Assembly (NCBI RefSeq): GCF_001458335.1 | Contig: NZ_CYTO01000009.1 | Span: 236,066-300,065 of the forward strand | Length of the DNA: 64,000 nt | Direction of reading: 5' to 3' | From: Cognatishimia activa | GTDB taxonomy: Bacteria > Pseudomonadota > Alphaproteobacteria > Rhodobacterales > Rhodobacteraceae | Shown: piece by piece, positions 1 to 64,000 of the stretch | Layout of the letters: every line of letters starts with the position of its first letter | Position numbering within the stretch: the first letter of the stretch is position 1 | Translations under genes and position numbers: made by a program | Notes under the pieces: generated by a model | The model's input: only the letters and a program-made list of their open reading frames with translations | Told to the model about the DNA's origin: nothing | Database searches by the model: none

Positions 1-1260
1 GAGAATGGAATTTACGTGTTTGAGCAGTTGGCGACCCGAAATCGTCATGTTGTTTGCGAATTGTTTTTGCTCACCGCTCATGGACGTGTTTTCCATCAGA
101 GACAGGTTTCCAAGCAAACCGCTAAGGGGCGTTCGGATTTCGTGGCTCATGACAGTCAGAAACTCTGCCTTGGCTTTCTCGCCAGCCAGCGCTTGGTCCC
201 TAGCTTCGGTCAGCTCTTCTTCTGATTCAACTTGCGCAGATATATCGCGCAGGAACGCAATCAGAATATCGCCATCAGGACCATGGCCCGACTGCAGCGC
301 CAACTCTACTGGGAAACGCGATCCATCTTTGCGTAAGGATTCAATGCGAATGCGGCCTTTGCCGACAAGTTTCTTCTGGCCGGTTTCCTGCATGCGTTTC
401 ATGCCGGCGTTGTGGGCGTCACGGAGTTCCGGTGGCACGATGAGGTCGCCGATCGAGCTTCCGATGGCTTCTTCTGTGCTGAACCCAAAGATTGTCTCAG
501 CGGCGGAGTTGTAGTCCAAAATGAGCCCTGAATGATCAGACACGATCACGCCATCCAGTGAGGTTGATAAGATCGTTTCCATGTGGGCGTTCGCTCGGGC
601 CAAATCATGGCCGCGCTGGCGGCTGTTGGCGTCTGCCGCGCGGGTATACATCACCAGCGCGCCCATGGAGAGAAGCAAGATCCCGGTGACCGCAGACAGT
701 TCTAGCAGTGTCGACGACAAATGCGCGCGCAATTGGTCTGAAGCATCAGCAAAATGGGACAAACCAGACACATATAGCCCACGGACCACGGGGCGAATTT
801 CAACCGTATCAGCATAGAGTTGGTCCAGCGATGCACCTAACGTGGCATCGTCTGCGTCAATCAGCGGTGCGGACTTCTGAAGGAAAGCTTCGATGGACTT
901 TTCTGCAGCGCTGAAGTTCTCCTGCAGCCGCGCATCTTCAAACACCAGACCATTGGCAACAATATCGTGTCGGCTGAAGAACACGTCAAAGTCTCTTCTC
1001 AAACTGGCTAAGTCAGGCGCATCAGACTCCATTGCTTCGCGTAGGCTTAAGCTGAAATCCAAATACTCAATCTCGACCTGTGATAAGGTCCATTGGACCG
1101 TGTCCGATTTCGCAGAACGCAGTTCTCGCAAATCATCCATGACCCGGAAGGCCAGAAGGAAGATGATGCCCAAGCTGATCAATGCGGCGATGGGCAATAG
1201 AATCGCGCGTCGCCGTCTCGCGCTCTCATTCGAAAGTGGTCGTAAGTTCTGTCTTGTCAC
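1..1260 (-). CDS. Membrane PAS-domain sensor histidine kinase (3' end cut by window edge)
   Basis: The reading frame runs off the left edge, so only the first 420 residues are visible. From a GTG start at 1260 (an in-frame stop lies just upstream) it shows an arginine-rich stretch and TM helix at about 19-40, a helical extracytoplasmic region of about 150 residues, and a second TM helix at about 186-206. A PAS/PAC domain follows at about 225-345, then a HisKA box with SHEIRTPLSG, whose phosphoacceptor histidine is near residue 373. The ATPase domain, and any receiver domain, must lie outside the window. It follows the secreted sulfite-oxidase-fold gene by 23 bp on the same strand and is probably co-transcribed, which suggests the small protein is its sensory partner (inference). 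The GTG start has a weak Shine-Dalgarno. Confidence 0.88.
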   Translation of the reverse strand, partial: MTRQNLRPLSNESARRRRAILLPIAALISLGIIFLLAFRVMDDLRELRSAKSDTVQWTLSQVEIEYLDFSLSLREAMESDAPDLASLRRDFDVFFSRHDIVANGLVFEDARLQENFSAAEKSIEAFLQKSAPLIDADDATLGASLDQLYADTVEIRPVVRGLYVSGLSHFADASDQLRAHLSSTLLELSAVTGILLLSMGALVMYTRAADANSRQRGHDLARANAHMETILSTSLDGVIVSDHSGLILDYNSAAETIFGFSTEEAIGSSIGDLIVPPELRDAHNAGMKRMQETGQKKLVGKGRIRIESLRKDGSRFPVELALQSGHGPDGDILIAFLRDISAQVESEEELTEARDQALAGEKAKAEFLTVMSHEIRTPLSGLLGNLSLMENTSMSGEQKQFANNMTISGRQLLKHVNSIL

Positions 1261-1283
1261 AGGCCGCTACCAACTAAATGATT

Positions 1284-1796
1284 TTATTCAATCACATCAA
1301 TTCTATTAAGCTGCCAAACTGAGCGCGCGTAAATGGTTTCTGTGCGATATTTTGCAGATTGATCAAATGGGTACAGCAACCAAAGCGGGCCTTTCCCGCG
1401 GCGTGACATGGGCTCGCCATTCATCCGAAAGGCAACAATCGCATCGTCATTTAATGGCTCGTTCAATGCAAACTCGACGGCGTAATCATTGATCGCGGTG
1501 ACCCGAATTTTGTTTCCAGAAAGATCAAGATTCTTCAACAATTCGGTCAACCGGACACCTTCGAAACGGTTTACGCCGTTGGTCCAGATGGTCGAAGTGA
1601 CAATCTCTTGGTTCTCCATCCCATCAAGCGCGGGCAGATCCAATGAGATTGTCACCTCCTTCTCCCTGCTCGAGATATCAGTGATCTCTAAGAGGACCGG
1701 CTCCGGTCCCTGGACAACTTCTTTTGCATGTCCGGGGACGCTGGTGCTGAAAGCAACAACGCAAATTCCCAGAAAAATGCATAAAAAACGGGACAT
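1284..1796 (-). CDS. Secreted small sulfite-oxidase-fold (molybdopterin-binding-like) protein
   Basis: A 170-residue protein with an N-terminal signal peptide (cleavage likely after GHA, about residue 24). It has the compact oxidoreductase molybdopterin-binding fold, recognised from the run TSTIWTNGV..FEGVRLTELL, the INDYAVE segment and the tail GPLWLLYPFD...YARSVWQL. Catalytic members carry a cysteine ligand for molybdenum just before the tryptophan-rich stretch. Here that stretch reads VTSTIW and I see no cysteine in the mature protein, so enzymatic activity is doubtful. A GGAGG Shine-Dalgarno sits 7 nt before the ATG. It precedes the histidine kinase by 23 bp. Family members beside sensor kinases or cyclases suggest a ligand-sensing role (inference). 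A perfect 22-bp dyad lies 67 bp upstream. Confidence 0.8.
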   Translation of the reverse strand: MSRFLCIFLGICVVAFSTSVPGHAKEVVQGPEPVLLEITDISSREKEVTISLDLPALDGMENQEIVTSTIWTNGVNRFEGVRLTELLKNLDLSGNKIRVTAINDYAVEFALNEPLNDDAIVAFRMNGEPMSRRGKGPLWLLYPFDQSAKYRTETIYARSVWQLNRIDVIE

Positions 1797-1862
1797 AGAT
1801 CCGACCTCCTAGCCTCAGAATGGCGCAAACTTTGATGTTGTGCGCGATATCGTGCGGGTATC

Positions 1863-1884
1863 GACCTATCCGAGTGGATAGGTC
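1863..1884. promoter_or_regulatory. Dyad site 1, GACCTATCC-N4-GGATAGGTC
   Basis: A perfect inverted repeat: 9-bp arms at 1863-1871 and 1876-1884 with spacer GAGT. It lies 67 bp upstream of the secreted sulfite-oxidase-fold gene, within its likely promoter, and 26 bp past the stop of the glycosyltransferase fusion. There is no T-run on either side, which argues against a simple terminator. The same half-site recurs in the two other intergenic regions of this locus (3420-3439, 4151-4169), suggesting an operator for a dimeric regulator. Confidence 0.6.
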
Positions 1885-1909
1885 CGCTGGTTTGCGAAAG
1901 TGATCGTTC

Positions 1910-3286
1910 TTAATATGCGCCGCGACCGGTCAGAACGGCGCGGAAGGTCGCCATAATCAGCACCGCATCAAGTAGCAGCGTCCGAGAGCGGACATAGGCC
2001 AAGTCCATGTCAATCATCTGATCAAACCCGATATCCGCACGCCCAGAGACTTGCCAGATCCCGGTCAGGCCAGGTTTTACAGCAAGGCGGCCTTTGGCTT
2101 TCTCGGGGTAAGCTGCAACTTCTTCTGGCAGAGCAGGGCGTGGACCAACGATCGACATATCCCCCTTAAGCACATTGAAAATCTGCGGTAGCTCATCCAA
2201 CGAGTAACGACGGATAAAACGGCCGATGCGGGTGATACGTGGATCCGCTTTGGATTTAAAGCAAACCCCATCGCGGTCAGACGTCGCCAAAAGGGCCGCA
2301 CGTTTTTCTTCTGAATCCATGGCCATGGAGCGCAGCTTGTACAATGTGAACCGCCGTCCGTTTTCTCCGACCCGCACCTGCTTGAAAATTGGTGATCCTT
2401 TGCTTTCAAGTCGGATCAACGCCATGATGACCAATAGCACTGGCCCAAGCGCGAGCAGCGCACCGGCGCTGAGCACGATATCTAAGCCGCGCTTTGTTTT
2501 GCGCTCCGCTGAACTTTGCAAATACGGCCAAACCGCCGCCCGCGCTAGGAATGTCAGGTTGCCGACAAGATAGCGTTTTGCCATGCGGCGCGGCTCCATC
2601 ATCAAGCGCCAAACCCATTCTGCGCGTGCCTGACGCACCCAAACAGGAGCGCGGGAAACATTGCCTGCAAGAAAGTCGAACAACCCGCCAACGGAAATAC
2701 AGACCTTGGCTTTGAGCCCGTCAAAGTTACGATCGATCCAAAGCTCTTGCAAAGGGACGCCCATGGCCACCAGGAGTATTTTGGCACCAGACTGGTTGAT
2801 CGCTTTGACCGCAGACCTGTCTTCTGCACCGTTATAGCCGTCACGCGTTCCAGCGACTTGCAACCCAGGTATCCGGCGCTGCAACTCCATCGCTGCTGCG
2901 TCAGCCGTGCCCGGTTTACCTCCGAGAAGATAGACACTCTGGCCACGTTTGGCGGCCTCAATCAGAAGTTTAGGTACAAAATCGGTGCCATTTAGGTTTT
3001 CCCGGATCCGGCTGCCTTGCATTTTAGCCGCCATCTCGACGCCGATCCCATCAGACAAGACCATATCTGCTCGCTCTAGGGCCGCCGCATACATGTCATC
3101 TTGTGACGCAACATTCGCGCAATGGGCATTCAGGAATGCCACATGACGACGTCCGGGCGCGAGGATTCGAGAGATCGCCTCGCGCGTATATAGGTTGTCG
3201 ATCCGCCGCCCGAGCACTTCGCGGCAGATCGGAAGATCGGACTTTGACTGGATCGGCGATGTATCGATATTTACTTGATAGGTCAT
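1910..3286 (-). CDS. GT26 (WecG/TagA/CpsF) glycosyltransferase fused to a polyprenyl-phosphate sugar-phosphate transferase
   Basis: A 458-residue two-domain protein. Residues about 25-240 match WecG/TagA/CpsF transferases (RHVAFLNAHCAN, DMVLSDGIGVEMAA, LNGTDFVPKL, VYLLGGKPG, SVGGLFDFLAG). Residues about 262-458 form a monotopic phosphoglycosyltransferase of the WbaP/WcaJ C-terminal type: KRGLDIV hydrophobic re-entrant helix, FTLYKLRSM, the SLDELPQ acid pair, and GDMSIVGPRPALP. The second domain should load a sugar-phosphate onto undecaprenyl phosphate at the inner membrane; the first would add the next sugar (ManNAc-type in the named families). Two successive steps of lipid-linked repeat-unit assembly are thus joined in one chain. 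It is transcribed away from the response regulator, with a good GGGAG Shine-Dalgarno and dyad site 2 upstream. Sugar specificity cannot be read from the sequence. Confidence 0.9.
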   Translation of the reverse strand: MTYQVNIDTSPIQSKSDLPICREVLGRRIDNLYTREAISRILAPGRRHVAFLNAHCANVASQDDMYAAALERADMVLSDGIGVEMAAKMQGSRIRENLNGTDFVPKLLIEAAKRGQSVYLLGGKPGTADAAAMELQRRIPGLQVAGTRDGYNGAEDRSAVKAINQSGAKILLVAMGVPLQELWIDRNFDGLKAKVCISVGGLFDFLAGNVSRAPVWVRQARAEWVWRLMMEPRRMAKRYLVGNLTFLARAAVWPYLQSSAERKTKRGLDIVLSAGALLALGPVLLVIMALIRLESKGSPIFKQVRVGENGRRFTLYKLRSMAMDSEEKRAALLATSDRDGVCFKSKADPRITRIGRFIRRYSLDELPQIFNVLKGDMSIVGPRPALPEEVAAYPEKAKGRLAVKPGLTGIWQVSGRADIGFDQMIDMDLAYVRSRTLLLDAVLIMATFRAVLTGRGAY

Positions 3287-3419
3287 GGCTTGCTCCCTTC
3301 GCTTTTCCCTAAATTGACGGGGAAGGGCGCGGCTTTCTTGATCACAAACGGGGCAAATTGCGGCTAAATTGGAGAAGCATGGAAATAAAAGCTGTTTGTT
3401 TTCATGCCATTGGGAAAAT

Positions 3420-3439
3420 GACTATCCCTTTGGGTAGAG
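3420..3439. promoter_or_regulatory. Dyad site 2, ACTATCC-N4-GGGTAGA
   Basis: Inverted half-sites CTATCC (3422-3427) and GGGTAG (3432-3437) around spacer CTTT, with one mismatch to a perfect dyad. It sits between the divergent glycosyltransferase fusion (start 3286) and response regulator (start 3536), about 135 and 97 bp from the two starts, so one bound dimer could control both. It is the second of three copies in this locus. The rest of the 249-bp gap is AT-rich, with no other feature I can defend. Confidence 0.55.
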
Positions 3440-3535
3440 TTATCACCTGATGTTTCCCGCGAAATTTTCCCATTTCGGCCACAGTTGTCTGCAATGTTTA
3501 ATTATTGAGTAATGGTATCGAGCGAGGGTTCGACG

Positions 3536-4150
3536 ATGCGAATTTTAATTGCTGATGATCATGATCTGCTGCGCGACGCGTTGGTGGCCTTCATGGATCA
3601 AGAAGACAATATCGAGACCCACACGGCGGCGGATCTGACAGAAGCAGTCGCGCTGATTGATGGGGATTGGACGTATGATCTGGTGCTGTTGGATTACAAC
3701 ATGCCAGGCATGAACGGGCTTGAAGGTCTAAAAGTGGCCGCAGACCGCAGCGGTGTGCACCGGGTCGCGCTTATGTCCGGAGAGGCCAGCCGCGACATTG
3801 CGGAAAAAGCGTTGGAGATGGGGGCAACAGGTTTTGTTCCCAAAACCCTGCCGGCGAAATCTCTGGTCAACGCGATCAAGTTTATGGCCATGGGCGAACA
3901 ATACGCGCCTTTGGATTTCATGACTGCAGAACCAGAGGCAAATGATCACCCGCTTCTGGAAAACCTCACGGACCGAGAGACGCAGGTCTTGAAAGGTCTG
4001 ACAGAAGGCAAGTCCAACAAAGAGATCGCGCGCGATCTGGACTTGTCCGAACCAACCGTGAAGCTGCACGTGAAAACGCTTTATAAAAAACTCGGCGTGG
4101 CAAACCGCACCCAAGCGGCGCTGATTGCACGCGATCAAGGCGTCTTCTAA
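3536..4150 (+). CDS. LuxR/NarL-family response regulator
   Basis: A 204-residue regulator. The receiver domain (about 1-120) has the acidic pair in ADDHD and phosphoacceptor Asp53 in LLDYNMPGMNG; a LuxR-type helix-turn-helix (about 138-204) contains LTDREVQ-like LTDRETQVLKGL and SNKEIARDLDLSEPTVKLHVKTLYKKL. I start it at the ATG at 3536, 8 nt after GAGGG; an in-frame ATG at 3512 would add eight residues but has no ribosome site. It stands between the glycosyltransferase fusion and the Wzz/Wzy pair, so control of polysaccharide synthesis is the natural guess. The histidine kinase at 1-1260 is a plausible partner. The dyads flanking this gene are candidate binding sites. Confidence 0.93.
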   Translation: MRILIADDHDLLRDALVAFMDQEDNIETHTAADLTEAVALIDGDWTYDLVLLDYNMPGMNGLEGLKVAADRSGVHRVALMSGEASRDIAEKALEMGATGFVPKTLPAKSLVNAIKFMAMGEQYAPLDFMTAEPEANDHPLLENLTDRETQVLKGLTEGKSNKEIARDLDLSEPTVKLHVKTLYKKLGVANRTQAALIARDQGVF

Positions 4151-4169
4151 GACCTATCCATTCGGATCA
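4151..4169. promoter_or_regulatory. Dyad site 3, GACCTATCC-N4-GGATCA
   Basis: It starts at the base after the response-regulator stop codon. The left half GACCTATCC (4151-4159) is identical over 9 bp to that of site 1. The right half keeps GGAT (4164-4167) at the same 4-bp spacing and then diverges. It lies about 90 bp before the Wzz-like gene. Confidence 0.5.
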
Positions 4170-4170
4170 A

Positions 4171-4190
4171 GGGGGCATTCATTTGCCCCC
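4171..4190. other. G/C-rich hairpin after the response regulator
   Basis: GGGGGCA (4171-4177) and TGCCCCC (4184-4190) form a perfect 7-bp stem with a 6-nt loop. No T-run follows on the plus strand, so it is a weak terminator at best. It may act as an attenuator or mRNA-stability element between the regulator and the Wzz-like gene. Confidence 0.45.
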
Positions 4191-4257
4191 GATACTCTCA
4201 AATCCCCCAGACCATTGAAAACCAACACGCCCTAGGCTGGCTCTGAAACAACAATCA

Positions 4258-5730
4258 GTGCGAGTGCCCCCAATGGTAATGCAAAGCGATCTTCCGGCCT
4301 ATTCATCGAATGCAGAATACCTGAGCCGACTGGACAAAGTGCTGTCCAAGGGAAAACCCGGACAACCGGGTTACTTGCTGAAACGGATTACGCGTTACAC
4401 AGGGGTGTGCTTAATCTGGATTGCCCTAATCTGGGTGCCCATCCTGGGCTATCTCGGTTCCGCGCCGCCCAAATACACATCGACAATGTCCCTCATCCTA
4501 CCCGGGTCGGGCGTATCCGCCAGTGTAAATATGGAAGGGATCGGTCAAGCCAGCAGTTTCGCCTCTTCGGCCTTTGCCAGCAATTCCCTAAGCCCGACAC
4601 AAACCTATAAACGCCTCTTGCGCGCTGACCGCATTTTGGACGCGGCAGCAACATCCTTGATGACAGAACGCCAATACCTCCCGCGACCCAAAGTGACCTT
4701 GGTGGACCAGACGGGCCTTATCCATGTCGAAATGACTGGGGTGTCCCCGGAAGAGGCGCGGGATCGAAACCAAGCGATCCTCACCGCGTTTTTCACAGAG
4801 GTTGAGGCTCTGCGCGCGGACGATCTTGAAGAACGAGAAGAGGGGGCTGTCAAAGCCATTGAGGAATATCGCGATTCAGTGCTGGCGACCCGTCAAGCGG
4901 TGAACAATCTGCAAACTCAAACGGGCTTTATCTCTAAAGATCAGTTCGATCGTCAGGTCACCGATAATGACAATCGACAAACCGAAGTGGTTGGCCTGCG
5001 CGCTGAACTCGAAGAAAAAGTTGCGTTCGTGGCTCAAATGCAGGCAGCCCTCGGTCTCACTCCGCTGCAAGCTGCGCGTGCGCTCGATCTTTATTCCGAT
5101 CAGCGGTACCTCGCGCTGGTGGCTGATTTGGCCGACAAAGCCACGCTGCGCAACGAGGTTGGCGCGCTTTATGGGGCACGCCACCCAGAGCGCCAGAAAG
5201 CAGAGACCGATTATGCCCGTGCATTTGAGGCCACGGTCGATGCGGCAATGGCTGTGACCGGCTTGCCGCGCGATGTCGCCGAAAAATTGAATGTGTCTCA
5301 GTTTGGGGACCGCACATCATTGCTTGCAGAGTTGTTGCGCAATGAAGCCGAACGCGCAGGACTTGAAGCGCAATACCTTGAACTGAACCGCCGCTACATG
5401 CAGGAGAAAAACCGGCTTGAACGCGCCGCCTTGGCCGCCTCAAAACTAGAGGACTTGCAACGCGACTTCCAAGTAGCCGAAGCGGTTTTTGCCTCCGCAA
5501 TAGCGCGCGCTCAATCCTCCAAGACAGACGTGTTTGCCTCGTACCCACTGGTACAGGTGCTAGAGAACCCATCACTGCCCGAAGAAGGCACTGCATCGCG
5601 CAAAAAGATGGCGCTGCTGGCGGGCTTTGGGGCAACGTTCCTCGTGCTGATGGCGCTGTCGTTAGGTTGGGTTCGCAAGAGCATTATCCGTTGGGCGATT
5701 GGCCTGCGCGAAGGCCCAACTCATGTTTGA
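4258..5730 (+). CDS. Wzz-like polysaccharide chain-length / export protein
   Basis: A 490-residue inner-membrane protein with the layout of polysaccharide co-polymerases. It has a cytoplasmic N-terminus, TM1 at about 50-70 (CLIWIALIWVPILGYLG), a long periplasmic segment rich in predicted coiled coil (about 170-440), a short proline-containing stretch (PSLPEEGTASRKK) and TM2 at about 450-470. There is no C-terminal tyrosine-kinase domain. The start is uncertain: the GTG at 4258 has no clear Shine-Dalgarno, and ATG codons at 4273 and 4279 are alternatives. Its stop overlaps the start of the next gene by 8 bp, so the two are translationally coupled. It probably sets chain length together with the downstream polymerase. 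Confidence 0.82.
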   Translation: MRVPPMVMQSDLPAYSSNAEYLSRLDKVLSKGKPGQPGYLLKRITRYTGVCLIWIALIWVPILGYLGSAPPKYTSTMSLILPGSGVSASVNMEGIGQASSFASSAFASNSLSPTQTYKRLLRADRILDAAATSLMTERQYLPRPKVTLVDQTGLIHVEMTGVSPEEARDRNQAILTAFFTEVEALRADDLEEREEGAVKAIEEYRDSVLATRQAVNNLQTQTGFISKDQFDRQVTDNDNRQTEVVGLRAELEEKVAFVAQMQAALGLTPLQAARALDLYSDQRYLALVADLADKATLRNEVGALYGARHPERQKAETDYARAFEATVDAAMAVTGLPRDVAEKLNVSQFGDRTSLLAELLRNEAERAGLEAQYLELNRRYMQEKNRLERAALAASKLEDLQRDFQVAEAVFASAIARAQSSKTDVFASYPLVQVLENPSLPEEGTASRKKMALLAGFGATFLVLMALSLGWVRKSIIRWAIGLREGPTHV

Positions 5731-7042
5731 TGGCACCGTCGGCCTCAAGCCTCAAAACCCAGCGGAGGCTTTTGTTTATAAGACAATGGCGCGGACCTGG
5801 CCTTTCTACGCAGTGGGCGCGCTGTACGTTGTTGGTCCCGTCATTGCTTGGCTCTTAGGAGGGTTGGCGGTGCTGGCGCTTTACCTAGGTCCAGCCATGC
5901 GGCGAGACCTACAGCCCAATCCGATCCCGCCAGCGGTCTGGATCTGGTTGATCGGCATGGGGGCCATGTTGCCCATCCTGTGGGTCGGTCATGCAAATTG
6001 GGGATACGGGCTTACGGCAACCATTAAGTCGACGATAGGCTGGGCCAAGGGCTGGGCATTGATGGCCTTGTTTCCTTTGGCAGGGGCGGTGCTGCCGATA
6101 CGCCGCGAAATCCTTGTGCGCGGGCAGTGTGTGATTGGATTGTGGACGCTGTGCCTGGCGCCGCTTTTGTTGGTCGCCCCTTATATCGGTCTGCCTGAAC
6201 GCATTTTTGTGTCGCCGCTCAAAGCAGTCGGCGGGCCGGGTCCAGAATATTTTGGGCTCTACCTCTTCACCTATGATCCAGCGAGCATGACCCCCCGCTG
6301 GCAGTTCTACGCCCCGTGGTCCCCATTCGCGGCGCTTTTGGGCGTGTGCATGGTGCTCTTTGCGCTTGAAGAAAAAGACCGCCGTTGGCGCTGGGCTGGT
6401 CTTGCGGCGGGCGTCCTTATGGTTCTGGCGTCCAAATCTCGTATGGGGCTGGTGGGATTGATCTTTTGCACCATGCCTCCAAGGCTTTTGCCGTTGCTTG
6501 GAAAACAATGGGCTGTGATGACACTCGCTTTGCTCACGGCGAGCCTCGCCGTCACTGCGGAAAGGTTGTTTGACTCCGTGGGGGCAGGGATCTCTGCCTT
6601 CAAAAACGCCCGCGCCGATAGCACACGGGTGCGTTCAACACTGCAGCGCATCGCGGGCGAACGTTGGCGCGAAGAAGCGGTGTGGTTTGGCCATGGTCGC
6701 CCTGAACCGGGCAGTCATATTGTGGAATATATGCCCATTGGAACCCACCACACATGGTATGGGCTGTTGTTTGTAAAAGGTGTGACCGGGTTTCTGGCCC
6801 TACTGATTCCGCTGCTTTATCAACTGCTGCTCGCACTTTCAGACGCAGCACTGCGTCCAAGGGGACGGTTGCCGTTGGGAATTCTGTTGGTGATCGTCAT
6901 GTTGTCATTTGGGGAAAACATTGAAATCGAGGCCTATTTGCTTTGGCCGGGCCTTATGATCCTTGGTGTTCACGCCCGAGAAATTGCAGCTGACCCCAAG
7001 AGTTTTGTTGAGCCAAAACGGATTAAAGCCAAACCTGCTTAA
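5723..7042 (+). CDS. O-antigen polymerase/ligase-like (Wzy/WaaL) membrane protein
   Basis: A 439-residue polytopic membrane protein with about ten hydrophobic segments and one larger extracytoplasmic loop (about residues 290-350). The loop contains RVRSTLQRIAGE and then HHTWYGLLFVKG, typical of O-antigen polymerase/ligase proteins. I start at the ATG at 5723, preceded by GAAGG at 8 nt, rather than the TTG at 5699. The ATG overlaps the Wzz-like stop codon. It probably joins lipid-linked repeat units in the periplasm. No flippase (Wzx) or outer-membrane exporter (Wza) is encoded nearby, so these would have to lie elsewhere or beyond the left edge. A strong terminator follows. Confidence 0.8.
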   Translation: MFDGTVGLKPQNPAEAFVYKTMARTWPFYAVGALYVVGPVIAWLLGGLAVLALYLGPAMRRDLQPNPIPPAVWIWLIGMGAMLPILWVGHANWGYGLTATIKSTIGWAKGWALMALFPLAGAVLPIRREILVRGQCVIGLWTLCLAPLLLVAPYIGLPERIFVSPLKAVGGPGPEYFGLYLFTYDPASMTPRWQFYAPWSPFAALLGVCMVLFALEEKDRRWRWAGLAAGVLMVLASKSRMGLVGLIFCTMPPRLLPLLGKQWAVMTLALLTASLAVTAERLFDSVGAGISAFKNARADSTRVRSTLQRIAGERWREEAVWFGHGRPEPGSHIVEYMPIGTHHTWYGLLFVKGVTGFLALLIPLLYQLLLALSDAALRPRGRLPLGILLVIVMLSFGENIEIEAYLLWPGLMILGVHAREIAADPKSFVEPKRIKAKPA

Positions 7043-7080
7043 GCCGGTGGCAGGCATTCAATCAACAAACCTCTGAAAAC

Positions 7081-7108
7081 AAAAACGGCTCCCGAAGGAG
7101 CCGTTTTT
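7081..7108. terminator. Bidirectional Rho-independent terminator
   Basis: A perfect 12-bp stem, AAAAACGGCTCC / GGAGCCGTTTTT with loop CGAA, with T-runs in both directions. It ends the polysaccharide operon on the plus strand and tRNA-Tyr on the minus strand. Confidence 0.93.
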
Positions 7109-7142
7109 CGTTACATCAACCCTTTGAAGGGATTGTGTAAAA

Positions 7143-7226
7143 TGGTGGGCGACCCTGGAATCGAACCAGGCGTGAGTCGCCTCGAGGGAGTTACAGTCCC
7201 CTGCCACACCTTGCGGCCTGTCGCCC
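7143..7226 (-). tRNA. tRNA-Tyr (anticodon GTA)
   Basis: An 84-nt class II tRNA with genomically encoded CCA. The acceptor stem GGGCGAC pairs with GTCGCCC; the anticodon loop ACTGTAACT carries GTA. There is a long variable arm (class II) and a T-stem CCTGG / CCAGG around TTCGATT. It is transcribed toward the terminator at 7081-7108. Confidence 0.97.
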
Positions 7227-7359
7227 ACTTGCCAGCATCGCTGCTGAACGTGAGGGGCTGATTACAGGCCGTATCAGGGGGCGTCAACAAGAAAATCTCT
7301 TGCAGATGAAGCAAGTTCACTGCATTGGTACCGCTCCTGATTTTGGAAGGCAAAAAACC

Positions 7360-8166
7360 ATGACGAAGCCCACAAATAAGCCTGGCAAGAAGCCCAAGTG
7401 GGTTGTTGAAAAAGAGCAGGCGAAAAAGGCTGCTGCCGCCGAAACAGTCTGGTTGTTTGGCCTTCACGCCGTGCGGGACGCCTTGATGAACCCGGCGCGG
7501 GAAAAACTGCGGCTCATGGTGACAAAAAACGCTTCTGATAAGTTGGCAGAAGCGATTGCCGAATCTGGAATGACACCTGAAATGGTAGATCCGCGCAAAT
7601 TCAAAGCGCCGATTGATCCACAATCCGTGCACCAAGGGGCTGCGCTTGAAGTGAAGCCATTAAACTGGGGCAGTTTGACAGACCGCGCGATCGGCTCTGA
7701 TGACCGCCCACCGCGTCTTGTGTTGCTGGACCGGGTGACGGATCCCCACAATGTCGGCGCGATTCTACGCTCTGCAGAGGTATTCGGGGCCCAAGCGGTG
7801 ATTGGCACGCGCCATCACTCAGCCCCTGAAACCGGCGCCTTGGCCAAAACGGCTTCTGGTGCTTTAGAGCGTCAGCCATATCTGCGCATGCGCAACCTTG
7901 CGGACACAATCGTCGAGCTTCAGGGCATGGGATATATTGTGCTTGGCCTTGATGGTGAGGCAGATGAAAGCATCGAACAGGCCCTTGAAGGCCGATATGA
8001 CCGTCCCGTTGCGCTCGTCTTGGGCGCAGAAGGGCCGGGCCTGCGCCAAAAGACCAAAGAGACCGTGGATCAACTGGTGAAAATCGATTTCGTAGGTGGG
8101 TTTGGCTCTTTGAATGTCTCAAACGCCGCAGCCGTCGCGCTTTATGCGGCCAAGCCGAAAACCTAA
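7360..8166 (+). CDS. rlmB: 23S rRNA 2'-O-ribose methyltransferase, TrmH/SpoU family
   Basis: A 268-residue protein. After a lysine-rich N-terminal tail comes the substrate-binding domain (about 30-105, starting VWLFGLHAVRDAL). The SPOUT catalytic domain (about 115-265) has the three family motifs: DRVTDPHNVGAILRSA, LVLGAEGPGLRQKT and GSLNVSNAAAVALY. RlmB methylates G2251 of 23S rRNA using SAM; assignment among TrmH paralogues is from overall layout, so the exact target is inferred. The start is the ATG at 7360, giving MTKPTNKPGKK; the frame is open further upstream, but that stretch does not resemble the family. It is divergent from tRNA-Tyr. Confidence 0.92.
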   Translation: MTKPTNKPGKKPKWVVEKEQAKKAAAAETVWLFGLHAVRDALMNPAREKLRLMVTKNASDKLAEAIAESGMTPEMVDPRKFKAPIDPQSVHQGAALEVKPLNWGSLTDRAIGSDDRPPRLVLLDRVTDPHNVGAILRSAEVFGAQAVIGTRHHSAPETGALAKTASGALERQPYLRMRNLADTIVELQGMGYIVLGLDGEADESIEQALEGRYDRPVALVLGAEGPGLRQKTKETVDQLVKIDFVGGFGSLNVSNAAAVALYAAKPKT

Positions 8167-8231
8167 GACTTGAAACCGGCCCTGTTGGGCGCGATATCTT
8201 TTGCAACTAAGGGCAAAAGGGCAGGGCACAC

Positions 8232-8528
8232 ATGGGACCAAAAATCGCGACATGCTGTTATTGCGGAACCCGCGCGGTTTTTAAACTAAGCGGCGATGTG
8301 CAACATGAATTGGCTTGTTCCTCTTGTGGAGCGCCTCTGCATGAAATCAAACAGATGCCGCTCAGAAGCCCCGCTCAGACCCAAAAAGTCGAGAAAAAGC
8401 AACATTACGAGCAGCCTCGATCCTATAAGAAGTCCCCGAAAAAAAAGGAGAAATACAAGAAAAAGAAGAAGGGCTTTCTGTCAGAGCTCTTCGATGATTT
8501 CGACGATATTCTCGATATTTTCGATTGA
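8232..8528 (+). CDS. Small zinc-ribbon protein with lysine-rich linker and acidic tail
   Basis: A 98-residue protein with three distinct parts. An N-terminal zinc ribbon carries two CxxC pairs (CCYCG at about 8-12 and CSSCG at about 29-33). A linker of about 35 residues is dominated by lysine. A short C-terminal tail (ELFDDFDDILDIF) is strongly acidic and hydrophobic. I cannot name a function. The layout suggests nucleic-acid contact through the basic stretch and a protein-docking tail (inference). It lies 65 bp after rlmB on the same strand and may be co-transcribed. Confidence 0.72.
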   Translation: MGPKIATCCYCGTRAVFKLSGDVQHELACSSCGAPLHEIKQMPLRSPAQTQKVEKKQHYEQPRSYKKSPKKKEKYKKKKKGFLSELFDDFDDILDIFD

Positions 8529-8623
8529 AACATTTGCTGACGGGCGCTCACAAAGCTGTCAGTGCCCCTAGGGTGCTCAACATTATCGCATAGTATCGGG
8601 TCAGATTTTGAATGGAGACCCCT

Positions 8624-9082
8624 ATGCTGAACCGCCGCACTTTTTTGCTGACCGCCGCCGCGAGCCCTGCAGTTGTCGCTCTTGCATCACCTGCGCTTGC
8701 CAAAACACCTGAAGTCTTTGCCACCGATGGCGTCGCGATCAATGGTTATGATCCGGTCGCTTATTTCAAAGAAGAGACACATGTTAGAGGGTCAGAAACC
8801 TTCAAAACCATGTGGAAAGGCGCGGAGTGGCGCTTTGCGAATGCCGAGAACCTTGCTGATTTCAACGCGAATCCAGAGGCTTATGCGCCTCAGTATGGTG
8901 GCTATTGCGCCTATGCTGTGGCAAGCGGCTACACCGCTAAGACCGATCCAGATGCATGGACCGTCCATGACGGAAAGCTTTATTTGAACTTTAATAAATC
9001 CGTGCGTCGTCGTTGGCTGAAGGACGTGCCTGGCAATATCGCCAAGGGTGACGCCAACTGGCCAAGCGTTTTGAACGCATAA
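8624..9082 (+). CDS. Exported YHS-domain protein (Tat-type signal)
   Basis: A 152-residue protein starting at the ATG at 8624, because the upstream ATG at 8612 coincides with the GGAG ribosome site. The N-terminus has a twin-arginine-like signal (NRRTFLLTAAASP... ending ALA). The mature part contains a YHS domain (about 35-140: INGYDPVAYF, W.FANAENLADFNANPEAYAPQYGGYCAYAV, LYLNFNKSVRRRW). YHS domains are often linked to metal binding, but the cysteine pattern here is a single GGYCAYA. The substrate is unknown. Confidence 0.85.
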   Translation: MLNRRTFLLTAAASPAVVALASPALAKTPEVFATDGVAINGYDPVAYFKEETHVRGSETFKTMWKGAEWRFANAENLADFNANPEAYAPQYGGYCAYAVASGYTAKTDPDAWTVHDGKLYLNFNKSVRRRWLKDVPGNIAKGDANWPSVLNA

Positions 9083-9174
9083 ACTCAGAGCGTTCGAAGA
9101 AGTTTTAAAGAAACGTTCACAATTATCTTACAAGCTCTGGAATGACGATGAATACGTCATATCTGTAATAAGGA

Positions 9175-9199
9175 AGGGCAAGATCGGAACTCTTGCCCT
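9175..9199. other. Stem-loop in the YHS gene 3' region
   Basis: AGGGCAAGA (9175-9183) pairs perfectly with TCTTGCCCT (9191-9199) around a 7-nt loop. It sits between the YHS stop (9082) and a strong terminator (9226-9253), along with a weaker TGACG...CGTCA dyad near 9143-9159. It could be part of a structured 3' UTR or a small RNA; no promoter could be assigned with confidence. Confidence 0.4.
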
Positions 9200-9225
9200 C
9201 TCTTCACTGTCCCTCGTTCCGCACT

Positions 9226-9253
9226 GCGCCCGGTCTAGTCCGGGCGCTTTTTT
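9226..9253 (+). terminator. Rho-independent terminator
   Basis: GCGCCCGG (9226-9233) pairs with CCGGGCGC (9240-9247) around a 6-nt loop, followed by six T residues. It ends the YHS-domain transcript, or a small RNA processed from it. Confidence 0.92.
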
Positions 9254-9314
9254 GTTTGTGTTAATGAGGTTCTTGGGGCTGGTCATTTGCCCAATGAAAC
9301 GAAAGAGTGTGCAT

Positions 9315-9743
9315 ATGACAGAACCAGATGATGCCACCGTCAACGAGGTGTTTGAGCGAACCAAAACCATCGCTGTTGTGGGGTTTTCCATGAACCCGGC
9401 AAGGCCCAGCCACTACGTGGCCGCGTTTCTCTTTGAACAAGGCTACCGCGTGATCCCGGTGAATCCCGGTCATGCGGGTAAAGAAATGTTTGGCACGACC
9501 ATCCGCGCGTCACTGGCAGATATCGATGAACCAGTGGACATGGTGGATGTCTTCCGCCGTTCTGATGCGGTGATGGAGGTCCTAGAAGATGCGCTTGCCA
9601 ATCTGGATGGCCTGCAGACCTTTTGGACACAGCTGGGTGTTTTCAACGAGGAGGCGCGTCAAATGGCCGAAGCGGCGGGTCTGACCGTGATCATGAATCG
9701 CTGCCCGAAAATCGAAATCCCGCGACTGGGACGTTTGAGTTAG
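9315..9743 (+). CDS. CoA-binding domain protein (YccU-like)
   Basis: A 142-residue single-domain protein with the Rossmann-type CoA-binding fold of succinyl-CoA synthetase alpha subunits. The glycine-containing first turn is VVGFSMNPARPSHYVAAF, then GYRVIPVNPGH, VDMVDVFRRSD and the C-terminal MNRCPKIEIPR. Its metabolic role is unknown. An in-frame ATG at 9294 would add seven residues; neither start has a strong Shine-Dalgarno. Its TAG stop overlaps the hisE TAA stop on the other strand, so the two genes converge with a 4-bp overlap. Confidence 0.87.
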   Translation: MTEPDDATVNEVFERTKTIAVVGFSMNPARPSHYVAAFLFEQGYRVIPVNPGHAGKEMFGTTIRASLADIDEPVDMVDVFRRSDAVMEVLEDALANLDGLQTFWTQLGVFNEEARQMAEAAGLTVIMNRCPKIEIPRLGRLS

Positions 9744-10057
9744 GATTTAGGCCGGCTGGCCTTTTCAGCAATCCCACTGGTGCCTTGGCGGCGGTCAAGC
9801 TCGGCCAGCACTTCATCCAGCGTCACACCGCGCGATTGTAGCATGACAAGCAGGTGAAACAGCACGTCTGCGCTTTCGCTGATTAGCCCGTCGCGGTCAT
9901 CCTTGATGGCTTCAATAATGGCCTCAACCGCTTCTTCGCCAAATTTCTCGGCGCATTTCTCCGGGCCTTTGGCAAGGAGTTTGGCGGTCCAGCTGCTATC
10001 CGGGTCAGCTTTGGCGCGTTCCGATATGGTTTGGGCAAGATCGTTAAGCGTGTTCAT
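9740..10057 (-). CDS. hisE: Phosphoribosyl-ATP pyrophosphatase
   Basis: A 105-residue all-alpha MazG-superfamily hydrolase. It removes pyrophosphate from PR-ATP in the second step of histidine synthesis. The metal-binding acidic motif is visible in EKFGEEAVEAIIEA followed by ESADVLFHLLVML. It starts 9 bp after hisF and is surely co-transcribed with it. There is no hisI domain fusion. Confidence 0.96.
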   Translation of the reverse strand: MNTLNDLAQTISERAKADPDSSWTAKLLAKGPEKCAEKFGEEAVEAIIEAIKDDRDGLISESADVLFHLLVMLQSRGVTLDEVLAELDRRQGTSGIAEKASRPKS

Positions 10058-10066
10058 GACGTGACC

Positions 10067-10864
10067 TTACTGCAACCGCATGGGAATGCCATTGGCAATC
10101 ATGTGTTCTTTGGCTTCCTGCACGGTGTATTCACCAAAGTGAAAGATCGACGCAGCTAATACAGCAGATGCGCCACCCTTGGTGACACCTTCGACAAGGT
10201 GATCCAAATTGCCGACACCGCCCGAGGCGATCACGGGAATATCCACCGCATCAGAAATCGCCTTGGTCAGCGGGAGGTTGAATCCCGACTTCGTGCCGTC
10301 GCGGTCCATGCTGGTGAGAAGAATTTCGCCAGCGCCTTTGGAAGCAACGAGTTTTGCGAATTCCACCGCATCAATTGGGTTGCCGCCCGCATCAAGCGCT
10401 TCTTTACGGCCGCCATGTGTAAAGATGCCCCATTTGTTTGGTTCGCCATTCTCGTCATGGCCCACGGTTTTTGCATCAATCGCGCAAACGATGCACTGGC
10501 TGCCAAATTGATCCGCCGATTCTGCAATCACGTCTGGCCGGGCCACGGCAGCGGAGTTGAAGCTGACCTTGTCAGCACCCGACAAAAGTAGCGCACGCAC
10601 ATCGTCTTTGCTACGCACACCGCCGCCAACGGTCAGAGGGACAAAACACTGCTCTGCCGTGCGGCGCACCATATCAAACATGGTGCCTCGGTTTTCATGG
10701 GTTGCGTGAATGTCCAAGAAACAAATCTCGTCCGCTCCTGCCGCATCATAAGCCCGAGCGGCTTCGACCGGATCACCTGCGTCGCGCAGACCAACAAAAT
10801 TCACGCCTTTGACCACACGGCCATCGGCAACATCGAGACAGGGAATAAGGCGCGTTTTTAACAT
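10067..10864 (-). CDS. hisF: Imidazole glycerol phosphate synthase, cyclase subunit
   Basis: A 265-residue TIM barrel. Both catalytic aspartates are in their motifs ([14 protein letters not shown] near residue 11 and [12 protein letters not shown] near 140), with phosphate-binding loops LTVGGGVRS and VIASGGVGN. It works with HisH (14995-15633) to make IGP and AICAR from PRFAR. It is about ten residues longer than many homologues, through an insert in the [17 protein letters not shown] region. It is followed by hisE and separated from hisA by two unrelated genes. Confidence 0.97.
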
Positions 10865-10889
10865 GCGGCCCTTATGGCGTGATTTGGCA

Positions 10890-10965
10890 GAGGGGGAAAG
10901 GGGCTTTGCCCCTCTTGGCGATGCGCCAATTCACCCCAGAGTATTTTTGCAAAGGTGAATGAATG
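10890..10965. repeat. Dispersed intergenic repeat, copy A
   Basis: Two conserved blocks: an AGGGGCTTTGCCCCT hairpin (about 10899-10913), then the signature CCCCAGAGTATTTTTGCAAA and GGTGAATG (about 10934-10961). The second block is identical over about 27 bp to copy B (25919-25985, inverted) and similar to copies at 33228 and 41900. It lies between hisF and the DUF2867 gene, just past the latter's stop. Confidence 0.85.
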
Positions 10966-10975
10966 GGTCTTAGGC

Positions 10976-11458
10976 TTAGGCAGGCGATAAAGCTGAACCG
11001 GCTGCCGCTTTAGCTGCGCGCGCTACCGCATTGCGTGCGATCAGAATATGAAACGGCATAATCGTCGCTAGGTAAAGGCGGCCACCGATATTGTGCGGAT
11101 GAACCCATGTCGCCAACGAGAGCTGCTGGTCTTGGCAGATCACCGAAACTCGGAATTCCAGATGTTTGTCATCAAATCCAGCGATGAGCTCGGTGTCTGT
11201 TTCGCTCTCCACTGGGAAGGACCCCAATTTGTCTTTCGCGTTAGGGCCGTCTTGGTCCAAGCCAAATGGCGCAGTGACAATCCCGCGAAGCTTGACCAGT
11301 GCCTGCGCCCAGCTCGGGAAATCGACAATGATTTCTGCCGCCTTGCGGGGCGAGGTATTGGCTGGGGTGGCGTAACAGTCCACAAAGTCGCCGGGCTGTA
11401 TACGATCATGCAGTGTACTGATTTCGGGGAGGGGGATTTTCGAGACCTTAGGAGACAT
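10976..11458 (-). CDS. DUF2867-family protein
   Basis: A 160-residue protein starting at the ATG at 11458, 7 nt after AAGGA; the frame is open upstream to 11512 but has no ribosome site there. It matches the DUF2867 pattern: DFVDCYATP, a central LVKLRGIVTAPFGL, DDKHLEFRVSV and an alanine-rich C-terminus after PFHILIARNAVARAA. Its function is unknown. The family often occurs near nucleotide-sugar or epimerase genes or alone; no such neighbour is seen here. It interrupts the his cluster. Confidence 0.78.
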   Translation of the reverse strand: MSPKVSKIPLPEISTLHDRIQPGDFVDCYATPANTSPRKAAEIIVDFPSWAQALVKLRGIVTAPFGLDQDGPNAKDKLGSFPVESETDTELIAGFDDKHLEFRVSVICQDQQLSLATWVHPHNIGGRLYLATIMPFHILIARNAVARAAKAAAGSALSPA

Positions 11459-11628
11459 GCGCAAATCCTTGTTGTGACGTTCCCCTAAACTATGGGGATA
11501 GTGTTTTTTCATACAAGCAACCGTGCGGGTTTGTCACAGGCGAAATGCCCCAAAATGGTCACATTCTGGCGGTTGATCGAAACCGTCGATGAGGTATCAA
11601 AACTCCATATTTTACTGGGGGTTTTGTT

Positions 11629-12015
11629 ATGTTTCGTTCTCTGCTTTTCGGCAGCGTTGCCATTGTTGCGGCCACGTCAAACGCTTCGGCAAATTCCAAA
11701 AGCGACGCGATGGAGTGCCGTCTTTTTGAGCTCGCCTATAAGGTCACACAGGTTCAAAAGGACGCGGCCTTTTCCGACATTTTGGTGGACTGCCCCGGCT
11801 ATGAAAGCTGGGAGTTCGAGATGTCGACCCGTGAGAACAGCAATGCCTATCTCACGGCCAAAGATGCCGCGCTGCCTGCGAAAGTGCAGGCGGGCGGTGC
11901 GCCTGCAAGAGTGATTTTCCAGCGTATGATTGCCAGAGGGGTGCCTTTGGATGTGGCCAAAGCGCTCGTTGAGACGCGTGCCTTTGACAAAGCGGTCGCG
12001 AGTTACGGCCGCTGA
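11629..12015 (+). CDS. Secreted hypothetical protein
   Basis: A 128-residue protein with a signal peptide (MFRSLLFGSVAIVAATSNASA). The mature domain holds two cysteines that could form a disulfide (MECRLFEL and VDCPGYESW). The C-terminal part is helical and alanine-rich, with RMIARGVPLDVAKALVE. I recognise no family. It is transcribed against its neighbours between hisA and the DUF2867 gene, and its stop lies 9 bp from that of hisA. Confidence 0.68.
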   Translation: MFRSLLFGSVAIVAATSNASANSKSDAMECRLFELAYKVTQVQKDAAFSDILVDCPGYESWEFEMSTRENSNAYLTAKDAALPAKVQAGGAPARVIFQRMIARGVPLDVAKALVETRAFDKAVASYGR

Positions 12016-12024
12016 ATTTGGACT

Positions 12025-12747
12025 TTAGGACTTAAGCACCGCCAACGCCTCAGCCAGATCAATGGCGCCATCATAAAGCGCACGGCCAGAAATGGCGCCA
12101 TTCAAAGGCGCACCGCAGGTTTTCAGCGCTTCCAGATCGGCGATGGAAGAGACACCACCGGACGCGATCACAGGGATAGATACGGCATTTGCCAGATCTG
12201 CAGTGGCTTGAACGTTCGGGCCTTTCATGGCTCCGTCGCGCATGATGTCGGTGTAGATGATCGCAGCAACGCCCGCGTCTTCAAAGGATTTCGCGAGGTC
12301 GGTGACCATCACATCGGTTTCCTCTGCCCAGCCTTTGGTGGCAACCTTACCGTTGCGCGCATCGATACCGACCGCCACTTTGCCTGGGAATTCTTTGGCC
12401 GCTTCGCGCACCAAATCCGGATTTTCCACCGCTACTGTACCCAAAATCACCCGTGCGAGGCCTTTGTCGATCCAACGTTCAATGGTGGCCATATCGCGGA
12501 TACCGCCGCCCAGTTGCGCTGGCACTTTGGTCTGTTTCAGGATTTCTTCCACCGGTGCCGCATTCACCGGCTCACCAGCAAAAGCGCCATTCAGATCAAC
12601 CAGATGCAGCCAATCACAGCCCGCCTTAACGAACTCCAGCGCCTGCGCCGCCGGGTTGTCATTAAACACTGTGGTCTTGTCCATATCCCCATGCAGCAAA
12701 CGCACGGCCTGGCCGTCTTTTAGGTCAATGGCTGGGTAGAGGATCAT
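12025..12747 (-). CDS. hisA: ProFAR isomerase
   Basis: A 240-residue TIM barrel catalysing the Amadori rearrangement of ProFAR to PRFAR in histidine synthesis. The catalytic aspartates are in [14 protein letters not shown] (about residue 8) and [14 protein letters not shown] (about residue 130), with [10 protein letters not shown] and VIASGGVSS phosphate loops. It stands alone, separated from hisH upstream and hisF downstream by genes on both strands, so it likely has its own promoter. Confidence 0.97.
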
Positions 12748-12882
12748 GGGCTGTTCCTTAGGTATGAAGGCTGTTGCAGGCTCTTATGCATGCGTGGAGG
12801 CAAATGGCAAGCTTACCCCAAGTCATTCTTGATTGAAGACCATTTGCTGCGTCAGGCTATCGGCCAATAGGGAGGAAAATCG

Positions 12883-13290
12883 ATGAAACGAGCAATTCTG
12901 AGCACAGTAATGGCTGGCGCCATGAGCGTTGCGGCGACCTTTGCAATAGCGGATGCAGCCAGCGGCACATGGAAGACCGAACCGGGTGACACCGGCGGCT
13001 ACCTGCATGTGAATGTCGCGCCCTGTGGCGCATCCATTTGCGGCACGATTGCCAAAGCGTTTGAGGCGTCCGGTGCAGCGTTGGGCGACTATGAGCATCT
13101 CGGCAAAAAGATGATCTGGGACATGAAAGCAGCAGGCGATGGCTCCTATTCTGGTGGTAAAATCTGGGCGGCAGACAAGGACAAAACCTATAAGTCCAAG
13201 ATGTCATTGTCCGGCAATAAGCTGACCGTGAAAGGCTGTGTTGCCGGTGGCGCAATCTGCCGTGGGCAGACTTGGTCTCGGGTGAACTAG
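12883..13290 (+). CDS. Secreted DUF2147-family protein
   Basis: A 135-residue protein with a signal peptide (first 25 residues, ending DAA) and a beta-rich domain of the DUF2147 type. Visible markers are SGTWKTEPGD at the mature N-terminus, a CGASICGTI cysteine pair, a central MIWDMKAAGDGSYSGG, and KLTVKGCVAGGAICRGQTW at the end. The four cysteines suggest two disulfides. The family's role is unknown; a lipocalin-like fold has been proposed for it. A clear GGGAGG ribosome site precedes the ATG. Confidence 0.83.
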   Translation: MKRAILSTVMAGAMSVAATFAIADAASGTWKTEPGDTGGYLHVNVAPCGASICGTIAKAFEASGAALGDYEHLGKKMIWDMKAAGDGSYSGGKIWAADKDKTYKSKMSLSGNKLTVKGCVAGGAICRGQTWSRVN

Positions 13291-13293
13291 GGC

Positions 13294-13545
13294 TTAGCCA
13301 AACATACCCAACTGCACGGGGATCACAGCGTATCCCCCTTTGAGCTTGGCCGCCTTAAGGCGTTCAAGCTCTTCTTTTGCCGCAGCGCCTTCAGGCAAGT
13401 AATCCCGTTTTTCCTGCGCGGCGCCGCCAATCACACCCCATTCGCGCACCAAGCACCATTCACCAAATAGCGTCTTGTTCAGACGCAGGGCGTAATAGCG
13501 CTTTTGCTTGCGTGTGTGGTTGAATTTTTCAAGGCGGACGTGCAC
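13294..13545 (-). CDS. WGR-domain protein
   Basis: An 83-residue protein that is essentially one WGR domain, named for its Trp-Gly-Arg-type core, here EWCLVREWGVIGG, after RYYALRLNKTLFG. Stand-alone WGR proteins are common in alphaproteobacteria; in larger proteins the domain binds nucleic acids (for example next to PARP domains). The start is taken as the GTG at 13545, and an in-frame stop lies a few codons further upstream. It ends 3 bp from the stop of the convergent DUF2147 gene. Confidence 0.82.
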   Translation of the reverse strand: MHVRLEKFNHTRKQKRYYALRLNKTLFGEWCLVREWGVIGGAAQEKRDYLPEGAAAKEELERLKAAKLKGGYAVIPVQLGMFG

Positions 13546-13618
13546 GCGGGTGACTTTCAGAGGCGTTAACTTTTAGCTGGCCCCATATGCCCCGCGTGCT
13601 CTGCGCTGTCCAGCGCGC

Positions 13619-14155
13619 TTAGACCGGGCCGGTATACTCGCCACGCGCCGGGTAGTTATTGGCGATCGCAAAATCGAGCGCACCGAGCAGTTCTCGGAAA
13701 TGCGGGCGTACAAACGGCATGGTTTGAACAGATGCATAGAACAGTGTCTGTTCCGGGGTCACCATGAAGAGGCCCGGCTCGCTGAAAAGGGCAGGTTCTT
13801 CGATACCGATTGAGGTCTTGCCGCGGGATGTCGAGATATAAAGCCCCCAATCGCGCGCTTCCTGCAGCGGAAGGTCGTAAGCAAACCGCAGGCCATTTTC
13901 GCCGATCTTTTCCGCCATCGCCGCAGCGCGTTCTTCGCCGTCGGAACTCACGGCCACAACACCAACACCGCGTTCTGCAAAGTCATCCTTCAACTTTTGC
14001 AGCTCTGTCAGGTATGTCGCGCAGATTGGGCAATGAAGACCACGATAAAAGCAGACGACAGTACCGCGCTCGGACCCTTCTGCGCTGAGGTCAAATGTAC
14101 CGCCACCCACAAGTGGCAGCGTCAGGTTAGGGGTTTTTTGGCGGGGCAATAGCAT
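13619..14155 (-). CDS. Peroxiredoxin-like (AhpC/TSA, redoxin-fold) protein
   Basis: A 178-residue thioredoxin-fold protein of the peroxiredoxin-like AhpC/TSA group. The active-site stretch CFYRGLHCPICATYLTEL gives a CxxC pair (about residues 42-45), followed by VGVVAVSSDGEE, a long central strand, and VRPHFRELLGALDFAI at the C-terminus. It probably reduces peroxides using thiols. It is divergent from an AraC regulator, and the 89-bp gap holds a perfect dyad, so regulation by that AraC protein is likely. Confidence 0.87.
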   Translation of the reverse strand: MLLPRQKTPNLTLPLVGGGTFDLSAEGSERGTVVCFYRGLHCPICATYLTELQKLKDDFAERGVGVVAVSSDGEERAAAMAEKIGENGLRFAYDLPLQEARDWGLYISTSRGKTSIGIEEPALFSEPGLFMVTPEQTLFYASVQTMPFVRPHFRELLGALDFAIANNYPARGEYTGPV

Positions 14156-14205
14156 GGTTTTTCTCCGGTAGTGTTGCTTTCTCTTGCACTATTTCAGAAA
14201 AATAT

Positions 14206-14230
14206 GTCAGGTAATTCCAGTTTACCTGAC
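14206..14230. promoter_or_regulatory. Dyad between peroxiredoxin and AraC genes
   Basis: GTCAGGTAA (14206-14214) and TTACCTGAC (14222-14230) form a perfect 9-bp inverted repeat with a 7-bp spacer. It sits 14 bp before the AraC start and 50 bp before the divergent peroxiredoxin start. It is a good candidate operator for the adjacent regulator, controlling itself and the peroxiredoxin gene. Confidence 0.65.
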
Positions 14231-14244
14231 CAATAGGCCGAAAA

Positions 14245-14979
14245 ATGGATCGCATCACCACGCTTATGAACAGATTTCACCGCAACGTCCGTGCGGCAAG
14301 TCCCGCAAACGCTGATTTGGTGATCCTCGGGACTCAGGCTGCGCCCGAAGAGGTGTTCTTCTATTCCAAGCAGCGCGGCACGCATAAGCCGACGGGACGC
14401 GAGCTCTGGTATGCACAAGTCGATTGGACCGGCAATCGCAATCCATTTCAGCAGGCTTTGCCTGAAGAAGTGCGTTTTGATCTGACCGCCAATTCAGAAA
14501 CGCAGGCGCTGGTGCAAGTGATCATGCAGGAACACAGCCAGCCGCGCTGCGCTGGGGATTGGGTTCTCAACCGTTTGGGTGATGTGCTCTTGGTGCGAAT
14601 ATTGCGGGATCAAATTGACAATGGCTCCACCAAACCCGGCCTAATTGCGGGTTTGGCCGATGATCGATTGAGTCGCGCTATTGTGGCCATGCATGATCAT
14701 CCAGGACAGGGGTGGTCCAATCAGGATTTGGCGGAAGAAGCGGGGCTGTCTTTGTCGCGCTTTAACGAGCTCTTTGCGGCGCAAGTGGGGGAAACCCCGA
14801 TGGGTTACCTGCGTCGTTGGCGGCTGACACTCGCGCGGCAGGATCTTGAGAAGGGCGATCGCGTGGACGCGGTGTCGCGGCGCTATGCCTATGGATCGCC
14901 GGAAGCGTTCACGCGGGCCTATCGCAAGGCTTATGGTGAAACGCCCATTTCTGCGCGGAAGTCGCTCGCTGTGGTTTAG
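14245..14979 (+). CDS. AraC-family transcriptional regulator (cupin_6 N-terminus)
   Basis: A 244-residue regulator. The N-terminal effector domain (about 1-135) resembles the AraC-type cupin_6 domain. The C-terminal double helix-turn-helix (about 145-240) shows WSNQDLAEEAGLSLSRFNELFAAQVGETPMGYLRRWRL and the second helix EAFTRAYRKAYGETPISAR. The effector is unknown. It is divergent from the peroxiredoxin-like gene it probably controls, and the perfect dyad lies directly upstream. It sits inside the his cluster, between hisA and hisH. Confidence 0.9.
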   Translation: MDRITTLMNRFHRNVRAASPANADLVILGTQAAPEEVFFYSKQRGTHKPTGRELWYAQVDWTGNRNPFQQALPEEVRFDLTANSETQALVQVIMQEHSQPRCAGDWVLNRLGDVLLVRILRDQIDNGSTKPGLIAGLADDRLSRAIVAMHDHPGQGWSNQDLAEEAGLSLSRFNELFAAQVGETPMGYLRRWRLTLARQDLEKGDRVDAVSRRYAYGSPEAFTRAYRKAYGETPISARKSLAVV

Positions 14980-14994
14980 GCTAGGAAATGGGCT

Positions 14995-15633
14995 TTAAGG
15001 CGCCCATTTCAAGAAGTTGCCTATCATACGCAGACCTACATGCTGGCTCTTTTCCGGGTGGAATTGCATGCCAATCATCGTGTCGCGCCCAATAATCGCG
15101 GTGATATCGCCAGCGTAATCCACATGGGCGATACGCTCCGCTGGGTTAGCCACCTGAAAATGGTAGCTGTGCACAAAATAAACGTGCTGGCCGTTTTCGA
15201 CCCCATCCAGAATGGCGTGAGGCTGATCGATCACCAGATCGTTCCAACCCATATGCGGAACCTTTAGGGATGCATCACGCGGTTCGATCTTCACGACCTC
15301 ACCGCCAACCCAATCGAGGCCCTTGGTGTCTTCATATTCACGACCCATGGTCGCCATCAGCTGCATGCCAACACAGATGCCAAGGAAAGGGCGGCCCTTT
15401 TCTTCGACCGCCTCAACCATGGCGTCATAGATGCCTTTATGCCCGCGCAGCTCTGCCGCACAGGCCGGGAAAGCACCGTCACCGGGCAGAACCAAACGAT
15501 CCGCTTTGGCCACCACGTCTGCGTCAGAGGTCACAACCACGTCGCCCGCATCGACTTCGGCGGCCATGCGTTGAAAGGCCTTCTCTGCGGAGTGCAGATT
15601 GCCGCTTTCATAGTCAATAATGGCAGTCAGCAT
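14995..15633 (-). CDS. hisH: Imidazole glycerol phosphate synthase, glutaminase subunit
   Basis: A 212-residue class I glutamine amidotransferase. The nucleophile cysteine is in FLGICVGMQLM (about residue 86), the oxyanion segment is LPGDGAFPA, and the catalytic His-x-Glu is in GMQFHPEKSQ near the C-terminus. It feeds ammonia to HisF. Its ATG overlaps the hisB stop by one base (TAATG), so the two are translationally coupled. Confidence 0.97.
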   Translation of the reverse strand: MLTAIIDYESGNLHSAEKAFQRMAAEVDAGDVVVTSDADVVAKADRLVLPGDGAFPACAAELRGHKGIYDAMVEAVEEKGRPFLGICVGMQLMATMGREYEDTKGLDWVGGEVVKIEPRDASLKVPHMGWNDLVIDQPHAILDGVENGQHVYFVHSYHFQVANPAERIAHVDYAGDITAIIGRDTMIGMQFHPEKSQHVGLRMIGNFLKWAP

Positions 15634-16220
15634 TAAAGCGCGCCTTTGGTGGACGGGATGTCGGTCGCCTTGCGTGGATCGGTCTCCACGGCGGTGCGCA
15701 ACGCGCGCGCCACGGCTTTGAACGCCGCCTCCACAATGTGGTGGCTGTTAACGCCGTGCAGCTGATCGATGTGCAACGTGATGCCGCCATGCGTGCTGAA
15801 CGCTGTGAAGAATTCACGCACCAACTCGGTGTCAAACGCACCGATCTTCTGGGTCGGAATGTCCACATTCCACACCAAAAAGGGGCGTGCCGACAGATCC
15901 AGCGCCGCCCGCACTTGGGCATCATCCATTGGCAGGTGGCACTCGCCATAGCGATTGATCCCGCGCTTATCCCCAAGCGCCTGAACCAGCGCCTGACCCA
16001 GAGCGATACCTGTGTCCTCGACCGTGTGGTGGTCATCAATGTGATAGTCACCCTTGGCGCGGATCTTGAAATCGATCAGCGAGTGGCGCGACAGTTGATC
16101 CAGCATATGGTCAAAGAACCCGACACCGGTCTGGTTGTCGTAGCTCCCTGTGCCATCGAGGTTAATCTCGACGCTGATCTCAGTTTCCGCAGTCTTGCGG
16201 CTGACGCTGCCTGTGCGCAT
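15633..16220 (-). CDS. hisB: Imidazoleglycerol-phosphate dehydratase
   Basis: A 195-residue monofunctional IGPD. Manganese-binding histidine motifs are visible: [28 protein letters not shown] and [12 protein letters not shown], with STKGAL at the C-terminus. I start at the ATG at 16220 after AAGGA; the frame is open to 16328, but the extra segment does not resemble the family. It is the first gene of hisBH, with the two tRNA-Gly genes upstream. Confidence 0.96.
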
Positions 16221-16330
16221 GGGTCTATCCTTTTGATCTTTCGCGGCTCTTATAGGGGGGCAAATAGGCGAGGAAAAGGCGAAGAAACTTAAATCGTTAC
16301 AACTGTGTTGAATTCGCGCCGGAAACATTT

Positions 16331-16405
16331 TGGAGCGGGCGAGGCGATTCGAACGCCCGACCCTAACCTTGGCAAGGTTATGCTCTACCCCTGAGCTACG
16401 CCCGC
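16331..16405 (-). tRNA. tRNA-Gly (anticodon GCC), second copy in transcription order
   Basis: A 75-nt tRNA with encoded CCA. The acceptor stem GCGGGCG pairs with CGCCCGC, the anticodon loop is TTGCCAA and the T-stem is GGGCG / CGCCT. It is identical to the copy at 16443-16517 and 112 bp away. It lies upstream of hisB on the same strand. Confidence 0.97.
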
Positions 16406-16442
16406 ACTCTCAAAATGTCTCTGATCTGTCTATCGGAACCGA

Positions 16443-16517
16443 TGGAGCGGGCGAGGCGATTCGAACGCCCGACCCTAACCTTGGCAAGGTTATGCTCTAC
16501 CCCTGAGCTACGCCCGC
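16443..16517 (-). tRNA. tRNA-Gly (anticodon GCC), first copy in transcription order
   Basis: Identical over its 75 nt to the copy at 16331-16405, with encoded CCA and GCC anticodon. The 37-bp spacer between the copies is unrelated to the flanks, so this is an old or gene-sized duplication. The pair is probably transcribed together. Confidence 0.97.
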
Positions 16518-16648
16518 ACCGTTGAGTGAGGCGTGAAATATAAACTCTCTCTGTTCGCCGCAAGAGGAAAAGTGCTTGTTTGTCAAAAAAATGCTGCCCA
16601 AGCAAAGAAAGCGCGAAGGAAAATTTCGGGCGGTGCGTTTTAGCTCCC

Positions 16649-16924
16649 ATGAAGACAGCAAACGACCATTATCCCCGTGGATCGCGCAAGAAAGGCTTCA
16701 AACCTCTTGCATTCCCGATGGCGATGACCGTGGCCCCAATAGCGGCGATGGCCCATGATGGCACCCATTTGGCGCGCATTGTGTCTGACGTGACCGACGT
16801 GTCTACGATCGGCGCTCAGTTGGCTTTGGAACTGACGGTTTCAAACTTCTCGAATGAGCCCGTGACTTTGCAGGCGATCTCAACTCAGAACGCGGATAGC
16901 AGCGTTAACAAGCGTCGCCGTTAA
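16649..16924 (+). CDS. Small secreted hypothetical protein, possibly truncated
   Basis: A 91-residue product if started at the ATG at 16649; the frame is open up to 16580. The N-terminus is basic, followed by a short hydrophobic signal-like stretch (FPMAMTVAPIAAMA). The rest resembles only the first strands of an immunoglobulin-like or copper-chaperone-like beta sandwich (ALELTVSNFSNEPVTLQAI) and then stops abruptly after KRRR. I recognise no family. It may be a gene remnant or a short real protein. Its stop overlaps the stop of the convergent MAPEG gene. Confidence 0.5.
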   Translation: MKTANDHYPRGSRKKGFKPLAFPMAMTVAPIAAMAHDGTHLARIVSDVTDVSTIGAQLALELTVSNFSNEPVTLQAISTQNADSSVNKRRR

Positions 16925-17307
16925 AACAGCGCAACGGCCAGCAGGACAAACGCGGTGCCCACAACTTGGGTCAGTGTCAGAACCATCCCAATAGTGCGCA
17001 GGCCGAAATTCATCGGGTGCGGTTGCAGCCCAATGGCATGGGCCGCGCGCCCGATCAATAAGCACAATCCTGAGGCATGTACGGCGAGGGCTGGTAGGCC
17101 CTGCAGTTCTAACAGAAGCAAAAGGATCACGCCGATGGGAACATATTCCGCGCAGTTGGAATGGGCGCGGATGCGCTGGCGCAGTTCCGGATCGTTATTG
17201 TCGCCTAGCGAGATGCGGTTGCCGCGGCGATACCCGATCACGCGGGTTGATAGCCAGATGTAAAGCAAAGCCAGAACGCTTGCGTAGATTGCTGTGATGG
17301 TGCCCAT
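16921..17307 (-). CDS. MAPEG-family membrane protein
   Basis: A 128-residue protein with four hydrophobic helices and the MAPEG layout: N-terminal helix, RIRAHSNCAEYVPIGVILL (the conserved R/N-E motif of loop 1-2 and helix 2), GRAAHAIGL, and a C-terminal helix. Relatives are glutathione-dependent transferases and uncharacterised YecN-like proteins. The substrate is unknown. A single gene, it overlaps its convergent neighbour by 4 bp. Confidence 0.9.
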   Translation of the reverse strand: MGTITAIYASVLALLYIWLSTRVIGYRRGNRISLGDNNDPELRQRIRAHSNCAEYVPIGVILLLLLELQGLPALAVHASGLCLLIGRAAHAIGLQPHPMNFGLRTIGMVLTLTQVVGTAFVLLAVALF

Positions 17308-17358
17308 AAAACCCTCCGCTTTCGATGAAAGCTAGGGCTTGGGAATTAATTATCCAAC

Positions 17359-17384
17359 AAAAAAGCCCCGCATTTTGCGGGGCT
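17359..17384 (-). terminator. Rho-independent terminator of pyc
   Basis: On the minus strand GCCCCGC (17377-17383 complement) pairs with GCGGGGC (17365-17371 complement) around a 5-nt loop, followed by a run of T (the A-run at 17359-17364). It lies 24 bp past the pyc stop. Confidence 0.9.
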
Positions 17385-17407
17385 TCCTTAACGTTATCGT
17401 GAGGCTG

Positions 17408-20400
17408 TTACTCCAGCTCGACCAACAGGTCCTTGGCGTCGATCTGACCACCTGGGGTAACGTGCACGGCTTTGACAACCGCATCACGTTCCGCGTGGAT
17501 GCCTGTTTCCATCTTCATCGCCTCAATCGTCAGCAGCAGGTCGCCTTCTTTGACCTCTTGGCCCACAACCGCGCCAACAGACGCCACAACACCAGGCATT
17601 GGTGCGCCAATGTGGTTTGCGTTGCCCACTTCGGCTTTTGGTCGCGAAGCGGTTGACGCTTTGACCAGACGGTTAGGCACGCGGATCACACGTGGCTGAC
17701 CGTTGAGTTCAAAGAACACTTTCACTTCGCCGTTCTCATCGGTTTCACCGATCGCTTGCAGCAAAATCTCCAGTGTTTTACCCGGATCAATCTCGGCAGA
17801 GACCTCTTCACCGGCTTCCATACCGTAGAAGAAGGTCTTTGTTGGCAGAGCACGGACCGGACCATACTGCCGGTGGCGACCCATGTAATCCAAGAAGACT
17901 TTTGGATACATCAGGTAACCGTTCAGATCTTCGTCATCGACCTTATAGCCTTCGAGCTGGCCTGATAGATCCGCACGGGTTGCTTCAAGATCAATCGGTT
18001 CCAAATGCGCGCCGGGACGATCTGTGTTTGGCTTTTCACCTTTCAACACCTTGTCCACGATGCCGTCTGGGAAGCCGCCCGCAGGTTGACCCAAGTTGCC
18101 GCTCATCATGTCGACAACAGAGTCAGGGAAGGCCACGTCTTTGTCTGGGTTTTCCACGTCATCGCGGCTCAGGCCTTGGCTCACCATCATCAGCGCCATG
18201 TCGCCCACAACTTTGGAAGATGGTGTCACTTTTACGATGTCGCCAAACATCTGGTTCACATCCGCATAGGTCTGCGCGACCTCGTGCCAACGCTCTTCCA
18301 GACCCAAGGACCGCGCTTGCGCTTTCAGGTTGGTGAACTGACCACCTGGCATTTCGTGCAAGTAGACCTCGGACGCCGGTGCAGGTGTGCCGCTTTCAAA
18401 CGCCACATATTGCGCCCGGACACCTTCCCAGTATTCGCTGATTTCGCGGACGGACTCGATGTCGATGCCGGTATCGCGATCAGTGTTGCGCAGAGCTTCT
18501 ACGATAGACCCCATGCATGGCTGCGATGTGCTGCCAGAGAAGGCGTCCATGGCCGCGTCAACCGCATCCACACCTGCTTCAGCTGCGGCCAGTACAGTCG
18601 CGCCGGAAATGCCTGAAGTGTCGTGTGTGTGGAAGTGGATCGGCAAGCCAACCTCTTCTTTCAAGGCACGGATCAGCAATTTCGCGGAGGCTGGTTTCAG
18701 CAGACCCGCCATGTCTTTCAGACCCAGAACATGGGCACCAGCGGCTTCCAGCTCTTTTGCCATATCGACGTAGTATTTCACGTCATATTTGGCGCGGTTT
18801 GGATCCAGAATGTCACCGGTGTAACAAACAGTGCCTTCACAGACTTTGCCTGCTTCCTGTACCGCATCCATCGCGACGCGCATGTTTTCAACCCAGTTCA
18901 AGCTGTCAAACACGCGGAACACGTCGATGCCTTTGGCGGCTTCAGCCACAAAGGCCTGAACCACATTGTCAGGGTAGTTGGTGTAACCCACACCGTTAGA
19001 AGCGCGCAGCAACATCTGCGTCATCAGGTTTGGCATGGCAGCACGCAGGTCACGCAGGCGCTGCCATGGGCATTCCTGCAAGAAGCGATAGGCCACATCA
19101 AATGTCGCGCCGCCCCAGCACTCCATAGAGAAGAGCTGTGGCATGTTTGCGGCATAGGTCGGCGCAACGCGCACCATGTCTATGGACCGCATGCGAGTCG
19201 CCAGCAGTGACTGGTGCGCATCACGCATGGTTGTGTCTGTCAAAAGCAGTTGTTTCTGCTGCTTCATCCAATCCGCAACCGCCTTAGGACCCTTTTGTTC
19301 CAATAGGTTACGGGTTCCGTATGCAGGATCCGCTTTCTTCGCCGGCGGCACTGGCAATTTTAGATCTTCTGCCGGTGTTGCGCGGCCTTCGGTCTCTGGG
19401 TGGCCGTTCACGGTGATGTCAGCAATATACGTCAGAACCTTGGTGCCGCGGTCGCGCCGCTTCTCGAAGTTGAAAAGCTCTGGTGTCTCGTCAATGAACT
19501 TCGTGGTGTAGGAGTAGTCCAAGAAGGTTGGGTGCTTCAGCAGGTTTTCCACAAAGGCGATATTGGTGGACACGCCGCGAATACGGAACTCGCGCAGCGC
19601 ACGGTCCATCCGGTGGATCGCTTTTTCTGGCGTTGGTGCCCATGCGGTTACCTTGGTCAAAAGCGAGTCATAGTAACGCGTGATCACGCCGCCTGCATAT
19701 GCGGTGCCGCCATCCAAACGAATGCCCATACCGGTTGCAGAGCGGTACGCGGTCAAACGGCCATAGTCCGGGATGAAGTTGTTCAGCGGGTCCTCAGTCG
19801 TCACACGGGTCTGCAGCGCATGGCCGTTCAGGCGAATGTCTTTCTGGTCTGCTTTACCGGTCGCCTCGGCAATGGTTTTGCCTTCTGCGATCAGGATTTG
19901 GGACTGAACGATGTCGATGCCAGTGACTTCTTCAGTCACGGTGTGCTCAACTTGCACCCGAGGGTTCACTTCGATGAAGTAGAACTTGCCGGTGTTCATA
20001 TCCATCAGGAATTCAACAGTACCGGCGCATTCATAGTTCACGTGCTTACAAATCTTGTAGCCCAGCTCACAGATTTCCGCGCGCTGTTCTTCAGACAAGT
20101 AAGGGGCAGGGGCCCGCTCAACCACTTTCTGGTTGCGACGCTGAACAGAGCAGTCACGCTCAAACAGGTGGTACATGCCGCCATGTTTATCGCCCAGGAT
20201 TTGCACTTCCACGTGGCGTGCGCGGGTAATCATCTTTTCCAGATACCCTTCGCCGTTGCCAAAGGCAGCTTCTGCTTCGCGGCGGCCTTCCAATACTTTT
20301 TCTTCGACTTCTTCTTCACCCATGATTGGGCGCATGCCGCGGCCGCCGCCGCCCCAAGATGCTTTCAGCATCAGTGGGTAGCCAACCTCTGCGGCTTCTT

Positions 20401-20845
20401 TCTTAATGGCGTCCATGTCGTCGCCGAGAACGTCGGTTGCCGGGATGACCGGCACGCCAGCCTCAATCGCCACGCGACGGGCAGAGGCTTTGTCACCCAG
20501 CGCGCGCATGGTTTCTGCTTTAGGACCGATAAAAGTGATGCCGTTTGCTGCACATGCATCCACGAACTCTGGGTTCTCAGACAGCAAACCATAGCCCGGG
20601 TGGATCGCGTCTGCGCCACTTTCGCGTGCGACGCGGATGATCTCATCTATGCTTAGGTAAGCCGCAACCGGGCCCATGCCTTCGCCGATCCGATAGGCCT
20701 CATCCGCCTTAAAGCGGTGCAGGCTGAGCTTGTCCTCTTCCGCGTACACAGCCACGGTTTGCTTGCCCATCTCGTTGGCGGCGCGCATCACACGGATCGC
20801 GATTTCGCCACGGTTTGCTATCAAAATCTTCTTGAAGTCTGCCAT
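17408..20845 (-). CDS. pyc: Pyruvate carboxylase
   Basis: A 1145-residue single-chain enzyme converting pyruvate, bicarbonate and ATP to oxaloacetate. The order is: biotin carboxylase (about 1-455; GGGGRGMRPI ATP loop, FIEVNPRVQVEHTVTE); carboxyltransferase TIM barrel (about 535-810; LLTDTTMRDAHQSLLATR, GLKDMAGLLKP, HFHTHDTSG metal histidines); PYC/OAD tetramerisation domain (to about 1050); biotinyl carrier domain (about 1075-1145) with the biotinylated lysine in IEAMKMETGI. Length and order are normal for the family. It is a single-gene unit with a good terminator. Two adjacent palindromes lie 164-191 bp upstream of its start. Confidence 0.98.
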   Translation of the reverse strand: MADFKKILIANRGEIAIRVMRAANEMGKQTVAVYAEEDKLSLHRFKADEAYRIGEGMGPVAAYLSIDEIIRVARESGADAIHPGYGLLSENPEFVDACAANGITFIGPKAETMRALGDKASARRVAIEAGVPVIPATDVLGDDMDAIKKEAAEVGYPLMLKASWGGGGRGMRPIMGEEEVEEKVLEGRREAEAAFGNGEGYLEKMITRARHVEVQILGDKHGGMYHLFERDCSVQRRNQKVVERAPAPYLSEEQRAEICELGYKICKHVNYECAGTVEFLMDMNTGKFYFIEVNPRVQVEHTVTEEVTGIDIVQSQILIAEGKTIAEATGKADQKDIRLNGHALQTRVTTEDPLNNFIPDYGRLTAYRSATGMGIRLDGGTAYAGGVITRYYDSLLTKVTAWAPTPEKAIHRMDRALREFRIRGVSTNIAFVENLLKHPTFLDYSYTTKFIDETPELFNFEKRRDRGTKVLTYIADITVNGHPETEGRATPAEDLKLPVPPAKKADPAYGTRNLLEQKGPKAVADWMKQQKQLLLTDTTMRDAHQSLLATRMRSIDMVRVAPTYAANMPQLFSMECWGGATFDVAYRFLQECPWQRLRDLRAAMPNLMTQMLLRASNGVGYTNYPDNVVQAFVAEAAKGIDVFRVFDSLNWVENMRVAMDAVQEAGKVCEGTVCYTGDILDPNRAKYDVKYYVDMAKELEAAGAHVLGLKDMAGLLKPASAKLLIRALKEEVGLPIHFHTHDTSGISGATVLAAAEAGVDAVDAAMDAFSGSTSQPCMGSIVEALRNTDRDTGIDIESVREISEYWEGVRAQYVAFESGTPAPASEVYLHEMPGGQFTNLKAQARSLGLEERWHEVAQTYADVNQMFGDIVKVTPSSKVVGDMALMMVSQGLSRDDVENPDKDVAFPDSVVDMMSGNLGQPAGGFPDGIVDKVLKGEKPNTDRPGAHLEPIDLEATRADLSGQLEGYKVDDEDLNGYLMYPKVFLDYMGRHRQYGPVRALPTKTFFYGMEAGEEVSAEIDPGKTLEILLQAIGETDENGEVKVFFELNGQPRVIRVPNRLVKASTASRPKAEVGNANHIGAPMPGVVASVGAVVGQEVKEGDLLLTIEAMKMETGIHAERDAVVKAVHVTPGGQIDAKDLLVELE

Positions 20846-21151
20846 CAGCGGAGGGCCTTTCGTCTTTCTGAGCGCGTTAATTCTGCCTTGGCTAGACCGT
20901 CGCTTCTCGCTGAATCAATACCAAGGACTGCGTATATAGCAGGGATTGGTCGGGAAATTTGGCCGGTTTGCTACCCTTAATCCGGCAAAAACGGGAATTT
21001 CTGCTGCGTTTAGCGCTAAAATGTTTGCGCAAACATGAATGTAGGTCAGGTATAGTGACCTAAATGCCGCATTACAGAAAATCCGACCGACTAATTGGTC
21101 GGCTAATTGAGCCAATTTCGAATGTTGGGTCGGGAGAGCTGCCCAATCTTT
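20846..21151. promoter_or_regulatory. pyc upstream region with two abutting palindromes (21009-21036)
   Basis: This 306-bp gap holds no gene I can support. TTTAGCGCTAAA (21009-21020) is a perfect 12-bp palindrome of the LacI/GalR operator type. It is directly followed by ATGTTTGCGCAAACAT (21021-21036), a perfect 16-bp palindrome. A near-direct GGTCGG...GGTCGG motif lies near 21090-21105. The palindromes are 164-191 bp upstream of the pyc ATG and past the 3' end of the diguanylate cyclase gene. Regulation of pyc is the likely role (inference). Confidence 0.5.
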
Positions 21152-22987
21152 TTATTCTGCAGCGATCTCGGTTGTGCCACGTTTCGAAGCTGATTTCAGA
21201 TTGCGTTCCTCATGGTCGCTCGTGGAAGAGGTGACAATGGGTTGAGATTGCTCGGCGAGCGGCGGGTTTTGATCGGTTCTGTAATAGATCACCTGATCGC
21301 GACCGTTGTGCTTGGCCTGATACATCGCTTCATCCGCTGCACGTAAAAGCTCCTGCGGCAGTTCACCGTGTTGCGGGGCCGTCGCGACCCCAATCGACGC
21401 AGTGATTTTTGGCAAAGGCTGGCTTTGATAGGTCAAGGCAAGACCTGAAATTTTTGAGCAGAGCACCGTAATGCGTTCTTGAAGCTCTTCATTTGTCAAA
21501 CGAGGCCATAACACAACGAACTCTTCCCCGCCCATACGGCAGGCGATCTCATCGTCGGTACAACTTTCATCTAAGATTTCACCGACCGCACGCAAAACGT
21601 AGTCACCTGCATCGTGGCCATGGGTGTCATTGAAGCGTTTGAAATGATCAAGGTCGAGGTAGACCAGATGTGTATTTTGTTGTTTGTCGCTAGATGTCAT
21701 GAGGAAATGACGCAGGCGGTCGATCATGTGTCGGCGATTGAACAGTCCGGTTAAGGGGTCTCGAATGGATTGTTCTTGCAGTTGATCACGCATCCGAACG
21801 TTGGCAATCGCCATGGAGATCTGTTCGGCACACATTTGCGCAAGTTTACGAGACTCCAGGAACTCTTCCTTATCAGCATGCGCCACCTTTTTCAGGTGCA
21901 TGAGCCCAACGGTTTCTCCATGGGCCAAAATCGGGAAACAAAAATAAGGTTCGCCGTCTTCCTCATCGACATGTTCACAAACAAAATCCACCTCGTGCAC
22001 GCCATATGTATATGTGCGGCCACGGCGAAGCCCCCAGCACCCATCTGGGTGAATGTGGCGCTTTAACTCGCCACCATTCCACGCGCTGACCCCATCCAGA
22101 ACATCGCGCGAGTTGGAATAGACATAGATTGAGCCTGCGCAATCCGGCAGCATATAGGCCATGAATTTTGTGAACATCTCAAAAAGCTCGTCCAACGAGC
22201 GGCTGGACTGGAGCCATTCATTCAACTCTCCGAGCAATTTGACTTCCTGCGCGAGGTGCAACTGCTGGTCCATCAGCGCCCGTTCGCTTTTTGATTTCGA
22301 ATTGAGCGCATTAAGCCGCGCGCGATTGGATCGGACAATCAAACCGCCAATAAGCAACACCACAATAATCGCCAACGCGCTTAGCGCGATCAAAGCGGTG
22401 TGGACGCGTTGTATGAAAAGAGTTCTGACCTTTGTGATATCGGTATAAAACTCGATCGCCCCAATAAATTCACCATTTTGCATCATCGGCACGTAAACTT
22501 CTGCGATTTCATGAATCGCGTCAGGCGCCGTGTTGTGCGAGTGAAGCAGCAGCCCGTCAATTTCAGACGCTGGCTTGGGTTCATGTTTGTAATAGATTTC
22601 GCCGTCGGAAACGATGGAAGTGAAATAGTCTTTTTCGTTGATGGTGCCCAAATCTGACGAGCGGGTAGACCAAAACACGCGCCCATCAGCTGTAAACAGC
22701 TTGAAGCGATAGACGTCTGAGGCCTCGGGCAGAAGGCTCAGAAAGTCGTTCTCTTCGGGGCTTGTGGTACCATTTCGAAACGTTGCTTCCGTGTCTCTGA
22801 GGTGAAGCGTGATGCGCCTTTGCCAAAGCTCTGACCGGTCTAAGATGTCTTGCTTCAAGAAATAATCGACGACAGGGGTTGGCAAGTAAGCTGCTCCAGA
22901 AATGGCTGCTGCGATCGTCAAGACCGCCAGAACAGGCCAAAGCATGCTTACTTTTTTGTTTACGCTTGGTTCAATCACCTCGCCCAT
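21152..22987 (-). CDS. Membrane diguanylate cyclase: extracytoplasmic sensor, GAF, GGDEF
   Basis: A 611-residue protein. TM1 is at about 15-35, followed by an extracytoplasmic sensor of about 150 residues (PAS/Cache-like: FKLFTADGRVFWSTR, YVPMMQNGEFIGAIEFYTD), TM2 at about 196-218, a helical linker, and a GAF domain (about 250-400) with HPDGCWGLRRGRTY. The GGDEF domain (about 405-565) has DPLTGLFNRR, DLDHFKRFNDTHGHDAGD and the active A-site GGEEF. The residues five before the A-site (TDDE) do not form an RxxD inhibitory site, so product inhibition is probably absent. A low-complexity tail of about 40 residues follows. It should make cyclic di-GMP, linking to biofilm control. Confidence 0.93.
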   Translation of the reverse strand: MGEVIEPSVNKKVSMLWPVLAVLTIAAAISGAAYLPTPVVDYFLKQDILDRSELWQRRITLHLRDTEATFRNGTTSPEENDFLSLLPEASDVYRFKLFTADGRVFWSTRSSDLGTINEKDYFTSIVSDGEIYYKHEPKPASEIDGLLLHSHNTAPDAIHEIAEVYVPMMQNGEFIGAIEFYTDITKVRTLFIQRVHTALIALSALAIIVVLLIGGLIVRSNRARLNALNSKSKSERALMDQQLHLAQEVKLLGELNEWLQSSRSLDELFEMFTKFMAYMLPDCAGSIYVYSNSRDVLDGVSAWNGGELKRHIHPDGCWGLRRGRTYTYGVHEVDFVCEHVDEEDGEPYFCFPILAHGETVGLMHLKKVAHADKEEFLESRKLAQMCAEQISMAIANVRMRDQLQEQSIRDPLTGLFNRRHMIDRLRHFLMTSSDKQQNTHLVYLDLDHFKRFNDTHGHDAGDYVLRAVGEILDESCTDDEIACRMGGEEFVVLWPRLTNEELQERITVLCSKISGLALTYQSQPLPKITASIGVATAPQHGELPQELLRAADEAMYQAKHNGRDQVIYYRTDQNPPLAEQSQPIVTSSTSDHEERNLKSASKRGTTEIAAE

Positions 22988-23191
22988 CGCAATTACCTCA
23001 TCCGTACCCCGGACTGCGGTATCGCAGGGATTGGGTTGATGAATCGTTAATAATCTCGAACACTCTGCGGTGAATTCGTTTCAAATCCTCTAGAAACTGC
23101 CTCCGCTGTAACGCAGAAACACCGGCGAACAGTTGCGAACAAGACCAGAACATGGCTTTTCCTATAGCGCGGTACCTTGTAGAGTTCGCCC

Positions 23192-25846
23192 ATGAGCAGC
23201 TTTGATGAATCTGACGCCTTTGAAGGCGCGTCCCAACAGTCCCTTGCCTCCCGCGCCATGGCCGCGCGGCCGACGCCGTATCTGGACGAACTGAACCCAG
23301 CGCAGCGGGAAGCGGTCGAGAAGTTGGATGGCCCCGTTTTGATGCTGGCAGGAGCCGGGACCGGGAAAACCAAGGCTCTGACTTCGCGTATTGTGCATTT
23401 GCTCAACACCGGCCGGGCACGACCAAATGAAATTTTGGCAGTGACCTTTACCAACAAAGCGGCCCGCGAAATGAAGGATCGGGTCGGGCGCACGCTGGGT
23501 CAGACCATTGAAGGCATGCCATGGCTTGGTACGTTCCACTCGGTCTGTGTGAAACTTTTGCGCCGCCATGCGGAGCTCGTCGGGCTGAAGTCCAACTTTA
23601 CGATCTTGGACACCGATGATCAGATCCGGTTGCTTAAACAGCTCATCCAAGCGGCGAATATTGATGAAAAACGCTGGCCACCACGCCAACTCGCATCCCT
23701 AATTGATGGTTGGAAGAACAAGGCACTCACGCCAGATCGTTTGCCATCTGCGGATGCGGGCGCGTTCAACAACAAAGGCGGCGAGCTTTACGCGCAATAC
23801 CAAACCCGTTTGCGAGAGCTGAATGCCGTCGATTTTGGCGACCTGCTTTTACATGTGGTGGTGATTTTCCAAAACAATCCGGATGTGCTTGAGCAATACC
23901 AGCGCTGGTTCCGCTACGTGCTGGTGGACGAATACCAAGATACCAACGTCGCCCAATATCTGTGGCTGCGGCTGCTCGCCAAAGAACACCAAAACATCTG
24001 CTGTGTGGGCGATGATGACCAATCCATCTATGGCTGGCGCGGTGCAGAAGTCGGCAACATCCTGAAGTTTGAAAAAGACTTCCCGGGGGCACACGTGGTG
24101 CGGCTCGAACAAAACTACCGCTCCACGCCACACATTCTGGCGGCGGCCTCTGCGGTCATCTCCGGCAATGAAAACCGGCTTGGGAAAACCCTTTGGACAG
24201 CTGCTCAACGAGGCGAGCAAGTTAAGCTAATTGGACATTGGGACGGCGACGAGGAAGCGCGTTGGATCGGCGAGAAAGTCGATGGTCTTCTGAGTGGAAG
24301 CGCGCCGGAAGCCAAGCGGCGAGAAAACGCTCGCTCGGAACAAATGGTTGAGGAGGTAGATCGTCTTCACGATTTAAATCTACAAAGAGGATACAATAGC
24401 CGGGCTCAATTGGTTGATGCGTTAAAAGAAAGTGAAGTTTTTAAAGAGAATGTCGAGAACGAAGATCTTCTTTGGGAACTCGCAACCCGTAAGGAAGAAG
24501 GTCGTTCAGTTGAGGTTTGTTTCCAGAAGTTCGATCTAGAAGACATGGCCATCCTCGTGCGCGCCTCCCACCAAATGCGCGCTTTTGAGGATCGGTTCCT
24601 CACCATTGGCCTGCCGTACCGCGTCATCGGCGGCCCGCGCTTTTATGAGCGCATGGAGATCCGCGATGCCATGGCCTATTTCCGCGTGGTGACCAGCCCC
24701 GAGGATGACCTGGCGTTTGAGCGAATCGTCAACACCCCCAAACGCGGCCTCGGCAACGTGGCGGTGCAAAAGATCCAAGCGGCAGCGCGGGAAAATGGCG
24801 TCTCGCTCGTGGAAGGCGCGCGCATTCTCTTGGACAACAAAGGCATCGGCGGCAAAGGCGCAAAAGAACTGCGCATTCTGGTGGACAATATTGACCGCTG
24901 GCGCGGCCTTGGGGTGCAGCGCGAGGTGGAAATCCCACTCAATGACGATGAGGTCATTGATGATGGCACCACCCAATCGGCGATGCGCTTTGCGCCTGCT
25001 GGCGATAATATGCCCCACACGGAACTGGCCGAGATCATCCTGGATGAATCCGGCTACACCTCCATGTGGCAGAATGACAAAACCCCCGAAGCGCCGGGGC
25101 GACTGGAAAACCTCAAAGAGCTCGTCGGGCAGCTCGCGAATTTCGACAACCTTCAGGGCTTCTTGGAACATGTCAGCCTTGTCATGGACAACGACAACGA
25201 TGATGCGGACGCCAAAATCTCCATCATGACACTGCACGCCGCTAAAGGCCTAGAGTTCCCGGTGGTTTTCTTGCCGGGATGGGAAGACGGGCTGTTCCCG
25301 TCACAACGGTCGATGGATGAAAGCGGTCTAAAAGGCCTCGAGGAAGAGCGGCGCTTGGCCTATGTGGGCATCACCCGCGCCGAGGAAGTCTGCACCATCA
25401 GCTTTGCAGGCAACCGCCGCGTTTTTGGCCAATGGCAATCGCAAATGCCAAGTCGCTTCATTGATGAACTGTCTGAGGAAGACGTGGAGGTGCTAACCGC
25501 ACCGGGCATCTATGGCGGTGGTCATTCAGGCGCTACCGGAGATTTCGGCAGCGGCATCCAAGACCGTGTGCAATCGGCCAATACCTATAACTCGCCCGGC
25601 TGGAAACGCATGCAAGATCGCGCAGGGCAACGGGGCCTAAGCCAACCGAAGGAAAGCAAACATACGATTATCGATCTTGAAGCGGTCTCAAGCCATTCCG
25701 TGGGCGATCGCGTCTTCCACCAGAAATTTGGTTATGGTGAGATCATGGAGATCGAAGGCGATAAGCTTGTGATTGAATTTGACAAGGCCGGTGAAAAAAA
25801 GGTCGTGGCCAAATTCGTAACTGCTTCAACTGATATCCCGTTCTAG
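23192..25846 (+). CDS. uvrD: DNA helicase II (UvrD/PcrA) with an unusual in-frame insertion
   Basis: An 884-residue superfamily 1A helicase. Motifs in order: LNPAQREAV, Walker A AGAGTGKTKAL (about 53-63), LVDEYQDTN, GDDDQSIYGWRGA, RLEQNYRST, ILVRASHQMRAFEDRF, IMTLHAAKGLEF and EERRLAYVGITRA. The C-terminus has a Tudor-like segment (GDRVFHQKFGYGEIMEI). It acts in nucleotide-excision and mismatch repair. Residues about 373-447 form an extra segment between ARWIGEKVDGLL and DMAILVRASHQM, where homologues I know have only 15-20 residues. Its DNA (24361-24480) is 45/120 G+C against 74/120 in two flanking blocks. The segment is charged and helical, has no stop, and keeps the reading frame. Confidence 0.93.
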   Translation: MSSFDESDAFEGASQQSLASRAMAARPTPYLDELNPAQREAVEKLDGPVLMLAGAGTGKTKALTSRIVHLLNTGRARPNEILAVTFTNKAAREMKDRVGRTLGQTIEGMPWLGTFHSVCVKLLRRHAELVGLKSNFTILDTDDQIRLLKQLIQAANIDEKRWPPRQLASLIDGWKNKALTPDRLPSADAGAFNNKGGELYAQYQTRLRELNAVDFGDLLLHVVVIFQNNPDVLEQYQRWFRYVLVDEYQDTNVAQYLWLRLLAKEHQNICCVGDDDQSIYGWRGAEVGNILKFEKDFPGAHVVRLEQNYRSTPHILAAASAVISGNENRLGKTLWTAAQRGEQVKLIGHWDGDEEARWIGEKVDGLLSGSAPEAKRRENARSEQMVEEVDRLHDLNLQRGYNSRAQLVDALKESEVFKENVENEDLLWELATRKEEGRSVEVCFQKFDLEDMAILVRASHQMRAFEDRFLTIGLPYRVIGGPRFYERMEIRDAMAYFRVVTSPEDDLAFERIVNTPKRGLGNVAVQKIQAAARENGVSLVEGARILLDNKGIGGKGAKELRILVDNIDRWRGLGVQREVEIPLNDDEVIDDGTTQSAMRFAPAGDNMPHTELAEIILDESGYTSMWQNDKTPEAPGRLENLKELVGQLANFDNLQGFLEHVSLVMDNDNDDADAKISIMTLHAAKGLEFPVVFLPGWEDGLFPSQRSMDESGLKGLEEERRLAYVGITRAEEVCTISFAGNRRVFGQWQSQMPSRFIDELSEEDVEVLTAPGIYGGGHSGATGDFGSGIQDRVQSANTYNSPGWKRMQDRAGQRGLSQPKESKHTIIDLEAVSSHSVGDRVFHQKFGYGEIMEIEGDKLVIEFDKAGEKKVVAKFVTASTDIPF

Positions 25847-25918
25847 CCGCCATCGCGCCTCCTTAGGTTTAGGGTATCCTTTCTCGCGTGCCGCCTGTCC
25901 CCAAGCGGCACGTCCTCT

Positions 25919-25985
25919 CATTCACCTTTGCAAAAATACTCTGGGGGAGGGCGAACTCTGTTCGACCGGGGGCAAAGCCCCCAAA
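25919..25985. repeat. Dispersed intergenic repeat, copy B (inverted)
   Basis: The inverted signature CATTCACCTTTGCAAAAATA CTCTGGG is followed by a GGGGGCAAAGCCCCC hairpin (25969-25983). It lies between the converging uvrD and spoVR genes. The AGAGTATTTTTGCAAAGGTG block is identical to copy A. The rest of this 170-bp gap is unremarkable. Confidence 0.85.
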
Positions 25986-26016
25986 TTTAACCAAAGCGGC
26001 AAAGCCCTCACCCTTC

Positions 26017-27543
26017 TCAAGCCGCGGTCGAAACATGCGATATCCGAGCCCCGGTTTCGGTGTTTCGCGCGGTCAGGCTCACATCATAGCCCCAAAGCCT
26101 GCGCAGATGCTTTAGCACCTCATCGCGATTGGCTGGGTCCAAAGTGATCCCATCGCGCACCGCATGGGTCAGTTTAAGTTCGCGATCCCCTGACAGATCC
26201 GCGTCATCTACTTGGATGTCTGGTTCCAAATACGCCAAGTCGTAAGACCGCGCCAATGCAGAACGGATGTTCCGATAGCCTTGGCGATTGTGAATATTGC
26301 TCACCACCAGGTTGGCCTGTTTGGCGTCATCAGACAGCATGAATAGTTTGAACTTGCGGATCAAGTTTGGCGACAGGAACTGCAGGATAAAACTCTCATC
26401 GCGATAATTGGCCCAAGCGTCTTTCATCACGCCTTTCCAATCAGGGTTGCCAGCGATGTCAGGGAACCATTCTCGGTCCTCGTCCGTCGGCTCCTCACAG
26501 ATGCGCCGGATGTCCTGCATCATGGCAAATCCCAGCGCGTATGGGTTCAGCCCGCCATATCTCGGATCATCATATTCGGGCTGCAACACCACATTTGTAT
26601 GGCTGTGCATCATCTCCATGTAAGCGCCTTCAGAGATCAGGTCTTTTTCCAGCAACCGATTGATAATGTAATAATGCGTGAAGGTCGCGCAGCCCTCGTT
26701 CATCACTTTGGTTTGCTTTTGTGGATACATGTATTGGGCGATGTAGCGCACGATACGCAAAAGCTCTCGCTGCCAGCTTGTTAAAACCGGACTGTGCTTC
26801 TCCAAGAAATAAAGCAGGTTCTCTTGCGGCAAGTTCATCTTTCCGCGCCGCTCTGACAACGCACCATCTTCCTCAGAGCCTTCTAGGCGATCTTTCCCAA
26901 GCGTATTGTCCGCCCAAAGCTCCAAAACACTCTGCTGGCTCTCATAGCCATCCCTCTGCCGCTGCATCGCCTGCAACTCTTCTTTGCTAGGACGGGGAGG
27001 GCGCCCGTAGCGAAACACACCTTGGCTTTGCAGGGCATGGGCCGCGTCTAGGATTTCCTCGACCGCATCGATGCCATAGCGCTCTTCGCAGTTGGCGACG
27101 AAATTCTTGGCAAAGGCCAGATAGTCATGAATGCCCGCTGCGTCGGTCCATTGTTGGAAGAGATAGTTGTTTTTGAAGAAATGGTTATGCCCGAACGCGG
27201 CATGCGCCATCACCAGGGTCTGCATCGCCATGGTGTTTTCTTCCATATTGTAGCTGATGCAGGGGTTGGAGTTGATCACGATCTCATAGGCCAAACCCTG
27301 ACGACCAGTCCGGTAAAGTGCCTCATCGCGAGCGAACCGTTTGCCGTAGGACCAATGCTGATACATCAGCGGCATGCCCACGGCGCTATAAGCGTCGAGC
27401 ATCTGTTCCGAACTGATGATCTCGATCTGATTTGGGTAAACGTCTAACCCCAATTCCTCTATCGCAATTTCCTCAATCGCGTCATGGGCCTTGCCGAGCA
27501 ACTCAAACGTCCATTCCGGACCATCAAACAAGAGGTTGCTCAT
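26017..27543 (-). CDS. spoVR: SpoVR-family protein
   Basis: A 508-residue SpoVR/YcgB-family protein. Family landmarks are visible: PNQIEIISSEQMLDAYSAVG, MPLMYQHWSYGKRF, a histidine-rich HAAFGHNHFFKNNYLF and MNEGCATFTHYYI, which may bind metal. The biochemical role is unknown; the family is linked to spore cortex in Bacillus and to stationary phase in enterobacteria. Its ATG overlaps the yeaH stop (ATGA), so it is the last gene of prkA-yeaH-spoVR, a conserved stress operon in many proteobacteria. Confidence 0.95.
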   Translation of the reverse strand: MSNLLFDGPEWTFELLGKAHDAIEEIAIEELGLDVYPNQIEIISSEQMLDAYSAVGMPLMYQHWSYGKRFARDEALYRTGRQGLAYEIVINSNPCISYNMEENTMAMQTLVMAHAAFGHNHFFKNNYLFQQWTDAAGIHDYLAFAKNFVANCEERYGIDAVEEILDAAHALQSQGVFRYGRPPRPSKEELQAMQRQRDGYESQQSVLELWADNTLGKDRLEGSEEDGALSERRGKMNLPQENLLYFLEKHSPVLTSWQRELLRIVRYIAQYMYPQKQTKVMNEGCATFTHYYIINRLLEKDLISEGAYMEMMHSHTNVVLQPEYDDPRYGGLNPYALGFAMMQDIRRICEEPTDEDREWFPDIAGNPDWKGVMKDAWANYRDESFILQFLSPNLIRKFKLFMLSDDAKQANLVVSNIHNRQGYRNIRSALARSYDLAYLEPDIQVDDADLSGDRELKLTHAVRDGITLDPANRDEVLKHLRRLWGYDVSLTARNTETGARISHVSTAA

Positions 27544-28859
27544 GCGGCATTCTCCTTATTTGCGGCAAAGAGATCGCGGAAGATTGGATAGATGTGACCC
27601 GGCTCGGCCACCCGGCGCATTTGGAATTGCGGGAAGGCGTGATCCACTTCGCGCAGGTTTTGCCAAAGATCAGCCCCTTCTTCGCTATTGTTGAGCAGCT
27701 TGTCGTCCCCTTCGCCGACGATCTCCACATAGGCGTAGTACTGACAAACGGGCATCAGAGCATCAAACAGCAAGTCTTTGCATTTCACGCTGTCATTGCC
27801 GAAGTTCTCGCCATCTGAGGCCTGTGCGCCATAGATATTCCACTCGTCCGTCGGATACCTGTCTTCAATGATCTTCTGCATTTCGGTAAGCGCCGTGCTG
27901 ACAATGGTGCCGCCGGTTTCTTTGGCGTAGAAGAACGTCTCTTCATCCACCTCTTGTGCTTGGTGGGTATGTCTAATGAACACGATTTCGGTGTGTTCAT
28001 AAGCGCGTTCGAGGAACAGATGCAGCAACATGAAGAACCGTTTCGCGAGGTCTTTTTCTCGTTCCTGCATGGAGCCTGAAACATCCATCAAACAAAACAC
28101 CACAGCGCGGGAGTTTCTGATCTTTTCCGGTACGGTCGTGTCATAACGCAGATCAATCGGGTCGATGTAACCCACGAGTTTGCGGCGCCGGTCCAAGATC
28201 GCCAGCTTTTCCCGCAACTCGACGATCCGGGCACTGTGATCCTCGGATTCATCTTCGATGCTTTCAAGGTTCTTAAGCTCTTCTTCAAGAGCCTTAAACG
28301 CCGCCGTTGAAGGCCTCTGCAGCGCAATCCTTCGCCCAAGCGAGTTCCGCATGGTCCGCACGAGGTTCAGGTTATTCGGTGTCCCAGCCGTCGTAAGGCC
28401 AGCGCGTCGGGTGCCAACGGTTTCTGTCTCAACGGTGTTCTTTTTGACGAGATCAGGCAGTTCCAACCCTTCAAACAGGATCTCAAGATACTCGTCTTTG
28501 GTGAGGGTGAAGGAAAAGCCATCCTCGCCTTCTCCATCTTCCGCACCCTTTTTGCCGCCTTCTCCCGCGCCACCTTTCGGGCGCGGGATGGTGTCCCCAA
28601 CGACAAAGTCTTTGTTTCCGGGCAGGACATGCTGGCGAAACCCACCTTTTGGCGAATTCGCAAAGAACGGTTCTTTGATGCCTTTTGCTGGGATCGTCAC
28701 CTTTTCCTCGGACCCCTGATCGGCCCCCGTCACGGATTTGTCCCGAACGGATTTATCGACCATTTTTTTGATGTTCTCGCGCGCCCGTCTCAGAAACCGT
28801 TGCCGGTTTCCGAGGCTCTTGCCTTTAGGGTTGGCGCGTCTGTCGATGAAATGATGCAT
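27540..28859 (-). CDS. yeaH: DUF444 / YeaH-type von Willebrand A-like protein
   Basis: A 439-residue protein of the YeaH/YhbH (DUF444) family. The basic N-terminus MHHFIDRRANPKGKS is the family's usual start, and I use the ATG at 28859. A charged glycine/glutamate-rich linker (about 100-130) follows. The C-terminal half holds a von Willebrand A-like domain with a MIDAS-type DVSGSMQEREKDLAKRFF (about 270-285). YeaH acts with the PrkA kinase in enterobacteria, but its activity is unresolved. It is 10 bp after prkA and overlaps spoVR by 4 bp. Confidence 0.94.
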   Translation of the reverse strand: MHHFIDRRANPKGKSLGNRQRFLRRARENIKKMVDKSVRDKSVTGADQGSEEKVTIPAKGIKEPFFANSPKGGFRQHVLPGNKDFVVGDTIPRPKGGAGEGGKKGAEDGEGEDGFSFTLTKDEYLEILFEGLELPDLVKKNTVETETVGTRRAGLTTAGTPNNLNLVRTMRNSLGRRIALQRPSTAAFKALEEELKNLESIEDESEDHSARIVELREKLAILDRRRKLVGYIDPIDLRYDTTVPEKIRNSRAVVFCLMDVSGSMQEREKDLAKRFFMLLHLFLERAYEHTEIVFIRHTHQAQEVDEETFFYAKETGGTIVSTALTEMQKIIEDRYPTDEWNIYGAQASDGENFGNDSVKCKDLLFDALMPVCQYYAYVEIVGEGDDKLLNNSEEGADLWQNLREVDHAFPQFQMRRVAEPGHIYPIFRDLFAANKENAA

Positions 28860-28869
28860 CTGTTCGCGA

Positions 28870-30804
28870 TCACCCCGCTTTGTTGACGCGCATGTACCAT
28901 TCCACCAAGCGGCGGACCTGCCGCTCGGTATAGCCATGGGTCTTCATCCGCTGGACAAATTCCATGTGTTTGCTTTCCGTGTCGCTGTCTTTCTTGCTGC
29001 CAAAGCTGATCACCGGCAGAAGCTCTTCGACCTGGCTGAACATGTGCTTTTCAATCACATCGCGCAGTTTCTCATAAGAATTCCATGGCGGGTTCTGCCC
29101 CGTGTTCGCACGGTGGCGCAGCGCAAATTTCACAACCTCATTGCGGAAATCTTTTGGGTTCGCAATGCCGACTGGTTTTTCGATCTTAGACAGCTCCGCG
29201 TCCAGAATTTCACGGTTATAAAGCTGACCCGTGTCAGGATCTTTATAGTCTTGCTCTTCAATCCACGCGTCCGCGTAAGAGATATAGCGATCAAAGACGT
29301 TCTGGCCGTATTCCGTGTAGCTTTCTAAGTAAGCCTTCTGGATCTCATTGCCGATGAATTCCTCATAGCGCGGCGCGAGTTCGGTTTTGATGAACTCCAG
29401 ATATTGCGCCTCGGTTTCCTGTGGGAACTGCTCCCGCTTAATCATCTGCTCCAGAATATACATCAGATGCACGGGGTCGGCGGCGACTTCTTGGGTGTCG
29501 TAGTTGAAAACGTTCGACAAAACTTTGAAGGCAAACCGTGTGGAAATGCCATTCATCCCTTCGTCCACACCAGCAGTGTCCTGATATTCCTGAACCGTTT
29601 TTGCCTTTGGATCGGTGTCTTTCAGGCTTTCCCCGTCATAAACCCGCATCTTACTGTAAAGGTTTGAGTTCTCATGCGGCTTCAAGCGGCTGAGAACCGC
29701 AAAGCGAGAGAGGATCTTCAGCGTCTCTGGCGCGCATGGCGCATCCTTGAGTTCAGAGTTCTCTAGCAGCTTGTGATAGATCTGAGCCTCATCAGAAACG
29801 CGTAAGCAATACGGCACTTTCACAATGCTGACGCGGTCAATGAAGGCCTCGTTGTTTTTGTTATTTTTGAACTGCTGCCATTCGCTTTCATTGGAATGAG
29901 CAAGGATCAGGCCACTAAACGGGATCGCCCCGAAGCTCTCAGTGCCCATATAGTTGCCCTCTTGCGTCGCTGTCAGCAGCGGGTGAAGCATCTTGATGGG
30001 AGCTTTGAACATCTCGACAAATTCAAGAATGCCTTGGCTTGCGCGGTTTAAACCGCCAGAGAAGCTGTAAGCGTCAGGATTGTCCTGGCTGAAATGTTCC
30101 AGCATTCGAATGTCGACCTTACCCACTAGGGTCGAGATGTCTTGGTTGTTCTCATCACCCGGTTCAACCTTCGCGACGCAGACACGGCGTAGGCGAGATG
30201 GGTACACCTTCTGAACCGAGAATTTAGAAATGTCGCCGCCGAATTCATCCAGCCGGCGCACAGCCCATGGGGACATCAGCCCGGGCAGCCGGTGTTTGGC
30301 GATCCCGTATTCGTCTTGCAGCACATCGCCCATTTTGAGCGGATCAAACAAACCCAGTGGGCTTTCAAATATGGGGGAGAGCGTGTCGCCAGCCTTGAGC
30401 ACATATACCGGTTGCTCTTCGACCAGTCGTTTCAGGCGTTCAGCCAGAGATGACTTGCCGCCGCCAACTGGGCCGAGGAGGTAAAGGATTTGTTTGCGTT
30501 CTTCCAAGCCCTGAGCCGCATAGCGGAAATAACCCACGATGCGCTCGATTGTGTCTTCCATCCCATAGAAGTCTTTGAAGGCCGCATATTGCTTGATTGT
30601 CCGGTTTTGAAAGATCGGTCCAAGGCGGGCATCTTTTGAGGTGTCCACCAGTTCCTCATCCCCGATGGCCGTCAGCATCCGCTCTGCCACATTGGCATAC
30701 ATCCCCGGATCATCGCGACACCCTAGCAGGTAGTCCTGCAGTGACATTTCTTCGGCGCTCGCGCCCGAATACTGTTCCGCAAATAATTCGACGATATCCT
30801 TCAT
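28870..30804 (-). CDS. prkA: PrkA serine protein kinase / AAA+ ATPase
   Basis: A 644-residue protein starting at the ATG at 30804 (MKDIVELFAEQYSG). The N-terminal AAA+ module has Walker A GPVGGGKSSL (about 111-120) and a distinctive PrkA region (FSGGLNRASQGILEFVEMFK). The C-terminal part resembles a distant kinase domain (YISYADAWIEEQDYKD..TGQLYNRE). PrkA/YeaG proteins are described as serine kinases, or as AAA+ ATPases linked to stress survival. It is the first gene of the three-gene operon. A 696-bp gene-free stretch lies upstream and probably holds the promoter and leader. Confidence 0.95.
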   Translation of the reverse strand: MKDIVELFAEQYSGASAEEMSLQDYLLGCRDDPGMYANVAERMLTAIGDEELVDTSKDARLGPIFQNRTIKQYAAFKDFYGMEDTIERIVGYFRYAAQGLEERKQILYLLGPVGGGKSSLAERLKRLVEEQPVYVLKAGDTLSPIFESPLGLFDPLKMGDVLQDEYGIAKHRLPGLMSPWAVRRLDEFGGDISKFSVQKVYPSRLRRVCVAKVEPGDENNQDISTLVGKVDIRMLEHFSQDNPDAYSFSGGLNRASQGILEFVEMFKAPIKMLHPLLTATQEGNYMGTESFGAIPFSGLILAHSNESEWQQFKNNKNNEAFIDRVSIVKVPYCLRVSDEAQIYHKLLENSELKDAPCAPETLKILSRFAVLSRLKPHENSNLYSKMRVYDGESLKDTDPKAKTVQEYQDTAGVDEGMNGISTRFAFKVLSNVFNYDTQEVAADPVHLMYILEQMIKREQFPQETEAQYLEFIKTELAPRYEEFIGNEIQKAYLESYTEYGQNVFDRYISYADAWIEEQDYKDPDTGQLYNREILDAELSKIEKPVGIANPKDFRNEVVKFALRHRANTGQNPPWNSYEKLRDVIEKHMFSQVEELLPVISFGSKKDSDTESKHMEFVQRMKTHGYTERQVRRLVEWYMRVNKAG

Positions 30805-31500
30805 GTGTATGGTCCCCTTTGGTGACAAAAATCGAGCCCGGTATCCTCCTCGGGTCAAAGTGAAAGCGCAGTCCGCACAGGTCTTTATTTGCCGAACGTC
30901 AAAGGCAACGATGGTGGCAACCGCAGACTGCGAGAGTGTTCAGAAATCGCTCGATGTTGCCACTTGGCCTGACCGATTTATGCCACCGGAACGCCCGGAA
31001 GCCATTGAACCCAAAGGGGTTTTCGGTCTTTGTTTATACCTTCAGGGTACACCAAAAATCCTGAACTTTCCATATTAATCTGGGCTAGATCTTGTGATTT
31101 GCCAGAGCGCATCAATAAATCGTGTTCCAATTCACGGTTAATCAAAAGACGGAAGATTTGGTTAACGGTGCCGAACGGAGCGTTCAAAAGTTTGTAACAC
31201 TGTGAAAATCTGAGTTGGCTGGTTTTGGCACGTTTGGCCTGTTTTTATTTGCGTTTTTGCCCACGTGCTTCGGAACCCTTTAGCGCTAAATGCCATGCTA
31301 AAACGAAAGCAAATGTGCTCCGCTGCCTCGAAGACATTTCAAAGCATTTTGGTGCTCAATGATGCAGTGCTGATATTTTGATCACTGTAGCGAATTGAAA
31401 CAGATCGTGTGGGAAAAGCGCCTTGGGATCGCCAAAAAAACGACCGCTCGGAAGGGCAGTTGCCGTTAGGTAAGATTCAGGAAACGCGAAGAGATTCGCT
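30805..31500. promoter_or_regulatory. Long gene-free region upstream of prkA
   Basis: 696 bp between the xerC stop and the prkA start contains no ORF I can support; short frames here show no ribosome site or recognisable protein. It has a locally high A+T content (about 31050-31250). It holds a palindrome TTTAGCGCTAAA at 31279-31290, an inverted pair CGCAGTC / GACTGCG (30867-30873 and 30926-30932), and a near-consensus Shine-Dalgarno-like GAGGAGG on the minus strand near 30850. It may contain a long 5' leader, several promoters or a small RNA. Confidence 0.45.
31279..31290. promoter_or_regulatory. Palindrome TTTAGCGCTAAA
   Basis: A perfect 12-bp palindrome, identical to the one upstream of pyc (21009-21020). 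It lies about 475 bp upstream of prkA in the long gene-free region. A LacI-family operator is the likely type (inference). Confidence 0.4.
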
Positions 31501-32415
31501 TTATGCCTTTGGATGAGTTCGGTTATAGACATCCATCAAACGGGCAGTGTCCACGGCTGTGTAGGCTTGGGTTGTGGACAGCGAAGCATGACCAAGCAAC
31601 TCCTGAATAGATCGTAGATCGCCACTCGCTTCCAAAAGATGGGTCGCAAAACTATGGCGCATGGCGTGAGGCGTCGCGGTCGGCGGTAGCCCCAGTTGAA
31701 GCCTCACGTTCTGCATAACCGATTGTATTTGCCGGGCGCTCAAACGCTTGCCGCGCACGCCGATAAATAGCGGGCCATCCTGTTCCAGCGGGTAGGGGCA
31801 TTGGCGCAGGTATTCATCCACGGCCTCACGCGCCGCCGGCAGCACGGGAACGATGCGTTCCTTTCCGCCCTTACCGATGATGCGCATCACTTCAGGCAGC
31901 GGCGCTTCGTTGCGGTTCAGCCCCAAGGCTTCGGAAATCCGCAAGCCACATCCATAAAGCAATGTGATGACCGCAGTGTCCCGCGCTCCGACCCAGGCAT
32001 CTTTGGATTGGATTTCGACCGTCTCGATCACCGCTTGCGCAGCGTCAGGTGCAAGTGGGCGCGGCAGTTTCTTTTGGAATTTCGGCGCGCGAGTCGACAG
32101 GACCGCAGTGGGGTCAAAGCCTTCTCTTTCTGCTAGCCAACGAAAGAAGCTTTTCACGGCGGACAATTTGCGCGCCAAGGAGCGCGCCGATAAGTCGCCG
32201 GACCGCATTTGCGCCATCCACGCCCGCATGTCGCGTACGGTCAGTCGGGCGAGCGGGCCAAGTCCCTGCTGCTCGCCTTTATATTCCGTCATAAAGGCGA
32301 GGAACTCGGAAACGTCTGTAAAATAAGCGCTAAGCGTGTTTTCAGAGGCTCCTTTCAGAGCCTTTTGTGCCTCAAGCCAGCTGTCCCGGGCCTCGATGGA
32401 AGCAGGGGAGATCAT
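31501..32415 (-). CDS. xerC: Tyrosine recombinase XerC
   Basis: A 304-residue tyrosine recombinase. The N-terminal SAM-like domain (about 1-100) is followed by the catalytic domain with GCGLRISEALGL (first Arg), GKGGKERIVPV (Lys), PHAMRHSFATHLL (His-x-x-Arg), LLGHASLSTTQ (His) and the nucleophile Tyr in TTQAYTAVD. With XerD it resolves chromosome dimers at dif. The start is the ATG at 32415 (MISPASIEARDSW); the frame is open to 32475 but lacks similarity there. It lies 7 bp after the DUF484 gene, an arrangement shared with many proteobacteria. Confidence 0.95.
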   Translation of the reverse strand: MISPASIEARDSWLEAQKALKGASENTLSAYFTDVSEFLAFMTEYKGEQQGLGPLARLTVRDMRAWMAQMRSGDLSARSLARKLSAVKSFFRWLAEREGFDPTAVLSTRAPKFQKKLPRPLAPDAAQAVIETVEIQSKDAWVGARDTAVITLLYGCGLRISEALGLNRNEAPLPEVMRIIGKGGKERIVPVLPAAREAVDEYLRQCPYPLEQDGPLFIGVRGKRLSARQIQSVMQNVRLQLGLPPTATPHAMRHSFATHLLEASGDLRSIQELLGHASLSTTQAYTAVDTARLMDVYNRTHPKA

Positions 32416-32422
32416 CCCCCGA

Positions 32423-33130
32423 TCACGACAACCAACGCCGCATGGCGCGCTCAAACACGCCACCAAAGAATGCAAGCAGGTCAGAGCCCTGTTGAGGCGA
32501 GAAGTGATGTGGGTCTTCGGCCCCCATCAACAGCATGCCGGGCAGACGACCAGCGCCCAAGTCCAAGCGCAGGCAGGCTTCGGAGCGTACGAAACTTGCT
32601 TTGTCGCCGAAGATTTCATGGGTCGTCCCATCAATCTGGCGCAAAGTGACAGGGCGCGATGGGACATTGCGGCCATTGGTGAGGTAGGTCTCTATAAACC
32701 CGGGTTCCGCGACAGACAGCACATCGCCAAGTTTGCGGACACTTGGGTCATTGTCTTTTTGCTCAGTCTCCAGAACCAGACGCACCGCATCAACACGCAG
32801 GATTTCAGCGACCTCGCCGTCGAGATCTTTCAGGAAGGTTTCAAATTCCAGCGGGTCCATCATGCGAAGGATCGCGCGGTGGACTTGATTGGTGCCCGCG
32901 AGGTTTTCGTAAGCCGCAGCAATCACGCTGCGGTGGGTGTCTTCCAGACGATCCAGGCGCGCTTCCAGACGTTCCATGGCGATACCACGCAGGTCGACAA
33001 TATTGCCGCCCATGGATTTCTCATTCGCGGCAATCAGCGCGTTCATGAGATCATTGTCATCCAGAATCATTTCAGGCGCGGAAATGATCTTTTCGCGCAA
33101 CGTGTCTTCGATATGTGCTGTCTTGGTCAT
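32423..33130 (-). CDS. DUF484-family (GAF-like) protein
   Basis: A 235-residue DUF484 protein: an N-terminal helical part (LREKIISAPEMILDDNDLMNALI), a predicted coiled coil (about 45-75), and a GAF-like C-terminal domain ending GVFERAMRRWLS. Its function is unknown. It commonly precedes xerC, as here, with 7 bp between them, suggesting co-expression and perhaps a link to chromosome segregation. Its ribosome site is weak. Confidence 0.9.
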   Translation of the reverse strand: MTKTAHIEDTLREKIISAPEMILDDNDLMNALIAANEKSMGGNIVDLRGIAMERLEARLDRLEDTHRSVIAAAYENLAGTNQVHRAILRMMDPLEFETFLKDLDGEVAEILRVDAVRLVLETEQKDNDPSVRKLGDVLSVAEPGFIETYLTNGRNVPSRPVTLRQIDGTTHEIFGDKASFVRSEACLRLDLGAGRLPGMLLMGAEDPHHFSPQQGSDLLAFFGGVFERAMRRWLS

Positions 33131-33227
33131 GCTCGTGCCAATACTTCTTTTGGCAGGACCATATCAGAAGCTTTTGGCGAGTGCTGCATTTTTTTGGGAA
33201 ATGTGCGGTTAACCGCGATTTGGGTTG

Positions 33228-33293
33228 GGGGAGGGGCTTTGCCCCTCAGCGCTGGCGCGCTTTCACCCCAGAGTATTTTAACAAAGAAGAAGC
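33228..33293. repeat. Dispersed intergenic repeat, copy C
   Basis: The AGGGGCTTTGCCCCT hairpin (33232-33246) and CACCCCAGAGTATTTTAACA AAGAAGAAG (33264-33292). It lies just past the stop of the transaldolase gene and before DUF484. The orientation relative to the upstream gene is the same as in copies A and B. Confidence 0.83.
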
Positions 33294-33296
33294 CTA

Positions 33297-33950
33297 TTAG
33301 AGGATTTTGATATCCGCTGCGGCGATGTCTTTGAGGAAGGCATCTAGGCCTTTGTCAGTCAGCGGGTGGTTGATCATGTTTTTGATTACGCCCGGAGGCG
33401 CTGTGATGACATCTGCACCGATACGTGCGCTGTCCAGGATGTGGTTCACAGAGCGAATAGACGCTGCAAGGATCTGGGTGTTGAAACCATAGTTGTCATA
33501 GATCGTACGGATGTCTTCGATCAGATCCATGCCATCGAGGTTGATGTCGTCCAAGCGGCCGATGAACGGAGAGATGAAAGTTGCACCGGCTTTTGCAGCG
33601 AGCAGCGCCTGGTTTGCAGAGAAGCAAAGCGTCACGTTCACCATCGCGCCGCCATCGGAGAGGGTTTTACAGGCTTTGAGGCCGTCCCAAGTCAGAGGCA
33701 CTTTCACGGCGATATTGTCGGCGATTTCAAGCAGCTTGCGGCCTTCTGCAATCATTGTATCCGCATCTGTCGCGGTCACTTCTGCAGAAACAGGGCCATC
33801 AACCAAGTCACAGATTTCTTTGGTGACTTCGATGATGTCACGGCCAGATTTTTTGATAAGGGAAGGGTTAGTGGTCACACCGTCCACCATGCCCAGATCA
33901 TTCAGCTCGGCAATGGCGTCGATTTCAGCGGTATCAACGAAGAATTTCAT
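33297..33950 (-). CDS. fsa: Transaldolase / fructose-6-phosphate aldolase family (MipB/TalC type)
   Basis: A 217-residue TIM barrel of the short transaldolase family. [16 protein letters not shown] at the N-terminus is characteristic, the Schiff-base lysine is in [12 protein letters not shown] (about residue 85), and [15 protein letters not shown] and [10 protein letters not shown] follow. It interconverts sugar phosphates in the pentose-phosphate route or acts as an F6P aldolase; the two cannot be told apart by reading. It is a single gene divergent from priA. A LacI-type dyad is in the 115-bp intergenic region. Confidence 0.95.
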
Positions 33951-33991
33951 GGAACAAGTCCTTTGATGGGTTGGCCTAAAGTCGGGGGTCG

Positions 33992-34064
33992 TTTACCTCA
34001 TTAGGGTACGCGCCGAAACCCCTAACGGGAAGAAAGTGTGAGCGCTAACGGTAATTGAGGTAAA
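33992..34064. promoter_or_regulatory. fsa/priA divergent region: LacI-type dyad inside a 9-bp inverted pair
   Basis: TGTGAGCGCTAACG (34037-34050) is an imperfect dyad centred on AGCGCT, similar to the TTAGCGCTAA sites at 21009 and 31279. It is enclosed by TTTACCTCA (33992-34000) and TGAGGTAAA (34056-34064), a perfect 9-bp inverted pair 55 bp apart. The right arm includes the priA ribosome site. Its significance is untested. Confidence 0.35.
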
Positions 34065-34065
34065 T

Positions 34066-36262
34066 TTGGGCGAACCCGACTTCTTTGATGCAGGCACTCT
34101 GGTGGGAGTGCTGACCACGCAACCGCTGGATCGGGTGCTTGATTATAAAGCACCGGAAGGTGGGTGTTGGGCTGGAGCCTTTGTGGAAGTGCCCCTTGGC
34201 CCGCGCAAAGTGATTGGTGTTGTCTGGGGCAAAGGCCGTGGAGATTGGGATATCTCTAAGGTGCGTTCGGTCATTCGTGTGTTGGACGTGGCGCCAATGC
34301 GCGAAGAGATGCGCAGTTTTTTGGAGCGGGCGTCCCAATACACTTTGACTTCAATGCCCAGTATGTTGCGATTGGCAACCCGCGCGCCGGGACTGTCTGA
34401 TCCACCTTCTATGCGCAAAGTCTACCGGTTGGGGGACAGTGAACCCGACCGGCAAACCGATGCGCGCAAGCGAGTGCTAGAGACGCTTCGCGACTATGGA
34501 GGGCTGTCTTTCACGCTCAAAGAACTCTCAGACATGGCGGGGGTGACCTCTTCTGTGGTCAAAGGGCTTGTGAAGCTCGGGGCGGTGAATGAAGAAAACG
34601 CACCGCGAGATGTGCCGTTTCACCGGATGGATCCGGATTATGACGCAAAAGACTTAACCGAGGATCAGGCTACGGCGGCGGCGCAGCTGACGGCCGATAT
34701 TCGGTCGCAAGACTATAATACCACCTTGCTGCGTGGTGTGACTGGCTCTGGTAAAACAGAGGTCTATCTTGAAGCCATTGCCGAGTGTCTGCGCATTGGT
34801 CGTCAAGCCTTGGTGCTGTTGCCCGAGATTGCCCTCACCGCTGAGTTTTTTGGCCGTGTCGAGGCGCGGTTTGGCGCGAAACCCGCCGAATGGCACTCGG
34901 GCGTCACCATGACCGAGCGGCGGCGGATCTGGAAAATGGTGGGGCAAGGCGGCGCCCAGATCGTGATTGGCGCGCGTTCGGCTTTGTTTCTGCCGTTTCA
35001 GAACCTCGGCCTAATCGTCGTCGATGAAGAACATGACACATCCTATAAGCAGGATGATGGTGTCCTTTATAATGCGCGGGACATGGCGGTTCTGCGAGCG
35101 AGTTGTGTGGGGGCGAGTGTGGTTCTGGCTTCCGCGACACCTAGTCTGGAAAGCTGGGCCAATGCCGGATGCAGGGAAATATAAGCGCATTGAGCTGACG
35201 TCGCGCTATGGCCCTGCGGTGATGCCTGACATGCGCGCGATTGATATGCGGGTTGAAGATATGCCTTCGGGCACTTGGATATCTCCGACATTGCGGGCTG
35301 AAGTCACGGCGCGGATCGAGAAAGGTGAGCAATCGCTTTTGTTCATCAACCGCCGTGGCTATGCGCCGGTGACGATCTGCCGGGCTTGTGGTCATCAAAT
35401 CGCCTGTGAGCAATGCGATGCGCGCATGGTCGAGCATCGTTTTCTCAAGCGCTTGCTGTGCCATCAGTGCGGGGAAAGCGCCCCGATGCCTGAAGCCTGC
35501 CCAAGCTGTGGTGTGGAAGGTAAGCTCGCCGCGGTGGGGCCGGGGGTAGAGCGTTTGGCTGAGGAAGCAAAAGAAGCCTTTCCAGAGGCACGGCTTGCGG
35601 TGTTGTCCTCTGACCTGTTCGGATCGGCGCGCGCCTTGAAAGAAGGCATTAAGACCATTGCGGAGGGCGGGGCGGATGTGATCATCGGCACGCAGTTGGT
35701 GGCAAAGGGACACAACTTCCCGCTGTTGACCCTTGTTGGCGTGATCGATGCGGATCTTGGCCTTCAAGGCTCCGACCTCCGTGCAGCGGAGCGCACGTTT
35801 CAATTGATCCGTCAGGTTGCTGGCCGCGCTGGGCGCTCGGAACGCAAAGGCGTTGCGATGCTGCAGTCTCATCAGCCCGAGCATCCGGTGATCCGGGCGA
35901 TCCTTGCAGGTGACGAAGAAGCCTTTTGGCAGGCAGAGGCCTCTGAACGTCGCCATGCCGGGGTGCCGCCCTATGGCCGTATGGCGGGGATCATCCTGTC
36001 ATCGACCGACGTCGCCGAGGTGTTTGATCTCGGCAATGCATTGGCGCGCAACGACCAAGCGCTTCGCCAGATTGGAGCACAGGTCTTTGGTCCGGCTCCG
36101 GCTCCCATCGCACGGATACGAGGTCGACATCGTGTGCGCCTTTTGGTGAAGGCAGACAAGGCAGCGCCTCTACAGTCGGCAGTTGCCAAGTGGGTTGGCC
36201 AATTCAAACTAAAGGGCGACATCCGTCTCTCCGTCGATATCGATCCGCAATCCTTTTACTGA
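34066..36262 (+). pseudogene. priA: Primosomal replication helicase PriA, broken by a +1 frameshift
   Basis: Two overlapping frames together encode a full-length PriA of about 731 residues. The first (34066-35184) starts at TTG after GAGG. It contains the 3'-DNA-binding domain (LVGVLTTQPLDRVLDYKAP), Walker A RGVTGSGKTEVYL, the DEEH box VVDEEHDTSYKQDDG and ASATPSLESWANA. The second resumes at 35168 with DAGKYKRIEL and contains the eight-cysteine zinc region (CRACGHQIACEQCD..CHQCG..CPSCG) and RQVAGRAGR. One extra base in 35164-35167 causes the break; removing it restores WANA-DAGKYKR. Both halves are otherwise undamaged. PriA restarts stalled forks and is nearly essential, so a sequencing error, a very recent mutation or recoding should all be considered. 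Confidence 0.85.
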
Positions 36263-36371
36263 TCCCATTAAGATCGCTGCCAGACCAAACGCATTTCTGC
36301 GCATCCCCATGTGCAAGCCTGCATGTATGATTTCGCTCGCCTCATGAGGCCATCAAGCGTAGAGGAAAGCT

Positions 36372-37604
36372 ATGTTTGATAAAGTCCGTCTTGATGAAAC
36401 CGGGCATTTGCCCCGTTGGCGACAGCCGATTGTATTGCTGTTTGTGATGGCCGCGGCCATGCCACTGGCTTTTTCAACATGGCTGGCTTTGCTGAACAAC
36501 TTCGTCATTGAGGTCGCGCGTTTTGACGGTGCCGATATTGGTCTGTTGCATACGGTGCGCGAGATTCCGGGCTTTATGGCCTTTGCGGTGATCTTTCTGA
36601 TCATCATCATTCGCGAACAGGTACTCGGAGTGTTGTCGCTGGTTCTGCTTGGGGTGGCGACCGCTGTCACGGCGCAATTCCCGACCCTAGGCGGCATTTT
36701 GGTCGTGACGCTGCTCAGTTCGATCGGTTTTCACTACTATGAGACAGTGAACCAAAGCCTGCAGTTGCAATGGTTGGATAAAAAACGCGCGCCCAAAGTG
36801 CTGGGTTGGCTGACGGCAACGGGGTCCGCGGCAACGCTTGTGATCTATCTGGCGATCATAACCACTTGGGAGCGGCTGGGGCTTAGCTATAACACAGTCT
36901 TTATGCTATCCGGCGGCCTGACAGCGGTCATCGCTCTGGTCGCCCTTTTTGCTTACCCGCAATTTGAAAGCCCGACTCCACAAGTCAAAAAGATGGTGCT
37001 GAAAAAGCGCTATTGGCTCTACTACGCGCTGCAATTTATGGCCGGTGCGCGTCGGCAGATCTTTGTTGTGTTTGCAGGCTTCATGATGGTCGAAAAATTC
37101 GGCTTTGATGTGCACGAGCTGACCGGACTTTACTTGGTCAATCTCATCGCCAACATGATCTTTGCGCCTTTCATTGGTGGCTTGGTCGCGCGTTTCGGTG
37201 AGCAGCGGACACTTCTTGTGGAATATCTTGGCCTTGTGATTGTCTTCTTGGCCTATGGAGGCATCTACTATTTTGGCTGGGGAGTCATGCTGGCCATGGC
37301 GCTTTATGTCGTGGATCACTTGCTGTTCTCCATGGCGCTCGCTCTAAAGACCTATATTCAAAAGATCGCTGACCCTGAGGATATTGCGCCGACAGCGGCC
37401 GTGTCCTTCACCATCAATCATATTGCTGCGGTGTTCCTGCCTGTGCTGCTTGGTTTGTTGTGGCTCTACTCGCCCGGTGCAGTGTTCGCTCTTGCGGCCT
37501 GTATGGCGGCCACGTCTTTTGGACTGGCCTTACTCATTCCACGCCACCCTCAAAAAGGGTTTGAGACGCGGCTGAAAGGCATTGGGCCGGTGCCGGCTGA
37601 ATAA
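36372..37604 (+). CDS. Major facilitator superfamily transporter
   Basis: A 410-residue protein with about twelve hydrophobic helices and two halves joined by a short basic loop (VKKMVLKKRYW). No substrate signature could be recognised. Its neighbours (priA upstream, prmA downstream) give no hint. It starts at the ATG at 36372 (MFDKVRLDETGHLPRW), 7 nt after GAGGAAAG. Confidence 0.85.
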   Translation: MFDKVRLDETGHLPRWRQPIVLLFVMAAAMPLAFSTWLALLNNFVIEVARFDGADIGLLHTVREIPGFMAFAVIFLIIIIREQVLGVLSLVLLGVATAVTAQFPTLGGILVVTLLSSIGFHYYETVNQSLQLQWLDKKRAPKVLGWLTATGSAATLVIYLAIITTWERLGLSYNTVFMLSGGLTAVIALVALFAYPQFESPTPQVKKMVLKKRYWLYYALQFMAGARRQIFVVFAGFMMVEKFGFDVHELTGLYLVNLIANMIFAPFIGGLVARFGEQRTLLVEYLGLVIVFLAYGGIYYFGWGVMLAMALYVVDHLLFSMALALKTYIQKIADPEDIAPTAAVSFTINHIAAVFLPVLLGLLWLYSPGAVFALAACMAATSFGLALLIPRHPQKGFETRLKGIGPVPAE

Positions 37605-37681
37605 GCGGCTCTTGACCTTGCCCTTGACCTTGGCGAGCCACGCCCGTAGGCCGCTTGCAAGCCTTAGAAGGATCAAGAGAC

Positions 37682-38551
37682 ATGCCAACATTTACCGCCC
37701 TGACCACTCTGGAAGGCAAAGACCAGGCCGAACGTCTTGGTGAAGCGATGGAAATGCTTGATCCGGAACCAACCGGTGTAGGGGTCTTTGAGATCGAAGA
37801 TGACTCTGGGCTGTGGGAAGTGGGGGCGTATTTCACGGAAGAGCCTGACGCTGCTGCGCTCGCTCTGCTGGAAGCCGCTTTTGACATTAAGCCCTTCGCG
37901 GTGTCGGAACTGCCTGAAACCGATTGGGTTGCGCATGTAAAGCGTGAGCTGGTTCCGGTCGAAGCCGGGCGCTTCTTTGTATATGGCAGCCATGACGCCG
38001 ACCAGGTGCCAGAGGATTGCGAACCGCTTTTGATTGAGGCGGCGATGGCTTTCGGCACAGGGCATCACGGAACCACCTTGGGTTGCCTCAAGGCGCTGGA
38101 CCGTTTGGCCGGTGAAGGTTTTGTCGGGCAAAACGTTGCTGACATTGGATGCGGCACTGCGGTGCTGGGGATGGCGGCGGCGCGTATTTGGCCGAACCCC
38201 GTGTTGGCAAGCGACATTGATGAAGTCGCCGTGGATGTGGCCATTGCAAATGTGAAAGCCAATGACCTTGAGGGACGCGTGATCTGTTTGGAAGCCGCAG
38301 GCTTTAGCCATGCAGATCTAAAGGCCAAAGCGCCTTATGATTTGGTCTTTGCAAATATCCTAAAGGCCCCCTTGGTGGGCCTTGCGCCTGAAATGGGCGA
38401 GAACATCGCTACTAAAGGATATGCGATCTTGTCCGGCATCTTGAACGAACAAGCGGATGAAGTGGTGGCAGCTTACCAAGAAAATGGCTTTTTGGTGCAC
38501 ACACGTGAGGAAATCGGCGAGTGGACCACGCTAACACTGCAACGCTCATAG
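37682..38551 (+). CDS. prmA: Ribosomal protein L11 methyltransferase
   Basis: A 289-residue SAM-dependent methyltransferase. An N-terminal substrate-recognition domain (about 1-105) is followed by a Rossmann catalytic domain with AFGTGHHGTT, SAM-binding motif I DIGCGTAVLGMAAAR (about 158-172), and the catalytic FANILKAPL loop. It trimethylates ribosomal protein L11. The start is the ATG at 37682 after AAGGA. A compact terminator follows at 38591-38614. Confidence 0.94.
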   Translation: MPTFTALTTLEGKDQAERLGEAMEMLDPEPTGVGVFEIEDDSGLWEVGAYFTEEPDAAALALLEAAFDIKPFAVSELPETDWVAHVKRELVPVEAGRFFVYGSHDADQVPEDCEPLLIEAAMAFGTGHHGTTLGCLKALDRLAGEGFVGQNVADIGCGTAVLGMAAARIWPNPVLASDIDEVAVDVAIANVKANDLEGRVICLEAAGFSHADLKAKAPYDLVFANILKAPLVGLAPEMGENIATKGYAILSGILNEQADEVVAAYQENGFLVHTREEIGEWTTLTLQRS

Positions 38552-38590
38552 GCGCGATTCGTCCGCGTTCCACAGTTTTTCACTGAATTC

Positions 38591-38614
38591 AGGCCACCAA
38601 TGTGTGGCCTTTTT
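38591..38614 (+). terminator. Rho-independent terminator of prmA
   Basis: AGGCCAC (38591-38597) pairs with GTGGCCT (38604-38610) around a 6-nt loop and is followed by a short T-run (38610-38614). It is 40 bp past the prmA stop. Confidence 0.8.
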
Positions 38615-38755
38615 CACACCCTTTGCGCTGAATTGGGCCTGCAAAGGGGTTTGAATCGGGCCGTTTTGTGAAAATTGGCCTTGCTTGCCCAAGTTTTGCC
38701 ACAATTTGGAGGGAATGTAGCCTTGTTTGGTGGGGGCCAAACGAAGTGTGCTGCT

Positions 38756-39103
38756 ATGGCTGATCCACGTGACGAATTTTCCCTGCGCCTGCGTCGTCTG
38801 AACGCACAGCGTAAGAAAGATCTTAAGCGCTCCCGCTCTGCCTTCATCGACAATGATGGGTATGTGATTGTGCGCGGTTACCGTGAAAAACGCGGTATTC
38901 CTTACACTGGTATTATGATCCTGGTTGTTGGGTTCTTCGGGCTGAAAGGCGCGATGATGGCTCAAATGGGGGAAGCAACTTACGCAGCCAAGGTGGACGA
39001 ATTGCGCGCGAGCGATTCATCTGTCGCGCAGGTTGGCGTTTGGACGCTAACGCCGGATCCGGTGTCAAACCTCGTGGCGACGCATCTTCGGGACTATCTT
39101 TGA
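38756..39103 (+). CDS. Small single-pass membrane protein, hypothetical
   Basis: A 115-residue protein, taking the ATG at 38756 (MADPRDEFSLRLRRL). The strongly basic N-terminal region has many Arg/Lys (about 1-45), then one TM helix (IPYTGIMILVVGFFGLKGAMM, about 54-74), then a periplasmic tail of about 40 residues with no cysteine. I recognise no family. The Shine-Dalgarno is weak and the frame is open upstream to 38675, so the start is uncertain. A strong bidirectional terminator follows. Confidence 0.68.
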   Translation: MADPRDEFSLRLRRLNAQRKKDLKRSRSAFIDNDGYVIVRGYREKRGIPYTGIMILVVGFFGLKGAMMAQMGEATYAAKVDELRASDSSVAQVGVWTLTPDPVSNLVATHLRDYL

Positions 39104-39133
39104 GCCCCAAACGGTATTGCTTAAAAAGAAAAA

Positions 39134-39160
39134 GCCGCGGCAGTTTGTAACTGCCGCGGC
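39134..39160. terminator. Strong bidirectional terminator
   Basis: A perfect 12-bp stem GCCGCGGCAGTT / AACTGCCGCGGC with loop TGT, flanked by an A-run on the left and CTTTTC on the right. It serves the converging small membrane protein gene (+) and the DUF1127 gene (-). Confidence 0.93.
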
Positions 39161-39184
39161 CTTTTCGTCTTCCTAAGGAGGGAC

Positions 39185-39376
39185 TTAGGTAATGGAGTGG
39201 ATGTCGCGGCGGATCAGACCGATGTCTTCCAGCTCGCGGTCTGTCAGTTCGGACAGAACTTTGCGTGTTTTACGTGCGGCATTCCATGCAGCAACACGGC
39301 CCCATGTGTGGGCTAGGATCAGACCGAACTGACCATTAGAAACGTTTTCAGTCCGTGCGGTTACGAAAGCGGCCAT
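39185..39376 (-). CDS. DUF1127 small protein
   Basis: A 63-residue protein with the DUF1127 motif near its C-terminus (RKTRKVLSELTDRELEDIGLIRRDI). I start at the ATG at 39376, 7 nt after AAGGAT. DUF1127 proteins are abundant short arginine-rich proteins in alphaproteobacteria; some affect phosphate or C1 metabolism through RNA interactions. The role here is unknown. The gene is short, has a strong terminator and is probably well expressed. Confidence 0.9.
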   Translation of the reverse strand: MAAFVTARTENVSNGQFGLILAHTWGRVAAWNAARKTRKVLSELTDRELEDIGLIRRDIHSIT

Positions 39377-39677
39377 ATCGATAATCCTTCTGTTTGAGTT
39401 ATGGTCGTTGTGCTTAAGGCGCATTTAGACTGATGGATGAGTCGCGACAATCGACAAGAAATCATCCCCGCTCTGCGTTTTTTGCATGCCTCATAAATGT
39501 GCACAGCGCTCAGAAAACGGCCTTTTGGCCCCGTTGGAGGCGAAATCAATGCAGCGGCAGCTAAAGCGCCTTGCGGGGTAAAAGCTTTGAGGCAGTCGAC
39601 TATCTCACGAAGATGCTTGGCGGACGTTCTTGTTTTGTGCTAGGTCTTCTGAAAAGGCCAAAAAGGCAGGAGCAGTC

Positions 39678-40184
39678 ATGCGCGTATTGGGAATCGACCC
39701 GGGTTTGCGCAACATGGGATGGGGGATCATCGATGTTGCGGGCAGCCGGATGAGCCATGTGGCCAACGGCACGTGTCACTCAGAGGGCAAAGACCTCGCC
39801 GCGCGGCTATTGTCATTGCATGAACAGCTGACCGACGTCATCCATCGACACGAACCCGATCATGCCGCGATTGAACAGACCTTTGTGAACAAAGATGGTG
39901 TCGCCACTTTGAAACTGGGACAAGCGCGCGGCATCGCTCTTTTGGTGCCAGCACAAGCCGGGCTGACGATTGGCGAATATGCTCCCAATAAAGTCAAGAA
40001 AACCATTGTGGGCGTCGGCCATGCGGAAAAACATCAGGTTGAACATATGGTGAAGTTGCAATTGCCCGGCGTTAAGATTGCCAGCGCGGACGCGGCAGAT
40101 GCCTTGGCCATTGCCATGTGTCACGCCCACTACGCTCGGGCCAGCGGCAGCTGGGAAGCGGCCCTAAAGAAAGCAAGCGCATGA
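39678..40184 (+). CDS. ruvC: Holliday-junction endonuclease RuvC
   Basis: A 168-residue resolvase of the RNase H fold. The catalytic acidic residues are in [11 protein letters not shown] (Asp), [11 protein letters not shown] (Glu) and [17 protein letters not shown] (two Asp). It cuts the junctions processed by RuvAB in recombination repair. The start is the ATG at 39678 after AGGAG. Its stop overlaps the ruvA ATG by 4 bp. Confidence 0.97.
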
Positions 40185-40867
40185 TTGGCAAAATTACTGG
40201 CCGAATTGAGTATCGCACCACAGATCACGTGCTGATTGATGTGCGAGGCGTGGGTTATATCGTCTACTGCTCTGAGCGCACCTTGATGGAGTTGCCGGGC
40301 AATGGTGAAGTGGCCGCTTTGTTCACGGAAATGCTGGTGCGCGAAGATATCTTGCAGCTGTTTGGCTTCACCACCTTGCTTGAGAAAGAGTGGCATCGGT
40401 TGTTGATCTCCGTGCAGGGCATTGGTGCAAAGGCGTCTTTGGCGATCCTTGGGACATTAGGCCCAGAAGGGGTTGGTCGAGCGATTGCACTGGGTGACAT
40501 CAGCGCCATTAAAGCGGCCAAAGGCATTGGTCCCAAAACGGCGCAACGCGTGGTGCATGAGCTAAAAGACAAAGCCCCGGCCGTCATGGCGCTGGGTGGA
40601 TCATTGGCAGAGGCCCATGGCGAAGCGCCGGCATCCGCTGATGTGCTTGAGGAACCTGTTGCATCGCCGGCGCCCGCACCCAAAGCGCCTGCTGCAGGTG
40701 GCGCTGGAGCAGCGGCGCAGGCAGAAGCACTGTCTGCTTTATCAAACCTAGGCTATGGGCCGGGCGATGCCGCTGCCGCCGTTGCAGAAGCATCCGGTGC
40801 TGATCCCGAACTTGATACCGCCGGATTAATCCGCGCAGCGCTGCGTTTACTCGCACCCAAAGGATAA
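40181..40867 (+). CDS. ruvA: Holliday-junction DNA-binding protein RuvA
   Basis: A 228-residue protein: N-terminal OB fold ([12 protein letters not shown]), two helix-hairpin-helix motifs ([16 protein letters not shown] and [14 protein letters not shown]), a long proline/alanine-rich linker (about 145-175), and a C-terminal RuvB-contacting domain ([17 protein letters not shown]). It is somewhat longer than the E. coli protein because of the linker. Coupled to ruvC by an ATGA overlap and 3 bp before ruvB. Confidence 0.97.
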
Positions 40868-40870
40868 GGC

Positions 40871-41899
40871 ATGGAAGCACCCGATCCCACATTGCGCCCG
40901 GAACCTCGCCCGGAAGATGCTGATCGCGCCTTGCGCCCCCAAGGTTTGGGGGAATTCATCGGTCAGGCGGAAGCCCGCGCCAACCTGAAGGTTTTCATTG
41001 AAAGCGCTAAACAGCGTGGCGAGGCCATGGACCATACCTTGTTTCATGGTCCTCCAGGCTTGGGCAAAACAACCCTCGCACAGATCATGGCGCGCGAGCT
41101 TGGCGTCAATTTCCGAATGACCTCTGGGCCGGTTTTGGCCAAAGCGGGGGATTTGGCGGCAATCCTCACAAACCTTGAGGCGCGTGACGTGCTGTTCATT
41201 GACGAGATCCACCGCCTCAATCCTGTGGTGGAAGAAGTGCTCTATCCAGCGATGGAGGATTTCGAATTGGATCTGGTGATTGGCGAAGGTCCCGCCGCGC
41301 GGACAGTGCGGATCGAGTTGCAGCCCTTCACGCTGGTCGGGGCGACGACCCGCTTGGGACTGCTGACGACGCCATTGCGGGATCGCTTCGGTATTCCGAC
41401 CCGCCTGCAATTTTACACCGAGGATGAACTCAACGAGATTGTGACGCGCAACGCGCGCAAGCTGGGGGTGCAGCAGGAAGAAGGCGGCGCACGCGAGATC
41501 GCGCGGCGCTCTCGTGGCACCCCGCGGATTGCCGGGCGTTTGCTGCGCCGAGTGGTTGATTTTGCCCTTGTGGAAGGGGATGGGGTGATCACCAAATCGC
41601 TCGCGGATGGGTCTTTGACCCGGCTTGGCGTGGACAACCTTGGTTTAGATGGGGCGGACCGGCGCTATTTGACCTTCATTGCGGAAAATTATGGTGGTGG
41701 CCCCGTTGGGGTGGAGACGATCTCTGCGGCACTAAGCGAGAGCCGAGATGCGATTGAAGAGGTGATTGAGCCGTTTTTGCTGCAGCAGGGGCTTATTCAG
41801 CGCACCCCGCGTGGACGCATGTTGGCGCGCAAGGCGTGGAAACATCTGGGGCTTGTGGCACCGGAGCCGGGCAAATCTCAGACCGACTTGTTTGAGTAA
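40871..41899 (+). CDS. ruvB: Holliday-junction branch-migration ATPase RuvB
   Basis: A 342-residue AAA+ motor. Walker A is [11 protein letters not shown] (about 58-66), Walker B is LFIDEIHRL, sensor GATTRLGLL, arginine finger LRDRFG, and a C-terminal winged helix [11 protein letters not shown]. RuvB drives branch migration with RuvA. Length is normal for the family. Copy D of the intergenic repeat follows directly. Confidence 0.98.
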
Positions 41900-41940
41900 C
41901 GCGCTGGAATTTTGAGTATTTGGGCAAAGAAGAAGCTGAG
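41900..41940. repeat. Dispersed intergenic repeat, copy D (degenerate)
   Basis: GCGCTGGAATTTTGAGTATT TGGGCAAAGAAGAAG keeps the GAGTATT(T)...GCAAAG core but lacks the GGGGCTTTGCCCC hairpin. It fills the whole gap between ruvB and the MazG-like gene, and its AAGAAGCTGAGG end appears to supply the ribosome site for the latter. Confidence 0.6.
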
Positions 41941-41946
41941 GGCGTC

Positions 41947-42279
41947 ATGGAAAAGACCGAGCGGTTGGATTTGCGCGAGCTTCAGATCATGGCGAGGCGT
42001 GTCTCTGACATCTATGCCCAGAACTTTGACGTGAACCGCGACGCGGCTTGGTATTTGGGTAAGCTCACAGAAGAACTGGGTGAAGTGTCATCTGCCTTTT
42101 TGAAAACCAGTGGGCGCGGGCGTGGTGAAGTGGGTCATGAGGCGCTGGCAGATGAAATGGCTGATTTGTTTGGCTTCCTCTTGCTGTTTGCCGATTGGCA
42201 GGGCATTGACCTTGAAACGGCGTTCCGCCGGAAATGGGGCCAATATCTGGAAGCAAGCCATGAGCGTCACGACACCTGA
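41947..42279 (+). CDS. MazG-like nucleotide pyrophosphohydrolase
   Basis: A 110-residue all-alpha protein of the MazG/dUTPase-like group. The metal-binding pattern appears as KLTEELGEVSSAFL (E-x-x-E) and later LADEMADLFGFLLL (E-x-x-D). It probably hydrolyses non-canonical nucleoside triphosphates. The ATG at 41947 follows GAGGG. Its 3' end overlaps the next gene by 20 bp, so the two are coupled. Confidence 0.86.
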   Translation: MEKTERLDLRELQIMARRVSDIYAQNFDVNRDAAWYLGKLTEELGEVSSAFLKTSGRGRGEVGHEALADEMADLFGFLLLFADWQGIDLETAFRRKWGQYLEASHERHDT

Positions 42280-42898
42280 AGCCATTGAAGCCTTTTTCAC
42301 CCGCAGCGATGGGAAATACGCTTTTGCCCGTTGGGGCAGACCCATTGCACCGATTGTCTTTGGGGTGGATGACGTCACTTTGAGCACTGTGAAGGGCGCG
42401 ATCGAGGCGGTGGTGACCTTGGCAGGGCATCAGATGGCAGAGACGGATCCAGAGTTGGGCAGCAATCTCATGTTTTTCTTTTTCCGGGATTGGAAAGAGC
42501 TGCTTGAGGTGCCTGATCTGGATCGACTGATCCCCAATTTAGCGGAATTGGTTACACAGCTTGATGCGGCGGGCGCCAATCAATATCGGGCCTTCCGGTT
42601 TGATGATGGGCACGCCATTCAAGCGGCCTTCGTGTTTTTGAAAATGGATGCGGCGCTTTCTAAACTGCCTGCAGATACGCTGGCCTTGGGCCAGGCGGCG
42701 CAGGTGATTTTGCTTTGGGGCGATCAGGCTTTTAAAGACACGTCGCCCTTGGCGGTCTTGCCTGAAAATGGCGCAACGATTTTGCGCCCCGAAGTGGCGG
42801 GAATTATTGCCGCCGCCTACGATCGCATGATGCCGGCAGTGGCAAATGATGCAAGCCATGCCTACCGCGTATTCGCGCGTTTGCAAGCCGCATCATGA
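42260..42898 (+). CDS. Hypothetical soluble protein
   Basis: A 212-residue cytoplasmic protein starting at the ATG at 42260 (MSVTTPEAIEAFFTRSDGKYAFARWGRPIAP), inside the end of the MazG-like gene. No signal peptide or membrane helix. It has segments VFGVDDVTLSTVKGAIEAV and NQYRAFRFDDGHAIQAAFVFLKMD, but no family I can name. The overlap suggests it works with the MazG-like protein. It converges on the histidine phosphatase, overlapping its end by 6 bp. Confidence 0.8.
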   Translation: MSVTTPEAIEAFFTRSDGKYAFARWGRPIAPIVFGVDDVTLSTVKGAIEAVVTLAGHQMAETDPELGSNLMFFFFRDWKELLEVPDLDRLIPNLAELVTQLDAAGANQYRAFRFDDGHAIQAAFVFLKMDAALSKLPADTLALGQAAQVILLWGDQAFKDTSPLAVLPENGATILRPEVAGIIAAAYDRMMPAVANDASHAYRVFARLQAAS

Positions 42899-43480
42899 GC
42901 TTTGCATAACCTCTTCGATGCTGCGCCAGCCGTGTATCATTTCGCGCGTTTCCAGATGGTAGCTCCATAGGCAACCACCGCCAGCGCTCTGATCACGCGA
43001 CCGGGCGATGCTTTTCTGGGCCAGTGCGCAATAGAGCAATGTGCCAACACCACCATGGCCGACCATGAGGATGTCATCGGTAGCAGCGTGAGCTGTTACT
43101 TTGTCAAACACGCCGAGAATGCGCGCTTGCGCATCAATTGCGCGCTCCCATCCGCGAAAACTGGTTTCGGGATGCGCAAAGAACTGATCCGCCGCCTTTT
43201 CAAATTCAGAGGGCGGCAGAAACCCTGTCGCACTACGGTCGTTTTCATGCGAGGCCGCTTCGAGTTTGATGTCCAACCCCAAAGCACGTGCGATGGGGGT
43301 TGCTGTTTCAATTGCTTTGACTTCGTCGCTACTGACAATTGTTTTGGTCCCGATCAGGGCATCGGATTTTGCGAGCAGATTCGCACGCGCTTTGCCCTCT
43401 TCAGACAGGCCCCATTTGGGGACCTCAACCGCGGGGTCTATCTTCACTTGCGGGTGGGTTAGATATCGAAAAATGGCCAT
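42893..43480 (-). CDS. Histidine phosphatase-family protein with altered RHG motif
   Basis: A 195-residue phosphoglycerate-mutase-fold protein. The usual LxRHG nucleophile motif reads FRYLTHPQV: the histidine is kept but the preceding arginine is threonine and the glycine is proline. The second histidine is present in LMVGHGGVGTLLYC, and SSDEVKAIETATPIA aligns with the family's SS...A.ETA segment. Activity may be changed or lost, or this may be a known subfamily. The C-terminus contains many charged residues. Confidence 0.85.
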   Translation of the reverse strand: MAIFRYLTHPQVKIDPAVEVPKWGLSEEGKARANLLAKSDALIGTKTIVSSDEVKAIETATPIARALGLDIKLEAASHENDRSATGFLPPSEFEKAADQFFAHPETSFRGWERAIDAQARILGVFDKVTAHAATDDILMVGHGGVGTLLYCALAQKSIARSRDQSAGGGCLWSYHLETREMIHGWRSIEEVMQSS

Positions 43481-43561
43481 GGGGCGTCTGCTTCAAATTG
43501 AATTCATTGATATTTGTCGCACTCTCCCGTAACCGGAATGTGAATATCGGAGGCAGGCCCA

Positions 43562-43951
43562 ATGCAGCATAACTTTCCAATCCGCGTCTATTACGAAGAC
43601 ACCGACATGGGCGGGATCGTGTTTTATGCCAATTACCTAAAATACATTGAGCGAGCACGCAGCGATTGGGTGCGCGAGATGGGGATCAATCAGCGTGATC
43701 TGAAAGACAAAGAAGGTCTGGTGTTCGCTGTGCGTCGGGTTGAAGCGGACTACCTCTCGCCTGCGCATTTTGACGATGAGCTGATTGTCGAGACGCGGCC
43801 GGTTTCTGTGTCTGGGGCACGGTTTGTGCTGGAGCAGATTGTGAAGCGCGATAGTGTCCTGCTGTTTCAGTCCATTGTCACGCTTGTTTGCATCAATGAA
43901 GCGGGCCAACCCGTGCGTTTGCCGGCAGATATTCGCTTAATGCTACACTAA
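43562..43951 (+). CDS. ybgC: Tol-Pal-associated acyl-CoA thioesterase
   Basis: A 129-residue hot-dog-fold thioesterase. The catalytic region is VYYEDTDMGGIVFYANYLKYIERAR. YbgC hydrolyses short-chain acyl-CoA and is linked to phospholipid metabolism; it commonly begins the tol operon, as here. TolQ starts 121 bp downstream. Confidence 0.96.
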   Translation: MQHNFPIRVYYEDTDMGGIVFYANYLKYIERARSDWVREMGINQRDLKDKEGLVFAVRRVEADYLSPAHFDDELIVETRPVSVSGARFVLEQIVKRDSVLLFQSIVTLVCINEAGQPVRLPADIRLMLH

Positions 43952-44072
43952 TTGTGCGCAATTTCCTGTGAGGGGCGTGCATTGCGCAGCATTCCCCGTA
44001 GATAAATCCCATAAAACCCGTTAGTTTTCTGGCAAAAGGGCCAATAAGGTCCGCCAATAAACGAGCAGGCAT

Positions 44073-44747
44073 ATGGAAGCAGCAGTCGATTTCTCGATGT
44101 GGGGGCTATTTGCGCGCGCCACATTGACCGTGAAACTTGTGATGGTGATGTTGGTTGTCGCCTCTTTCTGGTCATGGTCCGTGATCATTCAAAAGATCAT
44201 TCTTTATCGCAGTGCTCGGCGCGAGGCGGCGCAGTTTGACCGCGCCTTTTGGTCAGGCGAACCACTGGATGGATTGTTTGACGAGATTGGCCCGGAACCT
44301 GAGGGTCGCTCGGCTCGGATCTTTGCGGCTGGCATGATGGAGTGGCGGCGAAGCCATCGTCAGGACGGTGGATTAATTGCCAATGCAACCAGTCGGATTG
44401 ATCGATCCATGGATGTAGCCGTCGCCAAAGAAGCGGAAGCGCTGCAAAAGGGCCTTCCGGTGCTTGCGACCATCGGCTCCACCGCGCCATTTGTCGGACT
44501 GTTCGGCACCGTCTGGGGCATTATGAATGCCTTTATCGAAATTGCTGAACAGCAGAACACGAACCTCGCCGTGGTTGCGCCGGGTATTGCCGAAGCGCTT
44601 TTGGCAACTGGGCTCGGCCTATTGGCCGCGATCCCAGCGGTGATTTTCTACAATAAACTCAGCGCCGACAGTGATCGCATCCTTGCGGGCTATGAGGCCT
44701 TTGCCGACGAGTTTGCCACCATCCTTAGCCGCCAGTTGGACAGCTGA
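44073..44747 (+). CDS. tolQ: Tol-Pal energy-transducing protein TolQ
   Basis: A 224-residue inner-membrane protein of the MotA/TolQ/ExbB family. Three TM helices: about 15-40, 130-155 (ATIGSTAPFVGLFGTVWGIM) and 160-190 (APGIAEALLATGLGLLAAIPAV). It forms the proton channel with TolR and powers outer-membrane constriction at division. TolR begins 3 bp after its stop. Confidence 0.97.
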   Translation: MEAAVDFSMWGLFARATLTVKLVMVMLVVASFWSWSVIIQKIILYRSARREAAQFDRAFWSGEPLDGLFDEIGPEPEGRSARIFAAGMMEWRRSHRQDGGLIANATSRIDRSMDVAVAKEAEALQKGLPVLATIGSTAPFVGLFGTVWGIMNAFIEIAEQQNTNLAVVAPGIAEALLATGLGLLAAIPAVIFYNKLSADSDRILAGYEAFADEFATILSRQLDS

Positions 44748-44750
44748 TCC

Positions 44751-45230
44751 ATGGGGGCGGGCGTTATCAAAAAACAAAGTGGCGGGCGGCGCAGTCGGCG
44801 GACGCGCAGCCAACCAATGGCAGAGATCAACGTCACCCCATTTGTGGACGTCATGTTGGTTCTCTTGATTATCTTCATGGTGGCCGCGCCTTTGTTGACC
44901 GTGGGCGTGCCGGTGGAGTTGCCAAAGACCGCAGCGAACCCATTGCCGGGCGAGCAGGAAGAGCCACTGACGGTGACACTCACCGCCGAAGGTGCGGTTT
45001 TGATTCAGACAACCGAAACCTCTTTGGCGGATCTTGTGCCAAAGCTGCGTGCCATTGCGGTCGAGCGAGCCTCTGATCGGGTTTATCTGCGGGCTGATGG
45101 CGCTATTCCTTATGAAAACGTCGTCCAGATCATGGGCGCGCTTAACGCTGGTGGATTCAGCGATATCGGTTTGGTGACCGACATTGGCGGGCCAAATCTT
45201 GACGGCGCCGCTGACGGTTCGGATGGCTGA
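44751..45230 (+). CDS. tolR: Tol-Pal protein TolR
   Basis: A 159-residue inner-membrane protein. After a basic N-terminus, one TM helix (about 32-52) contains the conserved proton-relay aspartate in INVTPFVDVMLVLLIIFMV. The periplasmic domain has the ExbD/TolR pattern (VYLRADGAIPYENVVQIMGAL). It pairs with TolQ. Confidence 0.97.
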   Translation: MGAGVIKKQSGGRRSRRTRSQPMAEINVTPFVDVMLVLLIIFMVAAPLLTVGVPVELPKTAANPLPGEQEEPLTVTLTAEGAVLIQTTETSLADLVPKLRAIAVERASDRVYLRADGAIPYENVVQIMGALNAGGFSDIGLVTDIGGPNLDGAADGSDG

Positions 45231-45241
45231 GGCCTAGTGGT

Positions 45242-46339
45242 TTGAAATCTCGCTTCAATATCGGTCACGTCGTCTCCGGTGGAGCGCATACGCTTTTGAT
45301 TGGCTATGTGCTTTTTGGTGGCGTCTTTAGCTCTGAGCCAGAGCCGCCGGTGGTGACCGGTGTCGATATTATTTCGACCGAGCAGTTTGAACGAATTTTG
45401 AACGCGGATCGCCCGCCTTTAACAGCAGATGATGTGGAAACCCCGGTTGCGCCCGAGATTTCGGAAGCCCCGCCTGAGGTGGTGACAGAGCCAGATCCAG
45501 TGACACCGCCGGCACCGCCAAAAGCGGCAACCGCGCCAGAGCCTGAAGTGACGCCTGAGGTCGAACCACCGGTGGAGCAGCCTGTTGAGCTGACAGACAC
45601 CGCCCCTGAAATTACGCCTCCCGCGGAGCCTGACGTCGCGCCAGATCAATCGGTGCGACCGGTGTCTCGGCCAGTGACACGTGTCGCTCCAGAGGCGGTT
45701 GAGACGCCGGAACCGGATGTGCAGATCGCTGATGTGGATCAAGCGCCAACAGCGCCTGCGGAATCCGAGACAGAGTCCATTGAGGCGCAAGAAGAAACGG
45801 CACGGGAAGAGGCGGCCCCTGAAATTCCGACCGAACCAAAATCCGGCGCGGTCACGTCGTCCATTCGTCCAAAAGCGCGGCCAAATCGCCCTACGCCACC
45901 TGCCACACCGGCGGAAAATGATACCCAAGCCGCAGAAACCCAGACCGAGTCTCGCGAAAGCAGCGTGAACGATGCTCTGGCGCAAGCCTTGGCGGAAACG
46001 CCCGCGGCACCTTCGGGACCACCGCTCACATCTGGCGAAAAAGATGCGTTGCGCGTCTCGGTTCAGGAATGTTGGGTCGTGGATGTGGGCAGTCAGGCGG
46101 CAAATGTTACGGTGACTGTTGCAATGTCACTTGATCGTGATGGAAAGGTCGTAGGAGGGTCACTCCGACGGCTAAGTGCAACTGGGGGCGACGAAAATGC
46201 GGCAAATGCCGCCTTCGAATCCGCCCGCCGCGCGATTTTGCGCTGCCAACGGGGTGGCTATAAATTGCCGATAGAAAAGTATGACCATTGGCGTGATGTG
46301 GAAATCACGTTTAATCCGGAGAAAATGAGGCGCAGATGA
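45242..46339 (+). CDS. tolA: Tol-Pal protein TolA
   Basis: A 365-residue protein with a TTG start at 45242. One N-terminal TM helix (about 10-28, ending LFGG) is followed by a long proline/glutamate/alanine-rich periplasmic linker (about 45-255). The C-terminal domain (about 265-365) has the [25 protein letters not shown] core of TolA/TonB domains. It bridges TolQR and Pal/TolB. The linker's repeated base composition gives long open antisense frames that are not genes. TolB overlaps by 4 bp. Confidence 0.93.
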
Positions 46340-47667
46340 CAAAAATTTTCTTGGCTCTGATGCTGGTGCTGACCAGTGTGCATATGGCTCCGAACGCGGC
46401 AATGGCGCAAAACGGGCCGCTGCGGATTGAAATCACCGATGGTGTGATCGAACCGTTGCCCTTTGCGGTTCCTGATTTCGTTGCTGAAAGCAACGGGGCA
46501 GGGCAGATTGCCCAAGACATCGCGCGGGTCGTGGCGGCTGATCTGTCTGGCACCGGGTTGTTCCGCGAAATCCCGGAAGAAGCTTTCATTAGCACAATCA
46601 CCAATTTCGCCTCTCCTGTGCAATTTGCGGATTGGAAAGCAATCAACGCCCAGGCATTGGTATCGGGCGCGGTGAGCGTCGATAGCTCTGGCAACATCGC
46701 TGTCAAATTCCGCGTGTATGACGTGTTCGCGGGTCAAGAGCTGGGTAACGGGTTGCGGTTCCGTGGCACCCGTGACGGGTGGCGGCGCATGGCGCACAAA
46801 GTGGCTGACGCGGTCTATTCTCGTATCACCGGTGAGAGCGGCTATTTTGATAGTCGTGTGGTCTATGTGTCTGAAACCGGGCCAAAGAACGATCGTAAGA
46901 AGCGCCTTGCAATCATGGATTACGATGGCGCGAACCTGAAATTCCTGACCGATAGCAACAATATCGTGCTTGCGCCGCGGTTTTCTCCATCTGGCGACCG
47001 GGTGCTCTACACCTCTTATGAAACCGGGTTCCCACGGGTGTTCGTTCTGGACATCGGTTCCGTGACCCGCCGCGTTCTTGAAGCGCAGTCGGGCGACATG
47101 AGTTTTGCGCCGCGCTTCTCGCCAGATGGGCAAAGCGTGGTTTTCTCGGTGACCGATGGAGGCAACTCTGACATCTACAGAATGGATATTGCGACAGGTA
47201 CACGAACACGTCTTACGTCCGCACCTTCCATCGAAACAGCGCCAAGTTTTAGCCCCGACGGCTCAAAGATTGTTTTTGAGAGCGATCGGTCTGGCACCCA
47301 ACAGCTCTATGTAATGAACGCCAACGGTGGCGAGGCAAGTCGCATCAGCTTTGGTCAGGGGCGCTATGGTACGCCGGTCTGGAGCCCGCGTGGCGATTTG
47401 ATCGCTTTCACCAAACAAAACAAAGGCCGTTTCCACATTGGTGTTATGCGCACGGATGGTTCTGAAGAGCGTTTGCTGACCGCAAGCTTCTTGGATGAGG
47501 GCCCTACCTGGTCGCCAAATGGCCGCGTGATCATGTTCACCCGTGAAACGCAGGGCGCAAATGGCTCGGCTTCGCTTTACTCGGTGGACGTCTCTGGGCG
47601 TAACCTGAAGCCGGTCCGTACCCAAGGCGGCGGATCAGATCCAAGCTGGTCGCCACTGCAACAATAA
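46336..47667 (+). CDS. tolB: Periplasmic Tol-Pal protein TolB
   Basis: A 443-residue secreted protein. A signal peptide (about 1-24, ending AMA) is followed by an N-terminal alpha/beta domain (about 25-165), then a six-bladed beta-propeller with repeated FSPDG motifs ([57 protein letters not shown]). It docks with Pal and TolA. Its ATG overlaps the tolA stop. Confidence 0.97.
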
Positions 47668-47757
47668 CGTCACACCTGCACATATGATTTCGGGGCAACC
47701 TGTGGTAATACCGAACACAAATAACAATCTAGAGGCGCAAACGTCGGGAGCATCATC

Positions 47758-48273
47758 ATGAAGAGTATTTTGGGTAAATCCGCCCTGCTTGTCGCTTTTG
47801 TGGCGCTGAGCGCTTGTACCAATCCAAACGGTCTAGGAGGCGGTTTCGGAGGCGGCGCTGGGGCAGGGGCCAATGGTTTTGAGCCAGGCAGCGTAAGCGA
47901 CCCAACCAGCCCAGCTTACTTCCAGCAAGCCATCGGCGACAGGGTGCTGTTTGAGGTGGACCAATCCACGCTCACCAACGCCGGCCGTGCGACGCTGACG
48001 GCACAGGCTGATTGGTTGATCACAAATGCCGATTACATGGCGATCATCGAAGGCCACGCTGATGAACAGGGCACCCGCGAGTATAACCTCGCGCTGGGTG
48101 CGCGCCGCGCCAACGCGGTGAAGGAGTTCTTGCTCAGCCAAGGCATCCCAAGCAGCCGCCTAAGAACCGTGACATTCGGTAAAGAACGTCCAATTGAAAT
48201 CTGTTCGAATGAAGCCTGCTATTCCCAGAACCGCCGCGCGGTGACGGTGATCTCTGCTGGTCTGACGAGCTAA
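47758..48273 (+). CDS. pal: Peptidoglycan-associated lipoprotein Pal
   Basis: A 171-residue outer-membrane lipoprotein. Lipobox LSAC puts the lipidated cysteine at residue 20. A glycine-rich linker (about 25-42) leads into an OmpA-like peptidoglycan-binding domain (about 65-165) with EGHADEQGTREYNLALGARRA and KERPIEICSNEACYSQNRR. Confidence 0.97.
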   Translation: MKSILGKSALLVAFVALSACTNPNGLGGGFGGGAGAGANGFEPGSVSDPTSPAYFQQAIGDRVLFEVDQSTLTNAGRATLTAQADWLITNADYMAIIEGHADEQGTREYNLALGARRANAVKEFLLSQGIPSSRLRTVTFGKERPIEICSNEACYSQNRRAVTVISAGLTS

Positions 48274-48285
48274 AGGAGCGAACCC

Positions 48286-49101
48286 ATGCGCGCGCTGGCT
48301 TTGGTTGTGGCCCTTATGGGCTTTGTTTCTCCGCTTTCGGTTGCTGCGCAATCGGAGGAAACGCTGGCAGATATCCGCCAGCAGCTCTCAGTCCTTTATG
48401 TTGAAGTGCAGCGCTTGAAGCGTGAACTCTCCACCACTGGCGCACCGCAGGGAAGCGTGTCTGGCGGTTCGGTGCTAACGCGTCTTGATGCAATTGAAGC
48501 AGAGATGCAGCGTTTGACCGGAAAGACGGAACAGCTTGAGTTTCGCGTGAATGAAATCGTGCGTGATGGGACCAACCGGATCGGTGACTTGGAATTCCGT
48601 CTTGTGGAACTCGAGGGCGGCGATTTGAGCCAGCTGGGTGAAACCACCACGCTTGGCGGTGATTTCGGCGAACAAGTTCCATCTGCCAATCCAACACCTT
48701 CGGAAAACACTGAACTCGCCGTAGGTGAACAGGCGGACTTTGAACGCGCCTTTGCGGCACTTGAAGGCCAAGAATTCCGCGTTGCGGCTGATCAATTTGC
48801 TGCATTTACGCAGACCTATCCGGGCAGCCCATTGGAAGCAGAGGCGCATCTGCGTCGCGGCGAAGCCTTGGAAGGCGCTGGCGAGATGCCAAACGCGGCG
48901 CGCGCTTATTTGGAAAGCTATTCAGGCTATCCCCAAAGCCGTGTCGCGCCAGAAGCGCTTTACCGCCTAGGGTCAGCACTTGGTAAATTGGGTCAGACCT
49001 CTGAGGCCTGCGTGACCTTGAACGAGGTGGAGATTCGCCATCCGGGGCATGAGTTTGCCGCGGAAGCCAAATCCCAAATGCAGAGTTTGGGATGCAGCTA
49101 G
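48286..49101 (+). CDS. cpoB: Cell division coordinator CpoB (YbgF)
   Basis: A 271-residue periplasmic protein. A signal peptide (about 1-21, ending AAQ) is followed by an N-terminal coiled coil (about 23-90) typical of YbgF/CpoB trimers. A C-terminal TPR domain (about 145-270) has FERAFAALEGQEFRVAADQF and PEALYRLGSALGKLGQTSEACVTLNEV. CpoB ties the Tol-Pal machine to peptidoglycan synthesis. Last of the tol genes; its stop overlaps tilS by 10 bp. Confidence 0.95.
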   Translation: MRALALVVALMGFVSPLSVAAQSEETLADIRQQLSVLYVEVQRLKRELSTTGAPQGSVSGGSVLTRLDAIEAEMQRLTGKTEQLEFRVNEIVRDGTNRIGDLEFRLVELEGGDLSQLGETTTLGGDFGEQVPSANPTPSENTELAVGEQADFERAFAALEGQEFRVAADQFAAFTQTYPGSPLEAEAHLRRGEALEGAGEMPNAARAYLESYSGYPQSRVAPEALYRLGSALGKLGQTSEACVTLNEVEIRHPGHEFAAEAKSQMQSLGCS

Positions 49102-50324
49102 GTCGGTCTGACACCGACCTGCTCGCGATCCTTTCATCTGAAATTGCCAAAGCTGGAGCCACACGGATCGGCGTCGCTGTATCCGGTGGTGGCGACTCCA
49201 TGGCGTTGCTGCATCTGGCAACGGCCCTCGGCGAACGCTTTCGCATCGAGGCGATCACCGTTGATCACGGTCTGCGAGAGGGATCAACAGCGGAGGCTGA
49301 ATTCGTCCAAAAGGTCTGTTCGACTTTGAATGTGCCCCATGCCACGGCCCGATGGACGGGTTGGAAAGGTGAAGGGAACCTCCAAAAGCGGGCACGGGAG
49401 GCGCGCTACAGCCTGATTAGCGAATGGGCCAAACGACGCAAGCTACACGTGGTTCTGATCGGTCATACACAAGACGATGTTGCCGAGACATTTCTGATCC
49501 GGCTTGCGCGGGAGGCCGGCGTGGATGGGCTCGCGGAAATGGATGCGCGGTTTGAGCGTCATGGGGTGACTTTTCTGCGGCCCATGCTGTCAGCATCGCG
49601 CGAGGACTTGCGGCAGTTTCTGAAACGCCATCGGCGCGATTGGCGTGAGGACCCGTCAAACGAGAACGAAATGTTTGAACGGGTGCGCATCCGTCGCGCA
49701 ATCGAGACGTTTGAGGGGCTTGGAATTTCGACTGAAAGCCTTGCTCGGGTTTCTCAAAACATGCGCGATGCGCGTGAAGTTTTGGAAGCTGACGCGCGGT
49801 GCCTTGGCAAAGCATTGGTGACGCAAGTCCAAGGCGACTTATTGATTGAGCGAGAGGGCTTCCTTTTTGCGGCCAAAGAGCTGCGCCGCCGTTTGCTTGT
49901 GAAAGCGCTTAGATGGGTTTCAAATGCCGACTATGCCCCTCGTCGTGCGCCGGTGGAAGAGCTCGATCATGCGATTCAGGAAGGCCGCAACTTTTCATTG
50001 GCAGGCTGTATGATCACAGTGACCAAAACCCGCATTCGCATCGCGCGAGAGTATAACGCGGTGCGCGATATTGTTGAGCATTCCCCCAGTTGGGATCGTT
50101 GGATTGTGGATGGTCCATGGGAAATGGGGATGCAGGTGCGACCTTTAGGAGAGCCGGCACTTGCCGGACTAGAAAATTGGCGAGAATCGGAGCTGCCGCG
50201 TAAGTCGCTGATGAGTAGCCCCAGCGTCTGGAAAAAAGATGTGTTGATCGCTGCGCCACTTGCTGAACCGTCAAGTTCTTGGGAAGCTGGCTTAAAATCG
50301 CCCGATTTTCTCGCCAGCCTTTAA
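49092..50324 (+). CDS. tilS: tRNA(Ile)-lysidine synthetase TilS
   Basis: A 410-residue N-type ATP pyrophosphatase. The PP-loop GVAVSGGGDSMALLHLA (about 24-40) is followed by HGLREGS, GHTQDDVAETFLIRLAR and a C-terminal domain. It converts C34 to lysidine in tRNA-Ile(CAU) so that AUA is read. Its ATG lies inside the end of cpoB. The tilS-ftsH pairing is common in alphaproteobacteria. Confidence 0.95.
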   Translation: MQLGRSDTDLLAILSSEIAKAGATRIGVAVSGGGDSMALLHLATALGERFRIEAITVDHGLREGSTAEAEFVQKVCSTLNVPHATARWTGWKGEGNLQKRAREARYSLISEWAKRRKLHVVLIGHTQDDVAETFLIRLAREAGVDGLAEMDARFERHGVTFLRPMLSASREDLRQFLKRHRRDWREDPSNENEMFERVRIRRAIETFEGLGISTESLARVSQNMRDAREVLEADARCLGKALVTQVQGDLLIEREGFLFAAKELRRRLLVKALRWVSNADYAPRRAPVEELDHAIQEGRNFSLAGCMITVTKTRIRIAREYNAVRDIVEHSPSWDRWIVDGPWEMGMQVRPLGEPALAGLENWRESELPRKSLMSSPSVWKKDVLIAAPLAEPSSSWEAGLKSPDFLASL

Positions 50325-50425
50325 TGCAAATTCATTATCGCATTGAACATGCGGCTTTGATGGCTATTTATGACCGATAGCAGCTGTGTTAGGACCAGTT
50401 GCAATCGACTTTGAGGAGAATTGCC

Positions 50426-52342
50426 TTGGGCAACGCACGCAATATTGCATTTTGGGTTGTGCTCATCCTGCTGATTTTGGCCCTGTTCAACTTGTTCAGT
50501 GGTAACAACAGCACGCTACAGAGCCGCGATATCGCCTATTCTGAATTTGTGGACGCCGTGGAAGATGGCGCGGTCACAAACGTGACACTTGATGGCGAGA
50601 AGGTCATCTATAGCGGTTCAGATGGCACCAGCTACGTGACCATCGCGCCAGATGATGCACGCGTCACAGATCTATTGCTGGCCAATGACGTGAACGTTGC
50701 TGCGAAATCTCAGGAACAGTCCGGCCTTCAGGCCTTTATTCTGAGCTTGCTGCCATTCCTGCTGCTGATCGGTGTGTGGATCTACTTCATGAACCGCATG
50801 CAAGGCGGCGGCAAAGGTGGCGCAATGGGCTTTGGCAAATCCAAAGCCAAGATGCTGACCGAAAAGCATGGCCGTGTGACTTTTGATGATGTCGCGGGTA
50901 TTGATGAAGCCAAAGAAGAGCTGGAAGAAATCGTTGAATTCCTGCGCAATCCGCAGAAATTCTCTCGTCTTGGCGGTAAAATCCCGAAAGGCGCATTGCT
51001 GGTGGGCCCTCCGGGTACTGGTAAAACCTTGCTGGCACGCGCGATCGCGGGTGAGGCGGGTGTGCCATTCTTCACCATCTCTGGTTCCGACTTTGTTGAA
51101 ATGTTTGTGGGTGTGGGTGCATCCCGTGTCCGTGACATGTTTGAACAAGCCAAGAAGAACGCGCCTTGTATTGTGTTCATCGACGAAATCGACGCTGTCG
51201 GCCGTCACCGTGGTGCAGGCTACGGCGGTGGTAATGACGAACGCGAGCAAACGCTGAACCAATTGCTGGTTGAGATGGACGGCTTTGAAGCGAACGAAGG
51301 CGTGATCATCCTCGCAGCGACCAACCGTAAAGACGTGTTGGACCCTGCGCTGCTGCGTCCAGGTCGTTTTGACCGGAACGTGACCGTCGGAAACCCTGAC
51401 ATCAAAGGCCGTGAGAAAATCTTGGGCGTGCATGCGCGCAAGACGCCACTGGGCCCTGACGTTGATCTGCGCATTATCGCGCGTGGTACACCTGGCTTCT
51501 CTGGTGCGGACCTCGCGAACCTCGTGAATGAGGCAGCATTGATGGCTGCGCGTGTCGGTCGCCGCTTTGTCACAATGGAGGATTTTGAATCCGCCAAAGA
51601 CAAGGTGATGATGGGGGCAGAGCGTCGCTCTATGGTTCTCACGCAGGATCAGAAAGAGAAGACGGCTTACCACGAAGCGGGCCACGCGGTTGTGGGTCTG
51701 AAACTGCCTGAATGTGATCCGGTATATAAAGCGACCATCATCCCACGCGGTGGCGCATTGGGTATGGTTGTGTCCCTGCCTGAAATGGATCGTCTGAACT
51801 ATCACAAGAATGAATGTGAGCAGAAACTGGCCATGACCATGGCGGGTAAAGCAGCTGAAATTTTGAAATACGGGGAAGACCACGTGTCTAACGGCCCTGC
51901 GGGCGACATCATGCAAGCCAGCCAGCTGGCACGTGCGGTGGTTCTGCGTTGGGGCATGTCTGATAAAGTCGGTAACATCGACTATGCCGAGGCACATGAA
52001 GGCTACTCTGGCAACACCGCAGGCTTCTCTGTTTCCGCGAATACAAAAGAGCTGATTGAGGAAGAAGTAAAACGCTTCATCCAAGAAGGCTATGACACAG
52101 CGTTTGAATTGCTGACCAAGCACAAAGACGAGTGGGAACGTCTGGCGCAAGGTTTGCTGGAATACGAAACCCTGACGGGTGAAGAGATCAAGCGCGTGAT
52201 GAATGGCGAGCCTCCACAGTCCGATGACGACGAAGGCGGAACGCCGGAGAAAGAAGATAAGCCTTCTTTGACAGCGATTCCCAAGACCAAGCCCCGGGGC
52301 AAGTCCGGTGACGGTGGCATGGAGCCCGAACCGACAGCCTAA
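50426..52342 (+). CDS. ftsH: ATP-dependent membrane zinc metalloprotease FtsH
   Basis: A 638-residue protease using a TTG start at 50426 ([12 protein letters not shown] follows; AGGAG 8 nt before). The frame is open to 50399, but that extension lacks family similarity. Two TM helices (about 6-24 and 104-124) flank a periplasmic domain. The AAA+ module has Walker A GPPGTGKT (194-201), Walker [13 protein letters not shown] and [15 protein letters not shown]. The zinc site HEAGH is at about 416. A glutamate/proline-rich tail follows. It degrades membrane and regulatory proteins. A clear terminator follows. Confidence 0.97.
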
Positions 52343-52364
52343 TAGGTAAAAAACGACATTGCGG

Positions 52365-52396
52365 ACCCCGGAGATACCCATCTCCGGGGTTTGTTT
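52365..52396 (+). terminator. Rho-independent terminator of ftsH
   Basis: ACCCCGGAGAT (52365-52375) pairs perfectly with ATCTCCGGGGT (52380-52390) around a 4-nt loop and is followed by TTGTTTTTT. It closes the tol-tilS-ftsH stretch. Confidence 0.95.
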
Positions 52397-52426
52397 TTTA
52401 ATAAATCCCTTAAAGTGTTAGGGTTT

Positions 52427-52511
52427 TCGCAAATGATGCGCGAAGTTTCCAATCCGCGACATTGCATTTGATTTGCGACGTAACTTCTCTTCGAAATGTC
52501 GGATTTGCGAC
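52427..52511. promoter_or_regulatory. fhs upstream region with repeated ATTTGCGA motif
   Basis: The motif ATTTGCGAC occurs at 52471-52479 and 52503-52511, a close variant (ATCCGCGAC) at 52452-52460, and TCGCAAAT in inverse at 52427-52434. The copies lie 66-150 bp upstream of the fhs ATG. They may be binding sites for a regulator of C1 metabolism. I see no folding that matches a folate riboswitch. Confidence 0.35.
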
Positions 52512-52577
52512 CTGCTGGTCTAGAATCCCGCGGTACTCATTAGGTAAGACACGGCGCACCGAAGGAGAAATGCGGTT

Positions 52578-54254
52578 ATGGCCTACAAAACAGATATCGA
52601 AATCGCACGCGAAGCGAACAAGCAACCGATCCAAGAGATTGGCGCGAAAATTGGCATGTCTAATGACGACCTGCTGCCTTACGGCCATGATAAGGCGAAG
52701 GTCAGCCAGGACTTCATCAACTCTGTCAAAGACAAAGAAGATGGTAAGCTGATCCTCGTTACAGCGATCAACCCGACCCCGGCGGGTGAAGGTAAAACCA
52801 CCACCACGGTTGGTCTGGGTGACGGCCTGAACCGCATTGGCAAAAACGCGATGGTTTGTATTCGCGAAGCGTCCTTGGGTCCGAACTTCGGTATGAAGGG
52901 TGGTGCTGCTGGTGGCGGTATGGCGCAGGTTGTGCCTATGGAAGAAATGAACCTGCACTTCACAGGTGACTTCCACGCGATCACCTCCGCTCACTCTTTG
53001 CTGTCTGCAATGATCGACAACCACATTTATTGGGGCAACGAGCAAGAGATCGACATCCGCCGCGTTGCATGGCGTCGTGTTGTTGACATGAACGACCGTG
53101 CGCTGCGTCAGATCACTGCGTCTTTGGGTGGCGTTTCTAACGGTTTCCCACGTGAGACCGGCTTTGACATCACTGTGGCCTCTGAGGTTATGGCGATCCT
53201 GTGTCTGGCAAACGACTTGCAAGACCTTGAAAAGCGCTTGGGCGACATCATCGTTGCTTACCGTCGCGACAAGACACCGGTTTACTGCCGCGACATCAAA
53301 GCAGAAGGCGCAATGACCGTTCTGCTGAAAGACGCGATGCAGCCAAACCTTGTACAAACTCTGGAAAACAACCCAGCGTTTGTTCACGGCGGTCCATTCG
53401 CGAACATCGCGCACGGCTGTAACTCTGTCATCGCGACCAAGACTGCGCTGAAAGTGGCAGACTATGTTGTGACCGAAGCGGGCTTTGGCGCCGACCTTGG
53501 TGCAGAGAAGTTCATGAACATCAAGTGCCGCAAAGCAGGCATTGCGCCTGACGCGGTGGTTCTGGTTGCGACCGTTCGCGCGATGAAGATGAACGGTGGC
53601 GTTGCGAAAGCTGACCTTGGCGCGGAAAACGTCGAAGCGGTTGAAAACGGCTGCGCGAACTTGGGCCGTCACATCGAGAACGTGAAGTCCTTCGGCGTCC
53701 CAGTTGTCGTTGCGATTAACCACTTCGTCACCGACACCGAAGCGGAAGTGCAGGCAGTCAAAGACTACGTGGCAACTCACGGGGTTGAAGCGGTTCTGTC
53801 CCGTCACTGGGAATTGGGCTCTGAAGGTTCTGCGGAACTGGCGGAAAAAGTTGTGGCTCTGGCTGACTCCGGTGCAGCAGCGTTCGCGCCAATCTACCCA
53901 GATGACATGCCGCTCTTTGAAAAAGTCGAAACCATCGCGAAGCGCATCTACCGCGCAGACGAAGTTCTGGCTGACCAAAAAATCCGCAACCAATTGCGCG
54001 AATGGGAAGATGCAGGTTACGGCAACCTGCCGGTTTGCATGGCGAAGACTCAATACAGCTTCTCCACCGATCCAAACTTGCGCGGTGCGCCGGTTGGCCA
54101 CTCTGTTCCAGTACGTGAGGTTCGCCTCTCTGCCGGTGCGGGCTTTATCGTCGTGGTCTGCGGTGAGATCATGACCATGCCGGGTCTGCCACGCAAACCA
54201 GCGTCAGAATCGATCCGTCTGAACGAAGAAGGTCAGATCGAAGGCTTGTTCTAA
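52578..54254 (+). CDS. fhs: Formate-tetrahydrofolate ligase
   Basis: A 558-residue enzyme making 10-formyl-THF from formate, ATP and THF. P-loop [18 protein letters not shown] (about 68-85), [29 protein letters not shown] and the C-terminal [17 protein letters not shown] are all present. Length is normal. With folD downstream it forms the interconversion route between formate and methylene-THF, used in marine Roseobacter for methylated compounds (context inference). Its codons are strongly biased, suggesting high expression. Confidence 0.98.
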
Positions 54255-54307
54255 GAGCCTAATAAGATTACTGCGGTCCGTGAGCTTTCGGGCCGCAGGA
54301 GATACAG

Positions 54308-54613
54308 ATGACCACACCCAAAAAACCGCAAGATTGTTCATCAATGGAAGAGGTCCGTTTGGGCATCGACGCTTTGGACAAGACTTTGGTGGAGCTTCTT
54401 AAAGAGCGGGCAGGGTACATCGACCGGGCGACTGAACTGAAGCAAGGCAATGGCTGGCCAGCCCGCATTCCCGAGCGCGTAGAAGAAGTTGTCAACAACG
54501 CAAGGCGTGTCGCTGAAACCGAGGGTTTAGACCCCGATTTGGTGGAACAGCTTTGGCGTCAATTGATCGACTGGTCCATCACCCGGGAAGAAACCGGTCT
54601 GGGCCGAAAATAA
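54308..54613 (+). CDS. Chorismate mutase (AroQ type)
   Basis: A 101-residue all-helical AroQ protein. Active-site-like residues are visible in RLGIDALDKTLVELLKERAGYIDRA, ..RIPERVEEVV and a C-terminal LWRQLIDWSITREE. It turns chorismate into prephenate for Phe/Tyr synthesis. Some of these small proteins act as isochorismate-pyruvate lyases (PchB), which I cannot exclude. It sits oddly between fhs and folD, 40 bp before the latter. Confidence 0.9.
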   Translation: MTTPKKPQDCSSMEEVRLGIDALDKTLVELLKERAGYIDRATELKQGNGWPARIPERVEEVVNNARRVAETEGLDPDLVEQLWRQLIDWSITREETGLGRK

Positions 54614-54653
54614 CGCTTTCCCATCAGTTAGTGTGGGTGCGTAGGAGAGAGTG

Positions 54654-55544
54654 ATGACTGCAAAAATTATCGACGGCAAAGCCTTCGCCGCCACTGTACG
54701 CGAAAAGGTCGCGGGTCATGTGGCGCGCCTGAAAGAAGAACACGGTATTACCCCAGGCTTGGCGGTGGTTTTGGTTGGCGAAGATCCGGCCTCTCAGGTC
54801 TATGTGCGTTCAAAAGGCAAACAGACTGTTGAAACCGGCATGAACAGCTATGAGCACAAGCTGGACGCGGATACATCTGAGGCGGACCTGCTGGCGGTTG
54901 TTGAGAAACTGAACAACGATCCGGCGGTACACGGAATTCTTGTTCAGCTTCCATTGCCAAGACACCTGAACGAAGATCTCATCATCAATTCCATTGCGCC
55001 TGAAAAAGACGTGGATGGTTTCCACATTTCCAACGTTGGATTGCTTGGCACCGGTCAGAAATCCATGGTGCCTTGCACACCGCTGGGCTGCTTGATGATG
55101 CTACGTGACTACCATGGTTCCCTGTCTGGAATGGACGCGGTAGTGATCGGTCGCTCCAACATCGTCGGCAAACCGATGGCGCAGCTTTTGCTGGGCGATA
55201 GCTGCACAGTGACAATCGCACACTCGCGCACAAAAGACTTGCCAGACGTTGTCCGCCGCGCTGACATCGTTGTTGCCGCCGTGGGCCGCCCTGAAATGGT
55301 GCCCGGTGATTGGATCAAAGAAGGCGCGACAGTAATCGACGTGGGTATCAACCGCATCGAACGCGATGGTAAAAACAAATTGGTTGGCGACGTGGATTAC
55401 GCGTCCTGCGCAGAGCGTGCCGGTGCAATTACACCTGTGCCGGGCGGTGTTGGCCCAATGACCATTGCTTGCCTTTTGGCAAACACAGTGACGGCTTGCT
55501 GCCGGGCAAACGGCTTGGCTGAGCCAGAAGGTTTGACAGCGTAA
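54654..55544 (+). CDS. folD: Bifunctional methylene-THF dehydrogenase / methenyl-THF cyclohydrolase
   Basis: A 296-residue enzyme. The catalytic Tyr and Lys are in [10 protein letters not shown] (about 49-57), with the conserved [26 protein letters not shown], the NADP-binding [12 protein letters not shown], and [10 protein letters not shown] near the C-terminus. I use the ATG at 54654, 6 nt after GGAG, instead of the GTG at 54651. It interconverts methylene- and formyl-THF; with fhs and the chorismate mutase it forms a short operon ended by the terminator at 55566. Confidence 0.98.
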
Positions 55545-55565
55545 ACCGCCTTAATATCAATAAAA

Positions 55566-55596
55566 AACGCCGTTGCTCTGCAGCGGCGTTTTTTTT
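55566..55596 (+). terminator. Rho-independent terminator of folD
   Basis: AACGCCGTTGC (55566-55576) pairs with GCAGCGGCGTT (55580-55590), with one G-T pair and a 3-nt loop, followed by eight T residues. Confidence 0.93.
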
Positions 55597-55613
55597 ATGG
55601 GGATTCGAAGAGT

Positions 55614-55643
55614 TTTCTCACGAAGATTTTATTTCGTGAGAAA
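55614..55643. promoter_or_regulatory. Dyad upstream of the LytTR gene
   Basis: TTTCTCACGAA (55614-55624) and TTCGTGAGAAA (55633-55643) form a perfect 11-bp inverted repeat with an 8-bp AT spacer. It lies 12 bp before the first possible ATG (55656) of the LytTR gene and 18 bp after the folD terminator. It is a candidate autoregulatory operator. Confidence 0.6.
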
Positions 55644-55655
55644 CGCTCTTATCCA

Positions 55656-56564
55656 ATGACCAGTGATAGATTAAGGTGGTGCGATGATGTGCAGAAAGCG
55701 TTTCGACAAAAGACGATGATTGAAACATTTAAAGACACCTACAAAACGCTTTTTTCTAAGCTGACTCTTTCAATTTGGGTTGTTGCAACCTTGTTGACGG
55801 TTTTGTCTGGTCCGTTTGGGACCTTTGAGGAAATGACGTCGGTCCAGCTCGCAATTTACTGGACCTCTGTGACCACCAGCTCAATCCTTCTTGGATACCT
55901 CGCCTATGCGTTGACACGATGCACGCTGGGATTTGAAGAGACCACGCTAAGCCGTATGATGGCCGGCACATTGGGCACTTTCTTTATCGCAACAGACGTA
56001 TTTGCCCTGAGCCATTGGGTTTATGACTTTGCCGACGGTCCATCCTATTTGTCATTGCTAGGTTGGGTTGGGTTTGTTTTTTTCTCGGTCATCTTGGGGC
56101 GTTTCATGTTTTCACAAGCCATAGAAAAAAATGCGCAAGAGAACAGGTCGAGCCCGATCCAGATTGTGGTACCCACGCCGTCCGAGACATCGCCAGAGCC
56201 ACGATTGTTTCAAAGATTACCGTCTGGCGCCCATGGTCGGGTCTATCGATTGTCAGCCAATGATCATTTTGTGCATGTGCGTACTGAAACGGGCGAGCAT
56301 AAGATCCGCATGCGCCTGCGCGACGCGATCCTAGAGATGGATGGGGTCGATGGCGTCTGCGTTCACCGCTCTCATTGGGTGCCACTTGACGTCATGGTTT
56401 CAGTTAGAAAAGCGAGCGGCAAAATCTCAGTGGTTCTCAACAATGGTGAAGTTGTTCCGGTGAGCCGTAAATATCGTGAGAATGTGGATGCTCAAAAGCT
56501 GCCGGAGTGCTCTAGCGACGTAGGGTCCGCGGCAAAGGTACAATCCGAGGCGTCTGCCCTGTAA
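55656..56564 (+). CDS. Membrane-bound LytTR-domain transcription regulator
   Basis: A 302-residue protein (282 if started at the ATG at 55716; no ribosome site decides). Four hydrophobic helices at about 38-55, 65-88, 98-120 and 130-150 form an N-terminal membrane domain. The C-terminal LytTR DNA-binding domain (about 190-280) has HFVHVRTETGEHKIRMRLRDAI, VHRSHWVPLD and VPVSRKYRENV. No receiver domain is present, so the membrane part probably senses the signal directly. It is possibly autoregulated through the dyad just upstream. The 3' end overlaps the convergent pdeM gene by 53 bp. Confidence 0.88.
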   Translation: MTSDRLRWCDDVQKAFRQKTMIETFKDTYKTLFSKLTLSIWVVATLLTVLSGPFGTFEEMTSVQLAIYWTSVTTSSILLGYLAYALTRCTLGFEETTLSRMMAGTLGTFFIATDVFALSHWVYDFADGPSYLSLLGWVGFVFFSVILGRFMFSQAIEKNAQENRSSPIQIVVPTPSETSPEPRLFQRLPSGAHGRVYRLSANDHFVHVRTETGEHKIRMRLRDAILEMDGVDGVCVHRSHWVPLDVMVSVRKASGKISVVLNNGEVVPVSRKYRENVDAQKLPECSSDVGSAAKVQSEASAL

Positions 56565-57186
56565 CGATTGCTTTCGCTTCAGGCCGCATGAGATCTTCCA
56601 ATACGGCCTCTGTGCTGCGTAACCCGCCCGTATAAGTCCCGTATGCCGGCATGATCACCCGATCTGCATCAAATAGGAACGCAGGGCGCGAAATGCCGCG
56701 CAGGCGCGTTTGCACACGTACTTTGGGATGGTAATGGCCAGAGATTTCACCGCTATCACCCGCCTTGGCAATATGGCGGAAGGTCAGTGGCGGCTGCAAT
56801 AGCTCGGACAAGTGACTGCCGGGCAGTTCCACTGCCCCGGGATCATGGTTGCCCTCGATCCAGACCCAACGACGTCCGGCTTGAAGTCGGTTGATCCAAT
56901 TGCTTTCGCTTTCCGGCATGGCGTCCAGCACGTCCAAATCGTCGAAACTGTCTCCGAGACAAACCACCGTTTCGGCATTGGTAAACCGCAGATCTTGCTC
57001 CAATCGAATAAGCGTGTCGCGAGTGTCATATGGGGGCAGGGCTGCGCCGCCCCGGCGCGAGATCCGTTCGGATTTCCCAAGATGAAGGTCGGAGACGCAT
57101 AAGAGGCGTTTGTCCTGCCACCAGAGCGCGCCAGACCCCAGCGCGGTCAGCTGAACGCCAGCCAAAGAGAAATCTACGGTTTTCAT
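56512..57186 (-). CDS. pdeM: Ligase-associated DNA damage response endonuclease PdeM
   Basis: A 224-residue calcineurin-fold metallophosphoesterase. Metal motifs are in order: CVSDLHLGKSE, CLGDSFDDLD, WIEGNHD and ISGHYHPKV. PdeM enzymes occur with an ATP-dependent DNA ligase, an MBL-type exonuclease and an Lhr-like helicase. Here only the helicase is adjacent (53 bp upstream in transcription). The start is the ATG at 57186 (MKTVDFSLAGVQ), which fits the family better than the extended frame to 57222. Confidence 0.9.
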   Translation of the reverse strand: MKTVDFSLAGVQLTALGSGALWWQDKRLLCVSDLHLGKSERISRRGGAALPPYDTRDTLIRLEQDLRFTNAETVVCLGDSFDDLDVLDAMPESESNWINRLQAGRRWVWIEGNHDPGAVELPGSHLSELLQPPLTFRHIAKAGDSGEISGHYHPKVRVQTRLRGISRPAFLFDADRVIMPAYGTYTGGLRSTEAVLEDLMRPEAKAIVTGQTPRIVPLPRTLRR

Positions 57187-57239
57187 GTCAGTATTGGTGG
57201 CGCGATTCCAACGGTAAGACAAGGCTTTAGGGCTGCGGC

Positions 57240-59669
57240 CTACGCAAGCCCCGCAGCTTTCATCAACGCGGCTTCTTCCTCCTCGAGTAACCGCTCTTCT
57301 GCGCTTTCGCCCACATATACTTTGCCAACTTCCAACAGAAGTGGCGCGGCCAGCGGCGTTACTCGGTCGAGCCGGACAAGATCGATCCGATCCTCGACAC
57401 GATCCAGCATTTCTTCAATGCGCGAGAAATCCACGAGACCACGCATGGCTTCCTCTCGCGTTATGCGCATCAAGAGATGATCCGGGTCATATTTCAGCAG
57501 GGTGTCATAGAGAATATCGCTGGAAAACGTTGCCTGCCGCCCGGATTTCCGTTGGCCCGGCGTGTTGCGTTCAATCAGCCCAGCAATCGTTGCGACACCT
57601 CTGAAGGTGCGCTTGATCAACGCGTTGCCTGCAAGCCAACCTTCAAGCCCTGCGTGGATCGCATCGCGATTGAGCAGGGCGCTTGGGTCCGTCACTTCAT
57701 CGAGCCCCCAGATCAATGTTGCGTAATCTGTGGACACAAACCCAAGGGGCGCAAGGCCCAGGTCCTCCATGCGTTTGGTAAGCAACAGCCCCAATGTCTG
57801 CTGCGCGTTGCGCCCGGCAAAACCATAGACACAGATGTGCTGACGGCTGTTATGGGGGAAGCTCTCGATCAGCAAACGTCCCGGTTCTGGCAAGCGAGAC
57901 ACATGGCGCTGCAAGGACAACCACTCTGCGGTGTGGCTAGGGAGTTCTGGCCAGTCGTGCTGTTGAAACAGGCGCAAAATCCGTTGCGATAATTGCGTGG
58001 ACGTGGAGAATTTGGTCCCCGAGAACACAGCCACTTTGGGTTTTTTGCGGGCGTCTTTGCTGACCTCAACGGTCATTTCTCGCAGGCCTTCGTATTTTAC
58101 GATCTGGCCGCCGATCAGGAACGTGTCGCCGGGCAGTAGCGATGCTGCAAAGGCTTCTTCGACTTCACCTAAGGGCTTCCCACCTCGGCTGCGTTTCATA
58201 CGGACTTTGAGAAGATCCGCGTCTTGGATTGTCCCCGCATTCATACGAATCTTGGATGCCGCCCGCGGATCGCGCAGGTGCCAGCTCCCGTCAGGTGCCT
58301 GTTTCAACCGCTGCCATTGGTCATAGGCCCGCAGGGCGTAGCCTCCGGTCGCACAGAAATCTAGGCAGGCGTCAAACGTCTCCCGGTCCAGATCCGTGTA
58401 AGCGCCGACCGAGGTCATTTCTGAAAAAAGATCATCGGCCAAGAAGGGGCCAGAAGCCGCGCGGAGGAGGATATGCTGGCACAAGACATCGAGAGGGCCG
58501 GGACCGCGGGTCTCGCCATCAAGGTCCTGGTCCAGAACCGCTTGAAGTGCAGCGGTGCATTCGACAACCTCAAACCGATTTGCAGGCACCAGCAGGGCCT
58601 TGGAGGGCGCGTTGTAACGGTGGTTGGCGCGACCGATCCTTTGCACCAAGCGTTTCACATTTTTAGGGGCGCCGATCTGGATCACAAGGTCCACGTCGCC
58701 CCAGTCTATGCCCAGATCTAGGCTGCCGGTACAAACAATCGCGCGAAGATCTCCGCGCACCATTGCGGCTTCTACCTTCAGCCGCTGGTCTCGATCCAGC
58801 GACCCGTGGTGGATGCCGATGGGCAGACCTTCCTCATTGGCAAGCCAGAGATTGTGAAAGAAAATCTCTGCTTGAGCGCGTGTGTTGTGAAAAATCAGCG
58901 TCGTGTTGTGTTGTTTAATCTGTTCGAGCACGGCCGGGATCGCATAGGCCGCCCCGCCGCCAGACCAAGGGGGCGGCTCGTTGGTTGTCAGCATCTGGAT
59001 GTCAGGATCAGGGCCGGGGTCCGCGCGCAGGATAGTGCAAGGGTCTGGCTGCTTCGCCAAAAGGCCTGCGATTTCTTCGGGCTTGTCGACTGTGGCCGAG
59101 AGGCCGACCCGGCGCAGGTCTGGGCAAATCTGTTGAAGCCGGGCTAAAGCCAGCATCAGTTGGTCGCCGCGCTTGCTGTCCGCCAGCGCATGGATTTCAT
59201 CGACCACCACGCGTTTCAGTCCTTGAAAGGTGCGCGCGGCATCCTCATAGCTGGTCATCAAGGCCAGACTCTCCGGCGTAGTCAGCAAAATATGAGGCGG
59301 GTCCGCCCGCTGACGTCGTCTTTGAGTGTAAGACGTGTCTCCGGTGCGGTCCTCAATTCGGATGTTCAGACCCATCTCATCCACAGGCGTGCGCAGATTG
59401 CGTTTGATGTCTGCGGCCAGCGCTTTTAGCGGCGACACATACAATGTGTGCATGCCCTCATGTGGTTGCTCTGCGAGGTCAACAAGCGTGGGCAGGAACC
59501 CCGCAAGGGTTTTACCGCCGCCTGTCGGGGCGATGAGCATTAATGAAGGCTCATTCGCGCGGGCGAGCATCTCTTGTTGATGGGGATGGATGGACCAGCC
59601 CTTGCTGGCAAACCAGTTCTCAAACGCTTCCGGGAATTGGTCACGTAGGGTTTCAGATGTCGCTGCCAA
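57240..59669 (-). CDS. Ligase-associated DEXH-box helicase (Lhr-like)
   Basis: An 809-residue superfamily 2 helicase of the Lhr-core type. Motifs: APTGGGKTLAGFLPTL (Walker A, about 47-57), VVDEIHALADSKRG (DEVH-box), GLSATVDKPEEIA, GTGSLDLG-like CTGSLDLGIDWGDVD, and LVQRIGRANHR (motif VI). The C-terminal half is the Lhr winged-helix and DUF1998-like region. It should unwind DNA in the ligase-associated damage response. The ligase and exonuclease partners are missing from the window. It is followed by pdeM and preceded by the PcaB-like gene. Confidence 0.93.
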   Translation of the reverse strand: MAATSETLRDQFPEAFENWFASKGWSIHPHQQEMLARANEPSLMLIAPTGGGKTLAGFLPTLVDLAEQPHEGMHTLYVSPLKALAADIKRNLRTPVDEMGLNIRIEDRTGDTSYTQRRRQRADPPHILLTTPESLALMTSYEDAARTFQGLKRVVVDEIHALADSKRGDQLMLALARLQQICPDLRRVGLSATVDKPEEIAGLLAKQPDPCTILRADPGPDPDIQMLTTNEPPPWSGGGAAYAIPAVLEQIKQHNTTLIFHNTRAQAEIFFHNLWLANEEGLPIGIHHGSLDRDQRLKVEAAMVRGDLRAIVCTGSLDLGIDWGDVDLVIQIGAPKNVKRLVQRIGRANHRYNAPSKALLVPANRFEVVECTAALQAVLDQDLDGETRGPGPLDVLCQHILLRAASGPFLADDLFSEMTSVGAYTDLDRETFDACLDFCATGGYALRAYDQWQRLKQAPDGSWHLRDPRAASKIRMNAGTIQDADLLKVRMKRSRGGKPLGEVEEAFAASLLPGDTFLIGGQIVKYEGLREMTVEVSKDARKKPKVAVFSGTKFSTSTQLSQRILRLFQQHDWPELPSHTAEWLSLQRHVSRLPEPGRLLIESFPHNSRQHICVYGFAGRNAQQTLGLLLTKRMEDLGLAPLGFVSTDYATLIWGLDEVTDPSALLNRDAIHAGLEGWLAGNALIKRTFRGVATIAGLIERNTPGQRKSGRQATFSSDILYDTLLKYDPDHLLMRITREEAMRGLVDFSRIEEMLDRVEDRIDLVRLDRVTPLAAPLLLEVGKVYVGESAEERLLEEEEAALMKAAGLA

Positions 59670-59701
59670 TGCTTTCCGTCCTTACCCTTCGCGATCAATC
59701 G

Positions 59702-60457
59702 TCAGTCAGCTTGGGACGGACCTGCCACCAATTCAAGAGCTGCGGCTGCGCTTAGGCAAAGTTGCGGGAGACAAAGCGGAGCCATTGGCTGCGGATTGTC
59801 CTTCAACGCTTGCGCGAGTGCGTTCGCAAACGCGTCTAACTGTTGTAGGCGCGGGTTGTTGGGGACAGATTGTACGATGAATGCCACGATGGTCTGGGCG
59901 ATCTCAGCGATGGGTGAAATCTCCAACGGTTCTGAAAGCACCTTTAGTCGCAGTGCGTCAGAGACAGCTTCGGCGACCTTCTGATCAGTTGTGATGTACA
60001 AGCCGATGGTTTCGGACTTCACTGTCTCAAGCTGTTTTACCAAGCTTTCAGCCTCAAACGGGCTCTCTTGCAAACGTTTGGCGCAGTAGGTCAGAAACTG
60101 CCGCATGCGTAGTGCAAGGCCAGCCGCTTCAATTTGGTCGGCGGCAACCTCATACTGAATGAACTGCGCGTGTTCTGGCGCTTCCATCGCCTTTTGAAAT
60201 GCTTTGGTGACAGCGCCGGCAAATCCATCATTCAGCAGGTCCAACCCAGCCGGATCGATTTGCACTTCCATTGAGCTGCGGTGAATAAAAAACGCACTGT
60301 CTTCCGGGGCAACACCAAGGCTGCCTTGCGCCTTTGCCAGACTGCCCAGCACCAACAAGATCGCGCGCACCGCTGCACTGTCGGAAAAGAGCCGTGCCGC
60401 CTCTCCCGTGGGATAGGATTTGGCAAACATCGGACTGTCAAAAACGCTGGCGGCCAT
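59702..60457 (-). CDS. Degenerate PcaB-like (3-carboxymuconate cycloisomerase) protein
   Basis: A 251-residue protein; PcaB enzymes are about 350-450. The first 130 residues clearly follow PcaB (VFDSPMFAKSYPTGEAARLFSDSAAVRA, then MEAPEHAQFIQYEVAADQIEAAGLALRMRQFL). The GATSQDI active-site segment of family members reads YEVAADQI here, and the rest (from about 130) no longer resembles the superfamily: the GSSxMPxKxNP signature is absent. The frame has no stop and keeps normal composition. It is either a decayed gene or a protein with a new role. It starts 14 bp after the PcaD-like gene. Confidence 0.72.
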   Translation of the reverse strand: MAASVFDSPMFAKSYPTGEAARLFSDSAAVRAILLVLGSLAKAQGSLGVAPEDSAFFIHRSSMEVQIDPAGLDLLNDGFAGAVTKAFQKAMEAPEHAQFIQYEVAADQIEAAGLALRMRQFLTYCAKRLQESPFEAESLVKQLETVKSETIGLYITTDQKVAEAVSDALRLKVLSEPLEISPIAEIAQTIVAFIVQSVPNNPRLQQLDAFANALAQALKDNPQPMAPLCLPQLCLSAAAALELVAGPSQAD

Positions 60458-60471
60458 GGGCTGTGATCCTT

Positions 60472-61272
60472 CTAGGTGGGCGCAGATGAAGCGTGGCCGA
60501 TACGTACTAGAAATTCCGTCAGGTGCAATGCAAAGGCCTCTGGCTGATCCTGTGGTGGCAGGTGGCCTGACTTACGTAGCAACACGAAGTCAGAGCCGGG
60601 GATCAGGCTGGTTGTCTCGCGTGTCATGTCATTTGGGACGAAACGGTCCTCGGCACCGGCGATGCCAAGGCAAGGCAGGCGTAGGCCCGCTGTGGGCGTG
60701 TAAAAGTCCGTGCCTTTGATGGCGTCCAAAGCACCGGCGAGACCTTCTGAATTCGTCTGCTCGAAAACATCGAGGGCGGGGCCCTCTAGCCCGTCCTTCA
60801 AAGCGGCACGGTGGAACCAGAGGGGCATCAAGCGTTTGGCGAGGTCGGATTTTCCGCCGCCGTTGATCTCATCGATCATTGCCTGCCAATGGGGCGGATG
60901 CCCTAGTTTGGCTGCTGTGTTCACCAACACCAATGCGCGCACCTGATCCAGCCGTTTCACCGCCAGCCCTTGCGCTACCAAACCGCCAAGGCCAATGCCA
61001 ACCACCACCGCATCGCGGATGTTCTGGTTATCAAGCGATTGCTCGACCTCGCGGATCATCGACCCCATGGAATATGGCGGCGGTGGGCACTCGGTTTTGC
61101 CATGACCACGAAGGTTTATTCGAACAATGCGCAACGTTTCTGGGAGCTGCGGAAGCACCGGGTCCCATGTCGAAAGATCGCCGCCCAATGAGTGTAATAG
61201 CACCAAAGGCGCTCCGTCTTCCGGGCCGGATTGAATGGTGTTGGTGGCGAAACTCGCTGCCGTGAAGTCCAT
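60472..61272 (-). CDS. PcaD-like (3-oxoadipate enol-lactonase) alpha/beta hydrolase without catalytic serine
   Basis: A 266-residue alpha/beta hydrolase matching PcaD (LLHSLGGDLSTWDPVLPQLP, LRGHGKTE, DFYTPTAGLRLPCLGIAG). The nucleophile elbow reads VVVGIGLGG where PcaD has GxSxG: residue 94, codon 60991-60993 (GGC), is glycine instead of serine. The acid (GAEDRFVP) and the histidine (KSGHLPPQDQP) are still there. Lactonase activity is therefore unlikely. It is directly followed by the degenerate PcaB-like gene. The pcaCHG genes that normally separate them are absent. Confidence 0.85.
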   Translation of the reverse strand: MDFTAASFATNTIQSGPEDGAPLVLLHSLGGDLSTWDPVLPQLPETLRIVRINLRGHGKTECPPPPYSMGSMIREVEQSLDNQNIRDAVVVGIGLGGLVAQGLAVKRLDQVRALVLVNTAAKLGHPPHWQAMIDEINGGGKSDLAKRLMPLWFHRAALKDGLEGPALDVFEQTNSEGLAGALDAIKGTDFYTPTAGLRLPCLGIAGAEDRFVPNDMTRETTSLIPGSDFVLLRKSGHLPPQDQPEAFALHLTEFLVRIGHASSAPT

Positions 61273-61281
61273 GTGTCGGTC

Positions 61282-62481
61282 TTATCCTGCCTTACCAATC
61301 CGCATATGGGCTATGATTTGTCCATGATCGGATGCAAGCTTGTTGTAGGGCGCTTCCGGGTGGCTGCCATCGGTCAGATGGTCATTGAACACGCTGAAGT
61401 AATCCATCTCTCCAATACGCGCAGCATTGTCAGGATGGAAGTGGTTGCTGAGATAAATCTGGTCAATGCTTTCATGCACACCGCCAAACGCTGTTGTGTA
61501 AACCATGTCGCGCAAGCTTTTGCGAACAAAGAACTTTTCTGCTGGCGTGAGCTGTAGTTTCAACATCTCTTTGCGGATCTGAGCGTCTTCTTCCTCGCTA
61601 TAGCGATCCCGTGGGGTCTCCGCGTCATGGCGCAACATCCAAGCGTAGTTCTTGAAGGGTGTCTCACCGGAAATGATCTCGGAACTCACCGCATGTTCGC
61701 CATCATTGAAGTCGCCGGTCACCATGACTGGACGGCCCTTTTGCAGCTCTTCCACAATGGCTTTGCGTAAGACCCAAGCCTCGGCCATGCGCCGGACAGC
61801 CGCGCGCATGGAACCCAAAGCGCGGCCCACCGCATCATATTTCGTAAGATCGGCTTCTGGCGCAAAACCTGCGCCTTCCGGGGTGATGTGCTCCCCCAGT
61901 TTGGATTTCAGGTGGCAGTTAAAGACCGTGATCACCTGATCACCCACCGGGATGCGCACTTTGAGGATCGGTCGACTGATCTTGCTGATGGTGAACCCAC
62001 CGGCATCACCGCCACCAAGTTCTTGGAATGGGATGGTGATCGGCTGATCCAGCTCCTGAATGATTTCAGGATCCTCTGCGAAACCAAACCGGCTGAGAAC
62101 CGCGACGCCGGGGCGTCGTTGGCCAGCAAGGCCGGTGTCATTCACATTAGGTGCAAAGGCCAAAGCAGCATCGCCATAACCATCAAACCCAAGCTTCTTG
62201 AAAATGGCTTTGCGATGATAGCGTTTGTCGCGTCCGGGAATGACGGCATCGTTGAGTTCCGCGCCGCGCCGCTCCGTCTCATTGATGACATCACGCAGTG
62301 CGTCTTCTTCAAAGATCTCTTGAAAACCAACAATGTCGGCATCCATGGACAGCAATTGATCCGCCATCCAATCCACCTTCCAAGCGTATTCTTCCGATGT
62401 ATAGCTTTGAAACTTGTAATATTCTTTGTCAGCACCAATCAGGTTTTTGACATTGAAAGAGGCAATCGTGAACTGGGTCAT
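61282..62481 (-). CDS. Endonuclease/exonuclease/phosphatase-fold protein
   Basis: A 399-residue protein of the EEP superfamily. Catalytic motifs are complete: TIASFNVKNL (Asn), ADIVGFQEIF (Glu), VTGDFND (Asp, Asn) and ASDHGQII (Asp-His) at the C-terminal end. No signal peptide, so it is probably cytoplasmic. A DNase or phosphodiesterase role is likely, but the substrate is unknown. It is 9 bp before the PcaD-like gene in transcription order and may be co-transcribed. Confidence 0.88.
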   Translation of the reverse strand: MTQFTIASFNVKNLIGADKEYYKFQSYTSEEYAWKVDWMADQLLSMDADIVGFQEIFEEDALRDVINETERRGAELNDAVIPGRDKRYHRKAIFKKLGFDGYGDAALAFAPNVNDTGLAGQRRPGVAVLSRFGFAEDPEIIQELDQPITIPFQELGGGDAGGFTISKISRPILKVRIPVGDQVITVFNCHLKSKLGEHITPEGAGFAPEADLTKYDAVGRALGSMRAAVRRMAEAWVLRKAIVEELQKGRPVMVTGDFNDGEHAVSSEIISGETPFKNYAWMLRHDAETPRDRYSEEEDAQIRKEMLKLQLTPAEKFFVRKSLRDMVYTTAFGGVHESIDQIYLSNHFHPDNAARIGEMDYFSVFNDHLTDGSHPEAPYNKLASDHGQIIAHMRIGKAG

Positions 62482-62589
62482 TTCGCACCTTGGATCAGGT
62501 TGTTTGCATCAGATGTAGCGTAGCGATTGCCTGCAACAAAGGGGAGAACACTTGGTTCGCACCCCCAAACGACGGATTTTGTCAGGGGG

Positions 62590-63417
62590 TTAAGCTTTGA
62601 TTTGATCGACCCACTGGCGCAAAGCGTCGACGCATTCGGGTTCATCCAGGAATGGGATATGCCCGCGGTCTTTGACTTCGACGGTGATGGCGTGGGGCAG
62701 GGTGGCGCCCATTTTTTCAAAGCAATCCGGGGCTAAGATGTTGGAGTGTTCACCGCGCAGCACCGCAACAGGGATATCGGAAAATACCTCATAGAAGGGC
62801 CAAAGGTCTGGCACTTGTTGGACACCGGCTTCAAGCACCGCATCCCGCAACTTGGGGTCATAGGTTAGACCCAGGCCTTTATCGGTTTGACGGTAAAGAT
62901 GTTCGATCTCTTCGCGCCAGCGCGACGCGGGCACATTGTCAAAACCGACCATTACCTTGGGCCGCTTTTTGCTCGCTTCTTTCAGCGTTTTCCAGACAGG
63001 TGGTCGGCCGAGGTAATCGTTGATGACGGCCAAGCCGCGCGGATCGATCTCCGGGCCAATATCGTTGAAGGCAACACCCAACAAACGGTGCTTGGCCATC
63101 GCGCCAATCGCCATGGCGCAGAGCCCTCCTCGAGAACTGCCAAGCAGCGCGAATTGCACGATCCCGAGATGGTCCATCAATTCCAACGCATCCATGCTTT
63201 CGCGCGGGATATTGTAGGAGGCGTAGTCTTTGTCCCAATCAGAGCGACCCCGGCCTCGGTAATCCATCTTGATCAGGCGCACGCCATCAAGGTGGCCATC
63301 GATATAGCTGAAATCATTAGAGTTTCTGCTGAGACCGGAAAGGCATAGCACCGGGAGACCTTCGCCCTGATCAGAAAAATAAAGCGTCAGGCCGTCGGTG
63401 GTTTCAAAATTGGGCAT
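62590..63417 (-). CDS. Alpha/beta-fold hydrolase
   Basis: A 275-residue hydrolase with all three catalytic elements: nucleophile elbow LLGSSRGGLCA, acid near VLRGEHSN, and histidine in DRGHIPFLDEP. It resembles epoxide-hydrolase/lactonase-type proteins. I start at the ATG at 63417 (MPNFETTDGLTLYF); the open frame extends to 63675 but runs through the haloacid dehalogenase gene. It starts 10 bp after that gene's stop, so the two are probably co-transcribed. Confidence 0.88.
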   Translation of the reverse strand: MPNFETTDGLTLYFSDQGEGLPVLCLSGLSRNSNDFSYIDGHLDGVRLIKMDYRGRGRSDWDKDYASYNIPRESMDALELMDHLGIVQFALLGSSRGGLCAMAIGAMAKHRLLGVAFNDIGPEIDPRGLAVINDYLGRPPVWKTLKEASKKRPKVMVGFDNVPASRWREEIEHLYRQTDKGLGLTYDPKLRDAVLEAGVQQVPDLWPFYEVFSDIPVAVLRGEHSNILAPDCFEKMGATLPHAITVEVKDRGHIPFLDEPECVDALRQWVDQIKA

Positions 63418-63427
63418 TTGCTGTCCG

Positions 63428-64000
63428 TCACTGCGCCGCAAGGGCGGGGATATCTGTGAGATCCGATAATATATGCTGTGGCCGGTGGGGCAAGCGATCA
63501 ACCGGCTCGCTCGCGCGATTGACCCAAACGGTTTGAAAGCCAAATCCAGTGGCACCCGCTGCATCCCAGCCATTGGAGGAGGCAAAGAGCACCTGATCGG
63601 GTGTACAGTTGAAATGCTTGAGAACCAGCTCGTAGACCTGCGCGTCGGGTTTGAAAATGCCAACGTCTTCGACACTCAAACTGTCATCCAAGACATCGTT
63701 AATTCCGGCGCTATCGACGGCGGCTTGCAGCATTTTGGGTTCCCCATTGGACAGGATTGCTGTGTTCAAACCTTTGTCCTTGAGCGCTTTTAGCATTGCC
63801 GGCACTTCAGGGTAGGCGGCAAGCTCCCAATAGAGTTGCAGAAGACGTTCTCTGATTTTTGGGTCACTCTGCAAACCGGAGGCCTCCAGCGCCCAATCCA
63901 GACCGTCTTGGGTCACTCTCCAGAAATCCGTGTGTTCTTTTGTGATGGCGCGCAGCCAGGTGTATTGCAATTGCTTCAATCGCCAATCTGACGCCACTTT
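63428..64000 (-). CDS. Haloacid dehalogenase type II (5' end cut by window edge)
   Basis: The visible 190 residues are the C-terminal part of a type II haloacid dehalogenase or related HAD hydrolase: DWRLKQLQYTWLRA, LSNGEPKMLQAAVDSAGI, FKPDAQVYELVLKHF and SSNGWDAAGATGFGFQTVWVNR. The nucleophile aspartate of the N-terminal DAYGTL motif lies beyond the window. A GTG at 63997 is in frame, but the true start is upstream. It probably acts on 2-haloalkanoates; related phosphatases cannot be excluded. Confidence 0.9.
   Translation of the reverse strand, partial: KVASDWRLKQLQYTWLRAITKEHTDFWRVTQDGLDWALEASGLQSDPKIRERLLQLYWELAAYPEVPAMLKALKDKGLNTAILSNGEPKMLQAAVDSAGINDVLDDSLSVEDVGIFKPDAQVYELVLKHFNCTPDQVLFASSNGWDAAGATGFGFQTVWVNRASEPVDRLPHRPQHILSDLTDIPALAAQ

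Follow-up and report, generated by a model that had tools for sequence, protein, structure and literature searches.

A conserved inverted-repeat dyad at the promoters of a PruR-like sensor, NarL-type regulator and polysaccharide locus in Cognatishimia activa and its relatives

Genes and dyads of the locus

The window analyzed in this study is a 64,000-nucleotide stretch of the Cognatishimia activa genome. At its start is the gene for a hybrid histidine kinase with PAS, HisKA, HATPase_c and Response_reg domains and the marks of PruR-DTB kinases (positions 1–1260, minus strand); the window covers its N-terminal 420 amino acid residues (full gene, L047:9801-12326). The periplasmic WX7E string was found in 25/25 kinase sequences, in which W54 and E62 were invariant, and the DTB assignment is based on this string and the domains rather than on comparison with DcpA itself. 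The closest NCBIfam family was TorS, below its cut-off, and the Foldseek search with the sensor domain gave no significant match (best E 0.023). Next to the kinase gene is that of a periplasmic protein with a sulfite-oxidase fold and without the Moco cysteine (1284–1796, minus strand), and this kinase|pruR pair recurred in 61 junctions of the named loci described below. The periplasmic protein had a profile match to PDB 7kos (E 1.3e-51) and an AlphaFold pLDDT of 89.5, and Foldseek ranks 1–7 were all PruR. With its SUOX fold and about 170 residues, it is similar to the solved PruR. Trp71 and Y105 were each conserved in 34/34 sequences, at columns that we read, without superposition, as the published PruR Trp and Tyr. 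Any Cys after residue 30 was found in 1/34, and no column of 63 sequences had more than 4 Cys. A Moco enzyme was thus rejected, as no cysteine is conserved and the protein is PruR-like. This gene product, named by its sulfite-oxidase fold in the initial annotation, is corrected here to a PruR-like sensor subunit, i.e., a putative member of a pterin-binding sensor family.

The response regulator (3536–4150, plus strand) is of the LuxR/NarL type, with a receiver (Pfam Response_reg, 3.3e-22) and a GerE helix-turn-helix domain (1.8e-22), and its best PDB match was NarL (1a04, E 1.4e-24). Quorum-sensing LuxR proteins possess an autoinducer-binding domain and recognize the ACCTG...CAGGT lux box. A lux box was ruled out here, given that the N-terminal domain of the regulator is Response_reg and that the dyad core differs. 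A fusion of a WecG/TagA-type glycosyltransferase and a bacterial sugar transferase (1910–3286, minus strand; Pfam Glyco_tran_WecG, 3.4e-60, and Bac_transf, 2.8e-62) is probably the chain-initiating enzyme. The Wzz-like chain-length protein (4258–5730, plus strand) is named from its position and weak matches: no Pfam match was found, and NCBIfam pepcterm_ChnLen matched below cut-off (2.6e-5). The Wzy-like membrane protein (5699–7042, plus strand) had no Pfam or NCBIfam match and is named from the initial annotation and its position; the gene adjoins wzz in 41 junctions among 80 loci. The Wzx/Wzy-type features found were the Bac_transf initiating transferase, a Polysacc_synt_3 flippase and a Poly_export export protein.

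Three dyads lie between these genes, and their re-located core 16-mers matched the initial annotation exactly in sequence and coordinates. Dyad 1, GACCTATCC-GAGT-GGATAGGTC (1863–1884; core 1866–1881, 0 mismatches), is about 70 bp 5' of the pruR-like gene and is the proposed operator of the pruR-kinase operon. Dyad 2, CTATCC-CTTT-GGGTAG (3420–3439; core 3422–3437, 1 mismatch), is in the divergent promoter between the glycosyltransferase and response regulator genes. Dyad 3, CTATCC-ATTC-GGATCA (4151–4169; core 4154–4169, 2 mismatches), directly follows the stop codon of the regulator gene and is 5' of the wzz/wzy-like pair. In addition, a degenerate fourth dyad was found between wzx and wza, 2.6 kb beyond the window.

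With at most one mismatch, the window contained 3 matches vs. 0.03 expected, a number reached by 0/100 shuffles. The third match is not dyad 3 but a copy at 60401–60416, so the claim that the window holds no other copy is not strictly correct. This copy was taken as a chance match, since it is inside a coding sequence (59702–60457). For CTAYCC-N4-GGRTAG with up to 2 mismatches, the window contained 9 matches vs. 3.1 expected (0/100 shuffles), and at 3 mismatches the excess was not significant (20 vs. 13.3 expected; 7/100 shuffles had as many).

Conservation in the genome and at promoter junctions of relatives

The whole-genome scan proposed earlier yielded, with at most one mismatch, 5 sites vs. 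0 for the reversed control. Two of them are in this locus, one is in a coding sequence and one is in an unrelated intergenic region, while the fifth is a perfect dyad at a paralogous kinase/regulator module, in its divergent promoter. A 1-mismatch site (G000:C24:775462) is about 65 bp 5' of a gene that we named glucose/sorbosone-dehydrogenase-like from reading the protein, without a family call. The initial annotation proposed one local regulon. A regulon is supported, but it is not purely local, given the wzx/wza dyad and the perfect dyad at the paralogous module. At 2 mismatches, the genome contained 54 sites vs. 74 for the reversed pattern, so that dyad 3 cannot be distinguished from background by its sequence alone. 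Its support is positional, because 35/40 RR|wzz junctions of relatives had a dyad with at most one mismatch.

These junctions are from 80 named loci, in which genes were called by tblastn matches to eight proteins of the window or of relatives. The 80 loci are the best 80 of a longer list, several genera are represented repeatedly, and they partly overlap with a panel of 149 genera also used here (e.g., L263/G042, L266/G161 and L291/G162); thus, the two sets are neither independent nor complete samples. The consensus across the 80 loci was CCTATCC-gwwc-GGATAGG. Dyads were found in 39/39 pruR|GT, 32/39 wzx|wza, 25/42 GT|RR (absent in 17/42) and 14/21 pruR|RR junctions. Together with the RR|wzz junctions, the five main promoter junction types had a dyad in 145/181 cases vs. 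0/137 control junctions, which were operon-internal or convergent. The suggestion that a dyad marks every intergenic region therefore applies to the promoter-bearing ones and fails for the operon-internal and convergent ones. The five types held 148/169 sites, and 21/169 were elsewhere. A third half-site was often seen 4–5 bp outside CCTATCC-N4-GGATAGG.

The spacing was also specific. The 80 loci contained 169 sites at spacer 4 and 2–5 at spacers 0–3, 5–8 and 10, and of the 20 sites at spacer 9, 17 overlap ordinary dyads. The reversed half-site gave 11 sites, and 59 permuted half-sites had a mean of 9.9, the top one (171) being CYATCC, i.e., the motif itself. Similarly, the 149-genus panel contained 42 strict sites vs. 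5 reversed. These results confirmed that the dyad is a real signal, conserved upstream of the same orthologs in relatives.

Association with the response regulator and alternative explanations

The occurrence of the dyad follows the lineage of the NarL-type regulator. Around 99 regulator homologs, grouped by falling identity, spacer-4 CTATMC dyads were found near 19/33, 19/41 and 6/25, whereas other spacers gave 0–2 dyads and 149 permuted half-sites gave means of 0.43, 0.28 and 0.09, with only variants of the motif scoring high. In the 149-genus panel, the strict 18-mer was present in 22/65 genomes with a regulator homolog (E <= 1e-40) vs. 4/84 without (Fisher 4.6e-6), and for closer regulators in 15/22 vs. 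11/127 (5e-9), both p values being uncorrected for phylogeny. It was missing in 43/65 genomes with a homolog. Moreover, 28/80 named regulators had no dyad with at most one mismatch in the 400 bp before or the 250 bp after the gene. Support for the LuxR-type regulator as the binder, as suggested in the initial annotation, came from the pruR|RR junctions, from dyads near 13/22 regulators whose locus includes pruR and lacks wzz, from the regulator of the paralogous module, and from G014, where the dyad is beside polysaccharide genes and the regulator module is on another contig (L055 and L144). As judged from sequence, this regulator is the best candidate to bind the dyad.

If so, its most likely role is that of an activator of the pruR-kinase, wzz-wzy and wza/wzx genes, of the glycosyltransferase gene and of its own transcription. 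A TGnnATR -10-like element was found 45–49 bp from the dyad centre in 18/55 pruR promoters, vs. 0–3 in other 5-bp bins. Relative to the transcription start that we infer from it, the dyad centre would be about 60 bp upstream and off the -10 element, which is a usual position of an activator. This argues against the possible but rather unlikely alternative that the regulator binds the dyad as a repressor, with the phosphorelay relieving or imposing repression. The position of the dyad alone, however, is no proof of activation, and deletion of pruR in A. tumefaciens raises polysaccharide output (PMC13259868), which would fit repression.

It is improbable that the dyad is a promoter operator of another DNA-binding protein, such as a global polysaccharide regulator. 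In its favor, dyads were found at only 2/17 regulators without pruR and wzz in the locus sequence (15/17 were dyad-less, some on short contigs). Four genomes contained the 18-mer in the absence of a close regulator; in 2 of them, it coincides with or directly precedes the beginning of a gene for another NarL-like regulator (24–27% identity). The same arrangement was seen in G097, a genome in which a close regulator is present as well, giving three strict dyads at such starts. Against it are the dyads at pruR|RR junctions (14/21), near regulators with pruR and no wzz, and at the paralogous module, as well as the presence of the strict dyad in just 4/84 genomes without a regulator homolog. Furthermore, the half-site covaries with the recognition-helix class. 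Per half-site, base 5 was 58 C : 4 A for EPT helices, 27 C : 23 A : 4 T for EVT and 8 C : 6 A for EAT (EPT vs. EVT, p 1.2e-6, confounded by clade).

An RNA hairpin, terminator or leader element is a very improbable explanation and was rejected. A 6–9-bp stem with a 4-base loop could form, and dyads 1 and 3 are shortly past a stop codon. However, an intrinsic terminator is a stem-loop followed by a T run, and none of 5 terminator-like sites coincided with any of the three dyads. The dyad was also found in 0/35 convergent wza|kinase junctions, where terminators are expected. The variable pair was T-A in 120, T-G in 21, C-A in 20, C-G in 5 and other in 3 of 169 sites; its two positions change independently, C-A non-pairs and T-G wobbles being equally common. 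Finally, chance resemblance amplified by the choice of motif, which could draw on the background frequency of the motif at 2–3 mismatches in genome and window, has a negligible probability given the 149-genus panel and the 99 regulators, and is already refuted by the 80-locus junction test.

A possible pterin-sensing relay and its relation to known systems

Taken together, it is highly probable that the dyad is the operator of the NarL/FixJ-type regulator of its own locus, within a PruR-sensed relay that forms an autoregulated polysaccharide switch. The conservation of the dyad at the same spots in many genera makes it very probably the switch of a pterin-sensing relay over polysaccharide genes. 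In the proposed mechanism, the periplasmic PruR-like protein would bind a pterin and signal to the hybrid kinase via the helical domain that the kinase extends into the periplasm. A phosphorelay through HisKA, the receiver and perhaps a C-terminal Hpt would phosphorylate the regulator, which would then bind the dyad as a dimer, about 60 bp 5' of the predicted starts. The outcome would be an autoregulated switch for one polysaccharide, presumably of the Wzx/Wzy type.

Similar to E. coli NarL, the regulator consists of a receiver and a GerE helix-turn-helix domain, with the recognition helix TVKLHVK instead of TVKVHVK. The NarL half-site, TACCC in the site TACCCCTAAAGGGGTA (PMC4549865), resembles TAYCC of the dyad, and half-sites are inverted in both. 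Different from the NarL 7-2-7 arrangement, in which heptamers are separated by 2 bp and their pentamers are thus 6 bp apart (TACCC-N6-GGGTA), those of the dyad are 4 bp apart (TAYCC-N4-GGRTA); among the 80 loci, hexamers at spacer 4 gave 169 sites and those at spacer 6 gave 2. The target, a polysaccharide locus, also differs.

The sensor pair resembles PruR-DTB systems, in which PruR works with a DcpA-TorS-BaeS-type kinase, for instance in Ruegeria pomeroyi (PMC13259868). The likeness includes adjacent pruR and kinase genes, a PruR without the Moco Cys but with the Trp, WX7E, and a PAS-HisKA-HATPase-Rec kinase. For DTB kinases, the parts of the review considered here do not mention any response regulator, operator or target (PMC13259868), whereas all three are proposed for this locus. 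In the PruA-PruR-DcpA system of Agrobacterium, a PruR-type sensor also controls surface polysaccharide (PMC13259868); the output there is c-di-GMP turnover, whereas here it would be a phosphorelay to transcription. Further parallels are with TorS/TorT and BarA/UvrY-type phosphorelays: the NCBIfam family closest to the hybrid kinase, below cut-off, is TorS, and the co-sensor is a separate periplasmic protein, as is TorT. The system differs from them in its PruR-like co-sensor, NarL-type regulator and operator.

Outside the family, the dyad found no support as a marker of PruR in Alphaproteobacteria at large. Of 44 PruR places, 39 were in other families, and the 20 of these examined contained 3 spacer-4 dyads, all farther than 1.7 kb from pruR, vs. 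0–4 at other spacers; the only close regulator among them (L325, 51% identity) was without a dyad. The operator and regulon were not described in the titles and abstract openings searched or in the parts of PMC13259868 considered, and their components are of known kinds.

PruR-DTB kinases are reported to be widespread, with no output given in those parts of the review (PMC13259868). It seems reasonably likely that Rhodobacteraceae have wired a PruR-DTB pair, via a dedicated NarL-type regulator and a dedicated operator, to a complete locus for surface-polysaccharide export, so that the pterin state of the periplasm is converted into a transcriptional rather than a c-di-GMP output. In a genome with two modules, these may share the operator and cross-talk. 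In many genera, the dyad allows sequence-based annotation of the regulon. The conserved operator offers the promoter of pruR, wza or wzz as a reporter and points to a particular regulator and to a defined polysaccharide locus for assays, which brings the question of whether roseobacter surface polysaccharide is under transcriptional control by pterins within reach of experiment.

Dyads in the locus and in the source genome

The initial annotation had reported three copies of an inverted repeat, CTATCC-N4-GGATAG (the dyad), and all three were found in the window where it had placed them: CTATCC-GAGT-GGATAG (dyad 1, 1866-1881), CTATCC-CTTT-GGGTAG (dyad 2, 3422-3437) and CTATCC-ATTC-GGATCA (dyad 3, 4154-4169). 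At no more than one mismatch, the window contained only dyads 1 and 2 and a copy with one mismatch, CTCTCC-CGTG-GGATAG (60401-60416), which lies within a coding sequence (59702-60457); 0.03 sites were expected, and three were found in 0 of 100 shuffles. At the same threshold, the 3.36-Mb genome possessed five dyad sites versus none for the reversed pattern. With two mismatches, however, the numbers were 54 and 74, respectively. Thus, dyad 3 is supported by its position, not by its sequence.

The locus extends leftward (L047 coordinates), where wza (plus strand, L047:8575-9804) and wzx (minus strand, L047:7155-8417) are separated by intergenic DNA carrying CTACCC-AAAC-GGGTAT at L047:8485, which differs from CTAYCC-N4-GGRTAG at one position. 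From left to right, the locus contains wzx (-), this degenerate dyad, wza (+), a hybrid histidine kinase gene (-), pruR (-), dyad 1, a WecG/TagA-type glycosyltransferase gene (GT, -), dyad 2, a LuxR/NarL-type response regulator gene (RR, +, 3536-4150), dyad 3, wzz (+) and wzy (+). A tRNA-Tyr (gta) gene is found on the minus strand at 7143-7226, between the wzy-like gene and a gene named rRNA-methyltransferase-like from ORF reading.

The second perfect dyad of the genome, CTATCC-AAAG-GGATAG (G000:C9:72938), is in a divergent promoter flanked on one side by a pruR-like gene, accompanied by a hybrid kinase gene, and on the other by a gene for a LuxR-type regulator 48% identical to RR. This module (L046:4809-8717; G000:C9, ~69.8-73.7 kb) is a complete paralogous copy of pruR/hybrid kinase//LuxR regulator, and the operator is common to both modules. 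Of the other two genomic sites at no more than one mismatch, one is the copy in the coding sequence at 60401. The second, CTATCC-GATG-GGACAG (L048:7463; G000:C24:775462), is an intergenic site on another contig, upstream of a dehydrogenase-like gene; it may mark a further regulon member or be a chance match.

Conservation in related loci

Ten related loci found with the GT protein (L049-L058) each had at least one dyad, at no more than two mismatches, in the corresponding junctions. In a panel of 149 genomes from the family, each from a different genus, 42 sites of the strict 18-mer CCTAYCC-N4-GGRTAGG were found in 26 genomes, versus 5 sites in 5 genomes for the reversed control.

Regulator alignment identified a set of loci, of which the best 80 listed (1.40 Mb in total) contained 169 dyads at no more than one mismatch with spacer 4. 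Spacers 0-3, 5-8 and 10 gave 2-5 each in these 80 loci, and spacer 9 gave 20, 17 of them overlapping ordinary dyads. The reversed half-site gave 11 sites there, and 59 permuted half-sites averaged 9.9; the highest, CYATCC (171, next 35), matches the motif itself and is counted in that mean. The consensus was CCTATCC-gwwc-GGATAGG; positions 4 and 13 read C/G rather than T/A in ~15%.

In the best 80 loci, the dyad was present in 39/39 pruR|GT, 35/40 RR|wzz, 32/39 wzx|wza, 25/42 GT|RR and 14/21 pruR|RR junctions; these five main types held 148 of the 169 dyads. It was found in 1/6 kinase|RR junctions and in none of the kinase|pruR (0/61), wzz|wzy (0/41) or wza|kinase (0/35) junctions. The remaining 21 followed the regulator gene, lay on the far side of the kinase gene or were distant from the marker genes; none was inside a matched marker gene. 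This conservation at promoter junctions is comparative evidence in support of the initial annotation's interpretation of a regulon with RR as the candidate binder.

The regulator and the proposed operator

Around 99 regulator homologs (38-100% identity), enrichment was found at spacer 4 alone, and CTATAC half-sites were frequent with more distant regulators. The half-site base varied with the recognition-helix residue, being 58 C and 4 A for EPT, 27 C, 23 A and 4 T for EVT, and 8 C and 6 A for EAT, the difference between EPT and EVT (p 1.2e-6) being confounded by clade. In the 149-genus panel, the strict dyad was found in 22/65 genomes with a regulator homolog versus 4/84 without. In the best 80 loci, it persisted in pruR|RR junctions and was near 13 of the 22 regulators whose locus has pruR without wzz. 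In one genome (G014), the polysaccharide locus and a regulator module are on separate contigs, with a dyad at both. Twenty PruR loci from other families of the class, one of which (L325) has a close regulator, contained no dyad within 1.7 kb of pruR, indicating that the motif goes with the regulator's lineage, not with PruR generally.

Some observations, however, count against RR as the binder. In the best 80 loci, 28 regulators lacked a nearby dyad at no more than one mismatch, including 15 of the 17 with neither pruR nor wzz in the stretch of locus examined; dyad-less regulators may act in trans or use other sites. In addition, strict dyads in three genera (L116:6153, L120:5991 and L136:6278) are beside a different NarL-like regulator (24-28% identity). 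These read CCTACCC-N4-GG(G/A)TAGG, at or just upstream of the regulator start, and may represent a related operator used by a regulator other than RR.

Similar to NarL, whose recognition helix reads TVKVHVK, RR has TVKLHVK, and its putative half-site TAYCC is close to the TACCC described for NarL; the pentamers are, however, 4 bp apart rather than 6 bp as in the NarL site (PMC4549865). Among 55 pruR promoters, 18 had a TGnnATR element 45-49 bp from the dyad centre; at this position we read TGCGCCATTCT in the window. Such spacing would place the dyad near -60, a usual activator position, with starts predicted from sequence. Of the 55 pruR promoters (L215-L294), 17 contained a third half-site, YTATCY, whose distance from the first was exactly 20 bp, and everted GGRTAG-N4/N5-CTAYCC pairs numbered 41 and 32, versus 2-20 at other spacers from 0 to 7 (best 80 listed loci); thus, many operators probably consist of three half-sites. 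On the wzx side of the dyad, the wzx promoters (e.g., L216, L221, L229 and L230) possess a strongly conserved block, TTGCGCC ... CCTSTCC ... GCG ... GAC, which lies ~20-53 bp from the dyad centre and exceeds the length a promoter needs.

The PruR-like protein and the kinase

The protein first annotated as sulfite-oxidase-fold matched solved PruR proteins (7kos, E 1.3e-51), and PruR occupied Foldseek ranks 1-7 (model pLDDT 89.5). Trp71, Asn103 and Tyr105 were present in 34/34 aligned sequences, and no conserved cysteine was found in the alignment. The kinase contains PAS, HisKA, HATPase_c and receiver domains, a periplasmic domain predicted to be helical (pLDDT 92.2) and a WX7E motif whose W54 and E62 were invariant in 25 sequences. 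We read its C-terminal stretch as a putative Hpt domain; in Pfam, the window kinase had no Hpt match, and that of the paralogous kinase was below the threshold. At L128:9220-11621, the kinase matched in two slightly overlapping pieces, so that gene may be frameshifted in the genome or the assembly.

The PruR-DTB marks described in PMC13259868 agree with the features of both proteins; the main text of that paper contains no occurrence of 'response regulator', 'LuxR' or 'exopolysaccharide'. The proposed regulon and operator appear to be new, and their component parts are of known kinds. We propose that this regulon would give PruR-DTB pterin signalling an output arm.
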